64,000 bases of DNA from Bacteroidia bacterium (lineage in GTDB: Bacteria; Bacteroidota; Bacteroidia; B-17B0; Aurantibacillaceae), in assembly GCA_014378485.1 (NCBI GenBank), contig JACMNO010000061.1:62001-126000 (forward strand), given 5' to 3'. The position numbers and the translations under genes are program-made. The notes under the pieces are model-generated. The model was not told the origin of the DNA, ran no database searches, and worked only from the letters and a program-made list of their open reading frames with translations. Positions 1-64,000 of the stretch are shown piece after piece (the stretch's first letter is position 1; every line of letters starts with the position of its first letter).

Positions 1-71
1 AGTAACAAAGAGTTCAGCTTCACATCTTTTACTGAACTTGCAGTTTGTATGCTTGTTTTAGAAGTTTTCAA
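1..71 (-). CDS. 5' end of an unidentified gene (partial)
   Basis: Two bases after the stop codon of the LpxD-like gene, a TTG codon at 69-71 opens a frame that runs without a stop to the window edge (23 codons, beginning MKTSKTSIQTASS). The tight spacing and same strand suggest it is the next gene of an operon with the LpxD-like gene. There is too little to name a product, and an open frame of this length can occur by chance. Confidence 0.35.
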   Translation of the reverse strand, partial: MKTSKTSIQTASSVKDVKLNSLL

Positions 72-73
72 AA

Positions 74-1006
74 TTACTTGTCGTATAATTTATGAATTAA
101 TGATGGAAGCTGTTTGAGAGCAAATATTTCTCTCATTTTGGCTTTTGCATCGGCCGCAGGTGAACCAAAAAATACTTTTCCTGAAGGTACATTTTCTCCT
201 ACGCCGCTCTGAGCCTGTATCACTGCATCATCACCAATAATAATATTACTGGAGATACCAACCTGCCCCCACATTGTTACGCGGTTGCCTATAGTACAAC
301 ATCCGGCAATTGCCACATTAGCGGCAAATAAACACATTTCGCCTATAACAACATCATGAGCTATATGAACTAAATTATCAATAATAGTTCCTTTGCCGAT
401 AACCGTATCGGATGTAACACCCTTATCAATGGTGCAATTAGCGCCAATGTGCACGTTATCTTCTATCACCACATTACCGCAAGTATCCAATTGTTCAAAA
501 TGTGTTCTTCGGTTTTTAAAATAAAATGCGTCAGATCCAACAATGGTTCCTGCATGAATAACCACATTGTTGCCGATTTTGCAATTGTCATAAACAATAA
601 CATTAGGGTTCAGTATGCAGTTATCACCTATTGATACATGATTACCGATAAAAGCTCCAGGCATAATAATCGTGTTGACACCAATAATAGCAGATGAACT
701 GGTAAACTGATTGGAATACTGCTTTGGTTTAAAATGCCGTGTTAATTTATTGAATGCCGTAAAAGGGTCTTCATGAATGATCAAGGCTTTTCCCTCAGGA
801 CATTCCACTTCTTTATTTATCAAAATGGTGGTAGCTGCTGATTGCAATGCTTTTTCATAGTATTTGGGATGATCTACAAAAACTAAATCTCCACTTGTAA
901 CACGATGTATTTCGTTAAATCCGGAAATTATATGAAGGTCATTTCCAATATATTCTGCATTAATAATAGCGGCAATATCTTTAAGGGTCGTAGAGTTAAT
1001 CTGCAT
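74..1006 (-). CDS. lpxD: LpxD-like UDP-3-O-acylglucosamine N-acyltransferase
   Basis: This 310-aa protein has the LpxD layout: an N-terminal uridine-binding-like domain (about residues 1-100), then a left-handed beta-helix of hexapeptide repeats (IGDNCI, IGNNVV, IGDDAV and similar) to about residue 285, and a short helical tail. The HIAHDVVIGE segment matches the conserved catalytic-histidine region of LpxD. LpxD adds a 3-hydroxyacyl chain to UDP-3-O-acylglucosamine in lipid A synthesis. It is about 30 residues shorter than E. coli LpxD and no other lpx gene lies nearby. Bacteroidota often carry a second, shorter LpxD homologue, so this may be a paralogue with a different sugar substrate. It is divergent from the DUF5916 gene. 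Confidence 0.85.
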   Translation of the reverse strand: MQINSTTLKDIAAIINAEYIGNDLHIISGFNEIHRVTSGDLVFVDHPKYYEKALQSAATTILINKEVECPEGKALIIHEDPFTAFNKLTRHFKPKQYSNQFTSSSAIIGVNTIIMPGAFIGNHVSIGDNCILNPNVIVYDNCKIGNNVVIHAGTIVGSDAFYFKNRRTHFEQLDTCGNVVIEDNVHIGANCTIDKGVTSDTVIGKGTIIDNLVHIAHDVVIGEMCLFAANVAIAGCCTIGNRVTMWGQVGISSNIIIGDDAVIQAQSGVGENVPSGKVFFGSPAADAKAKMREIFALKQLPSLIHKLYDK

Positions 1007-1097
1007 GTGGAACTATATTTTAATAATTTTAAATATAAGAAAAGAAATTCTAATTTAAAATTTCGATGAATTAATAGTGAAAATTTATACTTAAATA

Positions 1098-1105
1098 TAC
1101 ATTTG
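1098..1105 (+). promoter_or_regulatory. Putative -7 element (TACATTTG) for the DUF5916 gene
   Basis: TACATTTG matches the Bacteroidota housekeeping -7 consensus TAnnTTTG. It lies 22 bases before the TTG start codon in the divergent intergenic region. No good -33 TTTG is seen at the expected distance, so this is a weak call. Confidence 0.35.
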
Positions 1106-1127
1106 TAAAAATAAGAACTGAAAATAA

Positions 1128-3329
1128 TTGAAACGTTATCTTTATATTTTTTTATCGTTAATTGCAACAGTAGGGTTTTCTCAAAATGATAAGTCATTAA
1201 CTATCAATAAAACAAACGAGCTCATAATAATTGATGGCGAATTAAACGAAGCTATATGGAAAACTTGTGAACCAGCTTTAGATTTTTGGCAAAATTTTCC
1301 ATACGACACGTGTCTTTCACAATCTAAAACTACAGCTTTTGTAACCTATAACGATCAATCTATTTTTGTGGCTGCAATTTGCTATGACTCGTTGCCGGGC
1401 AATTATGTTGTGCAATCATTAAAACGAGATTTCTCTTACCCTGCAAGCGATTGCTTTGTGGTAACCATTGATCCTTTTTTTGATAAACAAAATGGCTTTA
1501 GCTTTGGGGTAAATCCATACGGTGCGCAACGGGAAGGGTTAATTGCGGGTGGGGGAGGACAGGGAGTAACAACAAATTGGGATAATAAATGGTTTAGCTC
1601 TGTAAAAAGAAAGCAAAATTACTGGGTTGTTGAAATGGAGATTCCTTTTAAAACGCTGCGCTATAAAAATGATATAAAAACCTGGGGAATTAATTTTTCC
1701 CGGAATGATTTAAAGCGTAATGAAAATTCAGCTTGGTGTAAAGTTCCTCGTCAGTTTAATGTTTCGTCTTTAGCTTACATAGGAATTTTAAACTGGGATA
1801 CTTTACCTAAAAAAGCGGGAACCAATATTGCCATCATACCATATGTCATTGGTAAAGTAAGTAAGGATTATAAAGCAAAAACACCTTCGGTTTATGAAGG
1901 AAATGCCGGTGCTGATGCTAAAATCGCATTATCATCGTCAATGAATTTAGATCTTACTTTTAATCCTGATTTTTCTCAAGTAGAAGTAGATAGACAAATT
2001 ACTAACCTTACCCGCTTTAGTTTATTTTTTCCGGAGCAACGACAGTTTTTTTTAGAGAATAGTGATTTATTTGCTGGTTTTGGTTTCAGGCAAATTCGTC
2101 CATTTTTTTCGCGAAGAGTGGGATTTAATTCAGGTAATGCAGTACCAATAATTGCAGGTGCCCGGTTAAGTGGCAAGCCAAATAAAAACTGGCGAATTGG
2201 AATACTTGATATTCAAACAGCGAAGAGTAATGCAGGCGATGCAAAAGCTTTTTCACAAAACTACTTTGTTGCCGCTGTTCAGCGAAATGTGTTTAAACGT
2301 TCTAATATTGCTTTAATTTTTGTTAACCGGCAACAATTTGATACAAGTGGATTTTCAGCTATTAATTTTAACCGGGTAGTGGGAGCCGATTATAATTTAA
2401 TCAGCAATAGCAACAAGTGGCAAGGCAAGGCTTTTTTTCATCACTCCTTATCAAATAAAAATAATAATGATGCCTTTACTCACGCTACATGGTTATCGTA
2501 TAATACTCAAAAAATTAATATACAATGGAATCATGAGTATGTTAATAAAAATTATAATGCAGAAACTGGTTTTACTCCCCGCATTTTCCAAACAAATTAC
2601 TCTACAAACATCACTGTAAGAAATACCTATTGGAGATTAGAACCAGGAGTAAATTATTATTTTTATCCCAAAAAATCGATCATTAATAAAATGGGTCCAC
2701 GGTGGTATATGGATTATTATGCCAATGATAAGTATACAACTACTGATATGCTACACCAATTTGGGTGGGATTTTAGCTTAACTAATTCATCAGCCTTATC
2801 AATTGATTACCGGACTTTTTATACAAAATTAGTTTATCCAACGGATGTAACCTTTGCTAATAATAAGTATTTGCCAGCAGGTGATTATACCTATCAGGAT
2901 GTAGGCTTAAAAGTAAAGACTAATCAACGTAAAATAATTAATGCAACTGCCGGCATTTTTTATGGAAGCTATTTTACCGGCAATAAATTATCGTACACTG
3001 CTGAAGTTGTTTTTAGAAAACAACCGTATGCAATTATAACTGCAAGCTATACGCATGATGAAATAACTTTACCACATTTAGCTAAAAAAGTATATTTGGA
3101 TTTAATTGGTCCTAAGATTGAACTATCATTTACGAAAAGTATATTTTTTACCACATTTGTTCAGTACAATAGTCAAATAAAAAATGTAAACATCAATGCA
3201 CGTTTTCAATGGAGATTTAAACCAATGAGTGATTTGTTTATTGTTTATTCAGATAATTATTTTTCTGAAAATTTTGGACAAAAAAACCGGGGATTGGTTC
3301 TTAAATTTGTTTACTGGTTTAGTGTTTAA
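1128..3329 (+). CDS. DUF5916 family protein with CBM9-like N-terminal domain
   Basis: The 733-aa product starts with a signal peptide (MKRYLYIFLSLIATVGFSQ) read from a TTG codon. A carbohydrate-binding-family-9-like domain follows (about residues 22-200; DGELNEAIWKTCEPA is its typical opening). The rest fits DUF5916, rich in alternating aromatic/polar strands and ending in an aromatic residue pattern (KFVYWFSV), as expected for an outer-membrane beta-barrel. The family is common in Bacteroidota and has no proven function. The gene stands alone; its stop overlaps the convergent M23 gene by four bases. The TTG start is chosen because it gives an intact signal peptide and no ATG lies upstream in frame. 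Confidence 0.8.
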   Translation: MKRYLYIFLSLIATVGFSQNDKSLTINKTNELIIIDGELNEAIWKTCEPALDFWQNFPYDTCLSQSKTTAFVTYNDQSIFVAAICYDSLPGNYVVQSLKRDFSYPASDCFVVTIDPFFDKQNGFSFGVNPYGAQREGLIAGGGGQGVTTNWDNKWFSSVKRKQNYWVVEMEIPFKTLRYKNDIKTWGINFSRNDLKRNENSAWCKVPRQFNVSSLAYIGILNWDTLPKKAGTNIAIIPYVIGKVSKDYKAKTPSVYEGNAGADAKIALSSSMNLDLTFNPDFSQVEVDRQITNLTRFSLFFPEQRQFFLENSDLFAGFGFRQIRPFFSRRVGFNSGNAVPIIAGARLSGKPNKNWRIGILDIQTAKSNAGDAKAFSQNYFVAAVQRNVFKRSNIALIFVNRQQFDTSGFSAINFNRVVGADYNLISNSNKWQGKAFFHHSLSNKNNNDAFTHATWLSYNTQKINIQWNHEYVNKNYNAETGFTPRIFQTNYSTNITVRNTYWRLEPGVNYYFYPKKSIINKMGPRWYMDYYANDKYTTTDMLHQFGWDFSLTNSSALSIDYRTFYTKLVYPTDVTFANNKYLPAGDYTYQDVGLKVKTNQRKIINATAGIFYGSYFTGNKLSYTAEVVFRKQPYAIITASYTHDEITLPHLAKKVYLDLIGPKIELSFTKSIFFTTFVQYNSQIKNVNINARFQWRFKPMSDLFIVYSDNYFSENFGQKNRGLVLKFVYWFSV

Positions 3330-4297
3330 TTCACTCTTAATTTTTGGCCGGGTTTCAGGTAATACCTTTTTTCAATCCCATTTAATACACATAATTCTTT
3401 CATAGATAAACCATATCGCTTGGCTACTTCATACCAGGTATCTCCCCGTTCAATAGTATGAAGAGTAGCATTACTTGGATAAGCGCAAATACCATAACGT
3501 GATTTTTTAATAACGATTGAATCATTAAATGTTTTATTATCTGTGAAGGAAATGATGGAAGATGGATTAAGAGCCTGCCCCTTGAACCGCACTTCAAAAT
3601 GTAAATGAGGACCGCTACTTCTGCCAGTACTGCCACCTAACCCAATAAGTTGTCCAGCTAAAACTACCTGCCCGGGTTTAACTTTTATTTTCGATAAATG
3701 CGCGTATACGGTTTCGAGCCCGTTATAATGTCTGATGATTACAACATTACCATAAGCACCCTTCACATGAGCAATTCTAACCATGCCATCAAAAGCGGCT
3801 ACTATGGCATCTCCTTTATGCAGATTAATATCAATTCCTTTATGCATTTTTCCATCCCTCCAACCAAATTTTGAATTTACAGGTCCTTCTTTGGGATGAT
3901 GATAAATTCCTAGTGAATCACTTTCAATTTTGATGATTTGTGAATCAGGAAACTCACAATCAGGAATGATTTGAAATACGGTACTTTCATCAAAGTCGTC
4001 ATAAAAATTAGTAGCCGGGAAGTTGCCACACTTTACAATCGTTAAGTTTGCTTGATTGGACGTTAAGATACTGTTATAATAACTGATGAGCTCTATTTCT
4101 TTTTCTTCAATCACAGAAAGATCAAGCAGCGAATCCACCAATTTAACCAACTGTAGTTTAGTAACACCAATCTTATTTGAGGAAATCGAGGACGTGTTGA
4201 TTTTGAGACGGGTCGTGTCTTTTAAAGGTGCTCTATCAGCCCGCATACAAACAGGAATAAAAAGAGCTAAAAAGAGTATGAGAATAATAAACCTCAA
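3326..4297 (-). CDS. M23 family metallopeptidase with C-terminal LysM domain
   Basis: The 323-aa protein begins with a hydrophobic export signal (about residues 1-20). The LytM/M23 peptidase domain spans roughly 135-245 with the zinc ligands visible: H152 and D156 in HKGID, and H231/H233 in PHLHFE, plus H200 in VYAHL. A LysM peptidoglycan-binding module occupies about 279-322. It probably cleaves cross-links in peptidoglycan in the periplasm. The start is a TTG; no in-frame ATG precedes the signal peptide. All four metal and catalytic positions are present, so an active enzyme rather than an EnvC-like activator is likely. The 3' end overlaps the convergent DUF5916 gene by 4 bp. Confidence 0.88.
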   Translation of the reverse strand: MRFIILILFLALFIPVCMRADRAPLKDTTRLKINTSSISSNKIGVTKLQLVKLVDSLLDLSVIEEKEIELISYYNSILTSNQANLTIVKCGNFPATNFYDDFDESTVFQIIPDCEFPDSQIIKIESDSLGIYHHPKEGPVNSKFGWRDGKMHKGIDINLHKGDAIVAAFDGMVRIAHVKGAYGNVVIIRHYNGLETVYAHLSKIKVKPGQVVLAGQLIGLGGSTGRSSGPHLHFEVRFKGQALNPSSIISFTDNKTFNDSIVIKKSRYGICAYPSNATLHTIERGDTWYEVAKRYGLSMKELCVLNGIEKRYYLKPGQKLRVN

Positions 4298-4405
4298 GTT
4301 GTTAATAAGATGTACGAAAATAACAAAATATTATTAAAAATACATTTTTACCTGAAATATTCAGATTCGTTTCAATTTCATGAATCCCATAAAATAATCG
4401 ACCAA

Positions 4406-4440
4406 TTTGTTTGTACTAACAAAAATTATGTGCTATTTTG
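4406..4440 (+). promoter_or_regulatory. Putative ilvE promoter
   Basis: A TTTGTTTG pair (4406-4413) could supply the -33 TTTG, with about 20 bases to TATTTTG (4434-4440), which is one base short of the Bacteroidota -7 consensus TAnnTTTG. The distance to the ilvE ATG at 4461 leaves a short leader. Confidence 0.4.
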
Positions 4441-4460
4441 TTTAAAACAATAGATAAATA

Positions 4461-5528
4461 ATGACTGCAAACGCTGATATTAAAATCGAAAAAACAACTC
4501 AAAGCAGAGTTACTGAATACGATGTGAATAATGTTCCTTTTGGGAAATGTTTTTCTGATCATATGTTTATTGCCGAATACGCTGATGGTAAATGGGAGAA
4601 ATCCATTATTATGCCATATAAGGATGTTCCGATGAGTTTTGCAATGTCTGCTCTGCATTATGGACAGGCCATATTTGAAGGCATGAAGGCTTATAAATCT
4701 GATACAGGAGAGGTAAGTGTTTTTAGGCCATTGGAAAATTTTAAACGTATGAATAAATCTGCGATTAGAATGGCAATGCCCGAAGTGCCAGAAGAAATTT
4801 TTATGGGCGGTTTATTAGCATTATTAAAATTAGATGCTGCCTGGGTTCCAACATCAGAAACAGGTTCATTATATATCAGGCCATTTTTAATTGCTACCGA
4901 TGAAGCTATTGGAGTGAAGGCAAGTGAGACCTATAAATTTGTTATCATCACATGCCCTGCTGGAAAGTATTATTCAGAACCCATAAAAGTTTTAATTGAA
5001 ACAAATTATATTCGCGCGGTTGAAGGTGGAGTAGGTTATGTGAAAGCAGCTGGTAATTATGGCAGAAGTTTATACCCAACAAAATTAGCCCAGGAAAAAG
5101 GTTACCAACAAGTTATTTGGACAGATGGTAAAACCCACTCCTATATAGAAGAGTCCGGAACTATGAATTTAATGCTGGTTATTGGAGATACTTTGGTTAC
5201 TCCGGCACTTTGTGATACAATTTTAGCTGGTATTACACGCGATAGTGTTTTGGCCTTAGCAAAAGAATGGGGAATGAAAGTAGAAGAACGGAAAGTTTCT
5301 ATTGCAGAAGTAATTGCGGCTCATACTGCGGGTACATTAAAAGAAGTTTTTGGAGTTGGAACAGCAGCAACCATTGCCCAAATTATTGGAATTGGCCATG
5401 TAGATAATTATTATCCATTACCGCCTGTAGAAGGTCGTCAGTTTTCTAACAAAGTGGATGAAGTTTTAAGAGGTATCCGAAAAGGAAAAGTAGCGGATAC
5501 ATTTAATTGGATGTTTAAGGTAAAATAA
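4461..5528 (+). CDS. ilvE: Branched-chain amino acid aminotransferase
   Basis: The 355-aa protein is a fold-type IV PLP aminotransferase of the larger BCAT group (class II, eukaryote-like length). Visible marks are HYGQAIFEGMKAY, the lysine of VKAAGNYG (K195, expected to bind PLP), and the EESGTMN motif. It interconverts valine, leucine and isoleucine with their 2-oxo acids, using 2-oxoglutarate/glutamate. It stands alone between divergent and co-directional genes, with its own promoter candidate. No other branched-chain synthesis gene lies in the window. Confidence 0.93.
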   Translation: MTANADIKIEKTTQSRVTEYDVNNVPFGKCFSDHMFIAEYADGKWEKSIIMPYKDVPMSFAMSALHYGQAIFEGMKAYKSDTGEVSVFRPLENFKRMNKSAIRMAMPEVPEEIFMGGLLALLKLDAAWVPTSETGSLYIRPFLIATDEAIGVKASETYKFVIITCPAGKYYSEPIKVLIETNYIRAVEGGVGYVKAAGNYGRSLYPTKLAQEKGYQQVIWTDGKTHSYIEESGTMNLMLVIGDTLVTPALCDTILAGITRDSVLALAKEWGMKVEERKVSIAEVIAAHTAGTLKEVFGVGTAATIAQIIGIGHVDNYYPLPPVEGRQFSNKVDEVLRGIRKGKVADTFNWMFKVK

Positions 5529-5660
5529 AACTAATTATTCTGATTAAATCTTAAAGGCTTATCACAGTTTTAAAATAGGCTTTTTCATAAAAGTCTTGTG
5601 TTATAGATTATAAAATTAATCATTGTTCAAAACATTTTTTTTATTACCAATGCAAAACTT

Positions 5661-5668
5661 TAAATTTG
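5661..5668 (+). promoter_or_regulatory. Putative -7 element (TAAATTTG) for purS-metK
   Basis: TAAATTTG fits TAnnTTTG and lies 31 bases before the purS ATG. A clear -33 partner is not seen. The surrounding 5529-5699 region is AT-rich and holds no other recognisable element. Confidence 0.4.
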
Positions 5669-5699
5669 AGACGCTTTAAATAAACATAAAAAAAAGAGT

Positions 5700-5951
5700 A
5701 TGAAATATTTTGCTGACATAAACGTAATGCCTATGAAAGCATTATTAGATCCTCAAGGAAAAGCAGTAACAAGTTCTATGAAAAATTTAGGTCTGCCAGA
5801 AATAGAAAATATCCGTATCGGTAAACATATTACACTTGAAATTGAGGCAAAAGATAAAGATGCAGCATCGGTTAAAGTAGATGAAGCATGTAAAAAACTG
5901 TTATGCAATCAGATCATGGAATTTTATGAATTCAATCTTCGTGAAGCATAA
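5700..5951 (+). CDS. purS: Phosphoribosylformylglycinamidine synthase subunit PurS
   Basis: The 83-aa product matches the size and pattern of PurS: an opening beta strand (KYFADINVMPMKALLDPQG), a central GLPEIENIRIGKHITLEIE segment and a C-terminal helix plus strand. PurS bridges PurL and PurQ in the FGAM synthase complex of purine synthesis. No purL or purQ is in the window; the gene instead lies 57 bases before metK and may be co-transcribed with it. The assignment rests on family pattern and length. Confidence 0.85.
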   Translation: MKYFADINVMPMKALLDPQGKAVTSSMKNLGLPEIENIRIGKHITLEIEAKDKDAASVKVDEACKKLLCNQIMEFYEFNLREA

Positions 5952-6008
5952 TCCAAATTAGTATTTAAAAACAATAATCATAAACAAACACAAATCATAA
6001 ATTAAAAC

Positions 6009-7262
6009 ATGGGATATCTTTTCACCTCAGAATCAGTATCAGAAGGCCATCCGGACAAGATTGCCGATCAAATTTCAGATGCATTAATTGATAATTTTTT
6101 AGCGTTCGATCCTCAAAGTAAAGTTGCCTGTGAAACTTTGGTAACAACAGGTCAGGTTATTTTAGCCGGAGAGGTAAAATCAAAAGCCTATTTGGATGTT
6201 CAGGAAATTGCCCGTGAAGTGATCCGTAAAATCGGATACACTAAATCAGAGTATATGTTTGAAGCTAACTCGTGCGGTATCTTATCTGCTATTCATGAGC
6301 AATCAGCTGATATTAATCAGGGAGTTGACAAAAAGAAAAAAGAAGAACAAGGTGCAGGTGACCAGGGAATGATGTTTGGTTATGCCACTAACGAAACGGC
6401 TAATTATATGCCATTGGCTTTAGATTTAGCTCATGGTATATTATTGGAATTAGCGGCATTGCGCAGAGAAGATAAAGCCATCAAATATTTACGCCCCGAT
6501 GCAAAATCTCAGGTTACTTTAGAGTACAGTGATGATAATGTTCCGGTTCGTATTGATGCGATTGTAGTTTCTACGCAGCACGATGATTTTGATGCAGAGC
6601 CAAAAATGTTAGCGAAGATCAAGAAAGATATTATTGAGATCTTAATTCCACGCGTTAAAAAGAATTATCCTAAATACGCTCATTTATTCAATAACAAAAT
6701 TAATTACCACATTAACCCAACCGGTAAATTTGTAATTGGCGGGCCACACGGTGATACTGGTTTAACAGGCCGTAAAATCATTGTTGATACTTATGGTGGA
6801 AAAGGTGCTCACGGTGGTGGTGCTTTCTCCGGTAAAGATCCAAGTAAGGTAGATCGTTCAGCAGCATATGCTACACGTCATATTGCCAAGAATTTAGTAG
6901 CAGCAGGCGTTTGTACTGAAGCATTAGTTCAGGTATCTTATGCTATCGGTGTTGCACAGCCAATGGGAATTTTTATTGATACTTATGGTACATCCAAAGT
7001 GAAAATGACGGATGGTGAAATTGCTAAAATAGTAACAAGTGTATTTGATATGCGTCCTTACTTTATTGAACAACGTTTTAAATTACGTACACCTATTTAT
7101 AGTGAAACAGCTGCTTACGGGCACATGGGACGTAAAAATGAAATAGTAACTAAAACTTTTAAATCTCCTGATGGAAAAATAAAAACAATGAAAGTTGAAT
7201 TGTTTACCTGGGAAAAATTAGATTATGTTTCTAAAGTGAAAGCAGCTTTTAAATTGAAGTAA
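6009..7262 (+). CDS. metK: S-adenosylmethionine synthase
   Basis: This 417-aa enzyme makes S-adenosylmethionine from methionine and ATP in the cytoplasm. The N-terminal [17 protein letters not shown] signature, the [10 protein letters not shown] hexapeptide region, and the [14 protein letters not shown] and GGGAFSGKD loops (phosphate and metal binding) are all intact. Length is at the upper end for the family, with insertions common in Bacteroidota MetK. It follows purS closely and is closed by a strong terminator at 7278-7314. No SAM riboswitch is seen upstream. Confidence 0.97.
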
Positions 7263-7277
7263 GATATTAACATAATA

Positions 7278-7314
7278 AAAAATCCCCATTCGCGCTTGAC
7301 GGATGGGGATTTTT
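7278..7314 (+). terminator. Rho-independent terminator after metK
   Basis: AAAAATCCCCAT (7278-7289) and ATGGGGATTTTT (7303-7314) form a perfect 12-bp stem around a 13-base loop, followed by T-rich sequence. It begins 15 bases after the metK stop. Confidence 0.9.
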
Positions 7315-7362
7315 GTTTTACTGATAATAAAAGAGCGTGCATCTATTACATTAGTTAAATCT

Positions 7363-7820
7363 ATGAATGCAATGATCAAATTTCATTTGTTGATGTTATT
7401 TCCTATAAATCTATTTTACTCTGCACAAAATAAATACAACATCTAATTGAGATAATCTTTGTATTCAATAACCGAACAGTCGCTTGTGCTTTTGAAAGTT
7501 AGTTAAGAAAAGCTGATTTAATAAAATTGAGAATAAATGATATTTCTGTCGTTTATTCTGCCAATGAAACCTGGGTAAAGGATATTGGAATGAAATGGAT
7601 GAAGTCGCAGGATTATTAACTTGCAATCAAGGTATTTAAGGTATTATGTTTCTTATATCAGAATTCATCCCTGAGCCATTTTTCATTAGTGAATGGATAA
7701 GAAGCAGGCGGAAATGCCTTTATAGCATTAATAAGCTATCAAAAGGCTTATTATTTGATCTAGGTTAAAACGAGGCTGGTATCAAAATTAAAAAGCTTAC
7801 AGGGAATAAAAAGTAACTAG
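7363..7820 (+). pseudogene. Decayed gene for a secreted protein (unidentified)
   Basis: An ATG at 7363 begins a signal-peptide-like sequence (MNAMIKFHLLMLFPINL, then FYSAQNKYN). After a one-step frame change near 7440 the frame of 7443 carries a protein-like translation (IEIIFVFNNRTVACAFES, then LRKADLIKLRINDISVVYS, then AIKVFKVLCFLYQNSSLS) broken by in-frame stops at several points, ending with TAG at 7818-7820. The coherent signal peptide, one frameshift and scattered stops suggest a gene that has lost function. I do not recognise the family. The alternative is chance open frames in AT-rich DNA. Confidence 0.45.
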
Positions 7821-7914
7821 TGTTGCGGCGCTAAAAATGCAGGTAATTAAGAAACATAATAAGCAAGAGGAAAAGTAATGGAAAATTATAGGTAAAATAA
7901 AAAGAAAAGTGCGC

Positions 7915-8184
7915 CTAAATTGGTTGATAAGATGATAGTGGTTCTCGAAATTTTTTTAAAATGACGTTTTTTGCGATGACAAGTAAAAAACAAAAAAATA
8001 AAGCTGTTAATCCTGAATCAGCAACTAATACAGGAATTCGAAGATAAATGTAAATGAAAACTGATGGCAGGGATGACATTGCAAATAGTGTACAAAGTCG
8101 ATTGATTATTTTTTTCCGTGCTTCTTCGTTCTAAATGTATAAAGCTTCTTTCAAATAGTTGTGGTCAAAAATAGTAAACGGTGA
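7915..8184 (-). pseudogene. Remnant of a membrane protein gene (unidentified)
   Basis: On the minus strand a frame from 8184 to the TAG at 7915-7917 reads FDHNYLKEALYI, one in-frame TAG (8131-8133), then NEEARKKIINRLCTLFAM followed by two hydrophobic stretches (about 20 residues each) and a basic end (KKFREPLSSYQPI). It has no start codon at its head. The charged helix followed by two membrane spans resembles the N-terminal part of a membrane-anchored signalling protein, but the rest is missing. It lies directly downstream of the PorP/SprF-like gene on the same strand. Confidence 0.45.
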
Positions 8185-8195
8185 TTAATATATTA

Positions 8196-9167
8196 TTAAA
8201 ACTTAGGACAGCTCACCAAAATCCGTTTATTTCTTTTTTTCTTTTGGGCAATTTCATAGATTAATGAGATCTCATGAGCGCCCATGGTATTGGAAATCCC
8301 TAATTTTGAAACGGTGAGGTCATAACTGTATCCTACACGCAAATTGTATTCAGTTAAATCAAAGCCAACGAGTATAGCAACTGATTCTCTGCTGGCATAG
8401 GTTGCTGCATACTTTTTAAAGGGAAGCCCTCTGTACCATAAACCAACATTTAAAGGTAGGTGGTAGTAGTACAATCCAATATCCAGCTGATCATATTTTT
8501 GTTCATGGCGAAAATTAAATGCCGGTGAAAGGTATCGTTTTAACTCCTTTGATTTTTGTTCAATAATATAACGGTATCCACCATGTAAACTGATACTTAA
8601 AGGCAAAGGAACTTTGTCGCCGGTTAAGCTGCTGTTAGGTTGTGTTAAGTGTTTGGCGCTTAATCCCAGCCAGTATTCTGTTGAATTTAAAAGTGCGCCT
8701 GCTGCAAAATCCATAAAGTTTAATTGTTCATAGCGGCCAGCTTCAACCGACGTTCCTGAACCTGTTGCAATCTGGTCATTGAATTTTAATTTAGAAAAAT
8801 CAAGGCGCTTCATATTATAGTTTAAGTTGGCTCCCATTCGTATTTCTGAAAATTTACTGATTTTAAAATGATACGCATAATTCACGCCGAATTGCGTGTG
8901 GGTCAGCCCTGCTGTTCCTGCCCTGTCCTGCATCACCGTTATACCTATACCACTCTTAATATCAGACATATTATAATCATAACTGGCCATGTAGGTTTGG
9001 TAGGTTTTGCTGATGCCCGGCCATTGGTTCCTGTAATTTGCTACAAATCTGTGCTCATAAGTAAGACCAGTAAACGCAGGATTTAGATACATAGGTGCCG
9101 CATAGAACTGCGTGAACTGAGGATCCTGAGCTTTTATTTCAGTTGATGCCAAAAGTATTAAAAGCAA
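8196..9167 (-). CDS. PorP/SprF family type IX secretion system membrane protein
   Basis: The protein (323 aa from a TTG) carries the PorP/SprF hallmark right after the signal peptide: AQDPQFTQFYAAPMYLNPAFTG, followed by RNQWPG and a run of amphipathic barrel strands. SprF-type members sit in the outer membrane and assist secretion or attachment of the type B cargo encoded next to them. The start is uncertain: there is no ATG, and the frame upstream of the TTG adds a normal basic n-region (KQSTAYLKSL) reaching an ATT at 9195-9197, one base after the preceding stop. The true signal peptide is probably that longer one. Last gene of the trio with the PD40 and PKD proteins. Confidence 0.88.
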   Translation of the reverse strand: MLLILLASTEIKAQDPQFTQFYAAPMYLNPAFTGLTYEHRFVANYRNQWPGISKTYQTYMASYDYNMSDIKSGIGITVMQDRAGTAGLTHTQFGVNYAYHFKISKFSEIRMGANLNYNMKRLDFSKLKFNDQIATGSGTSVEAGRYEQLNFMDFAAGALLNSTEYWLGLSAKHLTQPNSSLTGDKVPLPLSISLHGGYRYIIEQKSKELKRYLSPAFNFRHEQKYDQLDIGLYYYHLPLNVGLWYRGLPFKKYAATYASRESVAILVGFDLTEYNLRVGYSYDLTVSKLGISNTMGAHEISLIYEIAQKKKRNKRILVSCPKF

Positions 9168-9198
9168 TGATTTTAAATATGCAGTTGACTGTTTAATA

Positions 9199-10761
9199 TT
9201 AATTCTTTTTAGTTAAACTTAAAATCAATTCTTTTTCTATTAGTTCATTCACGATAGGTTCAATGTCCACTATCATGGTTTGAAACCCATCTTCTTCCAC
9301 GATCGCTTTATAGGCTTTTAATGGATTCATTACTAGGATAAATTTTCCGGTTTTGGAATTCGCATTAAAAATACCGGATACCTGTTTACTTTCAATATCT
9401 ATTAAAGTGATTTTTGCTTTTTGAACTTCATTGCCAAATACAATTTTTCCTTGTTTTATTTTCAGGTCATTATCACCAAAACGGGTGTCTACCATAAAAA
9501 TATCAGAGCCGCCGTAAGTTTCTTCTTTAATGGAAGAATAATAGCCATGCGTGCAGTTGGTGTTTAACACAAAAAATATATCGTTATTAACTGTATTGAT
9601 CGGAAACCCTAAATTTTCAGGAGAAGAAAACACATTGGTCTCTGTATTTAAAATCGTTTTAAAAACATCATAATCTCCCATCGTATTATGTCCTTTGGAA
9701 CTGAAGTAAAGAGTGGTTCCATCGGGGTGAAGAAAGGGAGAATCTTCATCCTTAGCAGTATTGATGGTTGGTCCCAGGTTCATTGGCATTGACCATCTTC
9801 CATTAGGTAATTTTTTGATCCTGTAAATATCTTTTCCACCTAAGCCTCCAATTTTATTTGAGCTAAAATAGATCACACTCGTGTCATTACTAAAACAGGC
9901 GCTAGTTTCAATGTATGGCGTGTTGATTTCTGGCCCAAACTTTACAGGCTCTGACCATCCGTTAAAGTCCATTATGCTAAGGTATAAATCACCGGTGATC
10001 ATATCTGCGGCTGTTCTGTAGATGATCATCTTGTTCCCGTCAAAACTTAAAGCAACGCAGGCATCATGTGTACTTGTATTGATTGGTGGCCCGATATTTT
10101 TTGGTGTCCCCCATTTTCCGTCATCTCCTTTTTGAGAAATATATACATCTTCATAATAATTTCCATATGCATCTTTTAAGTTACCGGTGCTGCCTTCGCG
10201 GCGTGAAGTGAAATACAAAATGGTTTCATCCGGTGAGATCAATGGAACATAATCTGCGTATGGTGAATTAACAGTATTACCTAAGTTTTTGATAACCGAG
10301 CGGTGTGGCTGGCTTACCAGATCAATGGCATTTTTGCTGCAGCCAATTTGGTAATTCACTTCATCATCTAAAATGGTTCTTTTTTTAAGTGGTATGCCCT
10401 TATAATTTTCGTAACAACGGATAGCTTCTTCAAAATTGGAGGTTAGGTGATAAATTTTTCCGAAATAAAATTGCACTTCAGGTTTTGTACTGGTCTTTAA
10501 TTTCATTAGGTGACTAACGCATGAATCAGTGGGCTGGTTAAGTTTGATCCTGCTGATGACAGAATTCAGATTGGCTGCCTCGTGGTTCGGATTAATGGCC
10601 AGAACTTTTTTATACTGCTCAATGGCTTTAAGATAGTCTTCCGATTCAAAGAAAACATTTGCTGATTTTAAATCTTTAGCATACAGCTTTGAATTGATTT
10701 TTGTTTGCCCATAAATTTGCGCGGCAAATAAAAATAACGTAATGAGTATAAATAGTTTCAT
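9199..10761 (-). CDS. TPR and PD40 beta-propeller protein (PorE-like, no OmpA domain)
   Basis: This 520-aa exported protein has a signal peptide (about 1-18), a TPR segment (about 25-95; FFESEDYLKAIEQYKKVLAI), a PD40/WD40-like propeller (about 160-410, with repeated YFSS/YFTS blades such as DGTTLYFSSKGHNTMGDYDV), and a C-terminal carboxypeptidase-regulatory-like beta domain (about 430-510). PorE and similar T9SS periplasmic proteins share this order but end in an OmpA peptidoglycan-binding domain, which is absent here. It sits one base after the PKD gene and about thirty before the porP/sprF-like gene, so it likely acts with them at the outer membrane. Confidence 0.85.
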   Translation of the reverse strand: MKLFILITLFLFAAQIYGQTKINSKLYAKDLKSANVFFESEDYLKAIEQYKKVLAINPNHEAANLNSVISRIKLNQPTDSCVSHLMKLKTSTKPEVQFYFGKIYHLTSNFEEAIRCYENYKGIPLKKRTILDDEVNYQIGCSKNAIDLVSQPHRSVIKNLGNTVNSPYADYVPLISPDETILYFTSRREGSTGNLKDAYGNYYEDVYISQKGDDGKWGTPKNIGPPINTSTHDACVALSFDGNKMIIYRTAADMITGDLYLSIMDFNGWSEPVKFGPEINTPYIETSACFSNDTSVIYFSSNKIGGLGGKDIYRIKKLPNGRWSMPMNLGPTINTAKDEDSPFLHPDGTTLYFSSKGHNTMGDYDVFKTILNTETNVFSSPENLGFPINTVNNDIFFVLNTNCTHGYYSSIKEETYGGSDIFMVDTRFGDNDLKIKQGKIVFGNEVQKAKITLIDIESKQVSGIFNANSKTGKFILVMNPLKAYKAIVEEDGFQTMIVDIEPIVNELIEKELILSLTKKN

Positions 10762-10762
10762 C

Positions 10763-13700
10763 TTATCTTAATAAAAGTAAATCCCCGGTTTTATTTATTT
10801 TTTTGCCATCAAGGGTTGTGGCATTGATCTTCCATACGTAAATATCCTGTGTACATAAAACGCCTTTGTAATATCCGTCCCAGCCAATAGTAATATCTTT
10901 AGAAACAAATAGTAATTCACCCCATCTCGAATAAACATTTAATTCATATTTATCAATACCTTTTAATACAGGGTGAAACACATCATTATTGGTATCAGTG
11001 GCATTAAACAAACCACCATTTCCTGCGTTTGGATTTGGAGAAAAAGCATTTGGAATATCAATACTACTTTCTAATTCAGCAATTATTTTTGAGGGTAAAT
11101 TAAAAGTGTCCAAACATCCATTTTTGTTTTTCGCAACTAAAAAGATTTGATATTCTCCCGGATACAGGTAGGTGTAAGAAGGGCTAAATTGGGTTGAATT
11201 ATTCCCATCACCAAAATCCCAATAATAACTAGTTGCGCCTGATGAGAGGTTGGTTAATTGCACTGCAGAAGTTGGAACATAGACGAGAGTAGGATTTGCC
11301 TGGAACAAAGCAATGGGACTAGCAAACACTTTTATGATTTTTGAAGAAGTATCACTGCAACCATAACCATCTACACCTATCAATTGCACACTAAACGTTT
11401 TGGTAGCCTGAGAATTATTATAATAAATATTTGATGGATTATTGGAAGTAGAAATATTTCCATCGCCAAATTTCCATTGATAGCTTGCAATACTATTTAT
11501 AGAAGGGAAATTAACGTTTAAAGGTGAGCAGCCACTGTCGGGTAATGCTACAATAGTGAAATCAGGTTTTGGATGAACAATGATTGGAATGATGATGGTA
11601 TCTTTACAACTACTGAGAGTTGTAGCAATTAGTTGAACAGTTTGTGTGATATTAGAGTTGGTGGTGTTGGTAAAAGCAATGGATACATTGGTATTGTTAG
11701 AAGTACTGATTCCGAAATCCCAGTTATAACTTGCTGCGCCTTGTGATGTATTGGTGAAGGTTAATAATTTAGGAGAACAACTTGGTGTGTCCACTGTAAA
11801 ATTTGCTTTAGGATTGTTGAGTACCATTAGCGGTTTCGTAAGGGAATCTTTACATCCGTTTGAATTTAATGCGAGTAATGTACAGTTGTAGGACTGATTA
11901 GCGGTATTACTGGAATTGGTATAGGTATAACTTGTATTGAAAGTTACGTTTGTATTACCATCGCCATATTTCCACAAATAAGAAGTGGCAAACAAACTTG
12001 AATTGGTCATGCTAGTAGTTAATGGAGAACATGAAACAGTTGGTGTGATAACAAAGCCTGCAATTGGTTTTGCGTAGATCTCAGGATAGCCCAAGGTCGT
12101 ATCTTTACAGCCGGATGCAGTGGTTACAATTAACTGAACAGTGAATGTGATGTTTAAGGATGTTGTATTGGAATAGGTGTGCACAGGATTAGGTGCAAAC
12201 GATGTTGGACTGAAGTCTCCGAAATTCCATACATTACCAGTAGAGCCTAATGTATTATTGGTAAAACTGATTGTTTTAGAAAGACAACGTGGTGTATCCA
12301 ATACAAAAACTGCATTTGGTTTATAATATACCAAAACAGTTTTGTCTAATGAATCCCTGCATCCGTTCAATGTGATGGCAACAAGGCTGCAAGTAAATGT
12401 TTGATCACTGGTATTGCTTGTATTTGTATAAGTATGGTTGGCGTTGGTTGTGGATGCAGTTGTATTATCTCCGAATTTCCATAAATAGGTTGAGGCTGCA
12501 ATGCTAGTATTGTTAAAGGTTGTTGTCAACGGAGAGCATCCTACGGTGGGCGTAACTGCAAAGTTTGCCAGAGGTTTTGCAAATACAACCGGGTAACCAT
12601 AAGTGGTATCAATACATGAAAATGCATTGGATGCAATCAGCTGAACGGTATAGGTTTTGTTAACTGTAGTAGTATTTGTGAATATGTGATTTGGATTCGG
12701 TGAGAAGCTCACAGGACTTCCATCACCGAAATCCCATTCATAAGTTACGGCACCAAGCACGGGTGGAAAATTGACATTCAATGGAGAACATCCGCTGTTT
12801 GGAACCATTGTAAAATTGAATATAGGACGAGGGTAGGTGGTAACCGTTAGAGAGGTACTGTCTTTGCAGCCATTACTATTGATTGCTATCAGTTGAGCAG
12901 TAAATGCCTGGATTAATAAAGTTGAGTTCACATAAGTATTTGACAAAACCGAAGTTGTAGAAGTACTAGATGAGCCATCACCAAATGTCCACAGATAAGA
13001 AGTTGCCCCGGTTGAATTATTAGTGAAAGTAGCAGCTACCGGTGAACAACCTATGGGTGCATTGACAGTAAAGGACGCCAAAGGTTTTGTGAAAACAGTA
13101 ACAGTTGCAGTGCGTGTATCAGCACAACCGGCTGCGGTAGAGGCGGTAAGAGTAACGGTATAAGCCTTATTAATGGCTGTAGTGTTTGTAAATGTTTGAG
13201 ACGGATTGGTTGACGACGAAGTATTTCCATTACCGAAATTCCAATTGTAAGATGCAGCATTTGCCGAAGTATTGGAAAAATTTACGGTAAGAGTAGGGCA
13301 GCCGTTAACAGGTGTTAATGTGAAATTTGCGGTTGGTTTAACATTGATTGTAATTGTTTGTAATAGAGTATCGCTGCAATTAACCGTATTGGCAATTAAC
13401 TGAACAGTATAAGTATTCTGTGAGGTGAAAGTATGCGCAGGACTCTGAACAGAAGTAGTTGCAGTTGGTGAAGCATCTCCAAAATTCCAGCTCCAGCTCG
13501 TAATAGGATCGCCTGCTGCGAAAGTGGAGTTATCAATAAAAGAAGCAGGAGAAGCAACGCAGGCGTTGGATGCTGTAAATGCAGCAATAGGTGTTTGGTA
13601 AACGCTAACTGGAGCGGTAAACGAATGAACACATGTATTGGCAGCGGTAACCGTTAAGGAGGCTACAAAATTACCAACACTGTTATAGTTTTGTAAAGGC

Positions 13701-15040
13701 GGTACCTGCCCGTTAAATGTATTGGTGTTTCCGAAATTCCAGTTCCAGGATGCAGCGCTTGTTGATAGATCTGTAAAGGTAACCCCGGTAATTGAGTTAC
13801 AGCCTTTATTTGGGCTAACTGTAAAATTGGCTGTAGGCTTTGGTAAGATACTAATCACTACTTTGTCAGTATCTGTGCAGGCTGCACCGCCACCACCGAT
13901 TAGTGCAACAACAGAAATAGTGTAAGTTCCCGGAGTGTTATAGGTAAAAGTTTGTGGGCCGAATGGTTTGTTAACAAAACCTCCGCCTGTTCCAAAATTC
14001 CATTTATAGGAATAACCGGTAGCACTGGCATTTGTAAATGTCACCGCAGCTCCCTGACAAAAAGGTCCCGTAGGAGCTATTAATCCTGCAACAGGTGGAT
14101 TCAAAATAGTAACTGATTGAACCTGAATATCAACACCACATAAATTACTATCCTGTAGTTGCACCGTGTAGGTCCCAACAGAAGGGTAAGCAACAGTTAA
14201 AGGTGATGTTGGAGGCCAAGGTCTCCAGTTGATAATGGAATCATATCCTAATCCCCAGTAATTTCCTAAGTTCCATTTTTCCTGGCGCTGAAATGTATTT
14301 CCCTGAGGCACACAATTTCGATTGGTGGTGTTGGAAAAGGTAAAGATATTATCTGGCCAGCATTTTATAAAAGCTGAAGGAGTGATGTTTGCATCATCCT
14401 TATCATAAATCTGGATAGGATTAAAATTGGCAATAGTTGGAACGGATGTGCAATAATTTTTAGCGGTGAGAGTCACAGCTGTTTGGCAGTTAACTGTTCC
14501 GGGATTATAGGTATGAGAAACATTTTGACCTGAGTTAGTATAATTGAATGTTTGAGCCGGAGTTCCATCTCCAAAGTTCCAGGTAAACCAAGTTGTTTCA
14601 GATACGTCGGTACTGGAGTTTGTAAATAGTAATGCTTTTGGAGCGCAAGCTGTGGTGATGCCTCCAATTGGGATTTGTATTGATGAGTTCACCGGTTTTT
14701 CCATTACGGCTAATCCTGTTAAGGTACAACTTAGTGAAGGAATGTTTATGGTAATCACAAAAGTATCAGGCGATGCTGAGTTGTAAACGTGATTGATTAA
14801 TGAATTTGCCGAATAAGATCCGCTTGAGGTTGTAGACGTTCCATCGCCCCAATTGATAGTATAAGCACCCCAACCTACATTGGATGCGAAGTTCATGTTG
14901 TATGAACCGGTTCCCTGACAATCTATGAAATAAGGCTTATTCACTAAATTCCCCAAATAATCATATATCTGAGGACACTGAGCAGACGATAGTTTTGATA
15001 ACAAAACCAAAGTGAATATGTAGAATATGCGTTTTAGCAT
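10763..15040 (-). CDS. PKD-repeat surface protein with type B T9SS sorting domain
   Basis: This 1425-aa secreted protein has a signal peptide (about 1-20) and about fifteen PKD-type Ig-like units, each with a variant of the W-x-FGDG core (WNFGDGTPAQ, YEWDFGDGSP, YLWKFGDNTT, YQWKFGDGNI and others; some degenerate such as WNLGNYWG). It ends with the gliding-motility-associated type B C-terminal domain (about 1330-1425: IPNAFSPN, NVYSRWGELLF, GWDGYYKG). Such proteins are moved across the outer membrane by the T9SS and held on the surface, often as adhesins with help from a SprF partner encoded next door. The repeats are similar in DNA, which also opens long shadow frames. Confidence 0.93.
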   Translation of the reverse strand: MLKRIFYIFTLVLLSKLSSAQCPQIYDYLGNLVNKPYFIDCQGTGSYNMNFASNVGWGAYTINWGDGTSTTSSGSYSANSLINHVYNSASPDTFVITINIPSLSCTLTGLAVMEKPVNSSIQIPIGGITTACAPKALLFTNSSTDVSETTWFTWNFGDGTPAQTFNYTNSGQNVSHTYNPGTVNCQTAVTLTAKNYCTSVPTIANFNPIQIYDKDDANITPSAFIKCWPDNIFTFSNTTNRNCVPQGNTFQRQEKWNLGNYWGLGYDSIINWRPWPPTSPLTVAYPSVGTYTVQLQDSNLCGVDIQVQSVTILNPPVAGLIAPTGPFCQGAAVTFTNASATGYSYKWNFGTGGGFVNKPFGPQTFTYNTPGTYTISVVALIGGGGAACTDTDKVVISILPKPTANFTVSPNKGCNSITGVTFTDLSTSAASWNWNFGNTNTFNGQVPPLQNYNSVGNFVASLTVTAANTCVHSFTAPVSVYQTPIAAFTASNACVASPASFIDNSTFAAGDPITSWSWNFGDASPTATTSVQSPAHTFTSQNTYTVQLIANTVNCSDTLLQTITINVKPTANFTLTPVNGCPTLTVNFSNTSANAASYNWNFGNGNTSSSTNPSQTFTNTTAINKAYTVTLTASTAAGCADTRTATVTVFTKPLASFTVNAPIGCSPVAATFTNNSTGATSYLWTFGDGSSSTSTTSVLSNTYVNSTLLIQAFTAQLIAINSNGCKDSTSLTVTTYPRPIFNFTMVPNSGCSPLNVNFPPVLGAVTYEWDFGDGSPVSFSPNPNHIFTNTTTVNKTYTVQLIASNAFSCIDTTYGYPVVFAKPLANFAVTPTVGCSPLTTTFNNTSIAASTYLWKFGDNTTASTTNANHTYTNTSNTSDQTFTCSLVAITLNGCRDSLDKTVLVYYKPNAVFVLDTPRCLSKTISFTNNTLGSTGNVWNFGDFSPTSFAPNPVHTYSNTTSLNITFTVQLIVTTASGCKDTTLGYPEIYAKPIAGFVITPTVSCSPLTTSMTNSSLFATSYLWKYGDGNTNVTFNTSYTYTNSSNTANQSYNCTLLALNSNGCKDSLTKPLMVLNNPKANFTVDTPSCSPKLLTFTNTSQGAASYNWDFGISTSNNTNVSIAFTNTTNSNITQTVQLIATTLSSCKDTIIIPIIVHPKPDFTIVALPDSGCSPLNVNFPSINSIASYQWKFGDGNISTSNNPSNIYYNNSQATKTFSVQLIGVDGYGCSDTSSKIIKVFASPIALFQANPTLVYVPTSAVQLTNLSSGATSYYWDFGDGNNSTQFSPSYTYLYPGEYQIFLVAKNKNGCLDTFNLPSKIIAELESSIDIPNAFSPNPNAGNGGLFNATDTNNDVFHPVLKGIDKYELNVYSRWGELLFVSKDITIGWDGYYKGVLCTQDIYVWKINATTLDGKKINKTGDLLLLR

Positions 15041-15060
15041 GAGTACATTAATAAAATAAA

Positions 15061-15428
15061 AACAGGTTCTATAAGCCGGGTTCTGTTTCGTAAGCCTTTC
15101 AGCAAACGACTCCCATCATTTATCTATGCAGCCTACCCTCTCTGATATAACCGAGGTTATTGTGACGAGCCGCCACAAGATCAGCGTATACATGGCCTTA
15201 CAACACAAGAGGTTTGTCCTATGCAGCTGTTACCAACTGCACATGTGAGCTCTTACCTCACATTTTCACTATGACCGCCCACCGAAATGAATGGCTACTT
15301 GGTTTTCTGTGACACTATCTGTTATTCTTTCATTCCTAAAAATATACCCATCCTTTCAGATGGCAAATTGCCCTATGTTGCCCGGACTTTCCTCCCTTAA
15401 AATAAAGAGCGATGAAACAAACCTGTTT
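15061..15428 (-). ncRNA. rnpB: RNase P RNA (type A)
   Basis: On the minus strand the sequence holds the conserved core of bacterial RNase P RNA: GAGGAAAGTCCGGGC near the 5' end, GTAAGAGCTCACAT (CR-II/III region), GATAAATGATGG, and ACAGAACCCGGCTTA at the 3' end. The P1 helix closes between AACAGGTT (near 15421-15428) and AACCTGTT (15061-15068), which sets the ends to within a few bases. It processes the 5' ends of tRNA precursors. The 3' end lies only about 20 bases before the start codon of the PKD gene, with only a T-run between them. Confidence 0.95.
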
Positions 15429-15557
15429 TGTATAAAATTACAAAAAACTGGAAACATAAACTATCTTTTTTACAAAAATTTTTCAGTTTTAATCCTGTAA
15501 GTATTTAATGTGAAAATTTGATTTTTAATTGTGTAGGGGTAGGCCTAAGATTTTTAA

Positions 15558-16073
15558 TCAGGATGTTTTGGATAGTGACGCGGAAAGAGAGACAATATAT
15601 TTATCTGCTCTTTTTTTTGCCGCAAAATCCAGACTTAGCATGATGGCTGCCTGAATTAAAAGTCCCATTCCAAGCCCCTTCCAGAAGGTTTGCTGAGAAT
15701 TATAAAATAAAAAAAATAAAATAAGACCGGCGATTATTAATGCAATTTCAATCCATTGATAAATCACAAAATTATTATGAACTTTTTCCATTCTTGGTAA
15801 CTCGTCTGTTTTTATTTTTTGAGGCTCCCTCTCCAATTGATTTTCAACCCTCGTAATGTCTTTTGGGACACGCAATACAACGATAGTTCCAACGGAAACT
15901 TGAATAAATCCTATCAAAAGTAAAGGCATAGCCATTCCTTTAAAAAAAGAATATTTGATAATGAATAAAAAAATTAAGGCCAAGATTATGCTGATTGATC
16001 CTAAAATAATAAAGAAAATGCTTTCTATTTTTTCTTCTGTAAAATAAGTGTGTATAAAATTTATGTCGTGCAT
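15558..16073 (-). CDS. Four-helix membrane protein, function unknown
   Basis: The 171-aa product has four predicted membrane segments in two pairs (for example FFIILGSISIILALIFLF and a second near residues 45-65; IEIALIIAGLILFFLFY and GLGMGLLIQAAIMLSLDF), separated by a charged linker (VPKDITRVENQLEREPQK). I do not recognise a named family. The ATG at 16071-16073 is preferred because it follows the histidine kinase stop codon by one base; an upstream ATG would overlap that gene by 17 bases. The tight coupling suggests it is co-expressed with the kinase and may be an accessory membrane component. Confidence 0.75.
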   Translation of the reverse strand: MHDINFIHTYFTEEKIESIFFIILGSISIILALIFLFIIKYSFFKGMAMPLLLIGFIQVSVGTIVVLRVPKDITRVENQLEREPQKIKTDELPRMEKVHNNFVIYQWIEIALIIAGLILFFLFYNSQQTFWKGLGMGLLIQAAIMLSLDFAAKKRADKYIVSLSASLSKTS

Positions 16074-16074
16074 A

Positions 16075-18015
16075 TTACAGAGGAACATCAATTATTACTG
16101 TTGTACCCCTACCAACATTAGAATCAAAATGAACTGAACCATCCAGAAATTCAATACGGGTAATAATTCCTTTTAAACCAATTCCTTCAAAAGTATCAAT
16201 GCTACTGGCATCAAAACCAACTCCATTATCTTCTACCATCACATTGATTTCCGTTTCGTGTCTTACCAGTTGCATGCTGATTTGGGAAGCCTTGGCATGC
16301 TTGATGATATTATTTACAATTTCTTGGATCACCCTGTATAAAACTGTTTCCAATTGGTTATCCAAACGCTGATCCAGCCCAATAATTTCTAGGTCAATTT
16401 TAAGACTGGGAGTGTTGCTCAGCTTAGTAATGAATTCTCTGACTGCACTTCCTAATCCCAGTTTTATTAAGGTGTTTGGCATCATATTATGCGATACTGA
16501 TCTCACTTCTTTCACCGAATCATCAATTAAGGACAAGGCATTATCCATGGCTGTTTTCTGATCTTCGTTTTGATTGGTCAGTTTGGATTCCAGATTACTC
16601 AGATTTAATTTTGCCGCGCTCAGTAACTGGCCAACACCATCATGAAGATCCTGTGCAATACGTCTGCGTTCTTTTTCTTCAGCATCTAAAATGGCTTTGG
16701 TCCTTGTATCTTTTTGACTCGCAATTTCAGCATCTAATTTTGCTCGATGTTCGATCTGCTTTTTTCGGTAAAATAAAAAACCGACTAAAAAAAGTAAGAT
16801 CAATAAAACGAAAATAGCCGATGTAATGATATTTTTAATGAATTCCTTTTCTTCTTTAGCTTTCAGTTCAGCTTTGTTTTTAGCAATTTCAATGTCTTTT
16901 TTCTCCACATCATACTTGGTTTGCATTTCAGAAATTTGCTCAGTAAAGGTGCTATTTATGATGCTGTCTTTTATGAGAGCACTATATTTAGTGTACTCTA
17001 AAGCCTTTTTAAAATCTCCAATCGCTTCATAGCTAGCAGATAAACTATTAGAAGCTTCTTTCATTGTTTCTTTGTTGTTTATTTCTTTTGCTGAGGCTAA
17101 TGCTTTGGAGTGAATATCAATAGCTTCTTTATATTTTTTTTGTTTTATGTAAAGGTTGCCAATATTTACATAGCTTGTATTCATGCCTTTTTTATCTCCA
17201 AATTCTTCACGTATCGCTAGGGCTTTAATATAGTAATCTTCAGCTTTTGTGAATTCCAATAAATCAAAATAAACATTTCCAATATTATCGTAAGAAGCGG
17301 AAAGCCCTTTTTTATTGTTAAGTTTTTCTTTTAATTCAGCCGATTTAAAATGATTTTGTAAAGATTCGGGATATTTTTGAAGAAAACAGTAGACATTACC
17401 TAAATTATTATAGGTGAACGACATACCATTTTCATCTTTAATGCTTTCTTGTATTTTAAGCGCTTTTTCATAATAAGGTAATGCAAGTTTTGGCATATTT
17501 AAGCCGGTATTATATATATTTCCTACCCAAATATTAGCTCCCGCTTGCCCCTTTAAATCATTAATTAATTCGTTAATTTTTGAGGCTTCAATAAAATAAA
17601 CCAGAGCTTGAGTGAAATTTGATTTGTCATACATGTTAAACCCAAATGCCATTTTGCATGTGGCTATTCCTGCCTGATTATTTAATTTTTGATATTGGAT
17701 TAGTGATTTCTTTATATATATATCGCTGCTGTCGAAATTACCATGTTCGCTTTCAAAAGCACCTTTGTTATATAGCGCAAGAGCGTAGCCTTTTGTGAGA
17801 TTTGCTTTTGATGAAAAATCAATAGCTTGATTTGCATATTTATTCGCTAATATTTCATCGGAGTAACGGTATTCAGCAAATAAATTATTTAAGGCATTTA
17901 CTTTATTACTATCGGCTGTGGATGATGCGTATACTTTTAATAACGAATCAGTTTTATGAGATTGTGATAATGTAATTAACGGTACGCATATAATTAGACA
18001 AGTTAGAAATTTCAT
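16075..18015 (-). CDS. TPR-containing sensor histidine kinase (NarL/LuxR-partner type)
   Basis: The 646-aa protein has a signal peptide, about eight TPR units in the exported part (to about residue 350; blocks such as KGLSASYDNIGNVYFDLLEF), a coiled linker, one membrane span (about 397-417) and a cytoplasmic HisKA_3 kinase. The H box is RRIAQDLHDGVGQ with phospho-acceptor H458; N box NNIIKHAKAS and G boxes DNGVGFD and GIGLKGI follow. It probably senses a periplasmic ligand or protein and phosphorylates a NarL-type regulator; the orphan regulator at 25289-25927 is a candidate but this is inference. It shares its layout with the upstream phosphatase gene. Confidence 0.92.
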   Translation of the reverse strand: MKFLTCLIICVPLITLSQSHKTDSLLKVYASSTADSNKVNALNNLFAEYRYSDEILANKYANQAIDFSSKANLTKGYALALYNKGAFESEHGNFDSSDIYIKKSLIQYQKLNNQAGIATCKMAFGFNMYDKSNFTQALVYFIEASKINELINDLKGQAGANIWVGNIYNTGLNMPKLALPYYEKALKIQESIKDENGMSFTYNNLGNVYCFLQKYPESLQNHFKSAELKEKLNNKKGLSASYDNIGNVYFDLLEFTKAEDYYIKALAIREEFGDKKGMNTSYVNIGNLYIKQKKYKEAIDIHSKALASAKEINNKETMKEASNSLSASYEAIGDFKKALEYTKYSALIKDSIINSTFTEQISEMQTKYDVEKKDIEIAKNKAELKAKEEKEFIKNIITSAIFVLLILLFLVGFLFYRKKQIEHRAKLDAEIASQKDTRTKAILDAEEKERRRIAQDLHDGVGQLLSAAKLNLSNLESKLTNQNEDQKTAMDNALSLIDDSVKEVRSVSHNMMPNTLIKLGLGSAVREFITKLSNTPSLKIDLEIIGLDQRLDNQLETVLYRVIQEIVNNIIKHAKASQISMQLVRHETEINVMVEDNGVGFDASSIDTFEGIGLKGIITRIEFLDGSVHFDSNVGRGTTVIIDVPL

Positions 18016-18055
18016 GATATAAATATAATGAAAGGCTGAAATAGTTTTATGGTTT

Positions 18056-20134
18056 TTATAATTTTACCCCAATTATACAAACATCGTCTACCTGTTCAAG
18101 GTTTCCTCTCCATTCATTAAAAACAGATTCTAATTTTTCTTTTTGAGTAGAAACAGGTTTGTCAGAATAATCGGAGAGTAATTGTTCGAGTGGTTTGTAT
18201 TTAAATTTTTTACCATTTTCGCCACCGAATTGATCAGGATATCCATCTGTATATAAATATAACGAATCGCCCTTTTCGTAATGCAGTGGAAAGGTATCAA
18301 ACAGATCTGTTTTAATGCCATCTCCAACCGGCATTTTGTTTGTGTTTAAATGAATGATTTCTTTATTTCTTATAACTAGCGGACTATTGTTGGCAGCCGC
18401 ATAACAGATTTGCCTAGTTTCAAGGTTCACGCAAATGAGAATTCCGTCGAAGCCATCTTTTTGATCATCATTGCCGATAGTTTCTATTAACCGTTTCCTG
18501 ACATAGTCAAATATTTTACCCGGTTCTTTGATGTTTCTTTCTTTAATAGCCTCACTTAAAAAACCAATGTTTAATAAACTCATAAATGCTCCCGGAACCC
18601 CATGGCCTGTACTATCACAGCAGGCAAGATAAAACAGGTTATCATTAATGGTTGCCCAAGTAAAGTCACCACTCACAATATCTTTAGGTTTGAATAAAAT
18701 AAAATGTTCACCCAAATTTTCCAATAATATTTCCTCACTGGCCAGTAAAGCATTCTGTATTTTTTTAGCGTAGTTTATTGAATCTACTATTTCTTTTTGC
18801 TTTTCAGTTAGTTGTTCTTTTTGATGTGTAATTAAATGATTTGCGTTTTCAAGCAGGATGTTTTTGTTTCCTAATAAGTGCGCACTTTTTTTCTTTTGAA
18901 TAAACGCCCAAATAGCGAGGGAAAATAGAACGATAAAAAAACCTAAAGCTCCATAGGTAATATAGATTTTATTTTTTTCAATTTCCTTATCCGCTTTGTT
19001 TTTCGCTAATTCAAGATCCTTTTTATCGACTTCAAATCTAGTTTGTGCTTCAGAAAAACGCATAGAGGTTTCATTAGAAAATATAGAATCTTTTTGAGCC
19101 CGGTATTTATCAAAATAAAAATCGGCTTTTTCCGAATTTTTATTGTGAATATAAAGTGAGGTTAGTGATAGATAAATTTTCAATGAACTTTCTTTAGCTC
19201 CAAATCTTATGGCGATGTCTGATGCGTTTAATAATATTTTTTCAGCTTCATCATATTTTTCCTCATCAATTAATACATTGGCATAATTATTTTCATACAA
19301 GATTATTCCCGACGTATCACCATTTTGCTTACTAACATCTATTGCTTCCAGGTAATATTCTATGCCCTTTTCTGATTTGCCTAATTTCCTATAAACATGG
19401 CCAATATTATTACAGGCAGCTGCATAGGATGTATAATCTTCAATGTTTTTAAATAATGTTTTAGATTCATTCAAATATTTAAGAGCGGAATCTGTTTGTT
19501 GTAAATCACTATAGTTGCTACCCATGATTGCAAGAGAAATTGGAAGGCCATAGACGTCGTTTATTTCTTTTTCAATACGGTAAGCTTTCATTAAATAGGA
19601 ATTACTTAAAGTATAGTTATTGATATTATTATAAAGTTGCCCAATGTTATTGCAAGTATGAGCTACATATTGCTTGTTATCTAGCTCTTCAAATATTTTT
19701 AAAACTTTTAGATGCTTTTCCAGTGCCTTACCATACTGGCCTTTTTCTGTTTCTATGTTTGCGAGCTTGCTTAAACTGGAAGCGATATCTTTTTTGACCC
19801 CTAATTTATTCCTGATCGCCAGAGACTTTTCTATATTGTTAGAAGCTTTATTTAAATCTCCTGTTTTGATATATATAATACCTAAATCATTATATCCCTG
19901 AGCAATCCATTTTTGGTTAGATGTTTTCGTGGTTTCCTCTAAAAGTGTATTTGCATACTGCAAAGCTTCTTCTTTATTGGTTTCTTTTAAAACCCATGTT
20001 AATTCAGTGTATGCACCAAACCGAACGGTATCAATTTTGGATTGTGTCAAAACTTTTAAGCTATCTAAGAAATGCTTGTCTTGCGAAAAAATCTGATACG
20101 AGAAGAATAAAAATAATATGAGTAAGGTTTTCAT
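18056..20134 (-). CDS. TPR-containing SpoIIE/PP2C-type serine phosphatase
   Basis: The 692-aa product has a signal peptide, a long TPR region (to about residue 350), a linker and membrane span (about 393-412) like those of the adjacent kinase, a coiled segment, then a SpoIIE-type PP2C domain (about 470-692). Metal-binding aspartates are visible in DIVSGDFTW, CCDSTGHGVPGAFMSL, DGFDGILI and YTDGYPDQFG. Such phosphatases (RsbU type) usually dephosphorylate an anti-sigma-factor antagonist; no STAS or anti-sigma kinase gene is nearby. It lies 40 bases upstream of the kinase gene, so they may be one transcription unit. Confidence 0.92.
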   Translation of the reverse strand: MKTLLILFLFFSYQIFSQDKHFLDSLKVLTQSKIDTVRFGAYTELTWVLKETNKEEALQYANTLLEETTKTSNQKWIAQGYNDLGIIYIKTGDLNKASNNIEKSLAIRNKLGVKKDIASSLSKLANIETEKGQYGKALEKHLKVLKIFEELDNKQYVAHTCNNIGQLYNNINNYTLSNSYLMKAYRIEKEINDVYGLPISLAIMGSNYSDLQQTDSALKYLNESKTLFKNIEDYTSYAAACNNIGHVYRKLGKSEKGIEYYLEAIDVSKQNGDTSGIILYENNYANVLIDEEKYDEAEKILLNASDIAIRFGAKESSLKIYLSLTSLYIHNKNSEKADFYFDKYRAQKDSIFSNETSMRFSEAQTRFEVDKKDLELAKNKADKEIEKNKIYITYGALGFFIVLFSLAIWAFIQKKKSAHLLGNKNILLENANHLITHQKEQLTEKQKEIVDSINYAKKIQNALLASEEILLENLGEHFILFKPKDIVSGDFTWATINDNLFYLACCDSTGHGVPGAFMSLLNIGFLSEAIKERNIKEPGKIFDYVRKRLIETIGNDDQKDGFDGILICVNLETRQICYAAANNSPLVIRNKEIIHLNTNKMPVGDGIKTDLFDTFPLHYEKGDSLYLYTDGYPDQFGGENGKKFKYKPLEQLLSDYSDKPVSTQKEKLESVFNEWRGNLEQVDDVCIIGVKL

Positions 20135-20167
20135 TTTGATATTTTTATTAAATTTAAAATAAATATT

Positions 20168-20275
20168 TTAAAAGGGTAATACAATGCTACATAAATCGTC
20201 TACTTCAAGCTTTCCTCTTTATTCTTTAAAAGTAGTTTCAGGCTTCTCTGTTTGAAAGACCGCAGACTTAGCAAT
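20168..20275 (-). pseudogene. C-terminal relic of a second SpoIIE-type phosphatase gene
   Basis: On the minus strand the frame ending TAA at 20168-20170 reads QTEKPETTFKE, a TAA, then RGKLEVDDLCSIVLPF. This aligns with the last 30 residues of the intact neighbour (KEKLESVFNEWRGNLEQVDD followed by VCIIGVKL), with the conserved tryptophan codon replaced by the stop and one residue deleted. The DNA is also visibly similar to 18060-18150. It is best read as the last piece of a paralogous tandem copy that has otherwise been lost. Confidence 0.75.
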
Positions 20276-20283
20276 ATAAATAT

Positions 20284-20316
20284 AAAAAAAAAAGCAGCTT
20301 TAAAAAGCTGCTTTAA
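20284..20316 (-). terminator. Rho-independent terminator after the 20337-20657 gene
   Basis: Read on the minus strand, AAAGCAGCTTTT and AAAGCTGCTTT form a stem of about 11 bp with a tiny loop, followed by a run of at least seven T. It begins 20 bases past the stop of the small secreted-protein gene. Confidence 0.85.
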
Positions 20317-20336
20317 GTGTTTTCATACAATTTCTA

Positions 20337-20657
20337 TTAGCGAATTAAACCATTTAAATCATCAATCATTGTTGAACCTCCTCCAAAAGTAATTCTGGCT
20401 TTTTTATAGCCAGTTGACTGATCAATAGATGGTAAAGCAACCATGATTACTTTATCATTAGGTAAAACATCAGTAAGTATAGTATTGACAAATTGAAATA
20501 CCTCTCCTGTTTTCAAAGAAGAAGCTAGACCTTTACTTTTATCAGGGCTAATTGAAATAATTGTTGCTTCAAGATCATTAGAGGCGTTTTGTGAAGAAAT
20601 TTTGTTTGTAATTGAAGTTAGCGTTAAAACGGATGCAAATAAGATTAGTTTTTTCAT
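20337..20657 (-). CDS. Small secreted protein, function unknown
   Basis: The 106-aa product has a clear signal peptide (about 1-22; MKKLILFASVLTLTSI) with a predicted cut before QNASNDLE. The mature part (about 84 aa) is a mixed sequence including VFQFVNTILTDVLPNDKVIM and a glycine-rich GGGSTMID segment; no cysteines, no known motif recognised. It has its own promoter candidate and terminator, so it is a single-gene unit and likely real. Confidence 0.7.
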   Translation of the reverse strand: MKKLILFASVLTLTSITNKISSQNASNDLEATIISISPDKSKGLASSLKTGEVFQFVNTILTDVLPNDKVIMVALPSIDQSTGYKKARITFGGGSTMIDDLNGLIR

Positions 20658-20701
20658 GATTGTTTTTAAGGTTATTTTATAAATTGTTTTTAAATTTCGG
20701 C

Positions 20702-20709
20702 CAAATGTA
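20702..20709 (-). promoter_or_regulatory. Putative -7 element (TACATTTG) for the 20337-20657 gene
   Basis: On the minus strand TACATTTG matches TAnnTTTG and ends 45 bases before the ATG of the small secreted-protein gene. No clear -33 TTTG at 19-21 bases. Confidence 0.4.
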
Positions 20710-20777
20710 TTAAAATATCGATGAGTTTGTTAAAAATTTAGATAATTTGCTAATTTCAATACCGCTGAAAAATGGTG

Positions 20778-20785
20778 TATCTTTG
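20778..20785 (+). promoter_or_regulatory. -7 element (TATCTTTG) of rimO, deciding the start codon
   Basis: TATCTTTG is a textbook Bacteroidota -7 element. It lies inside the first codons of the longest rimO frame (ATG at 20772), so that start would not be transcribed; the next ATG at 20793 is 7 bases downstream of the element. The mRNA would then have almost no leader. Confidence 0.55.
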
Positions 20786-20792
20786 CAGCCGA

Positions 20793-22106
20793 ATGAAAAC
20801 AAAAACACTCAGAAAAAATAAGGTGAATGTTGTAACATTGGGTTGCAGCAAAAATATTGTTGACAGTGAAGTATTAATGGGTCAGCTAAAAGCCAATAAC
20901 TTTAATGTAGAGCATGAAAGCGAGAATGATGATCATAATATTGTGATCATTAATACCTGTGGTTTTGTTGAAAATGCAAAACAGGAAAGTATTGATACAA
21001 TATTACGTTATGTTCAGGCTAAAAAAGAAGGAAGTATTGAAAAATTATATGTGACCGGTTGTTTAAGCGAACGTTATAAGGCTGATCTTGAAAAAGAAAT
21101 TCCTGATGTAGATGCTTATTTCGGAACGCGTGAATTACCGAAGATTTTAAAAACACTAAAAGCGGATTATAAAAAGGAATTGGTTGGTGAACGTTTATTA
21201 ACGACCCCTAACCATTTTGCTTATTTTAAGATCAGCGAAGGATGCGACAGACCATGTAGTTTTTGTGCTATACCTTTAATGCGTGGTGGCCATGTTTCAG
21301 AACCAATAGAAACATTAGTAAGCAGAGCAAAACTATTAGCCAATAAAGGAACTCGCGAATTATTATTAATTGCCCAGGATCTTACCTATTATGGATTGGA
21401 TATTTATAAAAAACGAGAGCTTGCAAATTTAGTTGATCAATTAAGTGACGTGGAAGGAATTGATTGGATCCGTTTACATTATGCTTTCCCAAGTGGTTTT
21501 CCAATGGATGTGTTGGATGTGATGAATAAAAAAAGTAATGTGTGTAATTATTTGGATATGCCGTTACAGCACATTACGGATAATATGTTGAAGAGCATGC
21601 GCAGAGGAATTACGAAACAAAAAACAATTGATACAGTTAACCAGATTCGTGATAAAGTGCCTGGCATAGCTATCCGAACCACTTTAATTGCAGGTTACCC
21701 GGGCGAAACTCAGAAAGACCATGAAGAAATGTTGCAATGGGTTGCTGATACAAAATTCGAACGTTTAGGTATTTTTACTTATTCCCATGAGGAAAATACT
21801 CATGCCCATCTTTTAAAAGACGATGTAAAAGAAAAAGTTAAAAAGGAAAGAGCCGATGCCGTTATGAAAGTTCAGCAGGAAATTTCTTATAACCTGAATC
21901 AGGAAAAAATTGGTAAGACCTATAAAGTATTATTTGATAGAAAAGAGAATGATTATTTTGTTGGTCGTACAGAATTTGACAGCCCGGATGTAGATAATGA
22001 AGTTTTAGTAAAAGCAACTGATACAAATTACGTGCGCATCGGTGATTTTTCAAATGTAAAAATTTCAGATGCCAGCGATTTTGATCTGTATGGGGATTTG
22101 GTATAA
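20793..22106 (+). CDS. rimO: Ribosomal protein S12 methylthiotransferase RimO
   Basis: This radical-SAM enzyme adds a methylthio group to an aspartate of ribosomal protein S12. From the chosen ATG the product is 437 aa: an N-terminal MTTase domain with cysteines in VTLGCSKNIVDSE, NTCGF and VTGCLSERY, the radical-SAM cluster motif CDRPCSFC followed by AIPLMRGGHVSEP, and a C-terminal TRAM domain (about 370-437). The KNIVDSE signature distinguishes RimO from MiaB. A longer frame starts at 20772 but is ruled out by the promoter element. The downstream gene is a pseudogene remnant. Confidence 0.95.
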   Translation: MKTKTLRKNKVNVVTLGCSKNIVDSEVLMGQLKANNFNVEHESENDDHNIVIINTCGFVENAKQESIDTILRYVQAKKEGSIEKLYVTGCLSERYKADLEKEIPDVDAYFGTRELPKILKTLKADYKKELVGERLLTTPNHFAYFKISEGCDRPCSFCAIPLMRGGHVSEPIETLVSRAKLLANKGTRELLLIAQDLTYYGLDIYKKRELANLVDQLSDVEGIDWIRLHYAFPSGFPMDVLDVMNKKSNVCNYLDMPLQHITDNMLKSMRRGITKQKTIDTVNQIRDKVPGIAIRTTLIAGYPGETQKDHEEMLQWVADTKFERLGIFTYSHEENTHAHLLKDDVKEKVKKERADAVMKVQQEISYNLNQEKIGKTYKVLFDRKENDYFVGRTEFDSPDVDNEVLVKATDTNYVRIGDFSNVKISDASDFDLYGDLV

Positions 22107-22138
22107 AAACTGAACAGGATGATTGTGCCACCATTATT

Positions 22139-22585
22139 GCCTACAGGGCTCTGCGGCTAAAAGATCTTCATAACGGACAAATACCTGCAAAAATAGATTT
22201 GATTGTGGAAGCCATTGCAGGAATGACATTTATGGGTTTGATCGTTTTTGCAATTTATTATTATATTCAAAACCAAACTTTTAATTTTTTGATTCCATTG
22301 ACATTCGGAGTAATGTGCTTGTTTGGGCTCATTAAAAACACAAAACACTTATTAAATAAACCAAAAGAAACCATGCATTGGTTAAAAATTCATATAGGGA
22401 ATATGCTCGGAAGCTACATTGGCGCCATTACCGCATTTTTAGTTAATTAGGGAGAGCATATACCTGCACCTCCAATCATATTATGGTTAGGGCCAACTGT
22501 TATCCTGGTTCCCATTATTGCTTTTGAATTAAAGAAAATTAAAACCGTTCCTATTGAAAGTAAATCTAAGGAGCAGTTAATTTAA
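22139..22585 (+). pseudogene. Truncated and interrupted integral membrane protein gene
   Basis: Directly after rimO a frame without a start codon reads YRALRLKDLHNGQIPAKIDL, then two hydrophobic segments and MHWLKIHIGNMLGSYIG, a TAG stop at 22448-22450, and then in the same frame EHIPAPPIILWLGPTVILV and a charged end to TAA at 22583-22585. The HW-x5-HIGNMxGSYI pattern followed by FLVNN and a final proline-rich helix is recalled from intact membrane proteins of Bacteroidota (DUF2306-like); there the N-terminal membrane helices come first and the asparagine replaces the TAG. The N-terminal half is missing here. The internal TTG at 22199 could start only an 83-aa fragment. Confidence 0.7.
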
Positions 22586-22682
22586 ATCGGGTTGATAATT
22601 TTTAAATCATTTACAAGGAGAATAAAATAGGAACAATTGATTTAGACTTCCTGTAATTGGTACTAATAGTTTTTTGTTTCCG

Positions 22683-23333
22683 TCATTCTGATTTTTTTTC
22701 CTTTAATCCCATCCATAAAAATACGGCGAAAATTGCCCCTAAAATTGGGGCGAAAATATAAATCCATAAATGTTCCAAATGACCGGAAACAATTGCAGGA
22801 CTTATTGAACGAATCGGGTTCATCGATGCACCGCAAATAGGGCCGGCAAACATTGCTTCTAATAATACAACACTGCCTATGGCAATTCCTGCAAACATAC
22901 CCTGTTCTTTGCTTCCTTTGGCGACGTGCAAAATGACAAACATTAAAATGAATGTGAGTATAACTTCTAAGATAAATGATTGCATTGGTGAACCTGATGG
23001 TAATGTGGAGCCTAACGCATCATTAGAAGGAAATAAAAACTTTAAAGTAATACTAGCTGAAAATGCTCCAATGCCCTGACTAATGATGTAAGGTGCAATT
23101 TCTTTCGCCGGAAACGATTTTGCAACCCAAAATGCAATAGTAACAGCAGGATTTAAATGAGCACCAGATATATCACCAATGCTATAAATCATTGCAGCAA
23201 CAATTAAACCAAATGTTATAGCGATACCTGCATGGGTAATTACACCGGAAGTTTCCTGATTAATAATAATGGCTCCTGTTCCACAAAATACAAGGGCAAA
23301 TGTTCCGATAATTTCTGCTAAATATTTTCTCAT
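22683..23333 (-). CDS. MIP family aquaporin, probable arsenite channel
   Basis: The 216-aa protein has six membrane helices and the two half-helix motifs of aquaporins: NPA in GAHLNPAVTIAFW (about residue 62) and a variant NPI in GASMNPIRSISPA (about 174). The arginine that follows (NPxR) is kept. Its place as last gene of an arsR-led cluster, after an arsenate reductase, matches AqpS-type channels that let arsenite leave the cell down its gradient. Plain glycerol or water transport is the alternative. The 141-base gap upstream (23334-23474) holds no clear promoter. Confidence 0.88.
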   Translation of the reverse strand: MRKYLAEIIGTFALVFCGTGAIIINQETSGVITHAGIAITFGLIVAAMIYSIGDISGAHLNPAVTIAFWVAKSFPAKEIAPYIISQGIGAFSASITLKFLFPSNDALGSTLPSGSPMQSFILEVILTFILMFVILHVAKGSKEQGMFAGIAIGSVVLLEAMFAGPICGASMNPIRSISPAIVSGHLEHLWIYIFAPILGAIFAVFLWMGLKEKKSE

Positions 23334-23474
23334 ATTATTCTTTTTTCTTTTTTAAAATATAAATGACTAATCGAGATTAATTGTAATTCCTAAGTCTGGG
23401 TGCTGAAAATATTCTTTTGATCATATATTATTTGTTTCGATAATAGCGTTAACAGAACAGAAAAAAATGTTTTT

Positions 23475-24095
23475 TCATTGTAATTGAATTTTCGAAAAAA
23501 CATAAAGTGTTTCTAATGCGATTTGTTGGCAACGTTCATCGTATTTAACATCTTGTTGCGGAGTATTATCAAATGCTTTCGGATCATCGTACGTTGCACT
23601 AATACTCAATTCAGCGCCAGGAATAAATGGACAATTCTTTTCCGCATCACAGCATGTCATAATTGCTGCAAACTCACTTTGTGGATTTTTTGCATCATCA
23701 TAGGTTTTTGAAAAGCACACGCTTGGACTTTCATTATCATCATGGAAAACATGATAAGTTGAATTCTTTTCAATATTAATTGGCTTTATATTAAACCCAA
23801 CTCTTTTAAGTGCATTAATAGCATTGATATTAAAAGCTGTTGCTTCTGTGCCTCCTGAACAAGTGCTTACGTCTTTTATATTAAAGTAGCTTGCTGCAAC
23901 ATGTGCCCAAACTTGACCGAAATGGCTGCGTCGTGAATTATGGGTACAGATATAAACTAAATTTATGGGTTTGTTAGCTTTACGTTTCTCGGAAATATAA
24001 TTTGTGATTTTACTTAATAGTTCCTTTCTGTTTTCAGGTATCGTATTAAATTCATTGGTTAATTGATTGCAATAAGTTTTAATTGTTTTGTACAT
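23475..24095 (-). CDS. Low-molecular-weight phosphatase-type arsenate reductase
   Basis: The 206-aa product carries the CX5R phosphate loop of low-molecular-weight tyrosine phosphatases and ArsC (C50-THNSR-R56, in ICTHNSRRS), followed by a FGQVWAHVAA helix and a later MTCCDAEKNCPFIPG segment with additional cysteines. In Bacteroidota this subfamily is found in arsenic clusters and probably reduces arsenate to arsenite. Which cysteines relay electrons is not clear from sequence. Located between the DUF6428 and aquaporin genes, same strand. Confidence 0.85.
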   Translation of the reverse strand: MYKTIKTYCNQLTNEFNTIPENRKELLSKITNYISEKRKANKPINLVYICTHNSRRSHFGQVWAHVAASYFNIKDVSTCSGGTEATAFNINAINALKRVGFNIKPINIEKNSTYHVFHDDNESPSVCFSKTYDDAKNPQSEFAAIMTCCDAEKNCPFIPGAELSISATYDDPKAFDNTPQQDVKYDERCQQIALETLYVFSKIQLQ

Positions 24096-24173
24096 AATAT
24101 AAAGTAATTGTATAGATTAATAAAATTATGCACCTAATGTTTTTCTTGATTACTAAGGATTAATTAAACAATA

Positions 24174-24644
24174 CTAACAGCATTTACCACCAGGCGTGCA
24201 GCAAGAAGCCTCGGTGGAAATATCAGAAAGTATAATGTTTTGTTTTTCTTCTAGTATTCCGCATTTATCACTTGCCAAACAGTTTGTTTTTTTTGCAGTT
24301 AGAAGAAAGTCTTTTCCATTATATTCTAAATTGTATTTCCCAATAGTTTCACTTTGGTATTCTACTTCAATTTCAGTATCCTCAATATTTAATATTCTTT
24401 CGGAAAGATTGATAATGCTCAGCAATTTTTGTGGAGCTAAACGATGATCAAAATCTCCTGCCTGCCATAATTGAAAGTTTATTACTTTTTCATTGCGAAC
24501 TGTTCCACCGCAATCAATAAAGTTTTTTGTAATCTGACCAACTTCCGTAACATGGAAATGTTGAGGAACCATTGTTCCATCTGGAAGGATGAAATTTACT
24601 GCCTCTGCTGTTTCTAAATGTTTTTTAATTTCTGATAGGGTCAT
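24174..24644 (-). CDS. DUF6428 family protein with cysteine-rich tail
   Basis: The 156-aa protein matches the DUF6428 pattern: VNFILPDGTMVPQHFHVTEV near the N-terminus, FIDCGGTVRNEKVINFQLW, then the DHRLAPQKLL segment. The C-terminus ends in two cysteine pairs (SCCTPGGKCC), similar to the CC ending of the neighbouring ArsR, which fits binding of arsenite or another soft metal(loid). The family is known only by its association with ars genes; biochemical function is unknown. It follows arsR after 69 bases that contain an operator-like site (24674-24689). Confidence 0.85.
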   Translation of the reverse strand: MTLSEIKKHLETAEAVNFILPDGTMVPQHFHVTEVGQITKNFIDCGGTVRNEKVINFQLWQAGDFDHRLAPQKLLSIINLSERILNIEDTEIEVEYQSETIGKYNLEYNGKDFLLTAKKTNCLASDKCGILEEKQNIILSDISTEASCCTPGGKCC

Positions 24645-24673
24645 TTTGTTTTGTTTTTATGATTTAACATTGT

Positions 24674-24689
24674 ATCGGTATATGGCGAT
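24674..24689. promoter_or_regulatory. Second ArsR operator candidate (ATCG-N8-CGAT)
   Basis: ATCGGTATATGGCGAT has the same 4-8-4 inverted layout as the site upstream of arsR and is likewise followed by TA. It lies between arsR and the DUF6428 gene, so it could govern an internal promoter of the operon. Confidence 0.5.
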
Positions 24690-24713
24690 TATTAATATTA
24701 ATATTAATTTTTT

Positions 24714-25043
24714 TTAGCAGCATTTATCTTTCGGCGTATAAGCCTGAAATAAAGAATTGATGTATGTTTTGGCAGTTTCCCATTCTTTTTCATCTATACA
24801 GTAACACACTTTTACGCCATCAATATCTCCTTTAATCAATCCTGCTTCTTTAAGTTCTTTTAAATGTTGAGATACTGTGCTTTGAGATAGTGGCAATTCT
24901 TCCACTATATCGCCGCAAATGCAAGATTGTTTTTTAATTAATAGCTGCAAAATTGCAATACGAGCAGGATGAGCCAAAGCTTTGGCATATTTGGCTATTT
25001 TATTATCTTTTATTGTAAACTCTTCCGTTTTAGTCGCGCCCAT
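24714..25043 (-). CDS. arsR: ArsR family metalloregulator
   Basis: The 109-aa winged-helix repressor contains the typical AKALAHPARIAILQLL helix, the recognition helix LSQSTVSQHLKELKEAGL, and the metalloid-site cysteines C41 and C43 (SCICGDI) ahead of it; a further C-terminal CC pair (108-109) may add to the site. ArsR proteins leave DNA when arsenite binds. It heads the cluster and has a perfect palindrome 77 bases upstream of its ATG, making self-repression likely. Confidence 0.93.
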   Translation of the reverse strand: MGATKTEEFTIKDNKIAKYAKALAHPARIAILQLLIKKQSCICGDIVEELPLSQSTVSQHLKELKEAGLIKGDIDGVKVCYCIDEKEWETAKTYINSLFQAYTPKDKCC

Positions 25044-25119
25044 TTTTGTCAGCGTTTAGTTTCTTAAAACTATTATTAATTATTAATTTTGTTGCAGGCA
25101 TATATGTATATATATATAT

Positions 25120-25135
25120 ATCGTAAATATACGAT
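25120..25135. promoter_or_regulatory. ArsR operator candidate upstream of arsR
   Basis: ATCGTAAATATACGAT is an inverted repeat with 6-bp arms (ATCGTA/TACGAT). On the minus strand it encloses TATATTTA, close to the -7 consensus TAnnTTTG, so a bound repressor would block the promoter. A (TA) run (25101-25120) lies between it and arsR. Confidence 0.6.
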
Positions 25136-25288
25136 TAAATATTTTACTTAAATATATTATTTTATTTATTGGAAACTGCATGCCTTTCGCTGGCACCTTG
25201 ACTGAGCTGACGAGTAACTCCTATAATTAGGATTGTTTGTAAACAGAACACAAACAATTTTTTCATTAATTCGCAAAAGGACTTGATA

Positions 25289-25927
25289 TTATTTCAAAGG
25301 CCTAATGATCCGTTTATCCAGACAATATTTTAATAGTCCAATCACACCTTTGGTATCCGTTTTTCTGAATATATTTTTACGATGAGTTTCAACCGTGCGT
25401 TCACTTATAAACAACGCTTCTGCTATTTTAGCATTTGTATATTCTTTGGCAATCAGTTCAATTACTTCTATTTCTCTGAGAGATAAGGAAATTTCCTTAG
25501 CATCTTTCACGGAAGTGTTTTGCATTTCAGAACTTACATCGTCGCTAAAATAAGTTTCGCCCTTTGCTACTTTTTCAATCGCAGTAAGTAATTCTGCTTT
25601 GCCTGTATTTTTTAAAATATAACCATTTGCACCAGCTTTGAGCATTTCGCTAATTGTTCCACGCTCCCCGAACATGGATAAAGCAATGATCTTAACTTCA
25701 GGATATATTTTTTTGATTTCTTTTGTTAATTCAATACCATCCATTTCAGGCATATTAATATCTGTCAACACAATATCAGGGCGGTATTCAATAATCTCTT
25801 TAAGCGCGGATTGGGGCAAATTAGATTCTCCAACAACAGAAAGATGTGCCTCATCGTTTAATAATGCTTTTAAACCATCAATTAACATTTGATGGTCATC
25901 TACGATGTATATTTTTAAAATACCCAA
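25289..25927 (-). CDS. NarL/LuxR-family response regulator
   Basis: The 212-aa protein has a receiver domain (about 1-120; acidic DD in IVDDHQMLIDG, phospho-acceptor aspartate in DIVLTDINMPEMDG, lysine in GYILKNTGKAE) and a LuxR helix-turn-helix (about 145-205; LSLREIEVIELIAKEYTNA, FISERTVETHRKNIF). It has no kinase beside it; the HisKA_3 kinase at 16075-18015 is of the right class to be its partner. The start must be TTG at 25925-25927 because a TAA immediately precedes it in frame. Confidence 0.92.
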   Translation of the reverse strand: MGILKIYIVDDHQMLIDGLKALLNDEAHLSVVGESNLPQSALKEIIEYRPDIVLTDINMPEMDGIELTKEIKKIYPEVKIIALSMFGERGTISEMLKAGANGYILKNTGKAELLTAIEKVAKGETYFSDDVSSEMQNTSVKDAKEISLSLREIEVIELIAKEYTNAKIAEALFISERTVETHRKNIFRKTDTKGVIGLLKYCLDKRIIRPLK

Positions 25928-26102
25928 TTACAAACTTTATGGTTTACTAAAATACAAATTTATAGCGTCATAATAACAGATCGCTGCTTCGTAAATTCGG
26001 CTGGGGATTCTTAAAGGAAGAATGAAAAAAGAAGTTTCATTGGATGAAATTAGGAAATTGGAGTAAGAAAATTTAAGAATTTCAGGGAAGAATAACTAGG
26101 AT

Positions 26103-26762
26103 TTATTTAATAGAGGAGATAAAAGTTTTTTGATAATCCTCCCACTTTGAGTTTTGATAATCTCCTGAGCCATAGTAATTGATCACAGGTTCAAAATTTT
26201 TGGGTGGCATAAAACCTTTTAAAACATCCAGGCGTTGGATTTGGTTATTTAAAAACACAATTGAAGGATATGCCAATTGATTATCCAATATTGAGGCCGC
26301 AAACTGGTGAGGCGCTTTAGGATTGGTTGGATCTGTGCTTACGAAAACATATTTGTCAAATTTCACACTGTCTTTACTTTCTGCATCAAATTTCACAGCG
26401 TAAAAATTAGTATTAATGTATTTGGCAATATCAGGATGATTAAATGTTTGAGCGCTCATCATTTTGCATGGACCACACCAGGTAGTATAAACATCAACCA
26501 TTATAGGACGGGGGTTTTTCTTACAGAGTTTATAGGCTTCATCAAAAGTGACCCAGTGAACAGCAGAATTTTCGTAAAACTCTGTATATGTATTTTCTGA
26601 AACCACTGAAAACGCGGTTTCATCTTCTTTAATAAAATTGCTTACCCTGTTTTCGGGAGAATTGATAGATGCCTGGAGAGTGCTTTTTTTGCAGGTATAG
26701 AACGCAATGGCTAAAATAATGATGCCGGCCATTGATATGTCTTTCCAGTTGAACATGTGCAC
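26103..26762 (-). CDS. Membrane-anchored thioredoxin-like protein
   Basis: The 219-aa product has an N-terminal membrane anchor or signal (about 9-25), a charged spacer, then a thioredoxin fold with the redox motif CGPC (C96-C99, in VYTTWCGPCKMM). The FNHPDIAKYINTNFYAVKFD stretch resembles periplasmic thioredoxins of the DUF255/thioredoxin_7 group. A role in reducing disulfides or in redox quality control in the periplasm is likely. It stands alone, in the same direction as the neighbouring transporter genes. Confidence 0.85.
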   Translation of the reverse strand: MHMFNWKDISMAGIIILAIAFYTCKKSTLQASINSPENRVSNFIKEDETAFSVVSENTYTEFYENSAVHWVTFDEAYKLCKKNPRPIMVDVYTTWCGPCKMMSAQTFNHPDIAKYINTNFYAVKFDAESKDSVKFDKYVFVSTDPTNPKAPHQFAASILDNQLAYPSIVFLNNQIQRLDVLKGFMPPKNFEPVINYYGSGDYQNSKWEDYQKTFISSIK

Positions 26763-26827
26763 AAAAAAGCAAAAGGTATGCCGAAAATTGCTAATCGATG
26801 GATTTATGGGTTTTGAAAATGTTAAAT

Positions 26828-28342
26828 CTATTTGACACCGCCCATTAATTTTTTCACCAAGGGGGAAATAGCGATGAGCAGAAGCCCGGCAACAAGAGCA
26901 TAAATAGCTAATTGCTTGTATCCGTCTGCATAGATCGTCAGTTTTTCAAAATTAGAAGCATTTTCAGTAGCCTGGGCAATGTTTGCTCCCAATAATCCTG
27001 CAAAATATTGTCCATAGGCACTCGCTAAAAACCACATACCCATTAAAACAGCTTGAGTTTTTTGTGGAGATAATTTGGTCATGATAGACATACCAATTGG
27101 TGATAAACATAGTTCTCCAAAAGTGATGATAAACCAACCAAACGTAAAAAGATCAAGGGAAGTCACACCATTTTCGTCAGAGAAGAATTTGGTATAATAA
27201 AATACATAAAAACCTGCCGCTAAAAAGAGAAAGCCTAAGCCAAATTTCACGATCGTATTTGGTTCTAATTTACGTTTGCTTAACCAGATCCAAACAAGAC
27301 CTAATACACCGGCAAATATGATGACAAATAAAGAATTCGCAGAATTATTGACGCCATTGGGATCTAAGGGAATTCCAACGACTGTATCACTCAAATTATT
27401 GGCCGCAAATAAACTTAAAGAGCCGCCACTTTGCTCAAAAAAGGCCCAAAAGAAAATTGAGAACAAAATAAAGATTAATGCCGCAATTAATTTTTTATTC
27501 TCCTGTAAGGAAAATTTACGCATTTCATAAAATAGGTAAATCAATGCGCATGGCCCGATGATGAACATGAACACATCTGTATATTGAGAATTAGATACCA
27601 GGAGAATAATAAATGGAATGATAAGCAATGAGCCTGTGTAAGTTGCAATTTCCAGAATCTTCCTTTTTTTAGGCTCAGTGCCGAGTAATGGAGAAATACC
27701 GATACTGCCTAAACTTTTTTGGGTTCTAACAAAGGTTAATAAACTGATGACCATTACAATGGCTGCTAAACCAAATGCTACATTCCATGCATAGTGCGCT
27801 GGGATAATATTTTGGAATAATTGCCCTTTTCCGATTGCAATACACAAATAGCCACCTAATAACGCACCAAGGTTTACACCTGCATAGAATAAAGAAAATC
27901 CGGCGTCGGTTCTGTTGTCACCTTTTCTATATAGGTTCCCCACCATAGATGAAATGGTTGGTTTAAAGAAACCGGTTCCGATAATATTAAAGCCAATTCC
28001 TAAAAAGAAAAACTCTTTTGGGTCCATTGCCAAGATCACACTTCCAACGATCATTAATAAACCACCCCAGAAGAGAGATTTGCGAAGCCCTAATATTTTA
28101 TCGGCAAATAAACCGCCTACAAAAGTAAAAGCATATACAAAAGCTTGCGTGGCACCATATTGCAGATTAGCCACCACTTCATTCATGGAAAGCTGGTTAA
28201 CCATAAAGAACACGAGCATTCCCCGCATTCCATAAAAACTAAAGCGTTCCCACATTTCACTGAAAAACAAGTGCCACAGTTGTTTAGGGTACTTGCCTTT
28301 AAAGTTTTGTATTTCTTCTATTTCTAAAATTGTTGCCGACAT
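26828..28342 (-). CDS. POT family proton-dependent oligopeptide transporter
   Basis: The 504-aa inner-membrane protein belongs to the POT/PTR family of the major facilitator superfamily. Near the N-terminus it has the ExxERFxYY-type motif (FSEMWERFSFYGMRGML) and later the FYAGVNLGALLGG segment that corresponds to the FYxxINxGSL signature. About 12-14 hydrophobic helices are visible. It imports di- and tripeptides with protons. It is a paralogue of the next gene, separated from it by a strong terminator, so the two are independently transcribed. Confidence 0.92.
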   Translation of the reverse strand: MSATILEIEEIQNFKGKYPKQLWHLFFSEMWERFSFYGMRGMLVFFMVNQLSMNEVVANLQYGATQAFVYAFTFVGGLFADKILGLRKSLFWGGLLMIVGSVILAMDPKEFFFLGIGFNIIGTGFFKPTISSMVGNLYRKGDNRTDAGFSLFYAGVNLGALLGGYLCIAIGKGQLFQNIIPAHYAWNVAFGLAAIVMVISLLTFVRTQKSLGSIGISPLLGTEPKKRKILEIATYTGSLLIIPFIILLVSNSQYTDVFMFIIGPCALIYLFYEMRKFSLQENKKLIAALIFILFSIFFWAFFEQSGGSLSLFAANNLSDTVVGIPLDPNGVNNSANSLFVIIFAGVLGLVWIWLSKRKLEPNTIVKFGLGFLFLAAGFYVFYYTKFFSDENGVTSLDLFTFGWFIITFGELCLSPIGMSIMTKLSPQKTQAVLMGMWFLASAYGQYFAGLLGANIAQATENASNFEKLTIYADGYKQLAIYALVAGLLLIAISPLVKKLMGGVK

Positions 28343-28366
28343 AATTTACTTCTTATGTATCAAAAA

Positions 28367-28408
28367 CCCCTAATAAACCTGAAATTTACTGCCAGGTTTT
28401 ATTAGGGG
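28367..28408 (-). terminator. Rho-independent terminator after the second POT gene
   Basis: CCCCTAATAAACCTG (28367-28381) pairs with CAGGTTTTATTAGGGG (28393-28408) over about 15 bp, with one bulged base. Read on the minus strand the stem is followed by TTTTTG, giving a terminator for the gene at 28431-29963. Confidence 0.9.
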
Positions 28409-28430
28409 ATGATATTATTTAATTTTATTT

Positions 28431-29963
28431 TTATCTTAACTCTTCAACGTGAGCTTCAACATGTTTTTCATTAATCATTTTTTGCAACCACGCACTTAGT
28501 ATAAATAAAATACTTGCTGCTACAGAAGTCATAATAATAAACAACATAAAAAATTCAAATAAATTTGTAATTGGAACTCCAACAAATGAGGGGTAAACAA
28601 TAGGCTCAGTGCTTGCCGGATCAATTGTAGGAGGTATTAAAGCACTTAATGTACCTGCAAATTTATTGGCAGCCGCATTTGCTAAAAACCATGTTCCCAT
28701 CATTAAAGAGGATAAACGTAATGGCGCTAATTTTGAAACCATAGATAATCCTATTGGCGACAAACATAATTCTCCCATTGAGTGTATCACATATAATGCA
28801 ACTAACCACCACATACTTACTTTATCTCCGAGACCTAAGCCTTTAACAGCAATAGCAATAACAATGTAACCTAAAGCTACCAGCGCTAAGCCTAAAGCCA
28901 TTTTCTTTGGAGAAGATGGTTCCAGTTTTCTTAAGTATAAGAAGCCCCATATTAAAGAAAACAATGGCGCTAAAATAATAACAGCAAGTGGGTTTACTGA
29001 TTGAAAATAAGATGCTGGCATTTCCCAACTACCAATTAATCGATCCGTTTGCCTATCCGCAAATAGAGTTAATGATGCACCAGCTTGCTCAAAAGCACCC
29101 CAAAAGAAAATTACAAAGAATGCTAATATAAATACTACTATTATCCTTTTACGTTCTATTGGAGATAAACTCTTATCGCTTAAAATAATTAGAGGCATTG
29201 CAACCATCGCCCCGTAAATGAAATAGCTAATGATGTCTACATCATTCTTAAATATTTGTTTAAAGTTTAACATAAAAAAGATAATTGCTATTGAACCAAT
29301 TATTACCAATATGTTTTTAAGATCTAAAGGTTTTACTGGTAAACCTAAGTCTTTACCTTCTTCTGATATTAAATATTTTTTTTGAAAAATAATGAAACAA
29401 ATTAAGCTTATGATCATACCCACACATGCCATTAAAAAGCCCCATTTAAAATCCATTGAACCGCAAACCAATGGAGAGAAAAATGCTCCCAGATTAATAC
29501 CCATATAAAAGATAGTAAAAGCACTATCAATTCTTCTATCTCCTGCAGGATATAATTGTCCTACCATTGTTGAAATATTGGGTTTAAAAAAACCATTTCC
29601 AATGATAATGGCTGTTAAACCAGCCCACATGATGGTTACACCACCATCTGCACCAATGCTTGCACTTATAAACATTAAAAATTGTCCCAAAGCCATTAAT
29701 AGTCCGCCAATAATAATACTTCTTCTATTACCTAAAAATTTATCACATAAATAACCTCCTAATAATGGCGTTAAATAAACTAAGCCAGTGTAACTTCCGT
29801 AAATCTGAGAAGCATCACCATCTTTCATTAATAATACTTTTGTCATAAACAGAATGAAAATAGCTCTCATTCCATAATAACTAAATCTTTCCCACATTTC
29901 GGTAAAGAATAAAAAATACAGTCCTTTTGGATGTCCTTTTTTTTGTTCGATTGTTTGCGCCAT
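28431..29963 (-). CDS. POT family proton-dependent oligopeptide transporter
   Basis: This 510-aa paralogue of the neighbouring transporter has the same FTEMWERFSYYGMRAIF motif, the FYMGINLGAFFSPL signature segment and the GELCLSPIGLSMVSKLAP motif of the family. It imports small peptides with protons. The tandem arrangement suggests an old duplication followed by divergence, perhaps with different peptide preferences; peptide uptake fits a proteolytic lifestyle together with the secreted protease at 30408-32696. Confidence 0.92.
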   Translation of the reverse strand: MAQTIEQKKGHPKGLYFLFFTEMWERFSYYGMRAIFILFMTKVLLMKDGDASQIYGSYTGLVYLTPLLGGYLCDKFLGNRRSIIIGGLLMALGQFLMFISASIGADGGVTIMWAGLTAIIIGNGFFKPNISTMVGQLYPAGDRRIDSAFTIFYMGINLGAFFSPLVCGSMDFKWGFLMACVGMIISLICFIIFQKKYLISEEGKDLGLPVKPLDLKNILVIIGSIAIIFFMLNFKQIFKNDVDIISYFIYGAMVAMPLIILSDKSLSPIERKRIIVVFILAFFVIFFWGAFEQAGASLTLFADRQTDRLIGSWEMPASYFQSVNPLAVIILAPLFSLIWGFLYLRKLEPSSPKKMALGLALVALGYIVIAIAVKGLGLGDKVSMWWLVALYVIHSMGELCLSPIGLSMVSKLAPLRLSSLMMGTWFLANAAANKFAGTLSALIPPTIDPASTEPIVYPSFVGVPITNLFEFFMLFIIMTSVAASILFILSAWLQKMINEKHVEAHVEELR

Positions 29964-30054
29964 ATAGTAGTTTTGTAAGTTTTTTATAGTCGTCTAAAAT
30001 ACCATTTATTTCTGTTTTATTACATTTTCTACAGATTTTTCAAAAATAAAAACA

Positions 30055-30088
30055 CAAAAAAATCCCCGAAAATATGCTTTCCGGGGAT
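30055..30088 (-). terminator. Rho-independent terminator after the cold-shock gene
   Basis: ATCCCCG (30062-30068) and CGGGGAT (30082-30088) form a stem with extra pairing inside the loop (GAAA/TTTC). On the minus strand it is followed by seven T. It starts 25 bases after the stop codon. Confidence 0.88.
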
Positions 30089-30112
30089 AAGATTTTAAAT
30101 AGTATTATATAA

Positions 30113-30304
30113 CTAACCTAGTTTTACATTTACTGCATTCAATCCTTTTTTACCTTCCTGAATATCGAAAGTTACATTGTCATTTTCCCTAATTTTGTCT
30201 GATAAACCTGTTACGTGTACAAAGTACTCTTTTCCTGATTCGTCCTCTTTAATAAAACCAAAACCTTTAGTTTCGTTAAAAAATTTTACTGTTCCTGTGC
30301 TCAT
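30113..30304 (-). CDS. Cold-shock domain protein (CspA family)
   Basis: The 63-aa protein is one cold-shock (OB-fold) domain with RNP1 KGFGFI (about 13-18) and RNP2 YFVHV (about 27-31). It binds single-stranded RNA or DNA and likely acts as an RNA chaperone. It is a single-gene unit with a -7 element at 30332-30339 and a terminator at 30055-30088. Temperature control cannot be judged from the short leader. Confidence 0.95.
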   Translation of the reverse strand: MSTGTVKFFNETKGFGFIKEDESGKEYFVHVTGLSDKIRENDNVTFDIQEGKKGLNAVNVKLG

Positions 30305-30331
30305 TTTATTATTTTAATAATTGTTTAAGTT

Positions 30332-30339
30332 CAAAGCTA
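30332..30339 (-). promoter_or_regulatory. Putative -7 element (TAGCTTTG) of the cold-shock gene
   Basis: On the minus strand TAGCTTTG matches TAnnTTTG and ends 27 bases before the ATG, giving a leader of about 20 bases. This is much shorter than the long cold-shock leader known for E. coli cspA. Confidence 0.45.
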
Positions 30340-30407
30340 ATAATAAATATTTTAGAAAAAAACTTTTTAGAAAAAAATCCGTGTTTTTCCCTTATATGAA
30401 TTTGCAT

Positions 30408-32696
30408 TTAAAGTTTAATTAAACGAACTACAGATTTCTGTTTTCCATCAGTAACAATCACAATATAGGAACCGCTTGCTAAGGATGAAAAATCATAAAC
30501 CTTAGAGAAATTTTCAGTCAGTTTTATGTTATCACTCTTTACAATATTTCCTAAAATATCATACACATTTATCACCGTTTTGTTTTCGTCTAATACGTTA
30601 GTTGCGCTAATATCAACTTTAACTGATCCTGAAAAAGGATTAGGATATAATTGAATATTTATAGGATTAGAACCCGAATATTGATTTAATCCTGTTACAC
30701 CGGCAGTGATAGTAAAAGTTTTTTTATTGATATCGAAAAACACATTGCCTACGCTTTCAACTTTTACACGACAGGTTGTTTTGGTTGCAACTAATACAGG
30801 TAAAACAATATTCTCAGTCCCATCATTTGGAGTATTGGCTAATGAAAGTGTGTAGGTTACTCCATTATCTGTACTAATATAAATATTAACGTTTGCACAA
30901 TTAACAGGTGCAACATTGGTGTTATTTACATTCCAGTTAACTGTTTGCGTTGATCCGCTAGGGTAGGTAATACCTGTAGCACTTTGTGATGTAACAGCAA
31001 AAGGACCCGCAGAAGCTATTACCGTTACCTGAGCAGCAGCAGAGCAAACTCCACCTCCGCCCATTTTATTATCTCTGGCAGTTAATCTGAAATTTAATGT
31101 TGTGTTTGTTGTAAATGTGGTTCCTGCGGCACCCGGTAAAAATTCGCCTGGAGTTGTGGTATATGTTCCGGCAAGTACTACACTTAATTTTGGAAATAAA
31201 CGCGTTGGACTAGTAGTTGGAAGATAAGACCTGAAGAACGGTTTTTTTCCAGAGTTCCAGCTGGCAAAACCCGCTCCTGGATCTGTTTCTTCCCACTGAT
31301 AAGTAAGAGCATCACCATTGGGATCAGTTGCTGAACCTGTTAACTGGAAAGGTGTCCCTTTTGGTACAATATAGCTTGATCCGGCAGACACACTTGGAGG
31401 GTTATTTCCGGTGGTTGTCATGACATCGCAATTATTCCCGCCACCAGTATTAATAAAGTTTGTTATTTCATCGTAACTAACTCCATGAAAATAGGCGATG
31501 CTGTTTGTTGCTAGATCCTGCCCTGTGCAAATTCCAGCATATGCCATTATTGTAACACCACTCCCAGGTTCAACTGACTTGGCTGTGTTTCCATTTCCAG
31601 AACATGAACCTGTACTTCCATTAAAGGTATGGTTCCCTCCAAACTGGTGCCCCATTTCGTGAGCTACATAATCAATATTATAAGGGTCGCCAACAGGGCT
31701 AGGACTTCCTGTAATTCCGCTTGCTTTTGATCCACTTGAGCAAACACAACCTAATGAAGCTAAACCTCCGCCTCCAGTGCTGAATGTATGGCCAATATCA
31801 AAGTTTGCTGTTCCAACCGAAGATGTTATGATCGATTGACTCTTTGAGATTAAAGTGCTAGCATTATTATTTTCAGCAGTAGTAAAACCTTGTCCTGGTA
31901 CACCAAATAAAACTAAAGTTGTAGTAGGAACCAAAACTAATTTTACGGCGACTTCTGTTTCATAAACACCATCCACACGGTTAACAGATGTTACAACTTT
32001 TGCCAGTATCTGCGAGGTAGTAGGAGTATTTGTTCCTGTGCCGCAGGCTGCTCTTGCATATTCACCTGTGCAAGCTACTGCTAAACGGTATGTTTTTAAA
32101 TTCGCACCTGCACAAATTGCATTTGGCGCTGCTGTTTTATTTAAATCTCCATTTCCTAAAACGCCTTCGCAGATTCCTCTTTCATTAAGCGGTTTATTAA
32201 AATCAGTAGTATAATAAGTTATGTAATCATTTACATTCCATTTACAATAAGGGTCAATATAAACATCGCCATTTGGACTTTTAATCATACCGTGAAAACC
32301 AAATTCAGTTAAATCCAGTTTACCATTGGCATATTGATCCTCAATACCTCTTATACTATAGGTCCTTATTTTAGGAAAGTTCATTTGTAAAGGTTCTTCC
32401 ATAACAGGCGATTCAACCACCTTAAAATTTTGAATAGTTCCATCCGGCATTGGTAAACTTATAAGAATCGAAGAATTATCGGCAGTAACGTTTTTATCTA
32501 ATGGAGCGGATGAAAGAATTGTTTTTACTGAATTGACCTCAAGATGAAATGTTTTGTATTTTTCAGGAATAATATCACGTTTTCCTGTTACAGATATTTC
32601 TTTTTCACTAATAGGTTTCCACAATCCTTGATTTGATTGTGATTTAAGTGCCATAAAGGAGGTTACGAGAATTGAGAGAGTAATTATTTTTTTCAT
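30408..32696 (-). CDS. Secreted reprolysin-like metalloprotease with type A T9SS domain
   Basis: This 762-aa protein has a signal peptide (about 1-19), a propeptide-like region to about 195, and a metzincin catalytic domain (about 200-420) with the zinc motif H346-E-x-x-H350-x-x-G-x-x-H356 in HEMGHQFGGNH. Several cysteines nearby suggest disulfides. A beta-sandwich region (about 425-660) and a C-terminal type A sorting domain (about 680-762; IQLYPNPFSG, NVYDILGNIV, SLASGSYIVIV) follow. It is exported through the T9SS and probably degrades extracellular protein. Single gene; no clear terminator was seen. Confidence 0.92.
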   Translation of the reverse strand: MKKIITLSILVTSFMALKSQSNQGLWKPISEKEISVTGKRDIIPEKYKTFHLEVNSVKTILSSAPLDKNVTADNSSILISLPMPDGTIQNFKVVESPVMEEPLQMNFPKIRTYSIRGIEDQYANGKLDLTEFGFHGMIKSPNGDVYIDPYCKWNVNDYITYYTTDFNKPLNERGICEGVLGNGDLNKTAAPNAICAGANLKTYRLAVACTGEYARAACGTGTNTPTTSQILAKVVTSVNRVDGVYETEVAVKLVLVPTTTLVLFGVPGQGFTTAENNNASTLISKSQSIITSSVGTANFDIGHTFSTGGGGLASLGCVCSSGSKASGITGSPSPVGDPYNIDYVAHEMGHQFGGNHTFNGSTGSCSGNGNTAKSVEPGSGVTIMAYAGICTGQDLATNSIAYFHGVSYDEITNFINTGGGNNCDVMTTTGNNPPSVSAGSSYIVPKGTPFQLTGSATDPNGDALTYQWEETDPGAGFASWNSGKKPFFRSYLPTTSPTRLFPKLSVVLAGTYTTTPGEFLPGAAGTTFTTNTTLNFRLTARDNKMGGGGVCSAAAQVTVIASAGPFAVTSQSATGITYPSGSTQTVNWNVNNTNVAPVNCANVNIYISTDNGVTYTLSLANTPNDGTENIVLPVLVATKTTCRVKVESVGNVFFDINKKTFTITAGVTGLNQYSGSNPINIQLYPNPFSGSVKVDISATNVLDENKTVINVYDILGNIVKSDNIKLTENFSKVYDFSSLASGSYIVIVTDGKQKSVVRLIKL

Positions 32697-32839
32697 ATTT
32701 AGAGCTTTTAGTAAACTAAATTTAAGAATCTAAATCGAAAAAAACAAATTTCAAAAAAACTACAATTTTGCTATGTTTTAAAGGTTAAAACTAAATAAGG
32801 ATTATTTAACAAATTAAAATTCCATTTATGACGTAAGTC

Positions 32840-32871
32840 TTGTTTTTAGATATTTAAATAGTTTATATTTG
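32840..32871 (+). promoter_or_regulatory. Promoter of the small Cys/Lys-rich protein gene
   Basis: A TTG (32840-32842) and TATATTTG (32864-32871, perfect TAnnTTTG) are 21 bases apart. The ATG follows 29 bases after the -7 element. Confidence 0.55.
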
Positions 32872-32899
32872 TTTTAAAATTAATTTAACTCAACCAACC

Positions 32900-33154
32900 A
32901 TGAAAAAAGTATTTTTAATGTTAGCTTTCGCCGGATTAGTAGGAAGCGTATCTGCATCAACTACTGACGATAAGGATAAAGGAAAAAAAGAAACCAAAAC
33001 TGAAACCAAAACTGAAACCAAAACTTGCTGCAAAGAAAAGGCAGGAGCTGAAGGGAAATCTTGTTCTGGAGATAAAACTGCTGCAACAGAGAAAAAAACT
33101 TGCTGCAAATCTAAAACAGTAATTGAAACTAAGACAACTACTGAAACGAAATAA
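32900..33154 (+). CDS. Small secreted Cys/Lys/Thr-rich protein, function unknown
   Basis: The 84-aa product has a signal peptide (about 1-20; MKKVFLMLAFAGLVGSVSAS), followed by a very low-complexity mature part rich in K, T and E: tandem TETK units and two KTCC-K motifs (about residues 41-45 and 71-75), with one further cysteine between. It has a good promoter and a strong terminator, so it is very likely expressed. The paired vicinal cysteines could bind a metal or form disulfides, but I recognise no characterised family. The TETKTETK repeat also reads as a DNA tandem repeat. Confidence 0.8.
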   Translation: MKKVFLMLAFAGLVGSVSASTTDDKDKGKKETKTETKTETKTCCKEKAGAEGKSCSGDKTAATEKKTCCKSKTVIETKTTTETK

Positions 33155-33175
33155 TTTTTTTGTTTTTAAGTTTTT

Positions 33176-33211
33176 AAAACCCGTCTATCATTAAAGATAG
33201 ATGGGTTTTTT
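33176..33211 (+). terminator. Rho-independent terminator after the Cys/Lys-rich gene
   Basis: AAAACCCGTCTATC (33176-33189) pairs with GATAGATGGGTTTT (33196 onward) with one G-T pair and a short loop, followed by further T residues. Confidence 0.9.
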
Positions 33212-33341
33212 GTTGACTTTTTTACCATCTGTGTTTATAATTCAATTTTGAATTACTCGTATTTTTTTGCTTTATTTGTTCAACTGATTTTCACACACAC
33301 TATTAAATAGACATAGTTTTACAAAATTTAAAAATCTACCT

Positions 33342-34886
33342 ATGAAAGTTGGAATTCCTTCTGAAATATCTCCAAATGAACTAAGAGTTGCGGCAACTCC
33401 AAAAACCGTTAAGCGATTGCAAAAGCAAGGGTTTGAAGTTTACATTCAGCATAATGCAGGGATAAAAGCGAATTTCTCTGATAAAGATTTTGAAGAAGCA
33501 GGCGCTAAAATTGTTAATACTGCTGCTGATATTTACGGCAGTTCAGATATTGTACTAAAGGTAAAAGAACCTTCTATTGAAGAAGTGGACATGATGAAAG
33601 AAGGTTTAGTTTTGCTGAGCTATTTATGGCCAGCACAAAATCAACCCTTGCTTCAAAAGTTAGCCGATAAAAAAGTGAACGCAGTTGCGATGGATGCCAT
33701 TCCACGGATCTCTAGAGCACAAAAAATGGATGTATTGTCTTCTATGGCAAACATCGCAGGATACAGAGCTGTGATTGAAGGCTCCTATCATTTTGGAAGA
33801 TTTTTAAATGGTCAGATCACGGCTGCCGGAAAAGTAGAGCCCGCAAAAGTATTAGTAATTGGCGCCGGTGTGGCAGGTTTAGCGGCATTAGGAGCAGCCA
33901 ATTCATTAGGAGCTATTGTTAGAGCGTTTGATACCCGTAAGGAAGTTGCTGAACAAATCCAATCAATGGGCGGAGAATTTTTAACGGTTGAATTAGAAGA
34001 AGACGGAGCAACATCATCTGGTTACTCAAAAGAAATGAGTAAAGAATTTATTGAAGCGGAGATGAAACTGTTTTTAGAACAGGCCAAAGAAGTTGATATT
34101 GTGATTACCACGGCACAAATCCCGGGCAGACCCGCCCCAAAATTATGGTTGGATTATCATGTAGCTGCTATGAAACCGGGCTCTGTGATTGTGGATTTAG
34201 CCGCTTCTTCAGGAGGTAACTGTGTTGAAACCAGAAACGGAGAAGTTTACACAACGTCTAACGGAGTAACCATTGTTGGCAAATTAAATCAGTTGCCAAG
34301 CCAGGCATCGCAATTATATGGTAATAACTTATGTCATTTGTTAGATGATATGGGTAAAGCCGATAAATGGAAAATTGATATGGAGGATGCTATTGTTTCA
34401 AGAGCAATGGTAACTCATAACGGAAAAATTAACTGGCCGCCCGCGCCGCTTCCGGTAAGCTCAACAGCAGGTGGTGCAAAAAAAGTAGCTCCGCCGACAG
34501 CAGAAGAATTAAAAAAATCCAATGATGAAAAATCAAAAAAAGAAGCTACTTCTATGATTATTCGTTTGGCTTTTGTTGGTGCTTTATTATTTTTGGTAGG
34601 AAAATTTGCGCCGGCTGAATTCATTCAACATTTCACCGTATTTATTTTAGCGGTGTTTGTGGGTTGGCAACTAATAACAAATGTTGCACACTCACTACAC
34701 ACACCTTTGATGGCTGTAACCAATGCTATCAGTGGTATTATCGTTGTTGGTGGTTTGTTACAAACAACCGACGATATAAAGAATCCAATGACCATTTTAG
34801 CATTCATTGCTATTTTGGTTGCCAGCATTAATATTGTTGGTGGTTTTGTAGTTACTCACCGTATGTTGAAAATGTTTAAAAAATAA
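33342..34886 (+). CDS. pntA: NAD(P) transhydrogenase subunit alpha
   Basis: This 514-aa subunit has the NAD(H)-binding domain I (about 1-380; opening [20 protein letters not shown], nucleotide fold [22 protein letters not shown]) and four C-terminal membrane helices (about 405-512). In many bacteria these parts are separate (PntAA/PntAB); here they are fused as in E. coli. With PntB it couples proton entry to transfer of hydride from NADH to NADP+. Five bases separate it from pntB, forming a two-gene operon closed by the terminator at 36312-36340. Confidence 0.96.
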
Positions 34887-34891
34887 AAATT

Positions 34892-36292
34892 ATGATCATC
34901 GCAAAAGAAATACAAACAGCAGCATATTTATTTGCCAGTATTCTGTTCATTTTAAGTTTAGGAGGATTGTCCTCACAAGAATCAGCAAAGCGCGGTGTAC
35001 TATACGGCATCGTGGGAATGATCGTTGCTATTATTGCCACCGTTTTAGGTGAAGGTGTTTCAGGACAGGTTTACATTATCGTGGCTATAGCAATTGCTTC
35101 GGCTGTTGGTTTAATGCTTGCCCGCAAAGTAGAAATGACCGCTATGCCTCAGCTTGTCGCAATTCTGCATAGCTTTGTAGGATTAGCTGCAGTATTGGTT
35201 GGTTTTGGATCCTATTTAGATCCTAAAACACATGAATTAACTGGCGCCGCGCATAGTATCCATTTATGGGAAGTGTTCATTGGCGTTTTTATTGGAGCAA
35301 TCACGTTTACCGGTTCTATTATTGCCTGGGGAAAACTGGAAGGTAAAGTACGCAGTAAAGCATTATTATATCCGGGAAAACATGCCGTGAACGTTATAGC
35401 GTTAATAGCATGTATAGTTTTAGGTTTTTTGTATGCAGGACAGGAAGGTACAAATGGCATGTTATTTTTATGTAGCATGACAGCCATTGCTTGTTTCATT
35501 GGTGTGATGTTGGTAATGGCTATTGGTGGCGGAGACATGCCTGTAGTGGTTTCTATGTTAAATTCGTATTCTGGGTGGGCAGCATCGGCGGCAGGTTTTA
35601 TGTTAGGTAACGACTTGTTAATTGTAACAGGAGCTTTAGTTGGTAGTTCGGGAGCAATACTTTCTATACATATGTGTCACGCTATGAACCGTTCTTTTTT
35701 CTCCGTTATTTTAGGTGGTTTTGGAAATTCTCCTGCAAAGGGTGAAGCGAAAGCCATTGAAGGTGAAGTAACAGCATTAAATCACGAAGAAGTTGCAGGC
35801 TTATTAAAGGAAGCAAGATCAGTGGTTATTGTTCCTGGTTACGGAATGGCTGTTGCTAAAGCACAGTACCCCATTTATGATATGGTACAATACTTGCGTA
35901 AAGCAGGCAAAAATGTACGTTTTGCTATTCATCCGGTGGCAGGCCGTTTACCCGGCCATATGAATGTATTGTTGGCGGAGGCTAATGTTCCATATGATAT
36001 TGTGATGGAGATGGATGAAATTAATGATGACCTGCCTAACACAGATGTTGTAATGGTTATTGGCGCGAATGATGTTGTAAACCCTAGTGCACAAGACGAT
36101 CCTGCAAGTTCTATTTACGGTATGCCAGTAATTGAAGCGTGGAAAGCAGAAAAAGTAATTATTATGAAGCGTTCAATGTCTGCAGGCTATTCAGGTGAAG
36201 ATAATCCACTCTTCTACAAATCAAACTCAGAGATGTTGTATGGCGATGCTAAAGATAGTGTAGAAAAGATCATGAGCTTTTTAAAAGCGTAA
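34892..36292 (+). CDS. pntB: NAD(P)(+) transhydrogenase subunit beta
   Basis: The 466-aa subunit carries eight or nine N-terminal membrane helices (about 1-275) and the NADP(H)-binding domain III (about 285-466), with the [20 protein letters not shown] motif, the [20 protein letters not shown] segment and the final [17 protein letters not shown] signature. It forms the proton channel together with the alpha subunit in the inner membrane and supplies NADPH. No odd features. Confidence 0.97.
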
Positions 36293-36311
36293 TAAGCTAA
36301 ATTGAAATTGT

Positions 36312-36340
36312 AAAAGCGGACTCGAAAGATTCCGCTTTTT
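36312..36340 (+). terminator. Rho-independent terminator after pntAB
   Basis: AAAAGCGGA (36312-36320) and TCCGCTTTT (36331-36339) form a 9-bp stem with a 10-base loop and a short T tail, 20 bases after the pntB stop. Confidence 0.88.
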
Positions 36341-36503
36341 AGTTAAAGTCAATTTAGCAAACTCAGAATGCTGGCCTCAATACTTACTTGATTTGGTAGA
36401 ATTTCTGTAATTAATCAATTATATTATAAATTGTTGATAAATGTTTTATCTAAACTTTTATCTAAATTAAAATCGATCTACTTTTAAGAAAAATGATATA
36501 AAT

Positions 36504-37157
36504 ATGAATAAGTTAAATTACTTTATTGTCCTGTTTTGTGTTTCTTTTTTCTCTACTTATTCTCAAATCGGAATTGGAGGGTTTAAAATTAATCCATTTG
36601 ATGGTAAACCGATGCCTTCTGTTTTATTAAGTTTCGATGCCATCATTGCTGATAAAAAAGTAGAGTTAACCTGGTCTTCTGACACAGAAAATAATAATAA
36701 TTTTTTTACTATCGAAAAATCAAAGGACGCTGTCGCATTTGAAATAGTTGCTACTATTAAAGGATTTGGTAATTACAGTAATTTAATCAGTTATTTTGAT
36801 GTCGATTATACTCCTTATGATGGCATTTCATTTTACCGTCTAAAGCAGACAGATTCTAAAGGAACTGTATTGTCTTCTCGTTTGGTTTCAGTCAATAATA
36901 AATTCGGAAATACAAATTATGCGAGTAACATTAGTATCAGTGAAGATCAATCCGGTTTGTTAGGATCTGAAAATAGAGAAGTGCTTGTTGTTTTAAGAAA
37001 CGAAAAAGGTTTAGAGAGTTATTCAAAGGTCATCATTGACGAGGATCGTAATGTGATTATTCCTTCTGACAGTGACTATAAACTCGATAACGGAACTTAC
37101 ATTGTAGTTGCTTCGTCAGATAACAAATTGTATAGCCAGAAAGTTTTTGTAAAATAA
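36504..37157 (+). CDS. Secreted protein with T9SS-cargo-type beta domain
   Basis: The 217-aa product has a signal peptide (about 1-20) and a beta-sandwich segment common near the C-terminus of type IX cargo proteins: KKVELTWSSDTENNNNFFTI, EKSKDAVAFE, then YRLKQTDSKG (about 50-125). The C-terminal 90 residues (LVVLRNEKGLESYS, ending NGTYIVVASSDNKLYSQK) look like a diverged type A sorting domain. It may be a small surface or secreted protein; no enzyme motif is seen. Upstream, a 12-bp tandem repeat (TTTTATCTAAAC twice, with one change, about 36444-36467) lies in the promoter region. Confidence 0.75.
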   Translation: MNKLNYFIVLFCVSFFSTYSQIGIGGFKINPFDGKPMPSVLLSFDAIIADKKVELTWSSDTENNNNFFTIEKSKDAVAFEIVATIKGFGNYSNLISYFDVDYTPYDGISFYRLKQTDSKGTVLSSRLVSVNNKFGNTNYASNISISEDQSGLLGSENREVLVVLRNEKGLESYSKVIIDEDRNVIIPSDSDYKLDNGTYIVVASSDNKLYSQKVFVK

Positions 37158-37170
37158 TTTTTCTAAAGGT

Positions 37171-37929
37171 TTAAAATAATCCCAATTCCTCGGTTCTCAT
37201 CCAACCTTCATTTCCATTTTCAAGCTTTATATTTGTCCACTCTTTTGTAGTTTCAAGTACACTTACTTTAGCGCCTTCATGAAGACTGAATTTTGTTTTT
37301 GACGCTGAGTTTGGTTCTTCGTGTATTTTTGTTTCATGATTTGTGATGATTGCGAAATTTAATTCCTGATTATTTTTCAGGGCACTATATCCAGAAACAA
37401 TAGCCGTGATTGTTGTTATCAATAAAAGTCCGCTTACAAAAAATCCAATTCGCTTTAATAATACATGTTTTGAAACCAAAAACATAAAAGTAAATATTAA
37501 AGAACCAGTTAAACTAAAAATACTCAACCATGCCCAACCAGTGGTTGATAATGAATTGACCAAACTTGATTTGATTGTCCCAATAAAGAAGTTTTCTTTA
37601 CTTTCTATTTTATCAATCGTTTTTTTGTTAGCTATTATTAAGTTTGTTTTTACATCCTGATTAGTTGGATCTATTTTTTTTGCTAATTCATAATGATAAA
37701 TCGCTTTTCCTAATTCATTATTTTTATAATAAGCATTACCTAAATTATAATAAAGTTTATAAGAAGTGAACCCATCTTTTAGTATAGCTTCATAAAGAGT
37801 AATAACCTGATCGTATTTTTTTTCTGCGTATGCTTTTTCAGCCCTTATTTCTAAAGGATTATTTGCCATTATTGAAAATGAAAAAACTACAGATGAAAGT
37901 AAAAATAAAATTGTTTTTATTGATTTCAT
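37171..37929 (-). CDS. batE: BatE, TPR and SH3-domain protein
   Basis: From the ATG at 37927-37929 the product is about 252 aa. It has a signal peptide, two to three TPR units (about 25-100; EIRAEKAYAEKKYDQVITLY, YYNLGNAYYKNNELGKAIYH), two membrane helices (about 125-180) and a C-terminal bacterial SH3 domain (about 195-250; VSVLETTKEWTNIKL, NEGWMRTEELGLF). This is BatE of the aerotolerance operon, thought to form part of an envelope complex with BatA-D. An upstream ATG at 37956 would overlap batD by 23 bases; the chosen start leaves four. Confidence 0.88.
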   Translation of the reverse strand: MKSIKTILFLLSSVVFSFSIMANNPLEIRAEKAYAEKKYDQVITLYEAILKDGFTSYKLYYNLGNAYYKNNELGKAIYHYELAKKIDPTNQDVKTNLIIANKKTIDKIESKENFFIGTIKSSLVNSLSTTGWAWLSIFSLTGSLIFTFMFLVSKHVLLKRIGFFVSGLLLITTITAIVSGYSALKNNQELNFAIITNHETKIHEEPNSASKTKFSLHEGAKVSVLETTKEWTNIKLENGNEGWMRTEELGLF

Positions 37930-37933
37930 TTTC

Positions 37934-39760
37934 TTACTTTTTAAATTGTGCTTCAATTTGCGAGATTAATTCTATAGTATCCGCGTAAACCTGTTTGAGG
38001 TCACCGGTGACAGAGCCCGGCGCATATTTTGCATATTCACATGTATTTAAAGTGTCAATCACATACTTGGTTATTTCTTCTGTTACATTTTTTGAAAGCA
38101 GCATTTCCGAAATTTTATCTTTTGAAAGTTCAGCAATCGATAAAGAAAATTTATCTCCAATATATTTGTTAAGGGCATTTAGTACTTCATTAAAAAACTG
38201 GTCTTTGTTATTTGACAACATGTGTTTCTCAGCTACACTTAATTGTTTCTTGGCCAGTTTAGCAGCTTTCCGCTCTTTAACTGCTACAATATCGCTGTTG
38301 ACTCTGATGTAACGTTTAAATCCAAATACTCCGGCAAAAAATAAAAGCACGGGAAATAACAACAACAGACAATGGTTAATTGAGCAGAAAAATTCTGTAT
38401 CTTTTTTCTGCAGACCAAGATCACCTGTTTTTATATAGCGAATATCATTTTCACTTTCTTTGATCCCTTTTTTTGTTGGAGTAATTATTTGCGCTGAGCC
38501 TGCATCACCTTCCAATACCGTTAGTTTTATATCCGGAGATGGAATAGAAACATATTGTTTTTTGTCTGCATCAAAATAATTGAAATTCAGGTTATTCAAT
38601 ACAAACTCTCCTTTTTCTCTAGGTATGATTAGATAATTATAAGTAATACTTCCTGAAACGCCTCCATTTGTTTTAATATTTTCAGAAACTTTTGGATCAT
38701 AGGTTTCAAAACTTTCAGCCAGATTTAATTTAAGAGGTTCAATCAGCTTAATATTTCCTCGTCCGCTGATCGTTATTTTTAAATTTATTGCTTCATTTGC
38801 TTTAACTTTTTCTTTATCTAGTCCAGCTCTATAACTAAAATCACCTACTGCACCAGAAAATTCTAAAGGTTTATTCTCTATCGGCAATTCCTGCACATCC
38901 ACTTTTACAGCTTTACTTTTTACTTTAATGGCGACATCTTCATACCCACCCGATCCAAAAAACTGTTCAAAAACATTTCGTGGCTGTCGTTTAGTTGGCC
39001 TACGTACAATACAATCCAATTCAACAGGTTCAATGATTATTTTTCCGCTTCGCTGCGGAAATAAATAAACCGTACAATAATCAGCTACATAATACATCAC
39101 TCCATTAACATTCTCTTGTTTTAAACTGATTTGTTGATTTGAATTTTCCTGCTGCGACCAAAAACCATTATACGGCGGAAATTTTACGTTTTGAAATCCT
39201 CTAAGATCAACTCTTGAATAAACCTTTTGGGTAAGCGTTAATTGTTCCCCTAAATAACATTTTGTTTTACTTAAAAATGTTCTTACAAAAAGATCTTCAT
39301 TAGTGATCTCAGTGGCATATTGATTTTTTTCTTTACCTTGATTTTGTTGAGATTGTGCCTGCGCATTGGTATTTGCTTGGGGTTGCGGTGCAGCTGCTTT
39401 TACAGCTTCAATAACAATAGGTTTTGATTCGAGTTTTTGACTACCAGCCATAACAGAGGCCACACCAATCGTAAATTTACCTTCTTTTTTTGCAGCTAGA
39501 AAAAACGAAATGGTAGTCGATTGTGAAATGTTTCCGTTAACCATACTCATACTTTGGCTTTGGTTGGGTCCGGAGTATAGGTCAAATTCACTTAAATTTG
39601 GATACACTAAATTATTCCCACTTCCATTCAATGTAAATGCCACCTGGAAAACTTCCCCAACATTAACCCTGGTTTTACTGACCTGGGCATAAAAAGCAGG
39701 TGATTGAGCAGATGCCCAAGCGCTGATAAATAGAAAGAATATGTATAATTTATTTTTCAA
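37934..39760 (-). CDS. batD: BatD, envelope protein of the Bat system
   Basis: The 608-aa protein has a signal peptide (about 1-18), a large periplasmic region of beta-sandwich domains (VNVGEVFQVAFTLNG; FVRTFLSKTKCYLGEQLTLT; KEKVKANEAINLKITISGRG), a Gln/Ala-rich linker (about 125-147), one membrane helix (about 468-487) and a cytoplasmic helical tail. This is the BatD/oxygen-tolerance family layout. It is thought to work with the von Willebrand proteins BatA and BatB at the membrane. A repeat element lies in the gap to batC. Confidence 0.9.
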   Translation of the reverse strand: MKNKLYIFFLFISAWASAQSPAFYAQVSKTRVNVGEVFQVAFTLNGSGNNLVYPNLSEFDLYSGPNQSQSMSMVNGNISQSTTISFFLAAKKEGKFTIGVASVMAGSQKLESKPIVIEAVKAAAPQPQANTNAQAQSQQNQGKEKNQYATEITNEDLFVRTFLSKTKCYLGEQLTLTQKVYSRVDLRGFQNVKFPPYNGFWSQQENSNQQISLKQENVNGVMYYVADYCTVYLFPQRSGKIIIEPVELDCIVRRPTKRQPRNVFEQFFGSGGYEDVAIKVKSKAVKVDVQELPIENKPLEFSGAVGDFSYRAGLDKEKVKANEAINLKITISGRGNIKLIEPLKLNLAESFETYDPKVSENIKTNGGVSGSITYNYLIIPREKGEFVLNNLNFNYFDADKKQYVSIPSPDIKLTVLEGDAGSAQIITPTKKGIKESENDIRYIKTGDLGLQKKDTEFFCSINHCLLLLFPVLLFFAGVFGFKRYIRVNSDIVAVKERKAAKLAKKQLSVAEKHMLSNNKDQFFNEVLNALNKYIGDKFSLSIAELSKDKISEMLLSKNVTEEITKYVIDTLNTCEYAKYAPGSVTGDLKQVYADTIELISQIEAQFKK

Positions 39761-39776
39761 TTTGCTTTATATTAGT

Positions 39777-39799
39777 CTTCGACTCCGCTCAGACTGACA
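39777..39799 (+). repeat. Intergenic repeat family B, copy 1
   Basis: CTTCGACTCCGCTCAGACTG followed by ACA shares its core with a copy at 43857-43880 (CGACTCCGCTyrrACTGAC). It fills the 71-base gap between batD and batC. GC content is higher than in surrounding spacer DNA. Confidence 0.65.
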
Positions 39800-39831
39800 A
39801 TTTTATTTATCTAATATCTCATCACTTTACT

Positions 39832-40701
39832 CTACCAGTCTTTTTCAACTTTCACTTTTTGACCAGGATCACCTTTTTTCTTTCTTAAAGCCTGCATTTT
39901 TTTCTCATCATTCTTTAATGCGTTAAGTATTTTTTCAGCTTGCTCTTTGCTCATTTGTGGTTGCGGAGCTTCCTGTTTTTCCTGATCTTTTTTCTGTTCC
40001 TTTTTGTCTTTCTGATCGTCTTTCTTGTCTTTTTTATCCTGATCCTTTTTATCGTCTTTCTTCTGATTTTTTTGCTGTTCAGCTAATTTTTTTTGCGCAT
40101 ACGCCAAATTGTAGCGAGTGTCTTCATCTTTTGAATTTAATTTCAATGATTTTTTATACCCTAAAATGGCATCTTCATAACTCTTCTGCATCAGTTTTGC
40201 ATTCCCGTAATTATGCCAGGCCTTTTGAATAGTGTCTGCATTTGACACTGATTTAGCCACTACTTCAAATTGTTCTGCAGCCTGGTTATAAACAAGGTTA
40301 GCGGCAGAATCTGGTGTCATTCGAGGATTAGGAGTTTTTATTTTGCCTGTTTTAATGAGTTCGGCTGTTTTATAATAGGCATCTCCTAAATTGAAATTAG
40401 CCTTATAATAGTCCTGCTTTTCTTTCAATGATTTTTTATAATAGTTAGCAGCTTCCATTGGTTTGCCGCTTTGGTAAGAATCGTTTCCATCACGCAAAAC
40501 CATTTTTTCTTTTTGCGAGAAAACATTTAATGATAAAAATAAACAAGCTATTAACCACATAGGCACATAGTTGTAGTGTTTGAAAATGAAGGTAATTTTA
40601 GACAATACGCTTTTAAACATCGTGCCTGTGAGTAAAAAAAATATTTTTACCATCTCCATCTTTTTTTCTATGTAATTATGTGCTATAACTATTTTAAACA
40701 T
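39832..40701 (-). CDS. batC: BatC, TPR protein of the Bat system
   Basis: The product (289 aa from the first ATG) has an exported N-terminus (hydrophobic MWLIACLFLSLNVFS at about 48-62), two TPR blocks (about 70-110 and 160-200; SYEDAILGYKKSLKLNSKDE) and a strongly charged K/D/Q tail (repeated DKKD/KKDQ, about 210-245). This is BatC. The start is doubtful: the first ATG at 40701 overlaps batB by eight bases, and later ATGs at 40659, 40620 and 40560 give more usual signal peptides. Confidence 0.85.
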   Translation of the reverse strand: MFKIVIAHNYIEKKMEMVKIFFLLTGTMFKSVLSKITFIFKHYNYVPMWLIACLFLSLNVFSQKEKMVLRDGNDSYQSGKPMEAANYYKKSLKEKQDYYKANFNLGDAYYKTAELIKTGKIKTPNPRMTPDSAANLVYNQAAEQFEVVAKSVSNADTIQKAWHNYGNAKLMQKSYEDAILGYKKSLKLNSKDEDTRYNLAYAQKKLAEQQKNQKKDDKKDQDKKDKKDDQKDKKEQKKDQEKQEAPQPQMSKEQAEKILNALKNDEKKMQALRKKKGDPGQKVKVEKDW

Positions 40702-41743
40702 TTGTACTATTAAATAAATTCAGTTTTTTCCAAAGTTTACTGATTCGTTCAGAGATTAATGATTCCAACACAAGGAACAATAATGCTGCTCCGAGGAACC
40801 ATTGAAACTGATCTTCATAATCGGTGTACATTTTACTTTCCATTTGCTTTTTATCCAATTCGGCAATCTTATTAAGAATAACATCTAAGCCAATATCTGA
40901 ATTACTAGCCTGAACATATACTCCATTTGTAGCACCGGCAATATCCTGTAAAATTTTAGGATCTAATTTTGTAATAACTGTATTTCCGGTATTATCTTTT
41001 TTATAGCCACTCACAATGCCATCTATTATGTTGGGAATAGGTACACCGGTTTCTGAACCAACCCCAATTGTATGAATCACTATATTTTTTTTCGCGGCTT
41101 CTTCTGCGGCATCAACAGCACTTTCTTTAGCTTCCTCATTATTTTCACCATCTGTGATAACAACAATGGCTTTGTTTTTTCCTTCGTCTTTTCCAAAACT
41201 CTCTACCGCTTTATTGATGGCATCAGCAATGTTTGTTCCCTGAGTAGGTACTATTTTAGTATTGATGCTCTCTAAAAATAATTTAGCGGTGCCGTAATCA
41301 GTAGTGATCGGAAGCTGTACATAAGCTTCGCCGGCAAACACAATAATGCCCAATCGATCACCCTGCAATTTATTGATCATGTTTTCAATAGCGATCTTGG
41401 CTCTCTCTAAACGGTTTGGAGACAGATCCTGAGCTAACATGCTATTAGATACATCTAAACAAACCATTATGTCGGCACCTTCACGTTTCACATCCTGCAT
41501 TTTAGAACCCGTTTGTAAATTACAGATTCCAAGAATTAAAAAGGAAAAACCAATTAAAAATAAAATAAATTTGGTTGTTTTTTTTGCTTTGGATACTTCG
41601 GGCACTAATTGGTTGATCAAAGATAGTTCCCCTAATTTTTTTAATTTCTTTCTGGAACTATAGACATACCAGATATAGATCGCGATGCAAACAGGTATGA
41701 TTGCAAATGCGTATAAGTATATCGGATTTTCAAATTTAAACAT
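40694..41743 (-). CDS. batB: BatB, membrane VWA-domain protein
   Basis: The 349-aa protein has two N-terminal membrane helices, a von Willebrand A domain (about 85-290) with MIDAS motif DVSNSM (in VCLDVSNSMLAQDL) and the conserved TDGENNEE loop, and a C-terminal membrane helix (about 315-332). This is BatB; its ATG shares a base with the batA stop (TAATG), so translation is coupled. It is expected to form complexes with BatA in the inner membrane. Confidence 0.93.
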   Translation of the reverse strand: MFKFENPIYLYAFAIIPVCIAIYIWYVYSSRKKLKKLGELSLINQLVPEVSKAKKTTKFILFLIGFSFLILGICNLQTGSKMQDVKREGADIMVCLDVSNSMLAQDLSPNRLERAKIAIENMINKLQGDRLGIIVFAGEAYVQLPITTDYGTAKLFLESINTKIVPTQGTNIADAINKAVESFGKDEGKNKAIVVITDGENNEEAKESAVDAAEEAAKKNIVIHTIGVGSETGVPIPNIIDGIVSGYKKDNTGNTVITKLDPKILQDIAGATNGVYVQASNSDIGLDVILNKIAELDKKQMESKMYTDYEDQFQWFLGAALLFLVLESLISERISKLWKKLNLFNSTNV

Positions 41744-42753
41744 TACGGTATGGCTTTAAATACGAAGCGTTTCAACAAAAATTCTAATAATAAACAAATG
41801 GCAGCCGCAATAGCCAATGGTAAAAAATGTTCAGCTTTATTTGTGAAACTTTGTTCACTGATGATTGTTTTTTCTAACAAATCAATTTCTTTATATGTTT
41901 TTTCTAGGCCTTCTCTGTCAGTTGCTCTGTAGTATTTACCACCATTCATTTTACTGATTTGTGTCATTGTTTCATCATCTACATCAACATCCACATAATC
42001 ATATTCCATTTCTCCGTTAGGATATAAGGCAACAGGTTGCAATGCTTTTCCTTTAGTTCCAACACCAATACAATATACCCGTACACCAAAAGTTTTGGCA
42101 ATTTCCGCAGCAGTTAAAGGAGCAATTTCTCCTACATTATTTACACCATCCGAAATTAAAATAACTACTTTGCTTTTTGCTTTGCTGTCTTTTACACGGG
42201 CAACTCCTGCCGCTAATCCTAATCCAATGGCTGTTCCTTGGTCAAGCATACCGGCTTTGATATCACCAAACATGTTTTTAATGATCTTATGATCAGTGGT
42301 TAAGGGGCATTGTGTAAATGCTTCTCCTCCAAATATTACTAGCCCGATTTTATCATTGGGACGGGCATCTATGAAATCACTTAATACTTCTTTAGCAACT
42401 TCCAAACGGTTTGGTTTAAAATCTTTAGCGAGCATTGATAATGAAACGTCTAAACTCACCACAATATCAATGCCTTCTGTCTTAGTGTCTTTCCAACTGC
42501 TGCGTGATTGAGGGCGGGCAATAGCTAATACCAATAATGAAATACAAACCAAACGAAGCACAAATAAAATATGTCGGAATTTTGCTTTTATAGAAGATCT
42601 GATACCAGTTAATAAATTAAATGAAGAATAATTGACTTCACCTTCATAAGTTTTTAATTTATAGATATACCAGGCAATCATGATCGGGATAATCAGGAAC
42701 AACCAAAACCAATGTTTTTCGGCAAACTGTATGTCTTTAAAGTACGAGTACAT
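41743..42753 (-). CDS. batA: BatA, membrane VWA-domain protein
   Basis: The 336-aa product has the same plan as BatB: two N-terminal helices (about 15-30 and 60-80), a VWA domain with MIDAS motif DVSLSM (VSLDVSLSMLAKDF), T and D residues in LTTDHK and SDGVNNVG, and a C-terminal helix (about 310-330). It is the first of the coupled batA-batB pair. A GC-rich hairpin repeat lies just upstream (42758-42787). Confidence 0.93.
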   Translation of the reverse strand: MYSYFKDIQFAEKHWFWLFLIIPIMIAWYIYKLKTYEGEVNYSSFNLLTGIRSSIKAKFRHILFVLRLVCISLLVLAIARPQSRSSWKDTKTEGIDIVVSLDVSLSMLAKDFKPNRLEVAKEVLSDFIDARPNDKIGLVIFGGEAFTQCPLTTDHKIIKNMFGDIKAGMLDQGTAIGLGLAAGVARVKDSKAKSKVVILISDGVNNVGEIAPLTAAEIAKTFGVRVYCIGVGTKGKALQPVALYPNGEMEYDYVDVDVDDETMTQISKMNGGKYYRATDREGLEKTYKEIDLLEKTIISEQSFTNKAEHFLPLAIAAAICLLLEFLLKRFVFKAIP

Positions 42754-42757
42754 AATA

Positions 42758-42787
42758 GCCTCTCCCTAACCCTCTCCGAAGGAGAGG
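42758..42787 (+). repeat. Intergenic hairpin repeat family A, copy 1
   Basis: GCCTCTCCCTAAC is followed by CCTCTCCGAAGGAGAGG, a perfect 7-bp hairpin with a GAA loop (42771-42787). An inverted copy of the whole element lies at 48810-48844. It occupies the 5' gap of batA. Confidence 0.75.
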
Positions 42788-42877
42788 AAATTAGTTAAAT
42801 TTAAAATATGGTGGTTTATATTAATCATTGTAAATCCTTTATTTTTTTCTTCGTTCATTTATTTTAATTCAAACAAC

Positions 42878-43849
42878 TTATAACTTTGGTTCAACAACTT
42901 TTTCTAATTGTTCTTCTCTCATAGTGCCTTTTACGAAATCAAAAGCATTATTTAAGGTCAATGTATGTTCCGCTTCTATGGGAATCTGCTTAGCAAATTT
43001 CACAAAATCCGAAAGAGTTAAGATCTGTGTTAACTTTCCTTTACTCTCTGAATCAACGACCTGTGATTTAAATATTTTAATGATCTCATCAGAAGTCAGC
43101 TCTAATGCACTAATGTTAAAACGTTCCTCAATATATAAACGAACCGTATCGGCAATGGATGAATAATATTCTTTTGTTTTGTTTTCCTTCCAGACTGCCT
43201 CTGATTTTATTTTTTCCAAAGCTTCTAAAGCAGAAATGTGTGCCGGAATTTTCGGTATCTCAACAACAACTTCCACCGGTTTTTTCTTATTCAGTTTTTT
43301 GATGATAAGGATCAGAAGAATAATTGCCGCTAAAATAGCCAATCCAATATAGACATATGGTAAATACCATCTCCAGTCAAACGGTTCGTCATAAGGTGGT
43401 TTTATGTCTTTTACTTTTGCTAATGCTGTATCGGTTAAGACGGTATTGACGATCAAATGCAGCGGTTCGGTAAATAAAGGATTGGCGGTATCTTTATTAA
43501 TAATGAATTTAAGAGGGTCAATGTAATATGTACCTGTATCAAAAGAGGTTATAGTTAATTGGATGCGCTGCTGAATAATATTTGGTTTGTTTTTATTTGG
43601 AATTGTCGTGTCAATTTTTGTAACATTAAGAATTTCAATTCCTTTCTTAATTGTATCTTCAAATTCAGGCCACACGACTTCAAGTTTTTTTTGAGTGGAA
43701 GCATCATAGGTTAGGTAAATATCTAGTTTTGTTTGGGCACCAATTCTTATCGAATTAGAATCCAATACGGCATGCACTTCTGTTTGAGCAGTAGCAAAAT
43801 TAAATGCTATCACTGAAAAGATAAATAATATGTATTTTTTTAATGTCAT
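42878..43849 (-). CDS. Bat-operon membrane protein (DUF4381-like)
   Basis: The 323-aa protein has a signal peptide (about 1-21), a beta-rich periplasmic domain (about 22-155; VLDSNSIRIGAQTKLDIYLT), one membrane helix (about 168-190) and a helical cytoplasmic part (LEERFNIS-like segment YIEERFNISALELTSDEI). This position between a DUF58 protein and BatA is typical of a DUF4381-like/BatD-like protein in MoxR-Bat clusters. It probably anchors or spans the complex. The mature chain ends after a short acidic tail. Confidence 0.8.
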   Translation of the reverse strand: MTLKKYILFIFSVIAFNFATAQTEVHAVLDSNSIRIGAQTKLDIYLTYDASTQKKLEVVWPEFEDTIKKGIEILNVTKIDTTIPNKNKPNIIQQRIQLTITSFDTGTYYIDPLKFIINKDTANPLFTEPLHLIVNTVLTDTALAKVKDIKPPYDEPFDWRWYLPYVYIGLAILAAIILLILIIKKLNKKKPVEVVVEIPKIPAHISALEALEKIKSEAVWKENKTKEYYSSIADTVRLYIEERFNISALELTSDEIIKIFKSQVVDSESKGKLTQILTLSDFVKFAKQIPIEAEHTLTLNNAFDFVKGTMREEQLEKVVEPKL

Positions 43850-43856
43850 AAAATTG

Positions 43857-43880
43857 TTCTCGACTCCGCTTGAACTGACC
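43857..43880 (+). repeat. Intergenic repeat family B, copy 2
   Basis: TTCTCGACTCCGCTTGAACT followed by GACC matches the element at 39777-39799 in the same orientation. It fills the gap between the DUF4381-like and DUF58 genes. Confidence 0.65.
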
Positions 43881-43889
43881 GCGAATTCA

Positions 43890-44756
43890 TTATCGTTTTT
43901 TAAATAATGTCATTAATGGTTTGATGTATCCTTCGTGTGTATTGATGGTGGTATGATCGACCCCACTTTTTGTAAACAGATCTTTTAACTGTGCTTCAAA
44001 TTTTAAATGATTAATCTCTAAATTTTTCCTGAAAGTTTTATCACTCGTATCTACCCACATGATCTTTCCGGTTTCATTATCTTTTAATTTGATCAGGCCA
44101 ACATCCGGTAAAACATTTTCGTGCATATCATTAATTCTTAAGGCTACCAGGTCGTGTTTTCGGTTAGCTATTTTCATAGCGTCTGAATAAGGATGTGAAT
44201 CCCTGAAATCCGAAATTAAAAAAGTAATACTCTTCTTTTTAATGATATTGGTTAAATATTTTAAAGCCAGTTCAATATTGGTTCCTTTGTTGGTTGGTTC
44301 AATATTAATCAATTCCCGTATGATTCTTAAAATATGAGACTTTCCTTTTTTTGGCGGAATGAATTTCTCGATCTTATCACTGAAAAATATCACACCAATT
44401 TTATCATTGTTTTGGGAAGCAGAGAAAGCAATCACGGCACATAACTCAGTAATTAAATCCTGTTTAAATTGTTTATGAGTCCCGAATTGACCGCTGGCAC
44501 TTACATCTACCAGGATCATGACATTGAGTTCACGTTCTTCTTCAAAAACTTTTACATAAGGTGTTCTTAAACGAGCAGTTACATTCCAATCAATTGTTCT
44601 TACATCATCGCCTGGTGTGTATTCGCGGACTTCACTAAAAGCCATACCGCGACCTTTAAACGCAGAGTGGTATTCACCGGAAAAAATCTGGTTACTCAAA
44701 CCCTTAGTTTTGATCTCTATCTTTCTTACTTTTTTTAGTAATTCTGCCGTTTCCAA
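43890..44756 (-). CDS. DUF58 domain-containing protein
   Basis: The 288-aa soluble protein shows the DUF58 signature (EYTPGDDVRTIDWNVTARL, then YVKVFEEERELNVMILVD) followed by a VWA-like fold with a MIDAS-type DVSASG. DUF58 proteins are partners of MoxR ATPases. It is the second gene of the cluster and has no membrane helix, so it acts on the cytoplasmic side. Confidence 0.92.
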   Translation of the reverse strand: METAELLKKVRKIEIKTKGLSNQIFSGEYHSAFKGRGMAFSEVREYTPGDDVRTIDWNVTARLRTPYVKVFEEERELNVMILVDVSASGQFGTHKQFKQDLITELCAVIAFSASQNNDKIGVIFFSDKIEKFIPPKKGKSHILRIIRELINIEPTNKGTNIELALKYLTNIIKKKSITFLISDFRDSHPYSDAMKIANRKHDLVALRINDMHENVLPDVGLIKLKDNETGKIMWVDTSDKTFRKNLEINHLKFEAQLKDLFTKSGVDHTTINTHEGYIKPLMTLFKKR

Positions 44757-44763
44757 TTTGGAA

Positions 44764-44860
44764 GTTATTAGTTTTTGGTTATTAGTTTTTAGTGTTATGC
44801 CTTGGTGAAAAATATTTAGTTTCTATTTTTTCTAAAAACTAAACTCTAACAACTAATAAC
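44764..44860. repeat. Imperfect long inverted repeat between DUF58 and moxR genes
   Basis: The arms 44764-44792 and 44832-44860 are 29 bases each and complementary at 24 positions (outer GTTATTAGTT/AACTAATAAC, inner TAGTTTTTAG/CTAAAAACTA). The AT-rich hairpin fills almost the whole gap. It may be a copy of a dispersed palindromic element or an mRNA processing or attenuation structure. Confidence 0.65.
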
Positions 44861-44862
44861 GT

Positions 44863-45855
44863 TTAAGGTACTTCAACAGCGTTTAATAATTCATTAATGA
44901 TATGTTCAGTCGTAATGTTTTCCGCCTCGGCTTCGTAGGTCAATCCAATACGGTGACGCATCACATCCATACAAACTGCCCGAACATCTTCAGGAATCAC
45001 ATAGCCTCTTCGTTTGATGAAGGCGTATGCTTTAGCCGCTAATGCCAGGTTGATACTTGCGCGTGGAGAACCACCATAAGAAATCAACGGAGCAAATTTT
45101 TCTAATTTATATTCTTTCGGGAAACGCGTTGCAAAAACAATATCCACAATGTAACGCTCAATTTTCTCGTCCATGTAAACATCTTTCACCACATTACGGG
45201 CATTTAAAATATCTTCAGGTTTTAAAACAATATTTGCTTTTGGCATTCCGGCTCTTGAAATATTAGCGGCAATTACTTTACGTTCGTCTTCTTTGTTAGG
45301 ATAGGTAATCACCACTTTCAACATAAAACGATCCATTTGCGCTTCTGGTAAAGGATAAGTTCCTTCCTGTTCAACAGGATTTTGAGTCGCAAGAACTAAG
45401 AATGGATTTGGTAATTTAAATGTTTCATCACCAATGGTTACCTGTTTTTCCTGCATGGCTTCCAGTAAAGCGGATTGAACTTTAGCCGGGGCACGGTTGA
45501 TCTCATCAGCCAATACAAAGTTGGCAAAAATAGGACCTTTACGGATTGAGAATTGCTCTTGCTTTTGATTGTAAATCATGGTACCGATCAAATCGGCTGG
45601 CAATAAATCCGGGGTAAATTGGATCCTGCTAAATTTGGCATCAATACAGGTGGCCAACGTATTAATGGCTAATGTTTTTGCTAAACCAGGCACGCCTTCC
45701 AGCAAAATATGTCCGTTACTTAGTAAACCAATTAACAAACGTTCAACCATGTGCTGCTGACCGATAATGACCTTGTCCATTTCCGAAGTCAATATGTCCA
45801 CAAGCGCGCTCTCGCGCTGAATGCGCTCATTCAATTCTCTAATATCTACTACCAT
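44863..45855 (-). CDS. MoxR family AAA+ ATPase
   Basis: The 330-aa ATPase has Walker A GVPGLAKT (54-61), Walker B VLADEINRAPAK (about 114-125), sensor 1 LATQNP and the YPLPEAQMDRFM box of MoxR proteins, plus the C-terminal lid. It heads the bat operon and is thought to act as a chaperone that assembles or activates the VWA proteins encoded downstream. The ATG at 45855 is preferred; the region upstream (45856-46091) belongs to the divergent gene's promoter. Confidence 0.95.
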   Translation of the reverse strand: MVVDIRELNERIQRESALVDILTSEMDKVIIGQQHMVERLLIGLLSNGHILLEGVPGLAKTLAINTLATCIDAKFSRIQFTPDLLPADLIGTMIYNQKQEQFSIRKGPIFANFVLADEINRAPAKVQSALLEAMQEKQVTIGDETFKLPNPFLVLATQNPVEQEGTYPLPEAQMDRFMLKVVITYPNKEDERKVIAANISRAGMPKANIVLKPEDILNARNVVKDVYMDEKIERYIVDIVFATRFPKEYKLEKFAPLISYGGSPRASINLALAAKAYAFIKRRGYVIPEDVRAVCMDVMRHRIGLTYEAEAENITTEHIINELLNAVEVP

Positions 45856-45978
45856 AAGTGTTTTTGTTTATTACAAGCATGGCAAAGTTAGCATTGGTAA
45901 GGGCTACAGCTATTTTTGGCTTGTTAAAATATGTTAATCCAAATGCTAAAAATTGCTTATTATTTTTTATCAAAAAAA

Positions 45979-46029
45979 ACCATTTATCCCGAATTTGTAA
46001 CCACTTATTGGAAAAAACGAACCACTTAT
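45979..46029 (+). promoter_or_regulatory. Three direct repeats with 21-bp period (LytTR-type sites)
   Basis: ACCATTTAT (45979-45987), ACCACTTAT (46000-46008) and ACCACTTAT (46021-46029) are separated by exactly 12 bases each. LytTR-domain regulators bind 9-bp direct repeats with 12-bp spacing, and the half-site matches the general consensus [TA][AC][CA]GTTN[AG][TG] at seven or eight of nine positions. The last copy ends 62 bases before the ATG at 46092 and 33 bases before a weak TACTTTTA -7 match. Confidence 0.55.
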
Positions 46030-46091
46030 TCATTTGTGATTTTAAAACAAATTAGTATGTCTACTTTTAATAAACATTAAAACTATTTTTT

Positions 46092-48797
46092 ATGAAAAAA
46101 TTACTACTATTTTTCAGCTTCATCTCAATAAGTGTGGCTAATGCACAAAACGGATTCGCAACTTATACGACTAATCTGACAATTACGAATTTGCTTAAGC
46201 AACAAACGGCATTTTTAGTTGATAATGCTGGAAACAAATGGGTTGGATACAAGCCGGTCAGCACAAGCAACGCCGGTTTAGTAAAATATGATAATACGAC
46301 CTGGACCTTGTTTAATACAACTAATGGATTACCATCGAACAGCGTAACAGCTCTTGCTAATGATAATGCTGGTAATATCTGGATTGGAACAGCAAATGCC
46401 GGTTTAGTAAAATATGATGGGGCTAATTTTACTGTTTATAATATTAGCAATGGATTACCTACTAATTCAATAACTTGTATTGAAACATCGGGTAGCCAGG
46501 TTTACATAGGTACAAATGCTGGTATGTCTAGGTTTGATGGGATCAGTTTCAATAACTATAATCTGGCAGGAGGCTCGCTACCGAATGATACTATTAAATG
46601 TATAAAAGCTGAAACTGCAAATTTATTATGGATTGGAGGGAACAATCGCGTTGTTGAATTTAGTTTTAATGGAACATTCACTTCAAGTAGTTATTTGGAC
46701 CATCTTGTTGCTCCAACTGCCTATGGTCTACCTTCATATCCATTAGTTTCTTCAGGTACTATCAATTGCATTTATATTGATGCTCAAAACAATAAATGGT
46801 TGGGCACTACAACTGCGGGCATTATAAAATATAATGGATTAGTTTTTAAAAATGCACATGAGCTCTATGAGCTTTTCGGTTCTTTGGTTCCTCCTAAAGT
46901 AATTGATATTACAGCTGGGTTTCACAATGGAATTATTTTTAAACATGCAGGGAATAGCGGTTTAACTGAATTAGCATCAAATGATAAAGTATATCAGTAT
47001 TTTCACCTTAACCCAAACTATAATTTCGGTGACTTTTTAGAGAGAGATGGTACGGCTATTTTGATTTCGAAACCAATAGGGAACACATCAGTAGTGTATT
47101 CAGGATTTAATTCAGCTAATTATATAATGCAGCTAGGCGCAATAAACGTTGATAATTTTAAAACATTAGATATTAATAATGTGAGAGCAGGCATCGCTAA
47201 TCGCGGTGACATGCATTGGGATTTGGGTGGAGTTGGCAATTCTTTTTATGAAGTTCCAAAAGGAAGTGGTAAAAATTCCAATTTTGCTTCGGCTTTATGG
47301 ATCGGTGGTTTGGATAATGGAGGCCAGTTGCATGGTGCCGCCCAAACATACAGACAAGGAGGAGTTGATTTTTGGCCGGGACCTTTAGATACCATTTCCG
47401 GAACAATAGATACGGCTACCTCTGTTAATTATGATAAGATCTGGAAAGTGAGTTATCACGATATTAATACGTTCGTTAATGCATTCAATTCAGGAAGTGT
47501 GGTTGCGACACCTGATATGTTAACCTGGCCGGCTCACGGAACAGGGAATAACTCAAAAAACCTGGCGCCATTTGTTGATCATAATGGAGATGGGTTATAT
47601 ATCCCGAATGATGGTGACTATCCTAAAATTAAAGGTGATCAAGCGTTATATTTTATTTATAATGATATGTTAGCCGCTCATAGCACATCTTTTACACCCA
47701 TGGGTATTGAAGTCCATGGAATGGCTTATTCTTATGGATGTCCTGCAGTTACTAATGGTCATAATGAATTAACTTATACTACGTTTTATGATTATAAAAT
47801 TATTAATCGTTCTTCAACAAATTATCACGATGTATTTGTGAGTATGTGGAGTGATGTGGATCTTGGTTATTATGGTGATGATTATATAGGAAGCAATGTA
47901 GCTGATAATTATGGTTATGCTTATAATGGTGATGCATTTGACGAGACTATAGCCGGTACAGGAGGTTACGGGGCATACATGCCGGCACAGGGATTTAATA
48001 TTGTAAAAGGTCCATTAGCAAATACGGCAGATGGCATTGATAATAATAACAACGGGACAGTTGATGAACCCGGTGAAGATTGTAAGCTAAGTAAGTTTAA
48101 TTATTTTAATAATTCTTTTGCGGGAGTGCCAGCCAACACTACAGATCCGGTAATCGGACCAGAGTATTATAATGTGATGAATGGAAACTGGAAAGATGGC
48201 ACGGCTTTAACCTGCGGAGGTAATGGCTATGGCGGCAGTACACCAACTAATTATGTGTATACAGCAGATTCCTATACAAATGGGGTTTGTGGATCAACAC
48301 CCTGGTATGAATCAGGAACTCCTAGTGATAGAAGGTTAATCATAAGTTCAGGGCCTTTTACTTTAAATGCCGGGCAAATGCAGGAAGTAGAATATGCTTT
48401 TGTGACATCTTTTGATAGTTCAGCTGCACCAAGTGGATCCATGTCTTTAGCTAAGTTGAAAACAGATATTCAAAAAGTTAATGCTTTTTATAACCAGGTC
48501 AATAAACCTAACTGTTTGCAGGCCATTGATGTTGGTATTACAGAAATTTTAAATAAAAATGATTTTGCAGTATATCCAAATCCAGCTAAATCAGTAATTA
48601 CGATTTCATCAAACATTATTGGTAATACAAAAATAAATTATGAAGTGGTTGATGTTTTAGGAAAAGTAATTTTGATGAATGATAATCATAATGCAAACAA
48701 TTTCAACATTAACATTAATGATTTAAACTCCGGGATTTATTTTTTAAGACTTCAAATAAACAATAGCGTAGTTGTTAAAAAGTTTGTGAAGGAGTAG
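46092..48797 (+). CDS. Secreted propeller protein with type A T9SS sorting domain
   Basis: This 901-aa protein has a signal peptide (about 1-18), several Reg_prop-type propeller blades (about 40-260; repeated NGLPSNSVTALANDNAGN, IWIGTANAGLVKYDG), a long unassigned region (about 290-800) with aspartate-rich segments that may bind calcium (DHNGDGLYIPNDGDYP, DGIDNNNNGTVDEPGEDC), and a type A sorting domain at the C-terminus (about 820-901; VYPNPAKSVITISS, DLNSGIYFLRL). It is exported by the T9SS. The propeller resembles the sensing part of hybrid two-component systems but no kinase part is present. Confidence 0.9.
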   Translation: MKKLLLFFSFISISVANAQNGFATYTTNLTITNLLKQQTAFLVDNAGNKWVGYKPVSTSNAGLVKYDNTTWTLFNTTNGLPSNSVTALANDNAGNIWIGTANAGLVKYDGANFTVYNISNGLPTNSITCIETSGSQVYIGTNAGMSRFDGISFNNYNLAGGSLPNDTIKCIKAETANLLWIGGNNRVVEFSFNGTFTSSSYLDHLVAPTAYGLPSYPLVSSGTINCIYIDAQNNKWLGTTTAGIIKYNGLVFKNAHELYELFGSLVPPKVIDITAGFHNGIIFKHAGNSGLTELASNDKVYQYFHLNPNYNFGDFLERDGTAILISKPIGNTSVVYSGFNSANYIMQLGAINVDNFKTLDINNVRAGIANRGDMHWDLGGVGNSFYEVPKGSGKNSNFASALWIGGLDNGGQLHGAAQTYRQGGVDFWPGPLDTISGTIDTATSVNYDKIWKVSYHDINTFVNAFNSGSVVATPDMLTWPAHGTGNNSKNLAPFVDHNGDGLYIPNDGDYPKIKGDQALYFIYNDMLAAHSTSFTPMGIEVHGMAYSYGCPAVTNGHNELTYTTFYDYKIINRSSTNYHDVFVSMWSDVDLGYYGDDYIGSNVADNYGYAYNGDAFDETIAGTGGYGAYMPAQGFNIVKGPLANTADGIDNNNNGTVDEPGEDCKLSKFNYFNNSFAGVPANTTDPVIGPEYYNVMNGNWKDGTALTCGGNGYGGSTPTNYVYTADSYTNGVCGSTPWYESGTPSDRRLIISSGPFTLNAGQMQEVEYAFVTSFDSSAAPSGSMSLAKLKTDIQKVNAFYNQVNKPNCLQAIDVGITEILNKNDFAVYPNPAKSVITISSNIIGNTKINYEVVDVLGKVILMNDNHNANNFNININDLNSGIYFLRLQINNSVVVKKFVKE

Positions 48798-48809
48798 CTT
48801 TTGCTCTTT

Positions 48810-48844
48810 CCCCTCTCCTTTGGAGAGGAGTTAGGGGTGAGGCT
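48810..48844 (-). repeat. Intergenic hairpin repeat family A, copy 2
   Basis: CCTCTCCTTTGGAGAGG (48812-48828) is a perfect 7-bp hairpin, followed by AGTTAGGGGTGAGGC. Taken as reverse complement the element matches 42758-42787. It lies 13 bases after the stop of the T9SS cargo gene and may also terminate it. Confidence 0.75.
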
Positions 48845-48884
48845 CTTTTTTTGTTTTCAATTAGGGAGTTTAAGCCCATTTTTC

Positions 48885-48892
48885 TATCTTTA
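48885..48892 (+). promoter_or_regulatory. Putative -7 element (TATCTTTA) of rocD
   Basis: TATCTTTA differs from TAnnTTTG only at the last base and lies 20 bases before the rocD ATG. A -33 match is weak. Confidence 0.35.
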
Positions 48893-48912
48893 CACGATAT
48901 AAACTTTACCTC

Positions 48913-50148
48913 ATGATTGCAGAAATGATTACTTCAACCAAAGCTCAGCATTTAATAGATTTAGAAGATAAATACGGAGCACATAATTATCATCCGTTGC
49001 CGGTTGTTTTAGAAAGAGGCCTTGGCGTTCATGTTTGGGATGTGGATGGTAAGCAGTATTACGATTTTTTATCGGCTTACAGTGCGGTGAATCAAGGGCA
49101 CTGTCATCCGCGAATAATATCTGTTTTAATAGATCAGGCAAAAAAATTGACATTAACATCTAGAGCATTTCATAACAACATATTAGGTGAATACGAACAT
49201 TTTATAACTAATTATTTTGGATATGATAAGGTTTTGCCTATGAATACTGGTGTAGAAGGTGGCGAAACTGCTATAAAACTAGCAAGAAGATGGGGTTATG
49301 TAAAAAAGGGTATTGAAGATAATAAAGCAAAAATAATTTTTGCAGAAGGTAATTTTTGGGGTAGAACAATGGCAGCAATATCGAGCAGCACTGACCCAAG
49401 TAGCTTTACTAAATTTGGTCCTTTTATGCCAGGTTTTGAAATAGTTCCATACAATAATTTACAAAAATTAGAAGAAGCCTTTAAAGATAAAAATGTTGCA
49501 GCTTTTATGGTTGAACCCATACAAGGTGAGGCTGGGGTTTTAGTTCCCGATAATGGATATTTAAAGGGTGTTAAAGCATTATGTGGAAAGTATAACGTTT
49601 TGTTAATAGCTGATGAAGTTCAAACTGGTTTGGCTCGAACTGGTAAAATGTTAGCCTGTGATCATGAAGGAGTTCGTCCAGATATATTGATTTTAGGAAA
49701 AGCTTTGAGCGGTGGTGTTTTACCTGTAGCTGCTGTTCTGTGTGATGATTATATTATGCTAAATATTAAACCAGGCGAACACGGATCAACTTATGGAGGA
49801 AACCCTTTGGCTTGTGTAGTTGCTATTGAAGCATTAAAAGTTTTAAAAGACGAAAAATTAGCAGATAATTCAGATAAGTTAGGGGAATTATTCCGTGAAA
49901 AATTAAACGAAATTGATTCAGATTTAATTACTACAGTTCGTGGAAAAGGCCTGTTAAATGCTGTAATTATTAAAGAAAGAAATGGTAATACTGCTTGGGA
50001 AGTGTGTTTAAGATTAGCCGAAAACGGATTATTGGCAAAGCCTACTCATGGCGATATCATCCGTTTTGCTCCGCCATTGGTTATCACTAAAGAACAGATT
50101 TTGGATTGTGTTGCTATTATTAAAAAGACGATTGAGTCTTTCAATTAA
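48913..50148 (+). CDS. rocD: Ornithine--oxo-acid transaminase
   Basis: The 411-aa class III PLP aminotransferase has the ornithine aminotransferase opening ([20 protein letters not shown]), the PLP-contacting [10 protein letters not shown] and [15 protein letters not shown] motifs, and catalytic K263 in [12 protein letters not shown]. It converts ornithine and 2-oxoglutarate to glutamate semialdehyde and glutamate, linking arginine and proline metabolism. Its stop overlaps the convergent hydrolase gene by four bases. A copy of its last 65 codons lies at 51271-51494. Confidence 0.95.
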
Positions 50149-51167
50149 GAATTTTTTTTCTTTTTTAAGAGACTTGCGGGGTAGCTTTTTTCGGGAATCT
50201 TTCCTTCAAAGATATCCCCATAAAATTTTTTCAGAAAAGGTTTTTCCTTTAACACCATACGCATTACATAATAATTATGTTCCCTATTTAATACCTTTGA
50301 AAAATTAATGTAGTTGGCCTTTTCACAAAAAACTGGCCCGGCTTTTTCTCCTAATTGATGATCTCCAAAAATAACACTTGCAGCCCGCAAAGTTTTGTCT
50401 TTATCATTAATCGTTATATAAATGTGATCAGCAAAAGTAAGCTTGTCGAGCCACGCTTTATGATTTGTATGGTTAACACAAGAGGCATTCATTATCACTG
50501 AATTTACCATTGATGGCATTATGGAATTGAATGCATCGTTTTTTAAATTATGCATTAACAACAAATTCCCCATACTGTGAAAAAATAACGTTATAGTTTT
50601 GAATTTATTAGTATCATTCGTTTTATAGGTTTGTAAATTTTTTAAAAATTCCGCATATCTTTTAGCAACCGCAGGGGCCAAAGAGCTTGTTACCTTAATA
50701 TTTTTCACTAAATGCATATACGGCCTGCCAGTGGGCCAATCAAAAAAGATAACGTCAACCGGATAGTTCCTCATTAACTTCGCTCCTCTATCAACTCCTG
50801 ATGTAAAAGTTCTTCCAAGGCCTTCTACAAAAACTACCAGATCTTTAAAAGATGATTTAAGATCAAGTAATTCTGATAAAGATTTATATGGAACCGCTGT
50901 CCAATTATTGCCATTAAAATATACAGCAAAATATTTCAGTGTACCGGTAGTATCATAATCAAAATCCACAAATTCATGCTTCGTTTCATTATAATTTCTT
51001 GTTGAAACAATCAATAAACAAGTGTCAGTTTCAACTGGAATGTAAGTTTTGTTTAAACAGATATTTGCCCAGCAGCAGTATGGTAATTGACCTTTCATGT
51101 TTTCATTTTTTTGTGAAAAAATGTAGCAGGAAAACAACGTAAAAAATGCTAGGATGATAATTTTCAT
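50145..51167 (-). CDS. Secreted alpha/beta hydrolase-like protein, copy 1
   Basis: The 340-aa product has a signal peptide (about 1-18; [18 protein letters not shown]) and features of an alpha/beta hydrolase of the DUF900 type: the [19 protein letters not shown] strand-helix, [13 protein letters not shown], and the nucleophile elbow FFHSMGN with a candidate catalytic serine (about residue 200). Conserved histidines (HTNHK, EHNYY) could complete the triad. Substrate unknown. Paralogue of 51487-52503 from a tandem duplication. It converges with rocD. Confidence 0.75.
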
Positions 51168-51247
51168 AAATTTATAATTAGTACTTTTTTAGGCTTAAAG
51201 GTAATTAAGAAAATTATAATAATTTAGTTATATATAAAACCTTCAAC

Positions 51248-51270
51248 ATGTCAAACGAATTTAGGGAACA
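51248..51270 (+). pseudogene. 5' relic of the zinc-ribbon protein gene
   Basis: ATGTCAAACGAATTTAGGG and the following AACAA match the first 24 bases of the gene at 52586 (MSNEFREQ against MSNNFSEQ); about 20 bases upstream (AGTTATATATAAA against AGTTACATATAAA) are also similar. The match ends abruptly where rocD-like sequence begins. It is a duplication junction, not a functional gene. Confidence 0.75.
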
Positions 51271-51494
51271 AATATTATTCAACTAAGAGGAAGAGTTTAC
51301 TAAATGCGATCATCATCAAAGAAAAAGATGGGATTTCTGCCTGGGAAGTGTGTTTAAGATTAGCCGAAAACGGTTTACTGGCAAAACCTACTCATGGCGA
51401 TATTATCCGCTTTGCGCGGCCGTTGTTGATTACAAAAGAACAGATACTGGACTGTGCCGCTATCATTAAAAAGACCATTGAATCTTTTAATTAG
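51271..51494 (+). pseudogene. 3' fragment of a duplicated rocD gene
   Basis: From about 51290 the frame reads [49 protein letters not shown] and ends [16 protein letters not shown] plus TAG at 51492-51494. This matches the last 65 residues of RocD with few changes; one base is missing near the start of the match. No start codon or upstream part exists. Like the full gene it runs into the end of a convergent hydrolase gene. Confidence 0.9.
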
Positions 51495-52503
51495 TTTTTG
51501 ATTTTTTATTGAGCGTTTCAGGATAGTCTTTTTCCGGTTTTTTTCCTTCAAAAATATCTTCGTAAAATTTTTCAAAAAAAGATTTTTCAGTCAGTAATGG
51601 TTGCATGATGTAATAATTATGTTCTTTGTCGAGTACTTTTGAAAAATTAATGTAATTCGCTTTTTCGCAAAAAACAGCCTTCGGTTTTTCTCCTAATTGA
51701 TGGGCTCTGAAAATAATACTGGCTAACCTTAAATTTATATCTTTATCATTAATGGTAATATAAATATGATCTGTAAATGATAATTTATCAAGCCATTCTT
51801 TATGATGAGTTTGATTGACACAGGCCGCATTTAATACTACCGAATTTATCAATGAAGGTGAGACTGAACTCAAGGCGTTGTTTTTTAAATTATACATTAG
51901 CAATAAATTCCCCATGCTGTGAAAAAATAAAGTCACTGATTTAAATTTTTCAGAATGCGAATTTTTATATACCTCAAAATCCTTTAAAAAAACAGCATAA
52001 GCTTTTGCCGCTTTTGGTGCTAGATAAGTTGTTACTTTTATGTTTTTACTTGATCGCATGTAAGGCCGGTCGGTTGGCCAATCAAAAAATAATTCATCAA
52101 CATTGTAAGTTCGCATTAATTTTGTGGCTCGGTCAATGCCCGATGTAAAAGTTTTTCCAAGACCTTCAGTCAATATAACAAAATTTTTAAAGCTGTTTTT
52201 TAATTCCAATAATTTTGTCAATGAGGAATAAGGAACGGCAACCCAACTATTTCCTTTGAAATAGATTGCAAAGTATTTGAGAGTTCCCGTTGTATCATAA
52301 TCATAATTTACAAATTCCTCTTTGGTCTCATCATAATTTCTGATGGAAGCAACAAATAAACAGGTATCGTCTGCTGCCGGGCTATAATTTTTGTTTAATT
52401 GCACATTTGCCCAATTGCAATATGGTCCGCTCCTCTTGCTTTTCTGCGATAGAAGCTGTGAACAAAGCAGTAAGCATGAAATAAATATATAGAACTTCAC
52501 CAT
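51487..52503 (-). CDS. Secreted alpha/beta hydrolase-like protein, copy 2
   Basis: The 338-aa product is closely related to the copy at 50145-51167 along its whole length (for example [20 protein letters not shown] against [20 protein letters not shown], and identical [10 protein letters not shown]). It has a signal peptide (about 1-19), [17 protein letters not shown], and the presumed nucleophile serine in the same place. The two copies share most motif residues, so both may be active. Function is otherwise unknown. Confidence 0.75.
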
Positions 52504-52585
52504 TTAGTAACAATCAATTATTTTTTTATTCAAGTTAAAATTAAAAGAAATAGTATTAATTTTAGTTACATATAAACTTAAAAAT

Positions 52586-53695
52586 ATGTCAAACAATTTT
52601 AGCGAACAAACAGCAGAAACAGGAAACTTTATAAAATGTAAAGATTGTGGTGGTAATTTGAAATACCTGATCGGTACACCTTATTTGAATTGTGAATACT
52701 GCGGCGCTAAAAATGAGATAGAAGTCCAGCACACGGAGATTACAGAAAATGATTTCGAGGAGTTTTTAAATGAAAAAGCACATTTAGAGGATAAACAGGA
52801 AATCAGTACAGTGAAATGTGCAAATTGTGCCGCTTCCACTACATTACAACCTAATGTTACTTCCGGTGCTTGTCCTTATTGTGATACGCCATTAGTGATT
52901 CAAAACGCATCTACTTCCACAATCATAAAACCATCTTATGTTTTACCGTTTAAAGTGGATCGCAAAAAATCGACAGAGTTATTTGTTTCATGGGCCGGTG
53001 GTTTATGGTTTGCCCCAAATAAAATTAAAGAGTATGCACAACATTCGGCAGAAAAACTGAGTGGCATTTATATGCCTTATTGGACATACGATACCAGCAC
53101 AGAAAGTTCTTATACAGGAATGAGAGGTGTTTATTATTATGTAACCGTTTCTTCAACAAACAGCGAAGGTAAATCTGTTACCAGGCAGGAACGCAGAACA
53201 AACTGGATGCCAACTTCCGGGAATGTAAATAATGTGTTTGATGATATACTAGTGGTTTCTTCAAAATCATTACCTGAAAAGCTGGCCAATGAACTGGAAC
53301 CATGGGATCTCCCGGAATTAGTAGCTTATAATGATAAATATTTGAGCGGGTTTGTGACAGAGAGCTACCAAGTAAATTTAAAGGAGGGATTTGATAAAGC
53401 AAAAGAAAGAATGCAGGAAAAAATAAAAAACTCAGTGACTTCAGATATCGGTGGCGACGAACAACAAATAACCTCATTAAATACAGATTATAACGATATT
53501 AAATTCAAACACATTTTATTGCCCGTTTGGTTAAGCTCTTACCGTTACAAGGATAAGGTATATCGTTTTTTAGTAAATGCAAGGACAGGTGAAGTACAGG
53601 GTGAAAGGCCTTATTCTGCTGCTAAAATTGCTGCATTGGTGATCACGATCTTAGCGGTGGTAGCCGTAATCATTTTCTTCGCGCAACAAAAATAA
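52586..53695 (+). CDS. Zinc-ribbon membrane-anchored protein, function unknown
   Basis: The 369-aa protein begins with two four-cysteine zinc ribbons (CKDC...CEYC at about 18-40, and CANC...CPYC at about 77-98), continues with a conserved central domain (about 110-330; YVLPFKVDRKKSTELFVSWA, SGIYMPYWTYDTSTESSYTG, VWLSSYRYKDKVYRFLVNA) and ends in one membrane helix (about 345-365). Proteins of this kind are common in bacteria and are often annotated as TFIIB-type zinc-ribbon or helicase-like without evidence. I can support zinc binding and a C-terminal anchor only. Confidence 0.8.
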   Translation: MSNNFSEQTAETGNFIKCKDCGGNLKYLIGTPYLNCEYCGAKNEIEVQHTEITENDFEEFLNEKAHLEDKQEISTVKCANCAASTTLQPNVTSGACPYCDTPLVIQNASTSTIIKPSYVLPFKVDRKKSTELFVSWAGGLWFAPNKIKEYAQHSAEKLSGIYMPYWTYDTSTESSYTGMRGVYYYVTVSSTNSEGKSVTRQERRTNWMPTSGNVNNVFDDILVVSSKSLPEKLANELEPWDLPELVAYNDKYLSGFVTESYQVNLKEGFDKAKERMQEKIKNSVTSDIGGDEQQITSLNTDYNDIKFKHILLPVWLSSYRYKDKVYRFLVNARTGEVQGERPYSAAKIAALVITILAVVAVIIFFAQQK

Positions 53696-53731
53696 AAAGA
53701 GAATTAATTATGAAATTAACCTGCTACTCCT

Positions 53732-54022
53732 TTAAGGCCTTTTAACCTTGGTTTCTTTATAACCCAGTTTTTTCATGCTGCGGCGCTTTTGTTTTTTTGC
53801 AGCTCTTAATTGGCGTCTTTGTTCTCGGGCATTTTGTTTGCTTAATTCCTGGCTTGGTTTTTTCTTTTTATTAAGATATGGATTAAAGGCCTCCCGGGGC
53901 TTATGTTTTCTCCCCGACTTGCGCCACATTTTTTTTCGTTCTTTCCTTTCGGTGAATTGCGCCTTTAATGGCAAAGCACCGGCAAAGAATAGAAATAAAC
54001 TTAAAATTATCAATCTTTTCAT
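53732..54022 (-). CDS. Small basic secreted protein, function unknown
   Basis: From the ATG at 54020-54022 the product is 96 aa: a signal peptide (MKRLIILSLFLFFAGALPLK, cut near AQ), then a very basic mature part rich in K and R (ERKERKKMWRKSGRKHKP, QRRQLRAAKKQKRRSMKK). A longer frame from 54097 has no signal at its N-terminus and overlaps the bioB promoter, so it was not used. The charge suggests binding to an acidic polymer; no family recognised. Confidence 0.65.
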   Translation of the reverse strand: MKRLIILSLFLFFAGALPLKAQFTERKERKKMWRKSGRKHKPREAFNPYLNKKKKPSQELSKQNAREQRRQLRAAKKQKRRSMKKLGYKETKVKRP

Positions 54023-54103
54023 CAAGACAAATAACGGATATATCTCAAAAAAGACACTTATATATCCTGATAATTTACTAACATGATTTATGGACAATTA
54101 CGT

Positions 54104-54134
54104 TTTGTGGTTTGTTGCTTTTGATGTAAATTTG
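54104..54134 (+). promoter_or_regulatory. bioB promoter (-33 TTTG, -7 TAAATTTG)
   Basis: TTTG (54104-54107) and TAAATTTG (54127-54134) are separated by 19 bases, the expected spacing for Bacteroidota. The -7 element lies 21 bases before the ATG at 54156, and inside the longest bioB frame, so it settles the start. No BirA operator was recognised. Confidence 0.6.
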
Positions 54135-54155
54135 GGATTAATTAGAACTGATACA

Positions 54156-55151
54156 ATGGCTATAAAAGATTGGACAAAAGAAGAAATTTTAGAAGTGTAC
54201 AATACACCTTTAATGGAGTTAATGTATAAAGCAGCTGAGGTTCACAAGCAGAATCATACTGTTGGTGAAGTACAGGTGAGCTCGTTATTATCCATTAAAA
54301 CAGGTGGTTGCCCGGAAGATTGTTCTTATTGCCCTCAAGCAGCCCGATACCATACTGAAGTAAAAGTTCATAAATTAATGAGTGTGCCTGAAGTAGATGA
54401 AGCTGCTAATAATGCAAAAGCAGGTGGAGCAAGCCGCATGTGTTTAGGAGCTGCATGGCGCGAAGTGCGTGACAACAGGGATTTTGATACGGTGCTGGAC
54501 ATGGTTAAAATCATTAATAGCAAAGGTTTAGAAGTTTGTGCAACCTTAGGAATGGTAACAGAAGACCAGGCAAAACGTTTGGCAGAAGCCGGATTATATG
54601 CTTACAATCATAATATTGATACCAGCGAAGAGAATTACGAAAATATCATTTCAACACGTACGTTTGATGATCGGATCAATACTATTAAAAATGTTCGTAA
54701 AGCAGGATTAACAGTTTGTTCAGGCGGAATTATTGGGATGGGAGAAAAAATTGAAGATAGAGTAGGGATGTTATATACTTTGAGTTTATTGCGTCCTCAA
54801 CCTGAATCTGTTCCCATTAATGCGTTAGTGGCTGTTGAAGGAACTCCAATGGCAGATCAACCACCGGTGCCAATTTGGGATATGGTTCGAATGATCGCTA
54901 CAGCCCGTATTGTATTGCCAAGAACAGCAGTACGTTTATCAGCAGGCCGTTTAAGCATGAGCATGGAAGGGCAGGCACTTTGTTTTATGGCAGGAGCCAA
55001 TTCCATTTTTGCAGGAGAAATATTATTAACCACAGCTAATCCTTTATATACTCAGGATATGGAGATGTTTAAAATTTTAGGTTTATCCAATAAGCAGGCT
55101 TTTGTAGATAAATTAAAAAAAGAAGAGGTAGCTCAACCAGCAGGTATATAA
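54156..55151 (+). CDS. bioB: Biotin synthase
   Basis: From the chosen ATG ([20 protein letters not shown]) the product is 331 aa. It is a radical-SAM enzyme that inserts sulfur into dethiobiotin. The 4Fe-4S motif CxxxCxxC ([12 protein letters not shown]) and the residues of the 2Fe-2S site (for example R in [11 protein letters not shown] and C in SRMCLGAAW) are present. A longer frame starts at 54090 but would begin upstream of the promoter element. It is followed by a WG-repeat gene and bioF; bioA, bioC and bioD are not here. Confidence 0.96.
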
Positions 55152-55174
55152 TTTTAAAAGACAAAAAGATCAGC

Positions 55175-55648
55175 ATGAAAACAATCATTTTATTATTCAG
55201 TATTTTATCTTTCGGAACGTTAATGGCTCAGTCTGTTGAGATTTCTGGTAAATATGATAAGATCGGTAAATTTGAAAAAGGTGTCGCAATCGTTCGTCAA
55301 AAAGATAAAGTCGGTGTTATTAATTCTGAGGGTAAAGAAATTATTAAGCCCGAGTATGATAAAATTACAGCATTCGGAAATGATGGAATTGCTTACTCGC
55401 ATAAAAAGAATCTGGTTGGTTTAATTAACCGTGAAGGTAGAGTTATTGCAGACAATCAGTACGATTATATTGGTCATTTTAAAGGCGGAAACGCCATTGT
55501 CAAAAAGAATGGTTTGTCAGGTGTCATTAATAAAGAAGGGAAAATTATCGTTGATATGAAGTACGATAAATTGAGTTGCGAAGAGGGTGGTGTAATTAGG
55601 GCTACAAATGCTGATGGAACCATGACTCTCATCAAACCTAATAATTAA
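55175..55648 (+). CDS. Secreted WG-repeat protein
   Basis: The 157-aa product has a signal peptide (MKTIILLFSILSFGTLMA) and three to four WG repeats (about 25-150; GVINSEGKEIIKPEYDKI, GLINREGRVIADNQYDYI, GVINKEGKIIVDMKYDKL). These beta-hairpin units are common in Bacteroidota, of unknown purpose. It sits 23 bases after bioB and its stop overlaps the bioF start, so it is translationally linked to biotin synthesis genes. Confidence 0.85.
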   Translation: MKTIILLFSILSFGTLMAQSVEISGKYDKIGKFEKGVAIVRQKDKVGVINSEGKEIIKPEYDKITAFGNDGIAYSHKKNLVGLINREGRVIADNQYDYIGHFKGGNAIVKKNGLSGVINKEGKIIVDMKYDKLSCEEGGVIRATNADGTMTLIKPNN

Positions 55649-56766
55649 TGGGCGGATTTAAAAAAAATCCTTCTACGATTATTGATTTATTACAGCAACG
55701 CCGGATAAAAGGTAGTTTGCGTTCTCTGCTTACTTCTTATCCTTCTATTGATTTTTCCAGCAATGATTATTTAGGATTTTCTTCGAAAGGTTTATTAACC
55801 GAAGAATTGAAAACTATGGATGCATCCAATCATGTTGGTTCCACTGGTTCCCGTTTAATCAGTGGTAATTCGTTGCTTTTTCAGGAAATAGAAAATTCAA
55901 TCGCTGTATTTCATAAGGCAGAAGCAGCGTTAGTTTTTAATTCGGGCTACGATGCGAATTTAGGATTGCTTTCAAGTGTTCCTCAAAAAGGAGATTTGAT
56001 TTTAAGTGATGAATTGATTCATGCGTCTTTAATTGATGGTATCCGTTTAAGTTTCGCTTCAAATTATAAGTTCAAACATAACGATTTACTTTCTTTAAAA
56101 GAATTACTAAACCGGCATCGAAATTCATTTAATGAAATTTATGTTGTTGTGGAAAGCGTTTATTCCATGGATGGAGATTGCGCGCCATTACTTGAATTAG
56201 CAGAGCTTTGCAGACATTCAAAGATTCATTTAATTGTAGATGAGGCTCATGCTATTGGTGTGTTTGGGAAAAATGGCGAAGGATTATGCCAGGAACTGAA
56301 TATTCAGGAGGATTGTTTTGCAAGGATTTATACGTACGGGAAAGCCATGGGCTGTCATGGTGCAGCAATTTTAGGGAACGAAAAACTGAAGCAGTATTTG
56401 ATTAATTTTTCACGATCTTTTATTTATACGACCGCTATGCCGGAACATAGTTTGTTAGCTATTAAAGCGGCTTACCAATTGCTTTTAAAAACAACTGAAA
56501 TAAAAAAACTAAAAAGTAATATTGATTATTTTAATAGTAAAGTAAATAGTTCTTCCGATTTCATTGAGAGTAAAAGTGCCATTCATTGCCAGTTAGTTCC
56601 CGGAAATCATTCTGTGCAACTATTGGAAGAAGAAGCCTGTAAGGCAGATATATTTATAAAAGGCATTAAAAGCCCTACCATTAAGGAAGGCCAGGAACGT
56701 ATTCGTATTTGCCTGCATTCTTTTAATACTGAAAGTGAAATCGATTTATTAGTCAATTTGTTGTAG
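55648..56766 (+). CDS. bioF: 8-amino-7-oxononanoate synthase (BioF-type)
   Basis: The 372-aa alpha-oxoamine synthase is a fold-type I PLP enzyme. Visible are the SSNDYLGFSS opening, STGSRLISGNS glycine loop, IVDEAHAIGVFG (PLP contact) and the lysine of IYTYGKAMGCHG (about residue 232). It joins pimeloyl-thioester with alanine in biotin synthesis; its co-transcription with bioB supports BioF over the related KBL or serine palmitoyltransferase. It starts at the overlap TAATG with the WG gene. Confidence 0.88.
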   Translation: MGGFKKNPSTIIDLLQQRRIKGSLRSLLTSYPSIDFSSNDYLGFSSKGLLTEELKTMDASNHVGSTGSRLISGNSLLFQEIENSIAVFHKAEAALVFNSGYDANLGLLSSVPQKGDLILSDELIHASLIDGIRLSFASNYKFKHNDLLSLKELLNRHRNSFNEIYVVVESVYSMDGDCAPLLELAELCRHSKIHLIVDEAHAIGVFGKNGEGLCQELNIQEDCFARIYTYGKAMGCHGAAILGNEKLKQYLINFSRSFIYTTAMPEHSLLAIKAAYQLLLKTTEIKKLKSNIDYFNSKVNSSSDFIESKSAIHCQLVPGNHSVQLLEEEACKADIFIKGIKSPTIKEGQERIRICLHSFNTESEIDLLVNLL

Positions 56767-56829
56767 AGTTCAGTTGTTTGAACCTCACCTTTTATTTGTA
56801 ACCTATTTGACTCTAAACCCTTCTAACTT

Positions 56830-58602
56830 TTATATACCCAAAGCTTTTTTCAGGTCATAAGAATCGTTTACATCGGCGCTTAATTCTTTAACAGGAATTT
56901 TATTCTGCTTAGAGGTTAAACATTTTCCTAATTCATCTTTATTGCATAAATACATTTTACCATTTGATAATACACATAAGCTATAAGTGTCTTTTAGATC
57001 GTAGGAAATAGTTGGACTATAAAAATTAAAAACAACGTTTTTTGAATGACATACTAAATAGGTATGCTCAGCTCTTAAAAACGTACCACCTGAATTAATC
57101 GTATAAATAGGACTCATTTGTTCTCCTTTTGGCATACTTGTGGGGCAATCCGAGTTGCAAATTCCGAAACTACTCACATTAAATATGCGAGTTACTTTAT
57201 CCTGATTACTCATAGATTGAAACCGTTTGTTTAGCGCTTCTTCTTCTTCCTTTTTCCAACGTATTTTTTCTTTGATCATATCTTCTGAGAATTTTTTTAG
57301 CTCAGCGGCAAAGGCTGCCTGCTTTGCTTCAAATTCTTCTTTCAGCTTTTTTTCATCAGCCTCACGTTTCGCAACCAAATGTTTATAATCATTGAATTTA
57401 GATTCGTAGACTTTTAAAGCCTTATCATAATCAGCGCCTGTTAATGTGGGGTAAACAATTAATTTTTCTACCTGGTCTTTTAACTTCAGAGTCAATAAAT
57501 AATTTTTTCCTTTAATCGGACCTTCAGATATTTCAGCGCTGCTCCAGGTAATATCGGCTAGTTTTGAGCTAAAATTTTTATTTTCGGTACCTACTTCAAA
57601 TACCGCATTTTTAAAAGCTTCCAATTCAGGAAACTCTTTGTAATTTACCTCTAATTCAAATTGTGGTCTGTCAGTAGCTTTAGCTGGTTTTGTCGGTATA
57701 ATTACTTTTGACAATTGATTTACTTTTTTGGAGTAGACTACTTTTTCCATTTCAATTTTTGGAGGAATCGCGTCGATCTGTTTTTGAAGTGAAACTATTT
57801 TTTCGGACTCCTTGCTTTCAAAATTTAATTGTTCAGCAGGAATGTCTTTTGAAGATTGTTTGTCTTTCTTCAAAGAATTATCCCTATTAACGTATACCCA
57901 GTTTTTAGCAATGGTATCTAATACATACATATTATATCTGTCTGCCGTATGCTCTGATTGAAATTCAACAGTGATTTGTTTTTTTGGATTGATAAATACC
58001 GGTTCTCCATTCTGATAACCTTTGATATCGATCATCCCGGCGCTTTCTAAAGTTGTTTGTACGCCGGCGCTGTCATAGGTCATTGGAATTCCGCTTGCAA
58101 TAATATCTGCCTGGTTATGAAATTCCCTGTATTTGATTTCAACATCACCAACAATATCCAACCCTTGTTTATTTACAAAGGCTTTTTTAGGAATAATAAT
58201 TTTAGAGTTGGATTTGTGTTTTAAGGTTGCTCCTTGTTCAGATTTTACTGTATAAGAAGTATACGGAATATTTAGTTTAGAGATGGGAGGTGCGATAAAA
58301 GCCTTATTTGACTTGGTATCAGGGGTATTCGTATTTTGTTGTTTAGTAACTATTTTATCATTTGTGGTTTCTTTAGGTGGTTCTTTTTTAAAGACAGAAA
58401 AATATGTGACAGTGCATATAACGGCGACACCTGCTATAATTGCCGAATAAGTCGCTTTTTTGTTTTTTGAAAAGTTAACATCGCTTCGGGCTTTTTCGAT
58501 GCTTTGCTTTTTAAATTTATTGACGAGCTCTCCAAAATCTTTATGTGAATTGATTTCTTCATCTGGCACCGGTTGTCTGTTAAGATTGAATTTAGTTCCC
58601 AT
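56830..58602 (-). CDS. Large membrane protein overlapping the ECF sigma gene
   Basis: From the ATG at 58600-58602 (MGTKFNLNRQPVPDEEIN) the product is 590 aa: a cytoplasmic N-terminus (about 1-50), one membrane helix (about 53-72; SAIIAGVAVICTVTYFSV), a large extracytoplasmic region with beta segments (GDVEIKYREFHNQADIIASG), a coiled coil of alternating K/E (about 385-445; READEKKLKEEFEAKQAAFA) and a C-terminal domain with paired cysteines (FGICNSDCPTS). The start overlaps the sigma-factor gene by 11 bases. The single-span layout suits an anti-sigma factor, but no zinc anti-sigma motif (HxxxCxxC) is visible. Confidence 0.75.
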   Translation of the reverse strand: MGTKFNLNRQPVPDEEINSHKDFGELVNKFKKQSIEKARSDVNFSKNKKATYSAIIAGVAVICTVTYFSVFKKEPPKETTNDKIVTKQQNTNTPDTKSNKAFIAPPISKLNIPYTSYTVKSEQGATLKHKSNSKIIIPKKAFVNKQGLDIVGDVEIKYREFHNQADIIASGIPMTYDSAGVQTTLESAGMIDIKGYQNGEPVFINPKKQITVEFQSEHTADRYNMYVLDTIAKNWVYVNRDNSLKKDKQSSKDIPAEQLNFESKESEKIVSLQKQIDAIPPKIEMEKVVYSKKVNQLSKVIIPTKPAKATDRPQFELEVNYKEFPELEAFKNAVFEVGTENKNFSSKLADITWSSAEISEGPIKGKNYLLTLKLKDQVEKLIVYPTLTGADYDKALKVYESKFNDYKHLVAKREADEKKLKEEFEAKQAAFAAELKKFSEDMIKEKIRWKKEEEEALNKRFQSMSNQDKVTRIFNVSSFGICNSDCPTSMPKGEQMSPIYTINSGGTFLRAEHTYLVCHSKNVVFNFYSPTISYDLKDTYSLCVLSNGKMYLCNKDELGKCLTSKQNKIPVKELSADVNDSYDLKKALGI

Positions 58603-59224
58603 TTTTTTTCGATGTTTTTGTAAGTGTTTTTTTAACCCGATCAAGTATTCTGTATAATTTTACTTTGGCATTGGTCTCAGTCAAGTTCAATATTTCTGCG
58701 ATTTCTTTAAAAGGACGTTTTTCAAAAAAACGAAGTTCAACTAATTGCAGGTCATTTTCCGGCAAGTCTTTTATCACGCTCATTAAGATGCCTTTATATT
58801 GTTCCATATATTCCTCCTCTACTTCTTCGCAGATATTTCTCAAGTCGCTAATGTCAGCATTTACAGTTCTCAGGTTTTTTTGATTCCTGAACAACTGCAT
58901 CACTTCGCTGTGTGCAATACGGTATAACCAGCTGGCAAACGGAACACCTTTGTATTCATATCTTTCAATATTGGTCAACGCTTTTAAAAACACCTGTGCC
59001 GTTAAGTCAAAGGCAGTATCTTTGCATTCCATACGCTGGTAAACGTACCCAAAGATTTGTTTGTAATATTTATCATACAATGGTCCGAAGTGTTCGGGGT
59101 TTTGTTTCGCAGCCTCTATGATCATTTGCTCATCAAGCAACATGTCGGCGGTATGGTGATATCGGGGTGAAAATTCCATATGTACTGCGTTTAAAAGCAT
59201 TGTAGGTTTATAATCCAAAAACAT
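58592..59224 (-). CDS. ECF RNA polymerase sigma factor
   Basis: This 210-aa sigma-70 family protein has region 2 (about 40-110; FGPLYDKYYKQIFGYVYQRM, DLTAQVFLKAL, SWLYRIAHSEVMQLFR) and region 4 (about 145-200; LPENDLQLVELRFFEKRPFK, EIAEILNLTETNAKVKLYRI). It probably directs a regulon controlled by the overlapping membrane protein gene. The ATG at 59224 is used; later ATGs (for example MEFSP) are possible. The gap 59225-59441 shows nothing I can name. Confidence 0.92.
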   Translation of the reverse strand: MFLDYKPTMLLNAVHMEFSPRYHHTADMLLDEQMIIEAAKQNPEHFGPLYDKYYKQIFGYVYQRMECKDTAFDLTAQVFLKALTNIERYEYKGVPFASWLYRIAHSEVMQLFRNQKNLRTVNADISDLRNICEEVEEEYMEQYKGILMSVIKDLPENDLQLVELRFFEKRPFKEIAEILNLTETNAKVKLYRILDRVKKTLTKTSKKNGN

Positions 59225-59441
59225 ATAAATAGTTACAGCTAAACAGTAAATAAAATTCGACGAAAAGCTAAGGAGCTGATTATCAACCTAAGTATTTTCG
59301 CTTAAACTGAGTGAAATGATGTTAATTTTGGGTCAAATTAACTTTTGAATGAGTGAATGGTGATTTTGGATGGTGAAATTGGTTGAGAAATTCAGTTTTA
59401 AAAACTGGATATATCTTCTCGCTTCAATTAATGTTCAAAAA

Positions 59442-62111
59442 TCAAAACAAAGCTTTTGCTTTTTCCATAGCTGAATTTAATCCTTCCATTTTACTTCCAC
59501 CTGCTTGTGCATAAAAAGGTTGTCCGCCACCGCCACCATTAATTTCTTTTGCAAGATCTCGAATAATGTTTCCGGCATTTAAGTTTTTTTCTTTTACCAG
59601 ATTATCATCTATGATCACTGAAATGCTTGGCTTACCTTTAACTTCAGCACCAATCACACAAACACAGTTTTCAACCTGATTGCGGATCTCAAACAATATA
59701 TTTTTTATTTCTTCGGCGCTGTCAAACGATATTTTTTCGATAATGACATTGATGCCATTTTTCGATTCTATTTTTGATAATAAAGTTTGCTTAATACTTT
59801 GTGCTTTTTCTTTTAATAAAGATTGTAATTGCTTTTGCAGATCATTGTTATCTTCTATTAAATTACTTAAGCTTTTTATCACATCTTTATTATTCTTCAA
59901 TAAAGCTTTCACTTCATTTAAAGTGGCGATCTGATCATTAAAAAACTCTTCCGCTTTAATTGCAGTTACTGCTTCAATACGACGGATGCCGGCAGCTACA
60001 GCGCTTTCTGAAATGATCTTGAAATAACCTATCTGGCCGGTTGCTTTCACGTGCGTTCCACCACATAATTCAATGGAATAATTTTTGTCAAATTCAACCA
60101 CGCGAACTACATCTCCATATTTTTCGCCAAACAATGCCATTGCGCCTGTTTTTTTTGCGTCATCAATAGTCATTTGTTGAATATTACTGAAAAGGTTCTC
60201 ACGAATTTTTGTGTTAACTATTTTTTCGATTTCGTATAATTCTTCGTCAGTAATTTTTGAAAAATGAGAAAAGTCAAAACGCAAATGCTCATCGTTTACC
60301 AAACTTCCTTTTTGTTCTACATGTGTTCCTAAAACCTGGCGTAATGCCGCATGCAATAAGTGAGTGGCACTATGGTTATTTTCAGTGAAACTACGTTTAT
60401 TCTTATTTACTTTTGCCATGAAGGTAGCTTCCATGTTTTCAGGAAGTTTATCGCAAAAATGAATAATCACACCGTTCTCTTTTTTGGTATCTGTAATGTT
60501 GATGGTTTCATTGATATTGGATAATGTTCCGGCATCTCCAATCTGGCCGCCGCTTTCTGCATAAAAAGGTGTTTTATCCAATACTAATTGAAACTGCTCT
60601 TTGTTTTTAGCCTTTACTTTTCGGTAACGAACAATATTGCTTTCGCATTCTAATTCTGAGTAGCCAACAAATTCTGTTTCTGCAATTGTGTTATCTATTG
60701 ATTTCTTATTTTTCTCAATTAATATCCAATCATCTGTATCAATTGACGTTGCAGCACGCGAACGGTTTTTTTGTTCAGTTAACAATCTGTTAAACTCTAC
60801 TTCATCAATACTTAAATCATAGCCACGCGCAATCAATGAGGTTAAGTCTAAAGGAAAACCAAAAGTATCATATAATTCAAATACTAATTTGCCATCAATT
60901 ACTTTACCGGTATGGGCGGATGTTAAATCAATACAAACCTGGTCAATACGCTTTAAACCAATTTCCAGGGTTTTATAAAATGATGTTTCTTCTTCCTTAA
61001 TTACTTTTTCTATCAATATTTTTTGAGAGTTCAGTTCAGGAAATTGCTGTCCTAATTGATGCGCTAAAGTTGGAACAATACGGTACATGAAAGGTTCTTT
61101 AATATTTAAAGACTGATAACCATAACGAATGGCACGACGTAAGATTCGTCGGATCACATAACCTGCACCGGTATTACTGGGTAACTGTCCATCCGCGATT
61201 GAAAAAGAAATTGTTCTAATATGATCCGCTATCACACGCATGGCAATATTAATGATCAGTTGTTTTTTGTGCTTATTTTCATCTTCTGGCTTATATCGAA
61301 GCCCGCTTAACTCTTCAATTTTGTTTAATAAAGGAGTAAATACATCGGTATCATAGTTGGATTGCTTTCCCTGTAAAACACGAACTAAACGTTCAAAGCC
61401 CATTCCAGTATCCACATGTTGTGCCGGCAATTTTTCAAGACTTTTATCCGCCTTGCGCATGAACTCCATAAATACATTGTTCCAAACTTCAATCACCTGC
61501 GGATCGTCGTTATTAACTAACGTAGCACCATCTACTTTTGCTCTTTCAGCATCGCTTCTTCCATCATAATGAATTTCAGTACATGGCCCGCACGGACCAG
61601 TATCTCCCATTTCCCAGAAGTTATCCTTTTTATTTCCTTTTAAAATTCTTTTTTCGTCAATGTATAATTTCCAGGTATCATAAGCTTCCTGGACGAAGGG
61701 AACATTTTCTTCAACGCTTCCTTCAAACACGGTTACGTATAAACGTGATTTATCAATTTTATAAACTTCAGTCAGTAATTCCCACGCCCAGGCAATAGCA
61801 TCTTTTTTAAAGTAGTCGCCAAAGCTCCAGTTACCAAGCATTTCAAACATGGTATGGTGATAAGTGTCCACACCAACTTCTTCCAGGTCATTATGTTTCC
61901 CGCTTACACGTAAACATTTTTGTGTATCAGCCACTCTTGAAAATTTAATAGGTGCATTGCCTAAAAAAATATCTTTAAAAGGTGCCATGCCTGAGTTGAT
62001 AAACATAAGCGTAGGATCTCCCTTAACTACCATTGAGGCAGAAGGAACAATTTCATGGCCTTTTGATTTAAAAAAATCTAAAAATGTTTGACGTACTTTA
62101 TTTGATTCCAT
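59442..62111 (-). CDS. alaS: Alanine--tRNA ligase
   Basis: The 889-aa enzyme charges tRNA-Ala. The class II catalytic core is at the N-terminus (about 1-250; HHTMFEMLGNWSFGDYFKKD, MGDTGPCGPCTEIHYDG), the editing domain in the middle (about 555-710) with the zinc site HSATHLLHAAL and CGGTHV, and the C-Ala domain at the end (about 800-889; IRDLAKEINGGGGGQPFYAQ). All motifs are intact. The palindrome-bracketed ATPase cassette begins 107 bases upstream of its start codon. Confidence 0.97.
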   Translation of the reverse strand: MESNKVRQTFLDFFKSKGHEIVPSASMVVKGDPTLMFINSGMAPFKDIFLGNAPIKFSRVADTQKCLRVSGKHNDLEEVGVDTYHHTMFEMLGNWSFGDYFKKDAIAWAWELLTEVYKIDKSRLYVTVFEGSVEENVPFVQEAYDTWKLYIDEKRILKGNKKDNFWEMGDTGPCGPCTEIHYDGRSDAERAKVDGATLVNNDDPQVIEVWNNVFMEFMRKADKSLEKLPAQHVDTGMGFERLVRVLQGKQSNYDTDVFTPLLNKIEELSGLRYKPEDENKHKKQLIINIAMRVIADHIRTISFSIADGQLPSNTGAGYVIRRILRRAIRYGYQSLNIKEPFMYRIVPTLAHQLGQQFPELNSQKILIEKVIKEEETSFYKTLEIGLKRIDQVCIDLTSAHTGKVIDGKLVFELYDTFGFPLDLTSLIARGYDLSIDEVEFNRLLTEQKNRSRAATSIDTDDWILIEKNKKSIDNTIAETEFVGYSELECESNIVRYRKVKAKNKEQFQLVLDKTPFYAESGGQIGDAGTLSNINETINITDTKKENGVIIHFCDKLPENMEATFMAKVNKNKRSFTENNHSATHLLHAALRQVLGTHVEQKGSLVNDEHLRFDFSHFSKITDEELYEIEKIVNTKIRENLFSNIQQMTIDDAKKTGAMALFGEKYGDVVRVVEFDKNYSIELCGGTHVKATGQIGYFKIISESAVAAGIRRIEAVTAIKAEEFFNDQIATLNEVKALLKNNKDVIKSLSNLIEDNNDLQKQLQSLLKEKAQSIKQTLLSKIESKNGINVIIEKISFDSAEEIKNILFEIRNQVENCVCVIGAEVKGKPSISVIIDDNLVKEKNLNAGNIIRDLAKEINGGGGGQPFYAQAGGSKMEGLNSAMEKAKALF

Positions 62112-62217
62112 AATAGTTTAAAAGAAGTAGCGAATATACTAAAATCACCGGCATGGTAAATCATAAATTATGCACTTTTTGTAAATAAATGTATGGTTTA
62201 ATGCATCTGTTATTTTA

Positions 62218-62272
62218 AAATATCAATCATGAAAATCGAAATTTATAGTTTTGATTTTCATGGTTGATATTT
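62218..62272. repeat. Cassette palindrome, copy 1
   Basis: The arms begin AAATATCAATCATGAAAATC and end GATTTTCATGGTTGATATTT, around a central loop, making an imperfect palindrome of 55 bases with core CATGAAAATC (62228-62237) and GATTTTCATG (62253-62262). The same core recurs at 62311-62351 and 63541-63583. Confidence 0.85.
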
Positions 62273-62310
62273 GTATTTAATTTTACTAAAATAAATATTT
62301 TATTCATATT

Positions 62311-62351
62311 TACCATGAAAATCAAAAATTTGTTTTTTGATTTTCATGGTA
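62311..62351. repeat. Cassette palindrome, copy 2
   Basis: TACCATGAAAATCAAAAA (62311-62328) and its exact complement (62334-62351) form an 18-bp perfect inverted repeat with a 5-base loop. The right arm includes TTTG (62336-62339), the -33 element of the following gene. Confidence 0.9.
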
Positions 62352-62366
62352 AAATATTTATATTTG
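62336..62366 (+). promoter_or_regulatory. Promoter of the DUF4143 ATPase gene (inside palindrome 2)
   Basis: TTTG (62336-62339), a spacer of 19 bases and TATATTTG (62359-62366) match the Bacteroidota promoter fully. The ATG at 62371 is only four bases from the -7 element, so transcription should start at or next to the start codon, giving a leaderless mRNA. Confidence 0.65.
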
Positions 62367-62370
62367 TAAT

Positions 62371-63543
62371 ATGATCAACAGAGATATATTATCAAAAATT
62401 GAATTAATGCTAAAGGAGTTTCCTGTTGTTTGCCTTCTAGGACCGAGACAGGTAGGTAAAACTACTATTGCCAAATCATTTAAAGTAGTTAATAAGAAAG
62501 AAGCCGTTTATTTGGATTTAGAAAAGCAGTCTGATTTAAAAAAAATTGAAGATGTTGAATTATATTTATTACACCACCGTAATGATTTTGTGATAATAGA
62601 TGAAGTGCAATACAGGCCGGAAATTTTTTCGTGTTTACGTCCTGAAGTTGATGAGAAAAGAGTAAATGGCAGATTCTTGATTACCGGTTCTGCTGCTCCG
62701 GAACTGGTAAAAGGTGTTTCGGAAAGCTTAGCCGGTAGAATCTGTTACTTAGAGATGTATCCTATATCTATAACGGAAGCATTAAAAGCTAAAGTTAAAT
62801 TAACGACCCATTGGTTACGAGGAGGTTTTCCAAGCGCGTTAAATGCAAAAAACAATGAAATAGCAGAACGTTGGAGAGAAAATTTTGTAAAATCATTTGC
62901 TGAAAGAGATTTATCGGCATTATTTGGCGTTATGTTATCAAGTTCAATTGTAAAAAACTTTTGGGAAATGTTGGCAGGTACGCAAGGTAGTGTTTGGAAC
63001 GCCGCTAATTTCGGGCGTTCATTAGGGATATCAGCACCTACAACTAATAAGTATTTAGATTTATTAGAAGGTGCTTACATGGTAAGGAAATTACCGGCGT
63101 GGTATGTTAATGCCACTAAACGTTTAGTTAAAGCACCAAAAATTTACATTAGAGATAGTGGGATTTTGCACCATTTTAATCAAATCACAAATCTTAAAGA
63201 TTTACCCGGACATATTATTACCGGCGCTTCATGGGAAGGATATGTGATTGAGGAAATTTGTAAAAAACTGCCAAATCATATTCGTCCTTTTTTTTATAGA
63301 ACCCACCAGGGTGCCGAAATAGATTTGGTATTAGTTAAAGGATTGAAAGCCATTGCAGCCATTGAAATTAAATATTCATTGTCGCCATCAGTTAGCAAAG
63401 GATTTTATGAGGCTTTAGATGATTTAGGTAATCCCTTATCTTTTGTTGTTATTCCGTCTGGCATGGCATATAAAACAAAGCAAAACAGTAAGGTGATTTC
63501 GTTAGAAGAATTTATCTTAAAAGATTTATTGAAAGTATTTTAA
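62371..63543 (+). CDS. AAA ATPase with C-terminal DUF4143 nuclease-like domain
   Basis: The 390-aa protein belongs to the COG1373/DUF4143 group. The N-terminal P-loop ATPase has Walker A GPRQVGKT (24-31), Walker B VIIDEVQ (74-80) and a sensor-like FLITGSAAPEL. The middle is helical and probably a winged helix (SLGISAPTTNKYLDLLEGAY). The C-terminal domain has E316-x-D318 and E332-x-K334 (GAEIDLVLV, AIEIKYS), the spacing of a PD-(D/E)XK nuclease. Substrate and role of the family are not settled. The gene is alone, framed by three copies of one palindrome; its stop codon starts the third copy. Confidence 0.92.
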   Translation: MINRDILSKIELMLKEFPVVCLLGPRQVGKTTIAKSFKVVNKKEAVYLDLEKQSDLKKIEDVELYLLHHRNDFVIIDEVQYRPEIFSCLRPEVDEKRVNGRFLITGSAAPELVKGVSESLAGRICYLEMYPISITEALKAKVKLTTHWLRGGFPSALNAKNNEIAERWRENFVKSFAERDLSALFGVMLSSSIVKNFWEMLAGTQGSVWNAANFGRSLGISAPTTNKYLDLLEGAYMVRKLPAWYVNATKRLVKAPKIYIRDSGILHHFNQITNLKDLPGHIITGASWEGYVIEEICKKLPNHIRPFFYRTHQGAEIDLVLVKGLKAIAAIEIKYSLSPSVSKGFYEALDDLGNPLSFVVIPSGMAYKTKQNSKVISLEEFILKDLLKVF

Positions 63544-63583
63544 CCATGAAAATCGAAATTTTAAATTTTGATTTTCATGGTTA
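63541..63583. repeat. Cassette palindrome, copy 3 (overlaps the stop codon)
   Basis: TAACCATGAAAATCGAAATT is mirrored by AATTTTGATTTTCATGGTTA with only one mismatched pair in the arms; the first three bases are the stop codon of the ATPase gene. As RNA it would form a hairpin followed by a T-rich stretch and might serve as terminator. Confidence 0.85.
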
Positions 63584-63634
63584 CTATTTTTTACTTATAA
63601 CTTAAATTTATATGAATAAATAACTGCTTTTTTT

Positions 63635-63642
63635 TATATTTG
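63635..63642 (+). promoter_or_regulatory. Putative -7 element (TATATTTG) of the M23 gene
   Basis: TATATTTG matches TAnnTTTG and lies 17 bases before the ATG at 63660. No clear -33 TTTG. Confidence 0.45.
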
Positions 63643-63659
63643 CTAGCCTTTTCAGTAAC

Positions 63660-64000
63660 ATGTCAAAAGTAAAATATAAATTTAATACCAAATCCCTAAC
63701 CTACGAAAAAGTAAAAATTACTTTTAGGCAGCGTTTGCTTCAGGTATTCTCTTACCTGGCTATTGGATTGGTATTTGCAGCTGTAACCATTTTATTAGGT
63801 TACCGGTTTTTACCTTCTCCCATGCAGAAAAAGCAAAACAGGGAATTGGAAGTAGTTAAACTTCAGTACGAGCTTCTCAATAAAAAAATGAACCAGGTTC
63901 AAACGGTTTTAAATGATCTACAGGACAGGGATGATAATATTTACAGGGTTATTTTTGAAGCAGAACCAATTCCAAGCACAGTAAGACAAGCAGGTTTTGG
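63660..64000 (+). CDS. M23 family peptidase, N-terminal part (runs off the window)
   Basis: The first 113 codons are present. The product starts MSKVKYKFNTKSLTYEKVKI, has one membrane helix (about 31-50; LAIGLVFAAVTILLGYRF), a coiled-coil stretch (about 60-95; LEVVKLQYELLNKKMNQVQT) and LQDRDDNIYRVIFEAEPIP. This is the N-terminus of membrane-anchored M23 endopeptidases that, as I recall, often lie next to alaS in Bacteroidota. The peptidase domain is beyond the window, so the call rests on this typical N-terminus and position. Confidence 0.7.
   Translation, partial: MSKVKYKFNTKSLTYEKVKITFRQRLLQVFSYLAIGLVFAAVTILLGYRFLPSPMQKKQNRELEVVKLQYELLNKKMNQVQTVLNDLQDRDDNIYRVIFEAEPIPSTVRQAGF

Follow-up and report, generated by a model that had tools for sequence, protein, structure and literature searches.

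The gene described here belongs, by hidden Markov model (HMM), to the same protein family as PDC-S01 of PADLOC, in which an AAA_14 and a DUF4143 domain are combined. PDC-S01 has been ranked as the fourth most common prokaryotic defence system when putative systems are included, with 29,494 bacterial and 9,986 archaeal loci, and validation is pending for most such defence candidates (PMC12988326). The portions of the PDC-S01 literature consulted describe no function, DNA target or linked repeat, and no match to a palindrome or residue-base code of the DUF4143 family was found in the literature searched, which consisted mostly of open-access papers without preprints. The DUF4143 gene is widespread, has no assigned function and is listed as a possible phage-defence gene, and it is adjoined by a palindrome of its own. 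The present work predicts a DNA target beside a PDC-S01-type gene and names the residues that would read it; the code obtained yields one-residue, one-base swaps as a direct test, and a nuclease-domain loop reading a base by a near one-to-one code would be of interest for studies of DNA recognition.

Autoregulated operons, such as those of toxin-antitoxin systems and restriction-modification controller proteins, carry palindromic operators. The locus resembles these in that a dyad site lies over the promoter of the gene whose product presumably targets it; it differs in that the site spans approximately 40 bp and is apparently read also by the nuclease domain, in that some family members carry it again after the stop codon, and in that there is no partner gene. 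No methyltransferase partner of the restriction-modification kind was found, the sole open reading frame of at least 60 amino acids between palindromes 1 and 3 being the gene itself. In REP/RAYT pairs palindromes likewise bracket a gene whose product presumably recognises them, but no Y1 (HUH) transposase domain was found in the present protein (Pfam) and the palindrome is undispersed, its three copies all lying at the gene. The locus also shares with homing endonucleases a compact one-gene organisation and a presumed sequence-specific nuclease; here, however, the recognised site lies within the cassette, and within the genus the palindrome is missing where the site is empty (it occurs in only the three filled genomes of 20). 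Orc1/Cdc6, RuvB and STAND ATPases, which are among the fold matches, share the order of an AAA ATPase followed by a winged helix, but are not known to carry a PD-(D/E)XK domain.

Layout of the cassette and its protein

Between alaS and an M23 gene, the window, by which is meant the whole 64-kb stretch of DNA analysed, contains three palindromes and an intact AAA_14-DUF4143 gene, arranged as follows:

59442-62111, minus strand: alaS, left neighbour (Pfam scan)
62218-62272, unstranded: palindrome 1, 5' outer copy; 24-nt arms, 92% complementary
62309-62353, unstranded: palindrome 2, promoter copy; 20-nt arms, 100% complementary
62359-62366, plus strand: TATATTTG, promoter box, ending 4 nt before the ATG
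62371-63543, plus strand: AAA_14-wHTH-DUF4143 (PD-(D/E)XK) gene, 390 amino acids, intact; Pfam PF13173 and PF13635
62422-62781, plus strand: AAA_14 ATPase domain, residues 18-137; Walker A K30, Walker B D77-E78
62992-63156, plus strand: winged helix-turn-helix, residues 208-262 (AlphaFold model and covariation)
63220-63501, plus strand: PD-(D/E)XK nuclease domain, residues 284-377 (Pfam, model, conservation and covariation)
63541-63583, unstranded: palindrome 3, 3' copy, beginning with the TAA stop codon (63541-63543)
63660-64000, plus strand: M23 gene, right neighbour, 323 amino acids, continuing past the window end

Three palindromes bracketing the gene had been proposed in the initial annotation, and this layout was borne out with slightly shifted edges (the promoter copy, earlier placed at 62311-62351, lies at 62309-62353). 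Masked-arm identity to palindrome 2 was 94% for palindrome 1 and 97% for palindrome 3. Palindrome 2 is centred at 62331, 39.5 bp before the ATG, and its CCATG half-site occupies 62313-62317 with the read base, an A, at 62315. The exact sequence CATGAAAATC was matched six times in the 64-kb window, these being the six palindrome arms; with one mismatch allowed, the same 10-mer gave 11 matches compared to 12 expected by chance, so that the special form is the exact, paired one only. The M23 label of the right neighbour is that of the initial annotation, a Pfam scan of its 113 in-window amino acids giving no match. At Rfam gathering scores the window contained RNase P only, as a bacterial class A RNase P RNA at 15056-15428 on the minus strand (RF00010, 176.5 bits).

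Both Pfam domains of the window protein exceeded their curated cut-offs (AAA_14: E 3e-27, 95.5 bits against 27; DUF4143: E 1e-41, 142.5 bits against 28.1); these were the only domains over cut-off, with no known transposase domain among them. The protein also matched the PADLOC PDC-S01 HMM with an E value of 4.8e-88. In the AlphaFold model, built on an alignment of 16 sequences (pLDDT 89.4), the winged helix-turn-helix was named from its pattern of helices and strands, and its recognition helix comprises residues 222-234. The residues referred to below as readers lie at two places: A222 and P223 (63034-63039) start the recognition helix, and H312 and Q313 (63304-63309) lie in the turn before the strand of D318.

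The presumed catalytic residues are E316, D318, E332 and K334, arranged as E316-I-D318 and E332-I-K334 (E-x-D...E-x-K). Across 66 class A, 50 class B and 83 new proteins (sets defined below), K30, D77, E78, E316 and D318 were invariant, position 332 was E or D in all, and K334 was conserved in 65/66, 50/50 and 82/83 proteins, respectively. Given this invariance of ATPase and nuclease residues, the nuclease is probably active, and would be positioned by its base-reading turn on the palindrome, where it might cut. Fold matches of the model were STAND/NLR-like and RuvB-like, those listed including P. abyssi 2qen, RuvB, Apaf-1 and ORC, with query TM-scores of 0.21-0.43 among the 50 fold matches listed; a sequence search of the window protein against solved structures returned nothing at E 0.001.

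Palindromes around homologous genes

A total of 151 distinct homologues with flanking DNA were collected from 60 relatives and 247 class genomes, and were divided by tblastn bit score to the window protein into class A (at least 240), class B (126-240) and class C (below 126), which is a working split and not a tree. Start codons were assigned from the alignment, some perhaps wrongly; two homologues whose upstream stretch was too short were dropped from the upstream count. Of the 67 class A, 62 class B and 20 class C homologues, 81%, 77% and 50%, respectively, had a palindrome with a tolerant score of at least 12 between positions -95 and +5 of the start, compared to 2.2% of shuffled sequences and 7.5% of 160 other genes. 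With a strict score of at least 15 (positions -90 to +5) the proportion was 39% of 149 homologues, compared to 0/745 shuffles and 0.6% of 160 other genes at the same loci.

Palindrome centres peaked approximately 38.5 bp before the ATG in class A and at 29.5 and 36.5 bp in class B, with a further group at 18.5 bp in which an arm reaches the start codon. Symmetry was strongest at offsets of approximately 4-19 and fell to background by 23-24, in sites that had themselves been picked by symmetry; this range fits two half-sites read by a symmetric protein. Six class B homologues (L148, L156, L159, L160, L161 and L176) had no clear palindrome, and by eye their promoters contain tandem direct repeats, e.g. 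GTGTAATTTCAAAAT, which may be iterated half-sites.

The window's TATATTTG matches the Bacteroidota -7 promoter box (consensus TAnnTTTG). A box of this type ending 3-5 nt before the ATG was present in 58/150 homologues compared to 3/161 other genes, and members of the subfamily of the window gene have their upstream palindrome centred approximately 38 bp before the ATG, just 5' of the box. Because the box ends so close to the ATG, the mRNAs would start at or near the start codon and the upstream palindrome would be promoter DNA; since it sits just upstream of the box, an operator is its simplest role. As in operator systems generally, the dyad site overlies the promoter of its own gene and takes preferred positions there.

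A matching 3' copy, defined as at least 75% alike with the centre masked and lying between 15 bp before and 250 bp after the stop, was found in 31/112 homologues with an upstream palindrome compared to 27/2222 swapped controls. Most such copies begin within approximately 30 bp of the stop, and a copy inside the gene was seen in 2/112 homologues. A matching 3' copy was present in 15 of the 25 homologues closest to the window gene (at least 353 bits), and in 15 of the 18 of these that were used in the windowed partial correlation described below.

The genomes were also searched from the DNA side. The pair pattern occurred three times in the whole genome of the window, always at the cassette, and its reversed control did not occur. 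Across 20 genus genomes including this one, a degenerate form (CATG or CGTG) was found only in G000, the window's own genome (three), G012 (one) and G013 (two), all at the DUF4143 cassette, and the CATG form with up to three mismatches gave the same places. Among 395 phylum genomes, eight contain CCRTGAAAAT together with its mirror, at a total of 10 places, nine of them beside a DUF4143 gene. The tenth (L356, in G595) is the same locus as the filled L310 in G619, with flanks 90% alike on both sides, and retains the palindrome together with a 59-bp scrap of the DUF4143 gene; it is a decayed cassette and represents a deletion scar rather than a precise excision. The expectation that the palindromes sit next to other DUF4143 genes therefore held in nine of ten places, and their common occurrence away from such genes, which would speak against a unit, was not seen. 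The L356/L310 locus lies between tRNA-Ala and an aconitase-like gene, the latter labelled by eye. In the 247 class genomes, CCTTGCAAAT with its mirror turned up at a single place, next to the L116 gene.

Homologues were present in 406 plasmid records and 12 phage records (E 1e-5), and at 17 viral-contig loci. Twenty plasmid stretches were fetched, 16 of which came from phyla other than Bacteroidota, and seven of these 16 (L225, L226, L232, L234, L238, L239 and L240) carry a palindrome scoring at least 12 centred within 45 bp of the start. The CCTTGCA-type palindrome of Rhizobium, Bosea and Ensifer (L225, L226 and L234) resembles that of Bacteroidota loci L116 and L119, a likeness across phyla which suggests that the palindrome follows the protein rather than the host.

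Covariation of reader residues and palindrome bases

Palindrome similarity was found to track protein identity (Mantel Spearman r =0.44; maximum of 300 permutations 0.07) in 120 genes with a palindrome centre within 55 bp of the ATG and more than 100 bits, external loci being admitted from score 11; windowed partial correlations were weak, at most 0.24. Covariation of protein columns with arm positions was then computed separately for class A (62 sequences, near-identical ones removed) and class B (45). Residue 313 with base 15 ranked first in class A (z 11.2), followed by 223/5, 222/6 and 312/12, while the order in class B was 223/4, 222/6, 312/13, 221/4 and 223/5. Residues 222, 223 and 312 thus appear in top pairs of both classes; 313/15 ranks 43rd in class B.

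In 66 class A genes, with two arms counted per gene and without weighting for relatedness, residue 313 was paired with base 15 as follows: D with C in 38/42 arms, A with T in 37/38, H with G in 12/14, Q with A in 6/6, N with A in 6/6, T with T in 6/6 and V with T in 6/8, with G, S and R mixed or few. The pairing of Asn or Gln with A and of His with G resembles known side-chain chemistry.

The code was frozen and applied to 83 new homologues from a search of 395 phylum genomes, which are not fully independent of the first set since they were filtered for exact identity to it alone and many come from one genus. No palindrome scoring at least 12 was found in 30 of the 83; of the remaining 53, 44 have a residue 313 covered by the code. 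The base was predicted correctly in 73/88 arms, and in both arms of 35 genes (permuted mean 34%, maximum of 2000 permutations 56%), and a code for residue 223 (P-A, K-G, H-G) was correct in 45/50 arms of 25 genes (permuted mean 53%, maximum 82%). The 15 mispredicted arms were distributed as follows (residue, base found): Q, T in 6/12; H, T in 4/16; T, A in 2/2; A, G in 2/12; and N, T in 1/36. Five genes (L242, L250, L253, L256 and L262) appear to have been centred between two copies, and when recentred by eye show CCATG with Q and CCGTG with H; the figure of 73/88 was left uncorrected for these. The loci found from the DNA side agree, with CCATG beside Q or N and CCGTG beside H in each of seven genes, six of which also belong to the out-of-sample set. 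When covariation was computed de novo in the new set (n =42), 313/15 ranked first of 6768 pairs, with 222/6 32nd, 223/5 41st and 312/12 170th; in the union of both sets (n =104) 313/15 again ranked first, of 6840 pairs, followed by 222/6, 223/5 and 312/12.

Disjoint nearest pairs of at least 40% identity were also compared, with G grouped among the T readers. A joint change of residue class and base was seen in 13 pairs, a change of the residue only in one, of the base only in four and of neither in 35 (Fisher P =4e-8). The same relation is visible at a single site, the window gene between alaS and M23 having Q313 and CCATG, and its counterparts at that site in G012 and G013 having H313 and CCGTG. 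By computation, a residue-base code is present at residue 313, residues 222-223 and residue 312. The earlier view that repeat and gene evolve together was upheld by the start palindromes of classes A and B, by the Mantel correlation and by the code at residue 313, and the covariation makes the palindrome the likely DNA target of the encoded protein, as had also been suggested.

A second class A paralogue is encoded in G000 itself (contig C46, 2506-3663; loci L005 and L035). It is 48% identical to the window protein and has D at residue 313. An ACCG-type palindrome follows its stop codon directly and a degenerate palindrome lies upstream of the gene; specificity would differ between the two proteins.

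Proposed role and competing explanations

We consider the gene and its palindromes to be, with a probability of roughly 0.8, a self-addressed unit whose protein binds its own palindrome, chiefly as a promoter operator. The pairing of gene and palindrome, the promoter position and the residue-base code were computed; physical binding, repression, the oligomeric state and any cutting we infer from sequence. The protein, with its ATPase, winged helix and PD-(D/E)XK domains, would bind the palindrome as a symmetric dimer or higher oligomer, the recognition helix (222-223) reading bases 4-6 from the centre in each half-site and the nuclease-domain loop beside the active site (312-313) reading bases 12-15. 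The upstream copy would lie over the promoter of a nearly leaderless mRNA, binding there most likely controlling the gene's own expression, and the 3' copy would be a second binding site at the far end, allowing looping or bracketing. It is possible that the palindromes also serve as ends or processing sites, as proposed in the initial annotation. The frequencies of the box (58/150), of palindromes in class C (50%) and of matching 3' copies (31/112) set limits on the operator reading.

An anti-phage or anti-plasmid defence gene, kept low by binding to its own promoter and with its nuclease freed or activated on invasion, is a plausible alternative to which we give somewhat less than even odds. 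In its favour are the strong match to PDC-S01, the STAND/NLR-like and RuvB-like fold matches and the patchy distribution of homologues. Paralogues within one genome differed in their reader residues in 29/30 pairs, a raw count made in hand-listed genomes with loci lacking a usable palindrome left out. PDC-S01 is, however, itself a candidate awaiting validation like most of its kind, and the window gene's neighbours, alaS and the M23 gene, do not form a defence island. In locus L037, a methyltransferase-like open reading frame, labelled by eye, lies approximately 4 kb downstream (8556-9206).

The history of the site bears on whether the cassette moves. The M23 gene was found in 18/20 genus genomes, and has the DUF4143 cassette beside it in three of these (G000, G012 and G013). 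In 11/18 the site is empty, alaS and the M23 gene adjoining each other with 148-267 bp between them, and in the remaining 4/18 neither alaS nor the DUF gene lies within the 1.5 kb examined beside the M23 gene. Relatives with an empty site had been anticipated, and the contrary case of a cassette present throughout the lineage was not encountered. In a nucleotide tree of the M23 gene the filled genomes are scattered, G000 grouping with the empty G007 and G016, G012 with the empty G006, and G013 with G018, in which the upstream region is different. Between G012 and G013 the DUF proteins share 82% identity, and each is 72-73% identical to that of the window. Either several gains or several clean losses have occurred at the alaS-M23 site.

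Elsewhere, 82 locus pairs were found to share a gene block of at least 78% nucleotide identity, and 45 of these (identity at most 93%) had no match in either flank, at least 500 bp being looked at on each side. The common blocks of the 45 pairs end around the single DUF4143 gene: left edges fall at -42 to -50 in 33/45, which is about where the palindrome ends on its outer side, and right edges range from -64 to +59 relative to the stop and precede it in 32/45. According to genome taxonomy labels, five pairs span different families (members L162, L165, L167 and L023, from G138, G134, G073 and G014), two link separate genera of the same family and 38 stay inside a single genus; since the pairs share members, 45 is not a number of events. 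A further pair, L162/L167, is 93% identical across two families with no flank match (block -84 to +93), and falls outside the 45 by its right edge alone. The same conserved segments flank L317, L299, L301 and L305, which makes these pairs weaker as evidence of movement. The pair L261/L264 (98%) was set aside, as its flanks share other matches.

Horizontal movement of gene and palindrome, in some cases across families, is shown by these data. As in transposons, the same unit recurs in unrelated flanks and empty sites exist, in pairs that are non-independent and lie partly within one hot spot. The initial suggestion that gene and palindromes move as a unit is supported to the extent that the block recurs in unrelated surroundings; the REP/RAYT-like logic and dispersal attached to it are not, the palindrome not being scattered in genomes.

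A single-gene mobile element, in which the protein would cut at or near the bracketing palindromes and so move the cassette, is compatible with an operator role, but we regard it as rather doubtful. It is favoured by the near-invariance of E316, D318, E332 and K334 with a base-reading loop adjacent, by the bracketing copies in 15 of the 25 nearest homologues, by the homologues on plasmids, by the pairs without flank match, their left edges and the cross-family cases among them, and by the empty sites and scattered filled species of the genus. No target duplication or exact empty junction was found in an analysis that covered junction alignments of six pairs, nor was a clean empty site for the L317 cassette when searched with joined flanks. 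Horizontal transfer by other means would look alike, and the pairs share members and lie mostly within one genus; L317 with L299, L301 and L305 may be one locus with fast-changing surroundings, and the cassette could be ancestral at the alaS-M23 site and have been lost repeatedly. In addition, the sole solo palindrome is a deletion scar and most genes lack a 3' copy. Slightly less likely again is the broader proposal that DUF4143/PDC-S01 genes form a very large, hitherto unrecognised class of one-gene mobile elements, in which an ATPase-controlled nuclease would read its own palindromic ends by an amino acid-to-base code, regulate itself via the 5' end and spread by palindrome cutting.

A role of the palindromes as mRNA hairpins, in translation control or processing, is very improbable. 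Their arms are long enough to form hairpins, and arm mismatches in the new set were G-T in 28 cases and A-C in 14, but this asymmetry is weak and was absent from the first set (33 compared to 33). In many genes the promoter box lies between palindrome and ATG, so that the upstream copy is not in that mRNA, and the amino acid-base code is most easily explained on duplex DNA.

That ordinary terminators or REP-like repeats lie beside the gene by chance, as might be supposed from 3' palindromes as a class being little commoner (15%) than after other genes (12%), is contradicted by the excess of matching 3' copies over swapped controls, by the upstream enrichment and by the palindrome not being dispersed in genomes, and can practically be dismissed. 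The informative 3' palindromes are only those matching the 5' copy. At L117, two DUF4143 genes lie in tandem with a strong palindrome between them, which belongs to the start of the second gene and does not duplicate the palindrome of the first.
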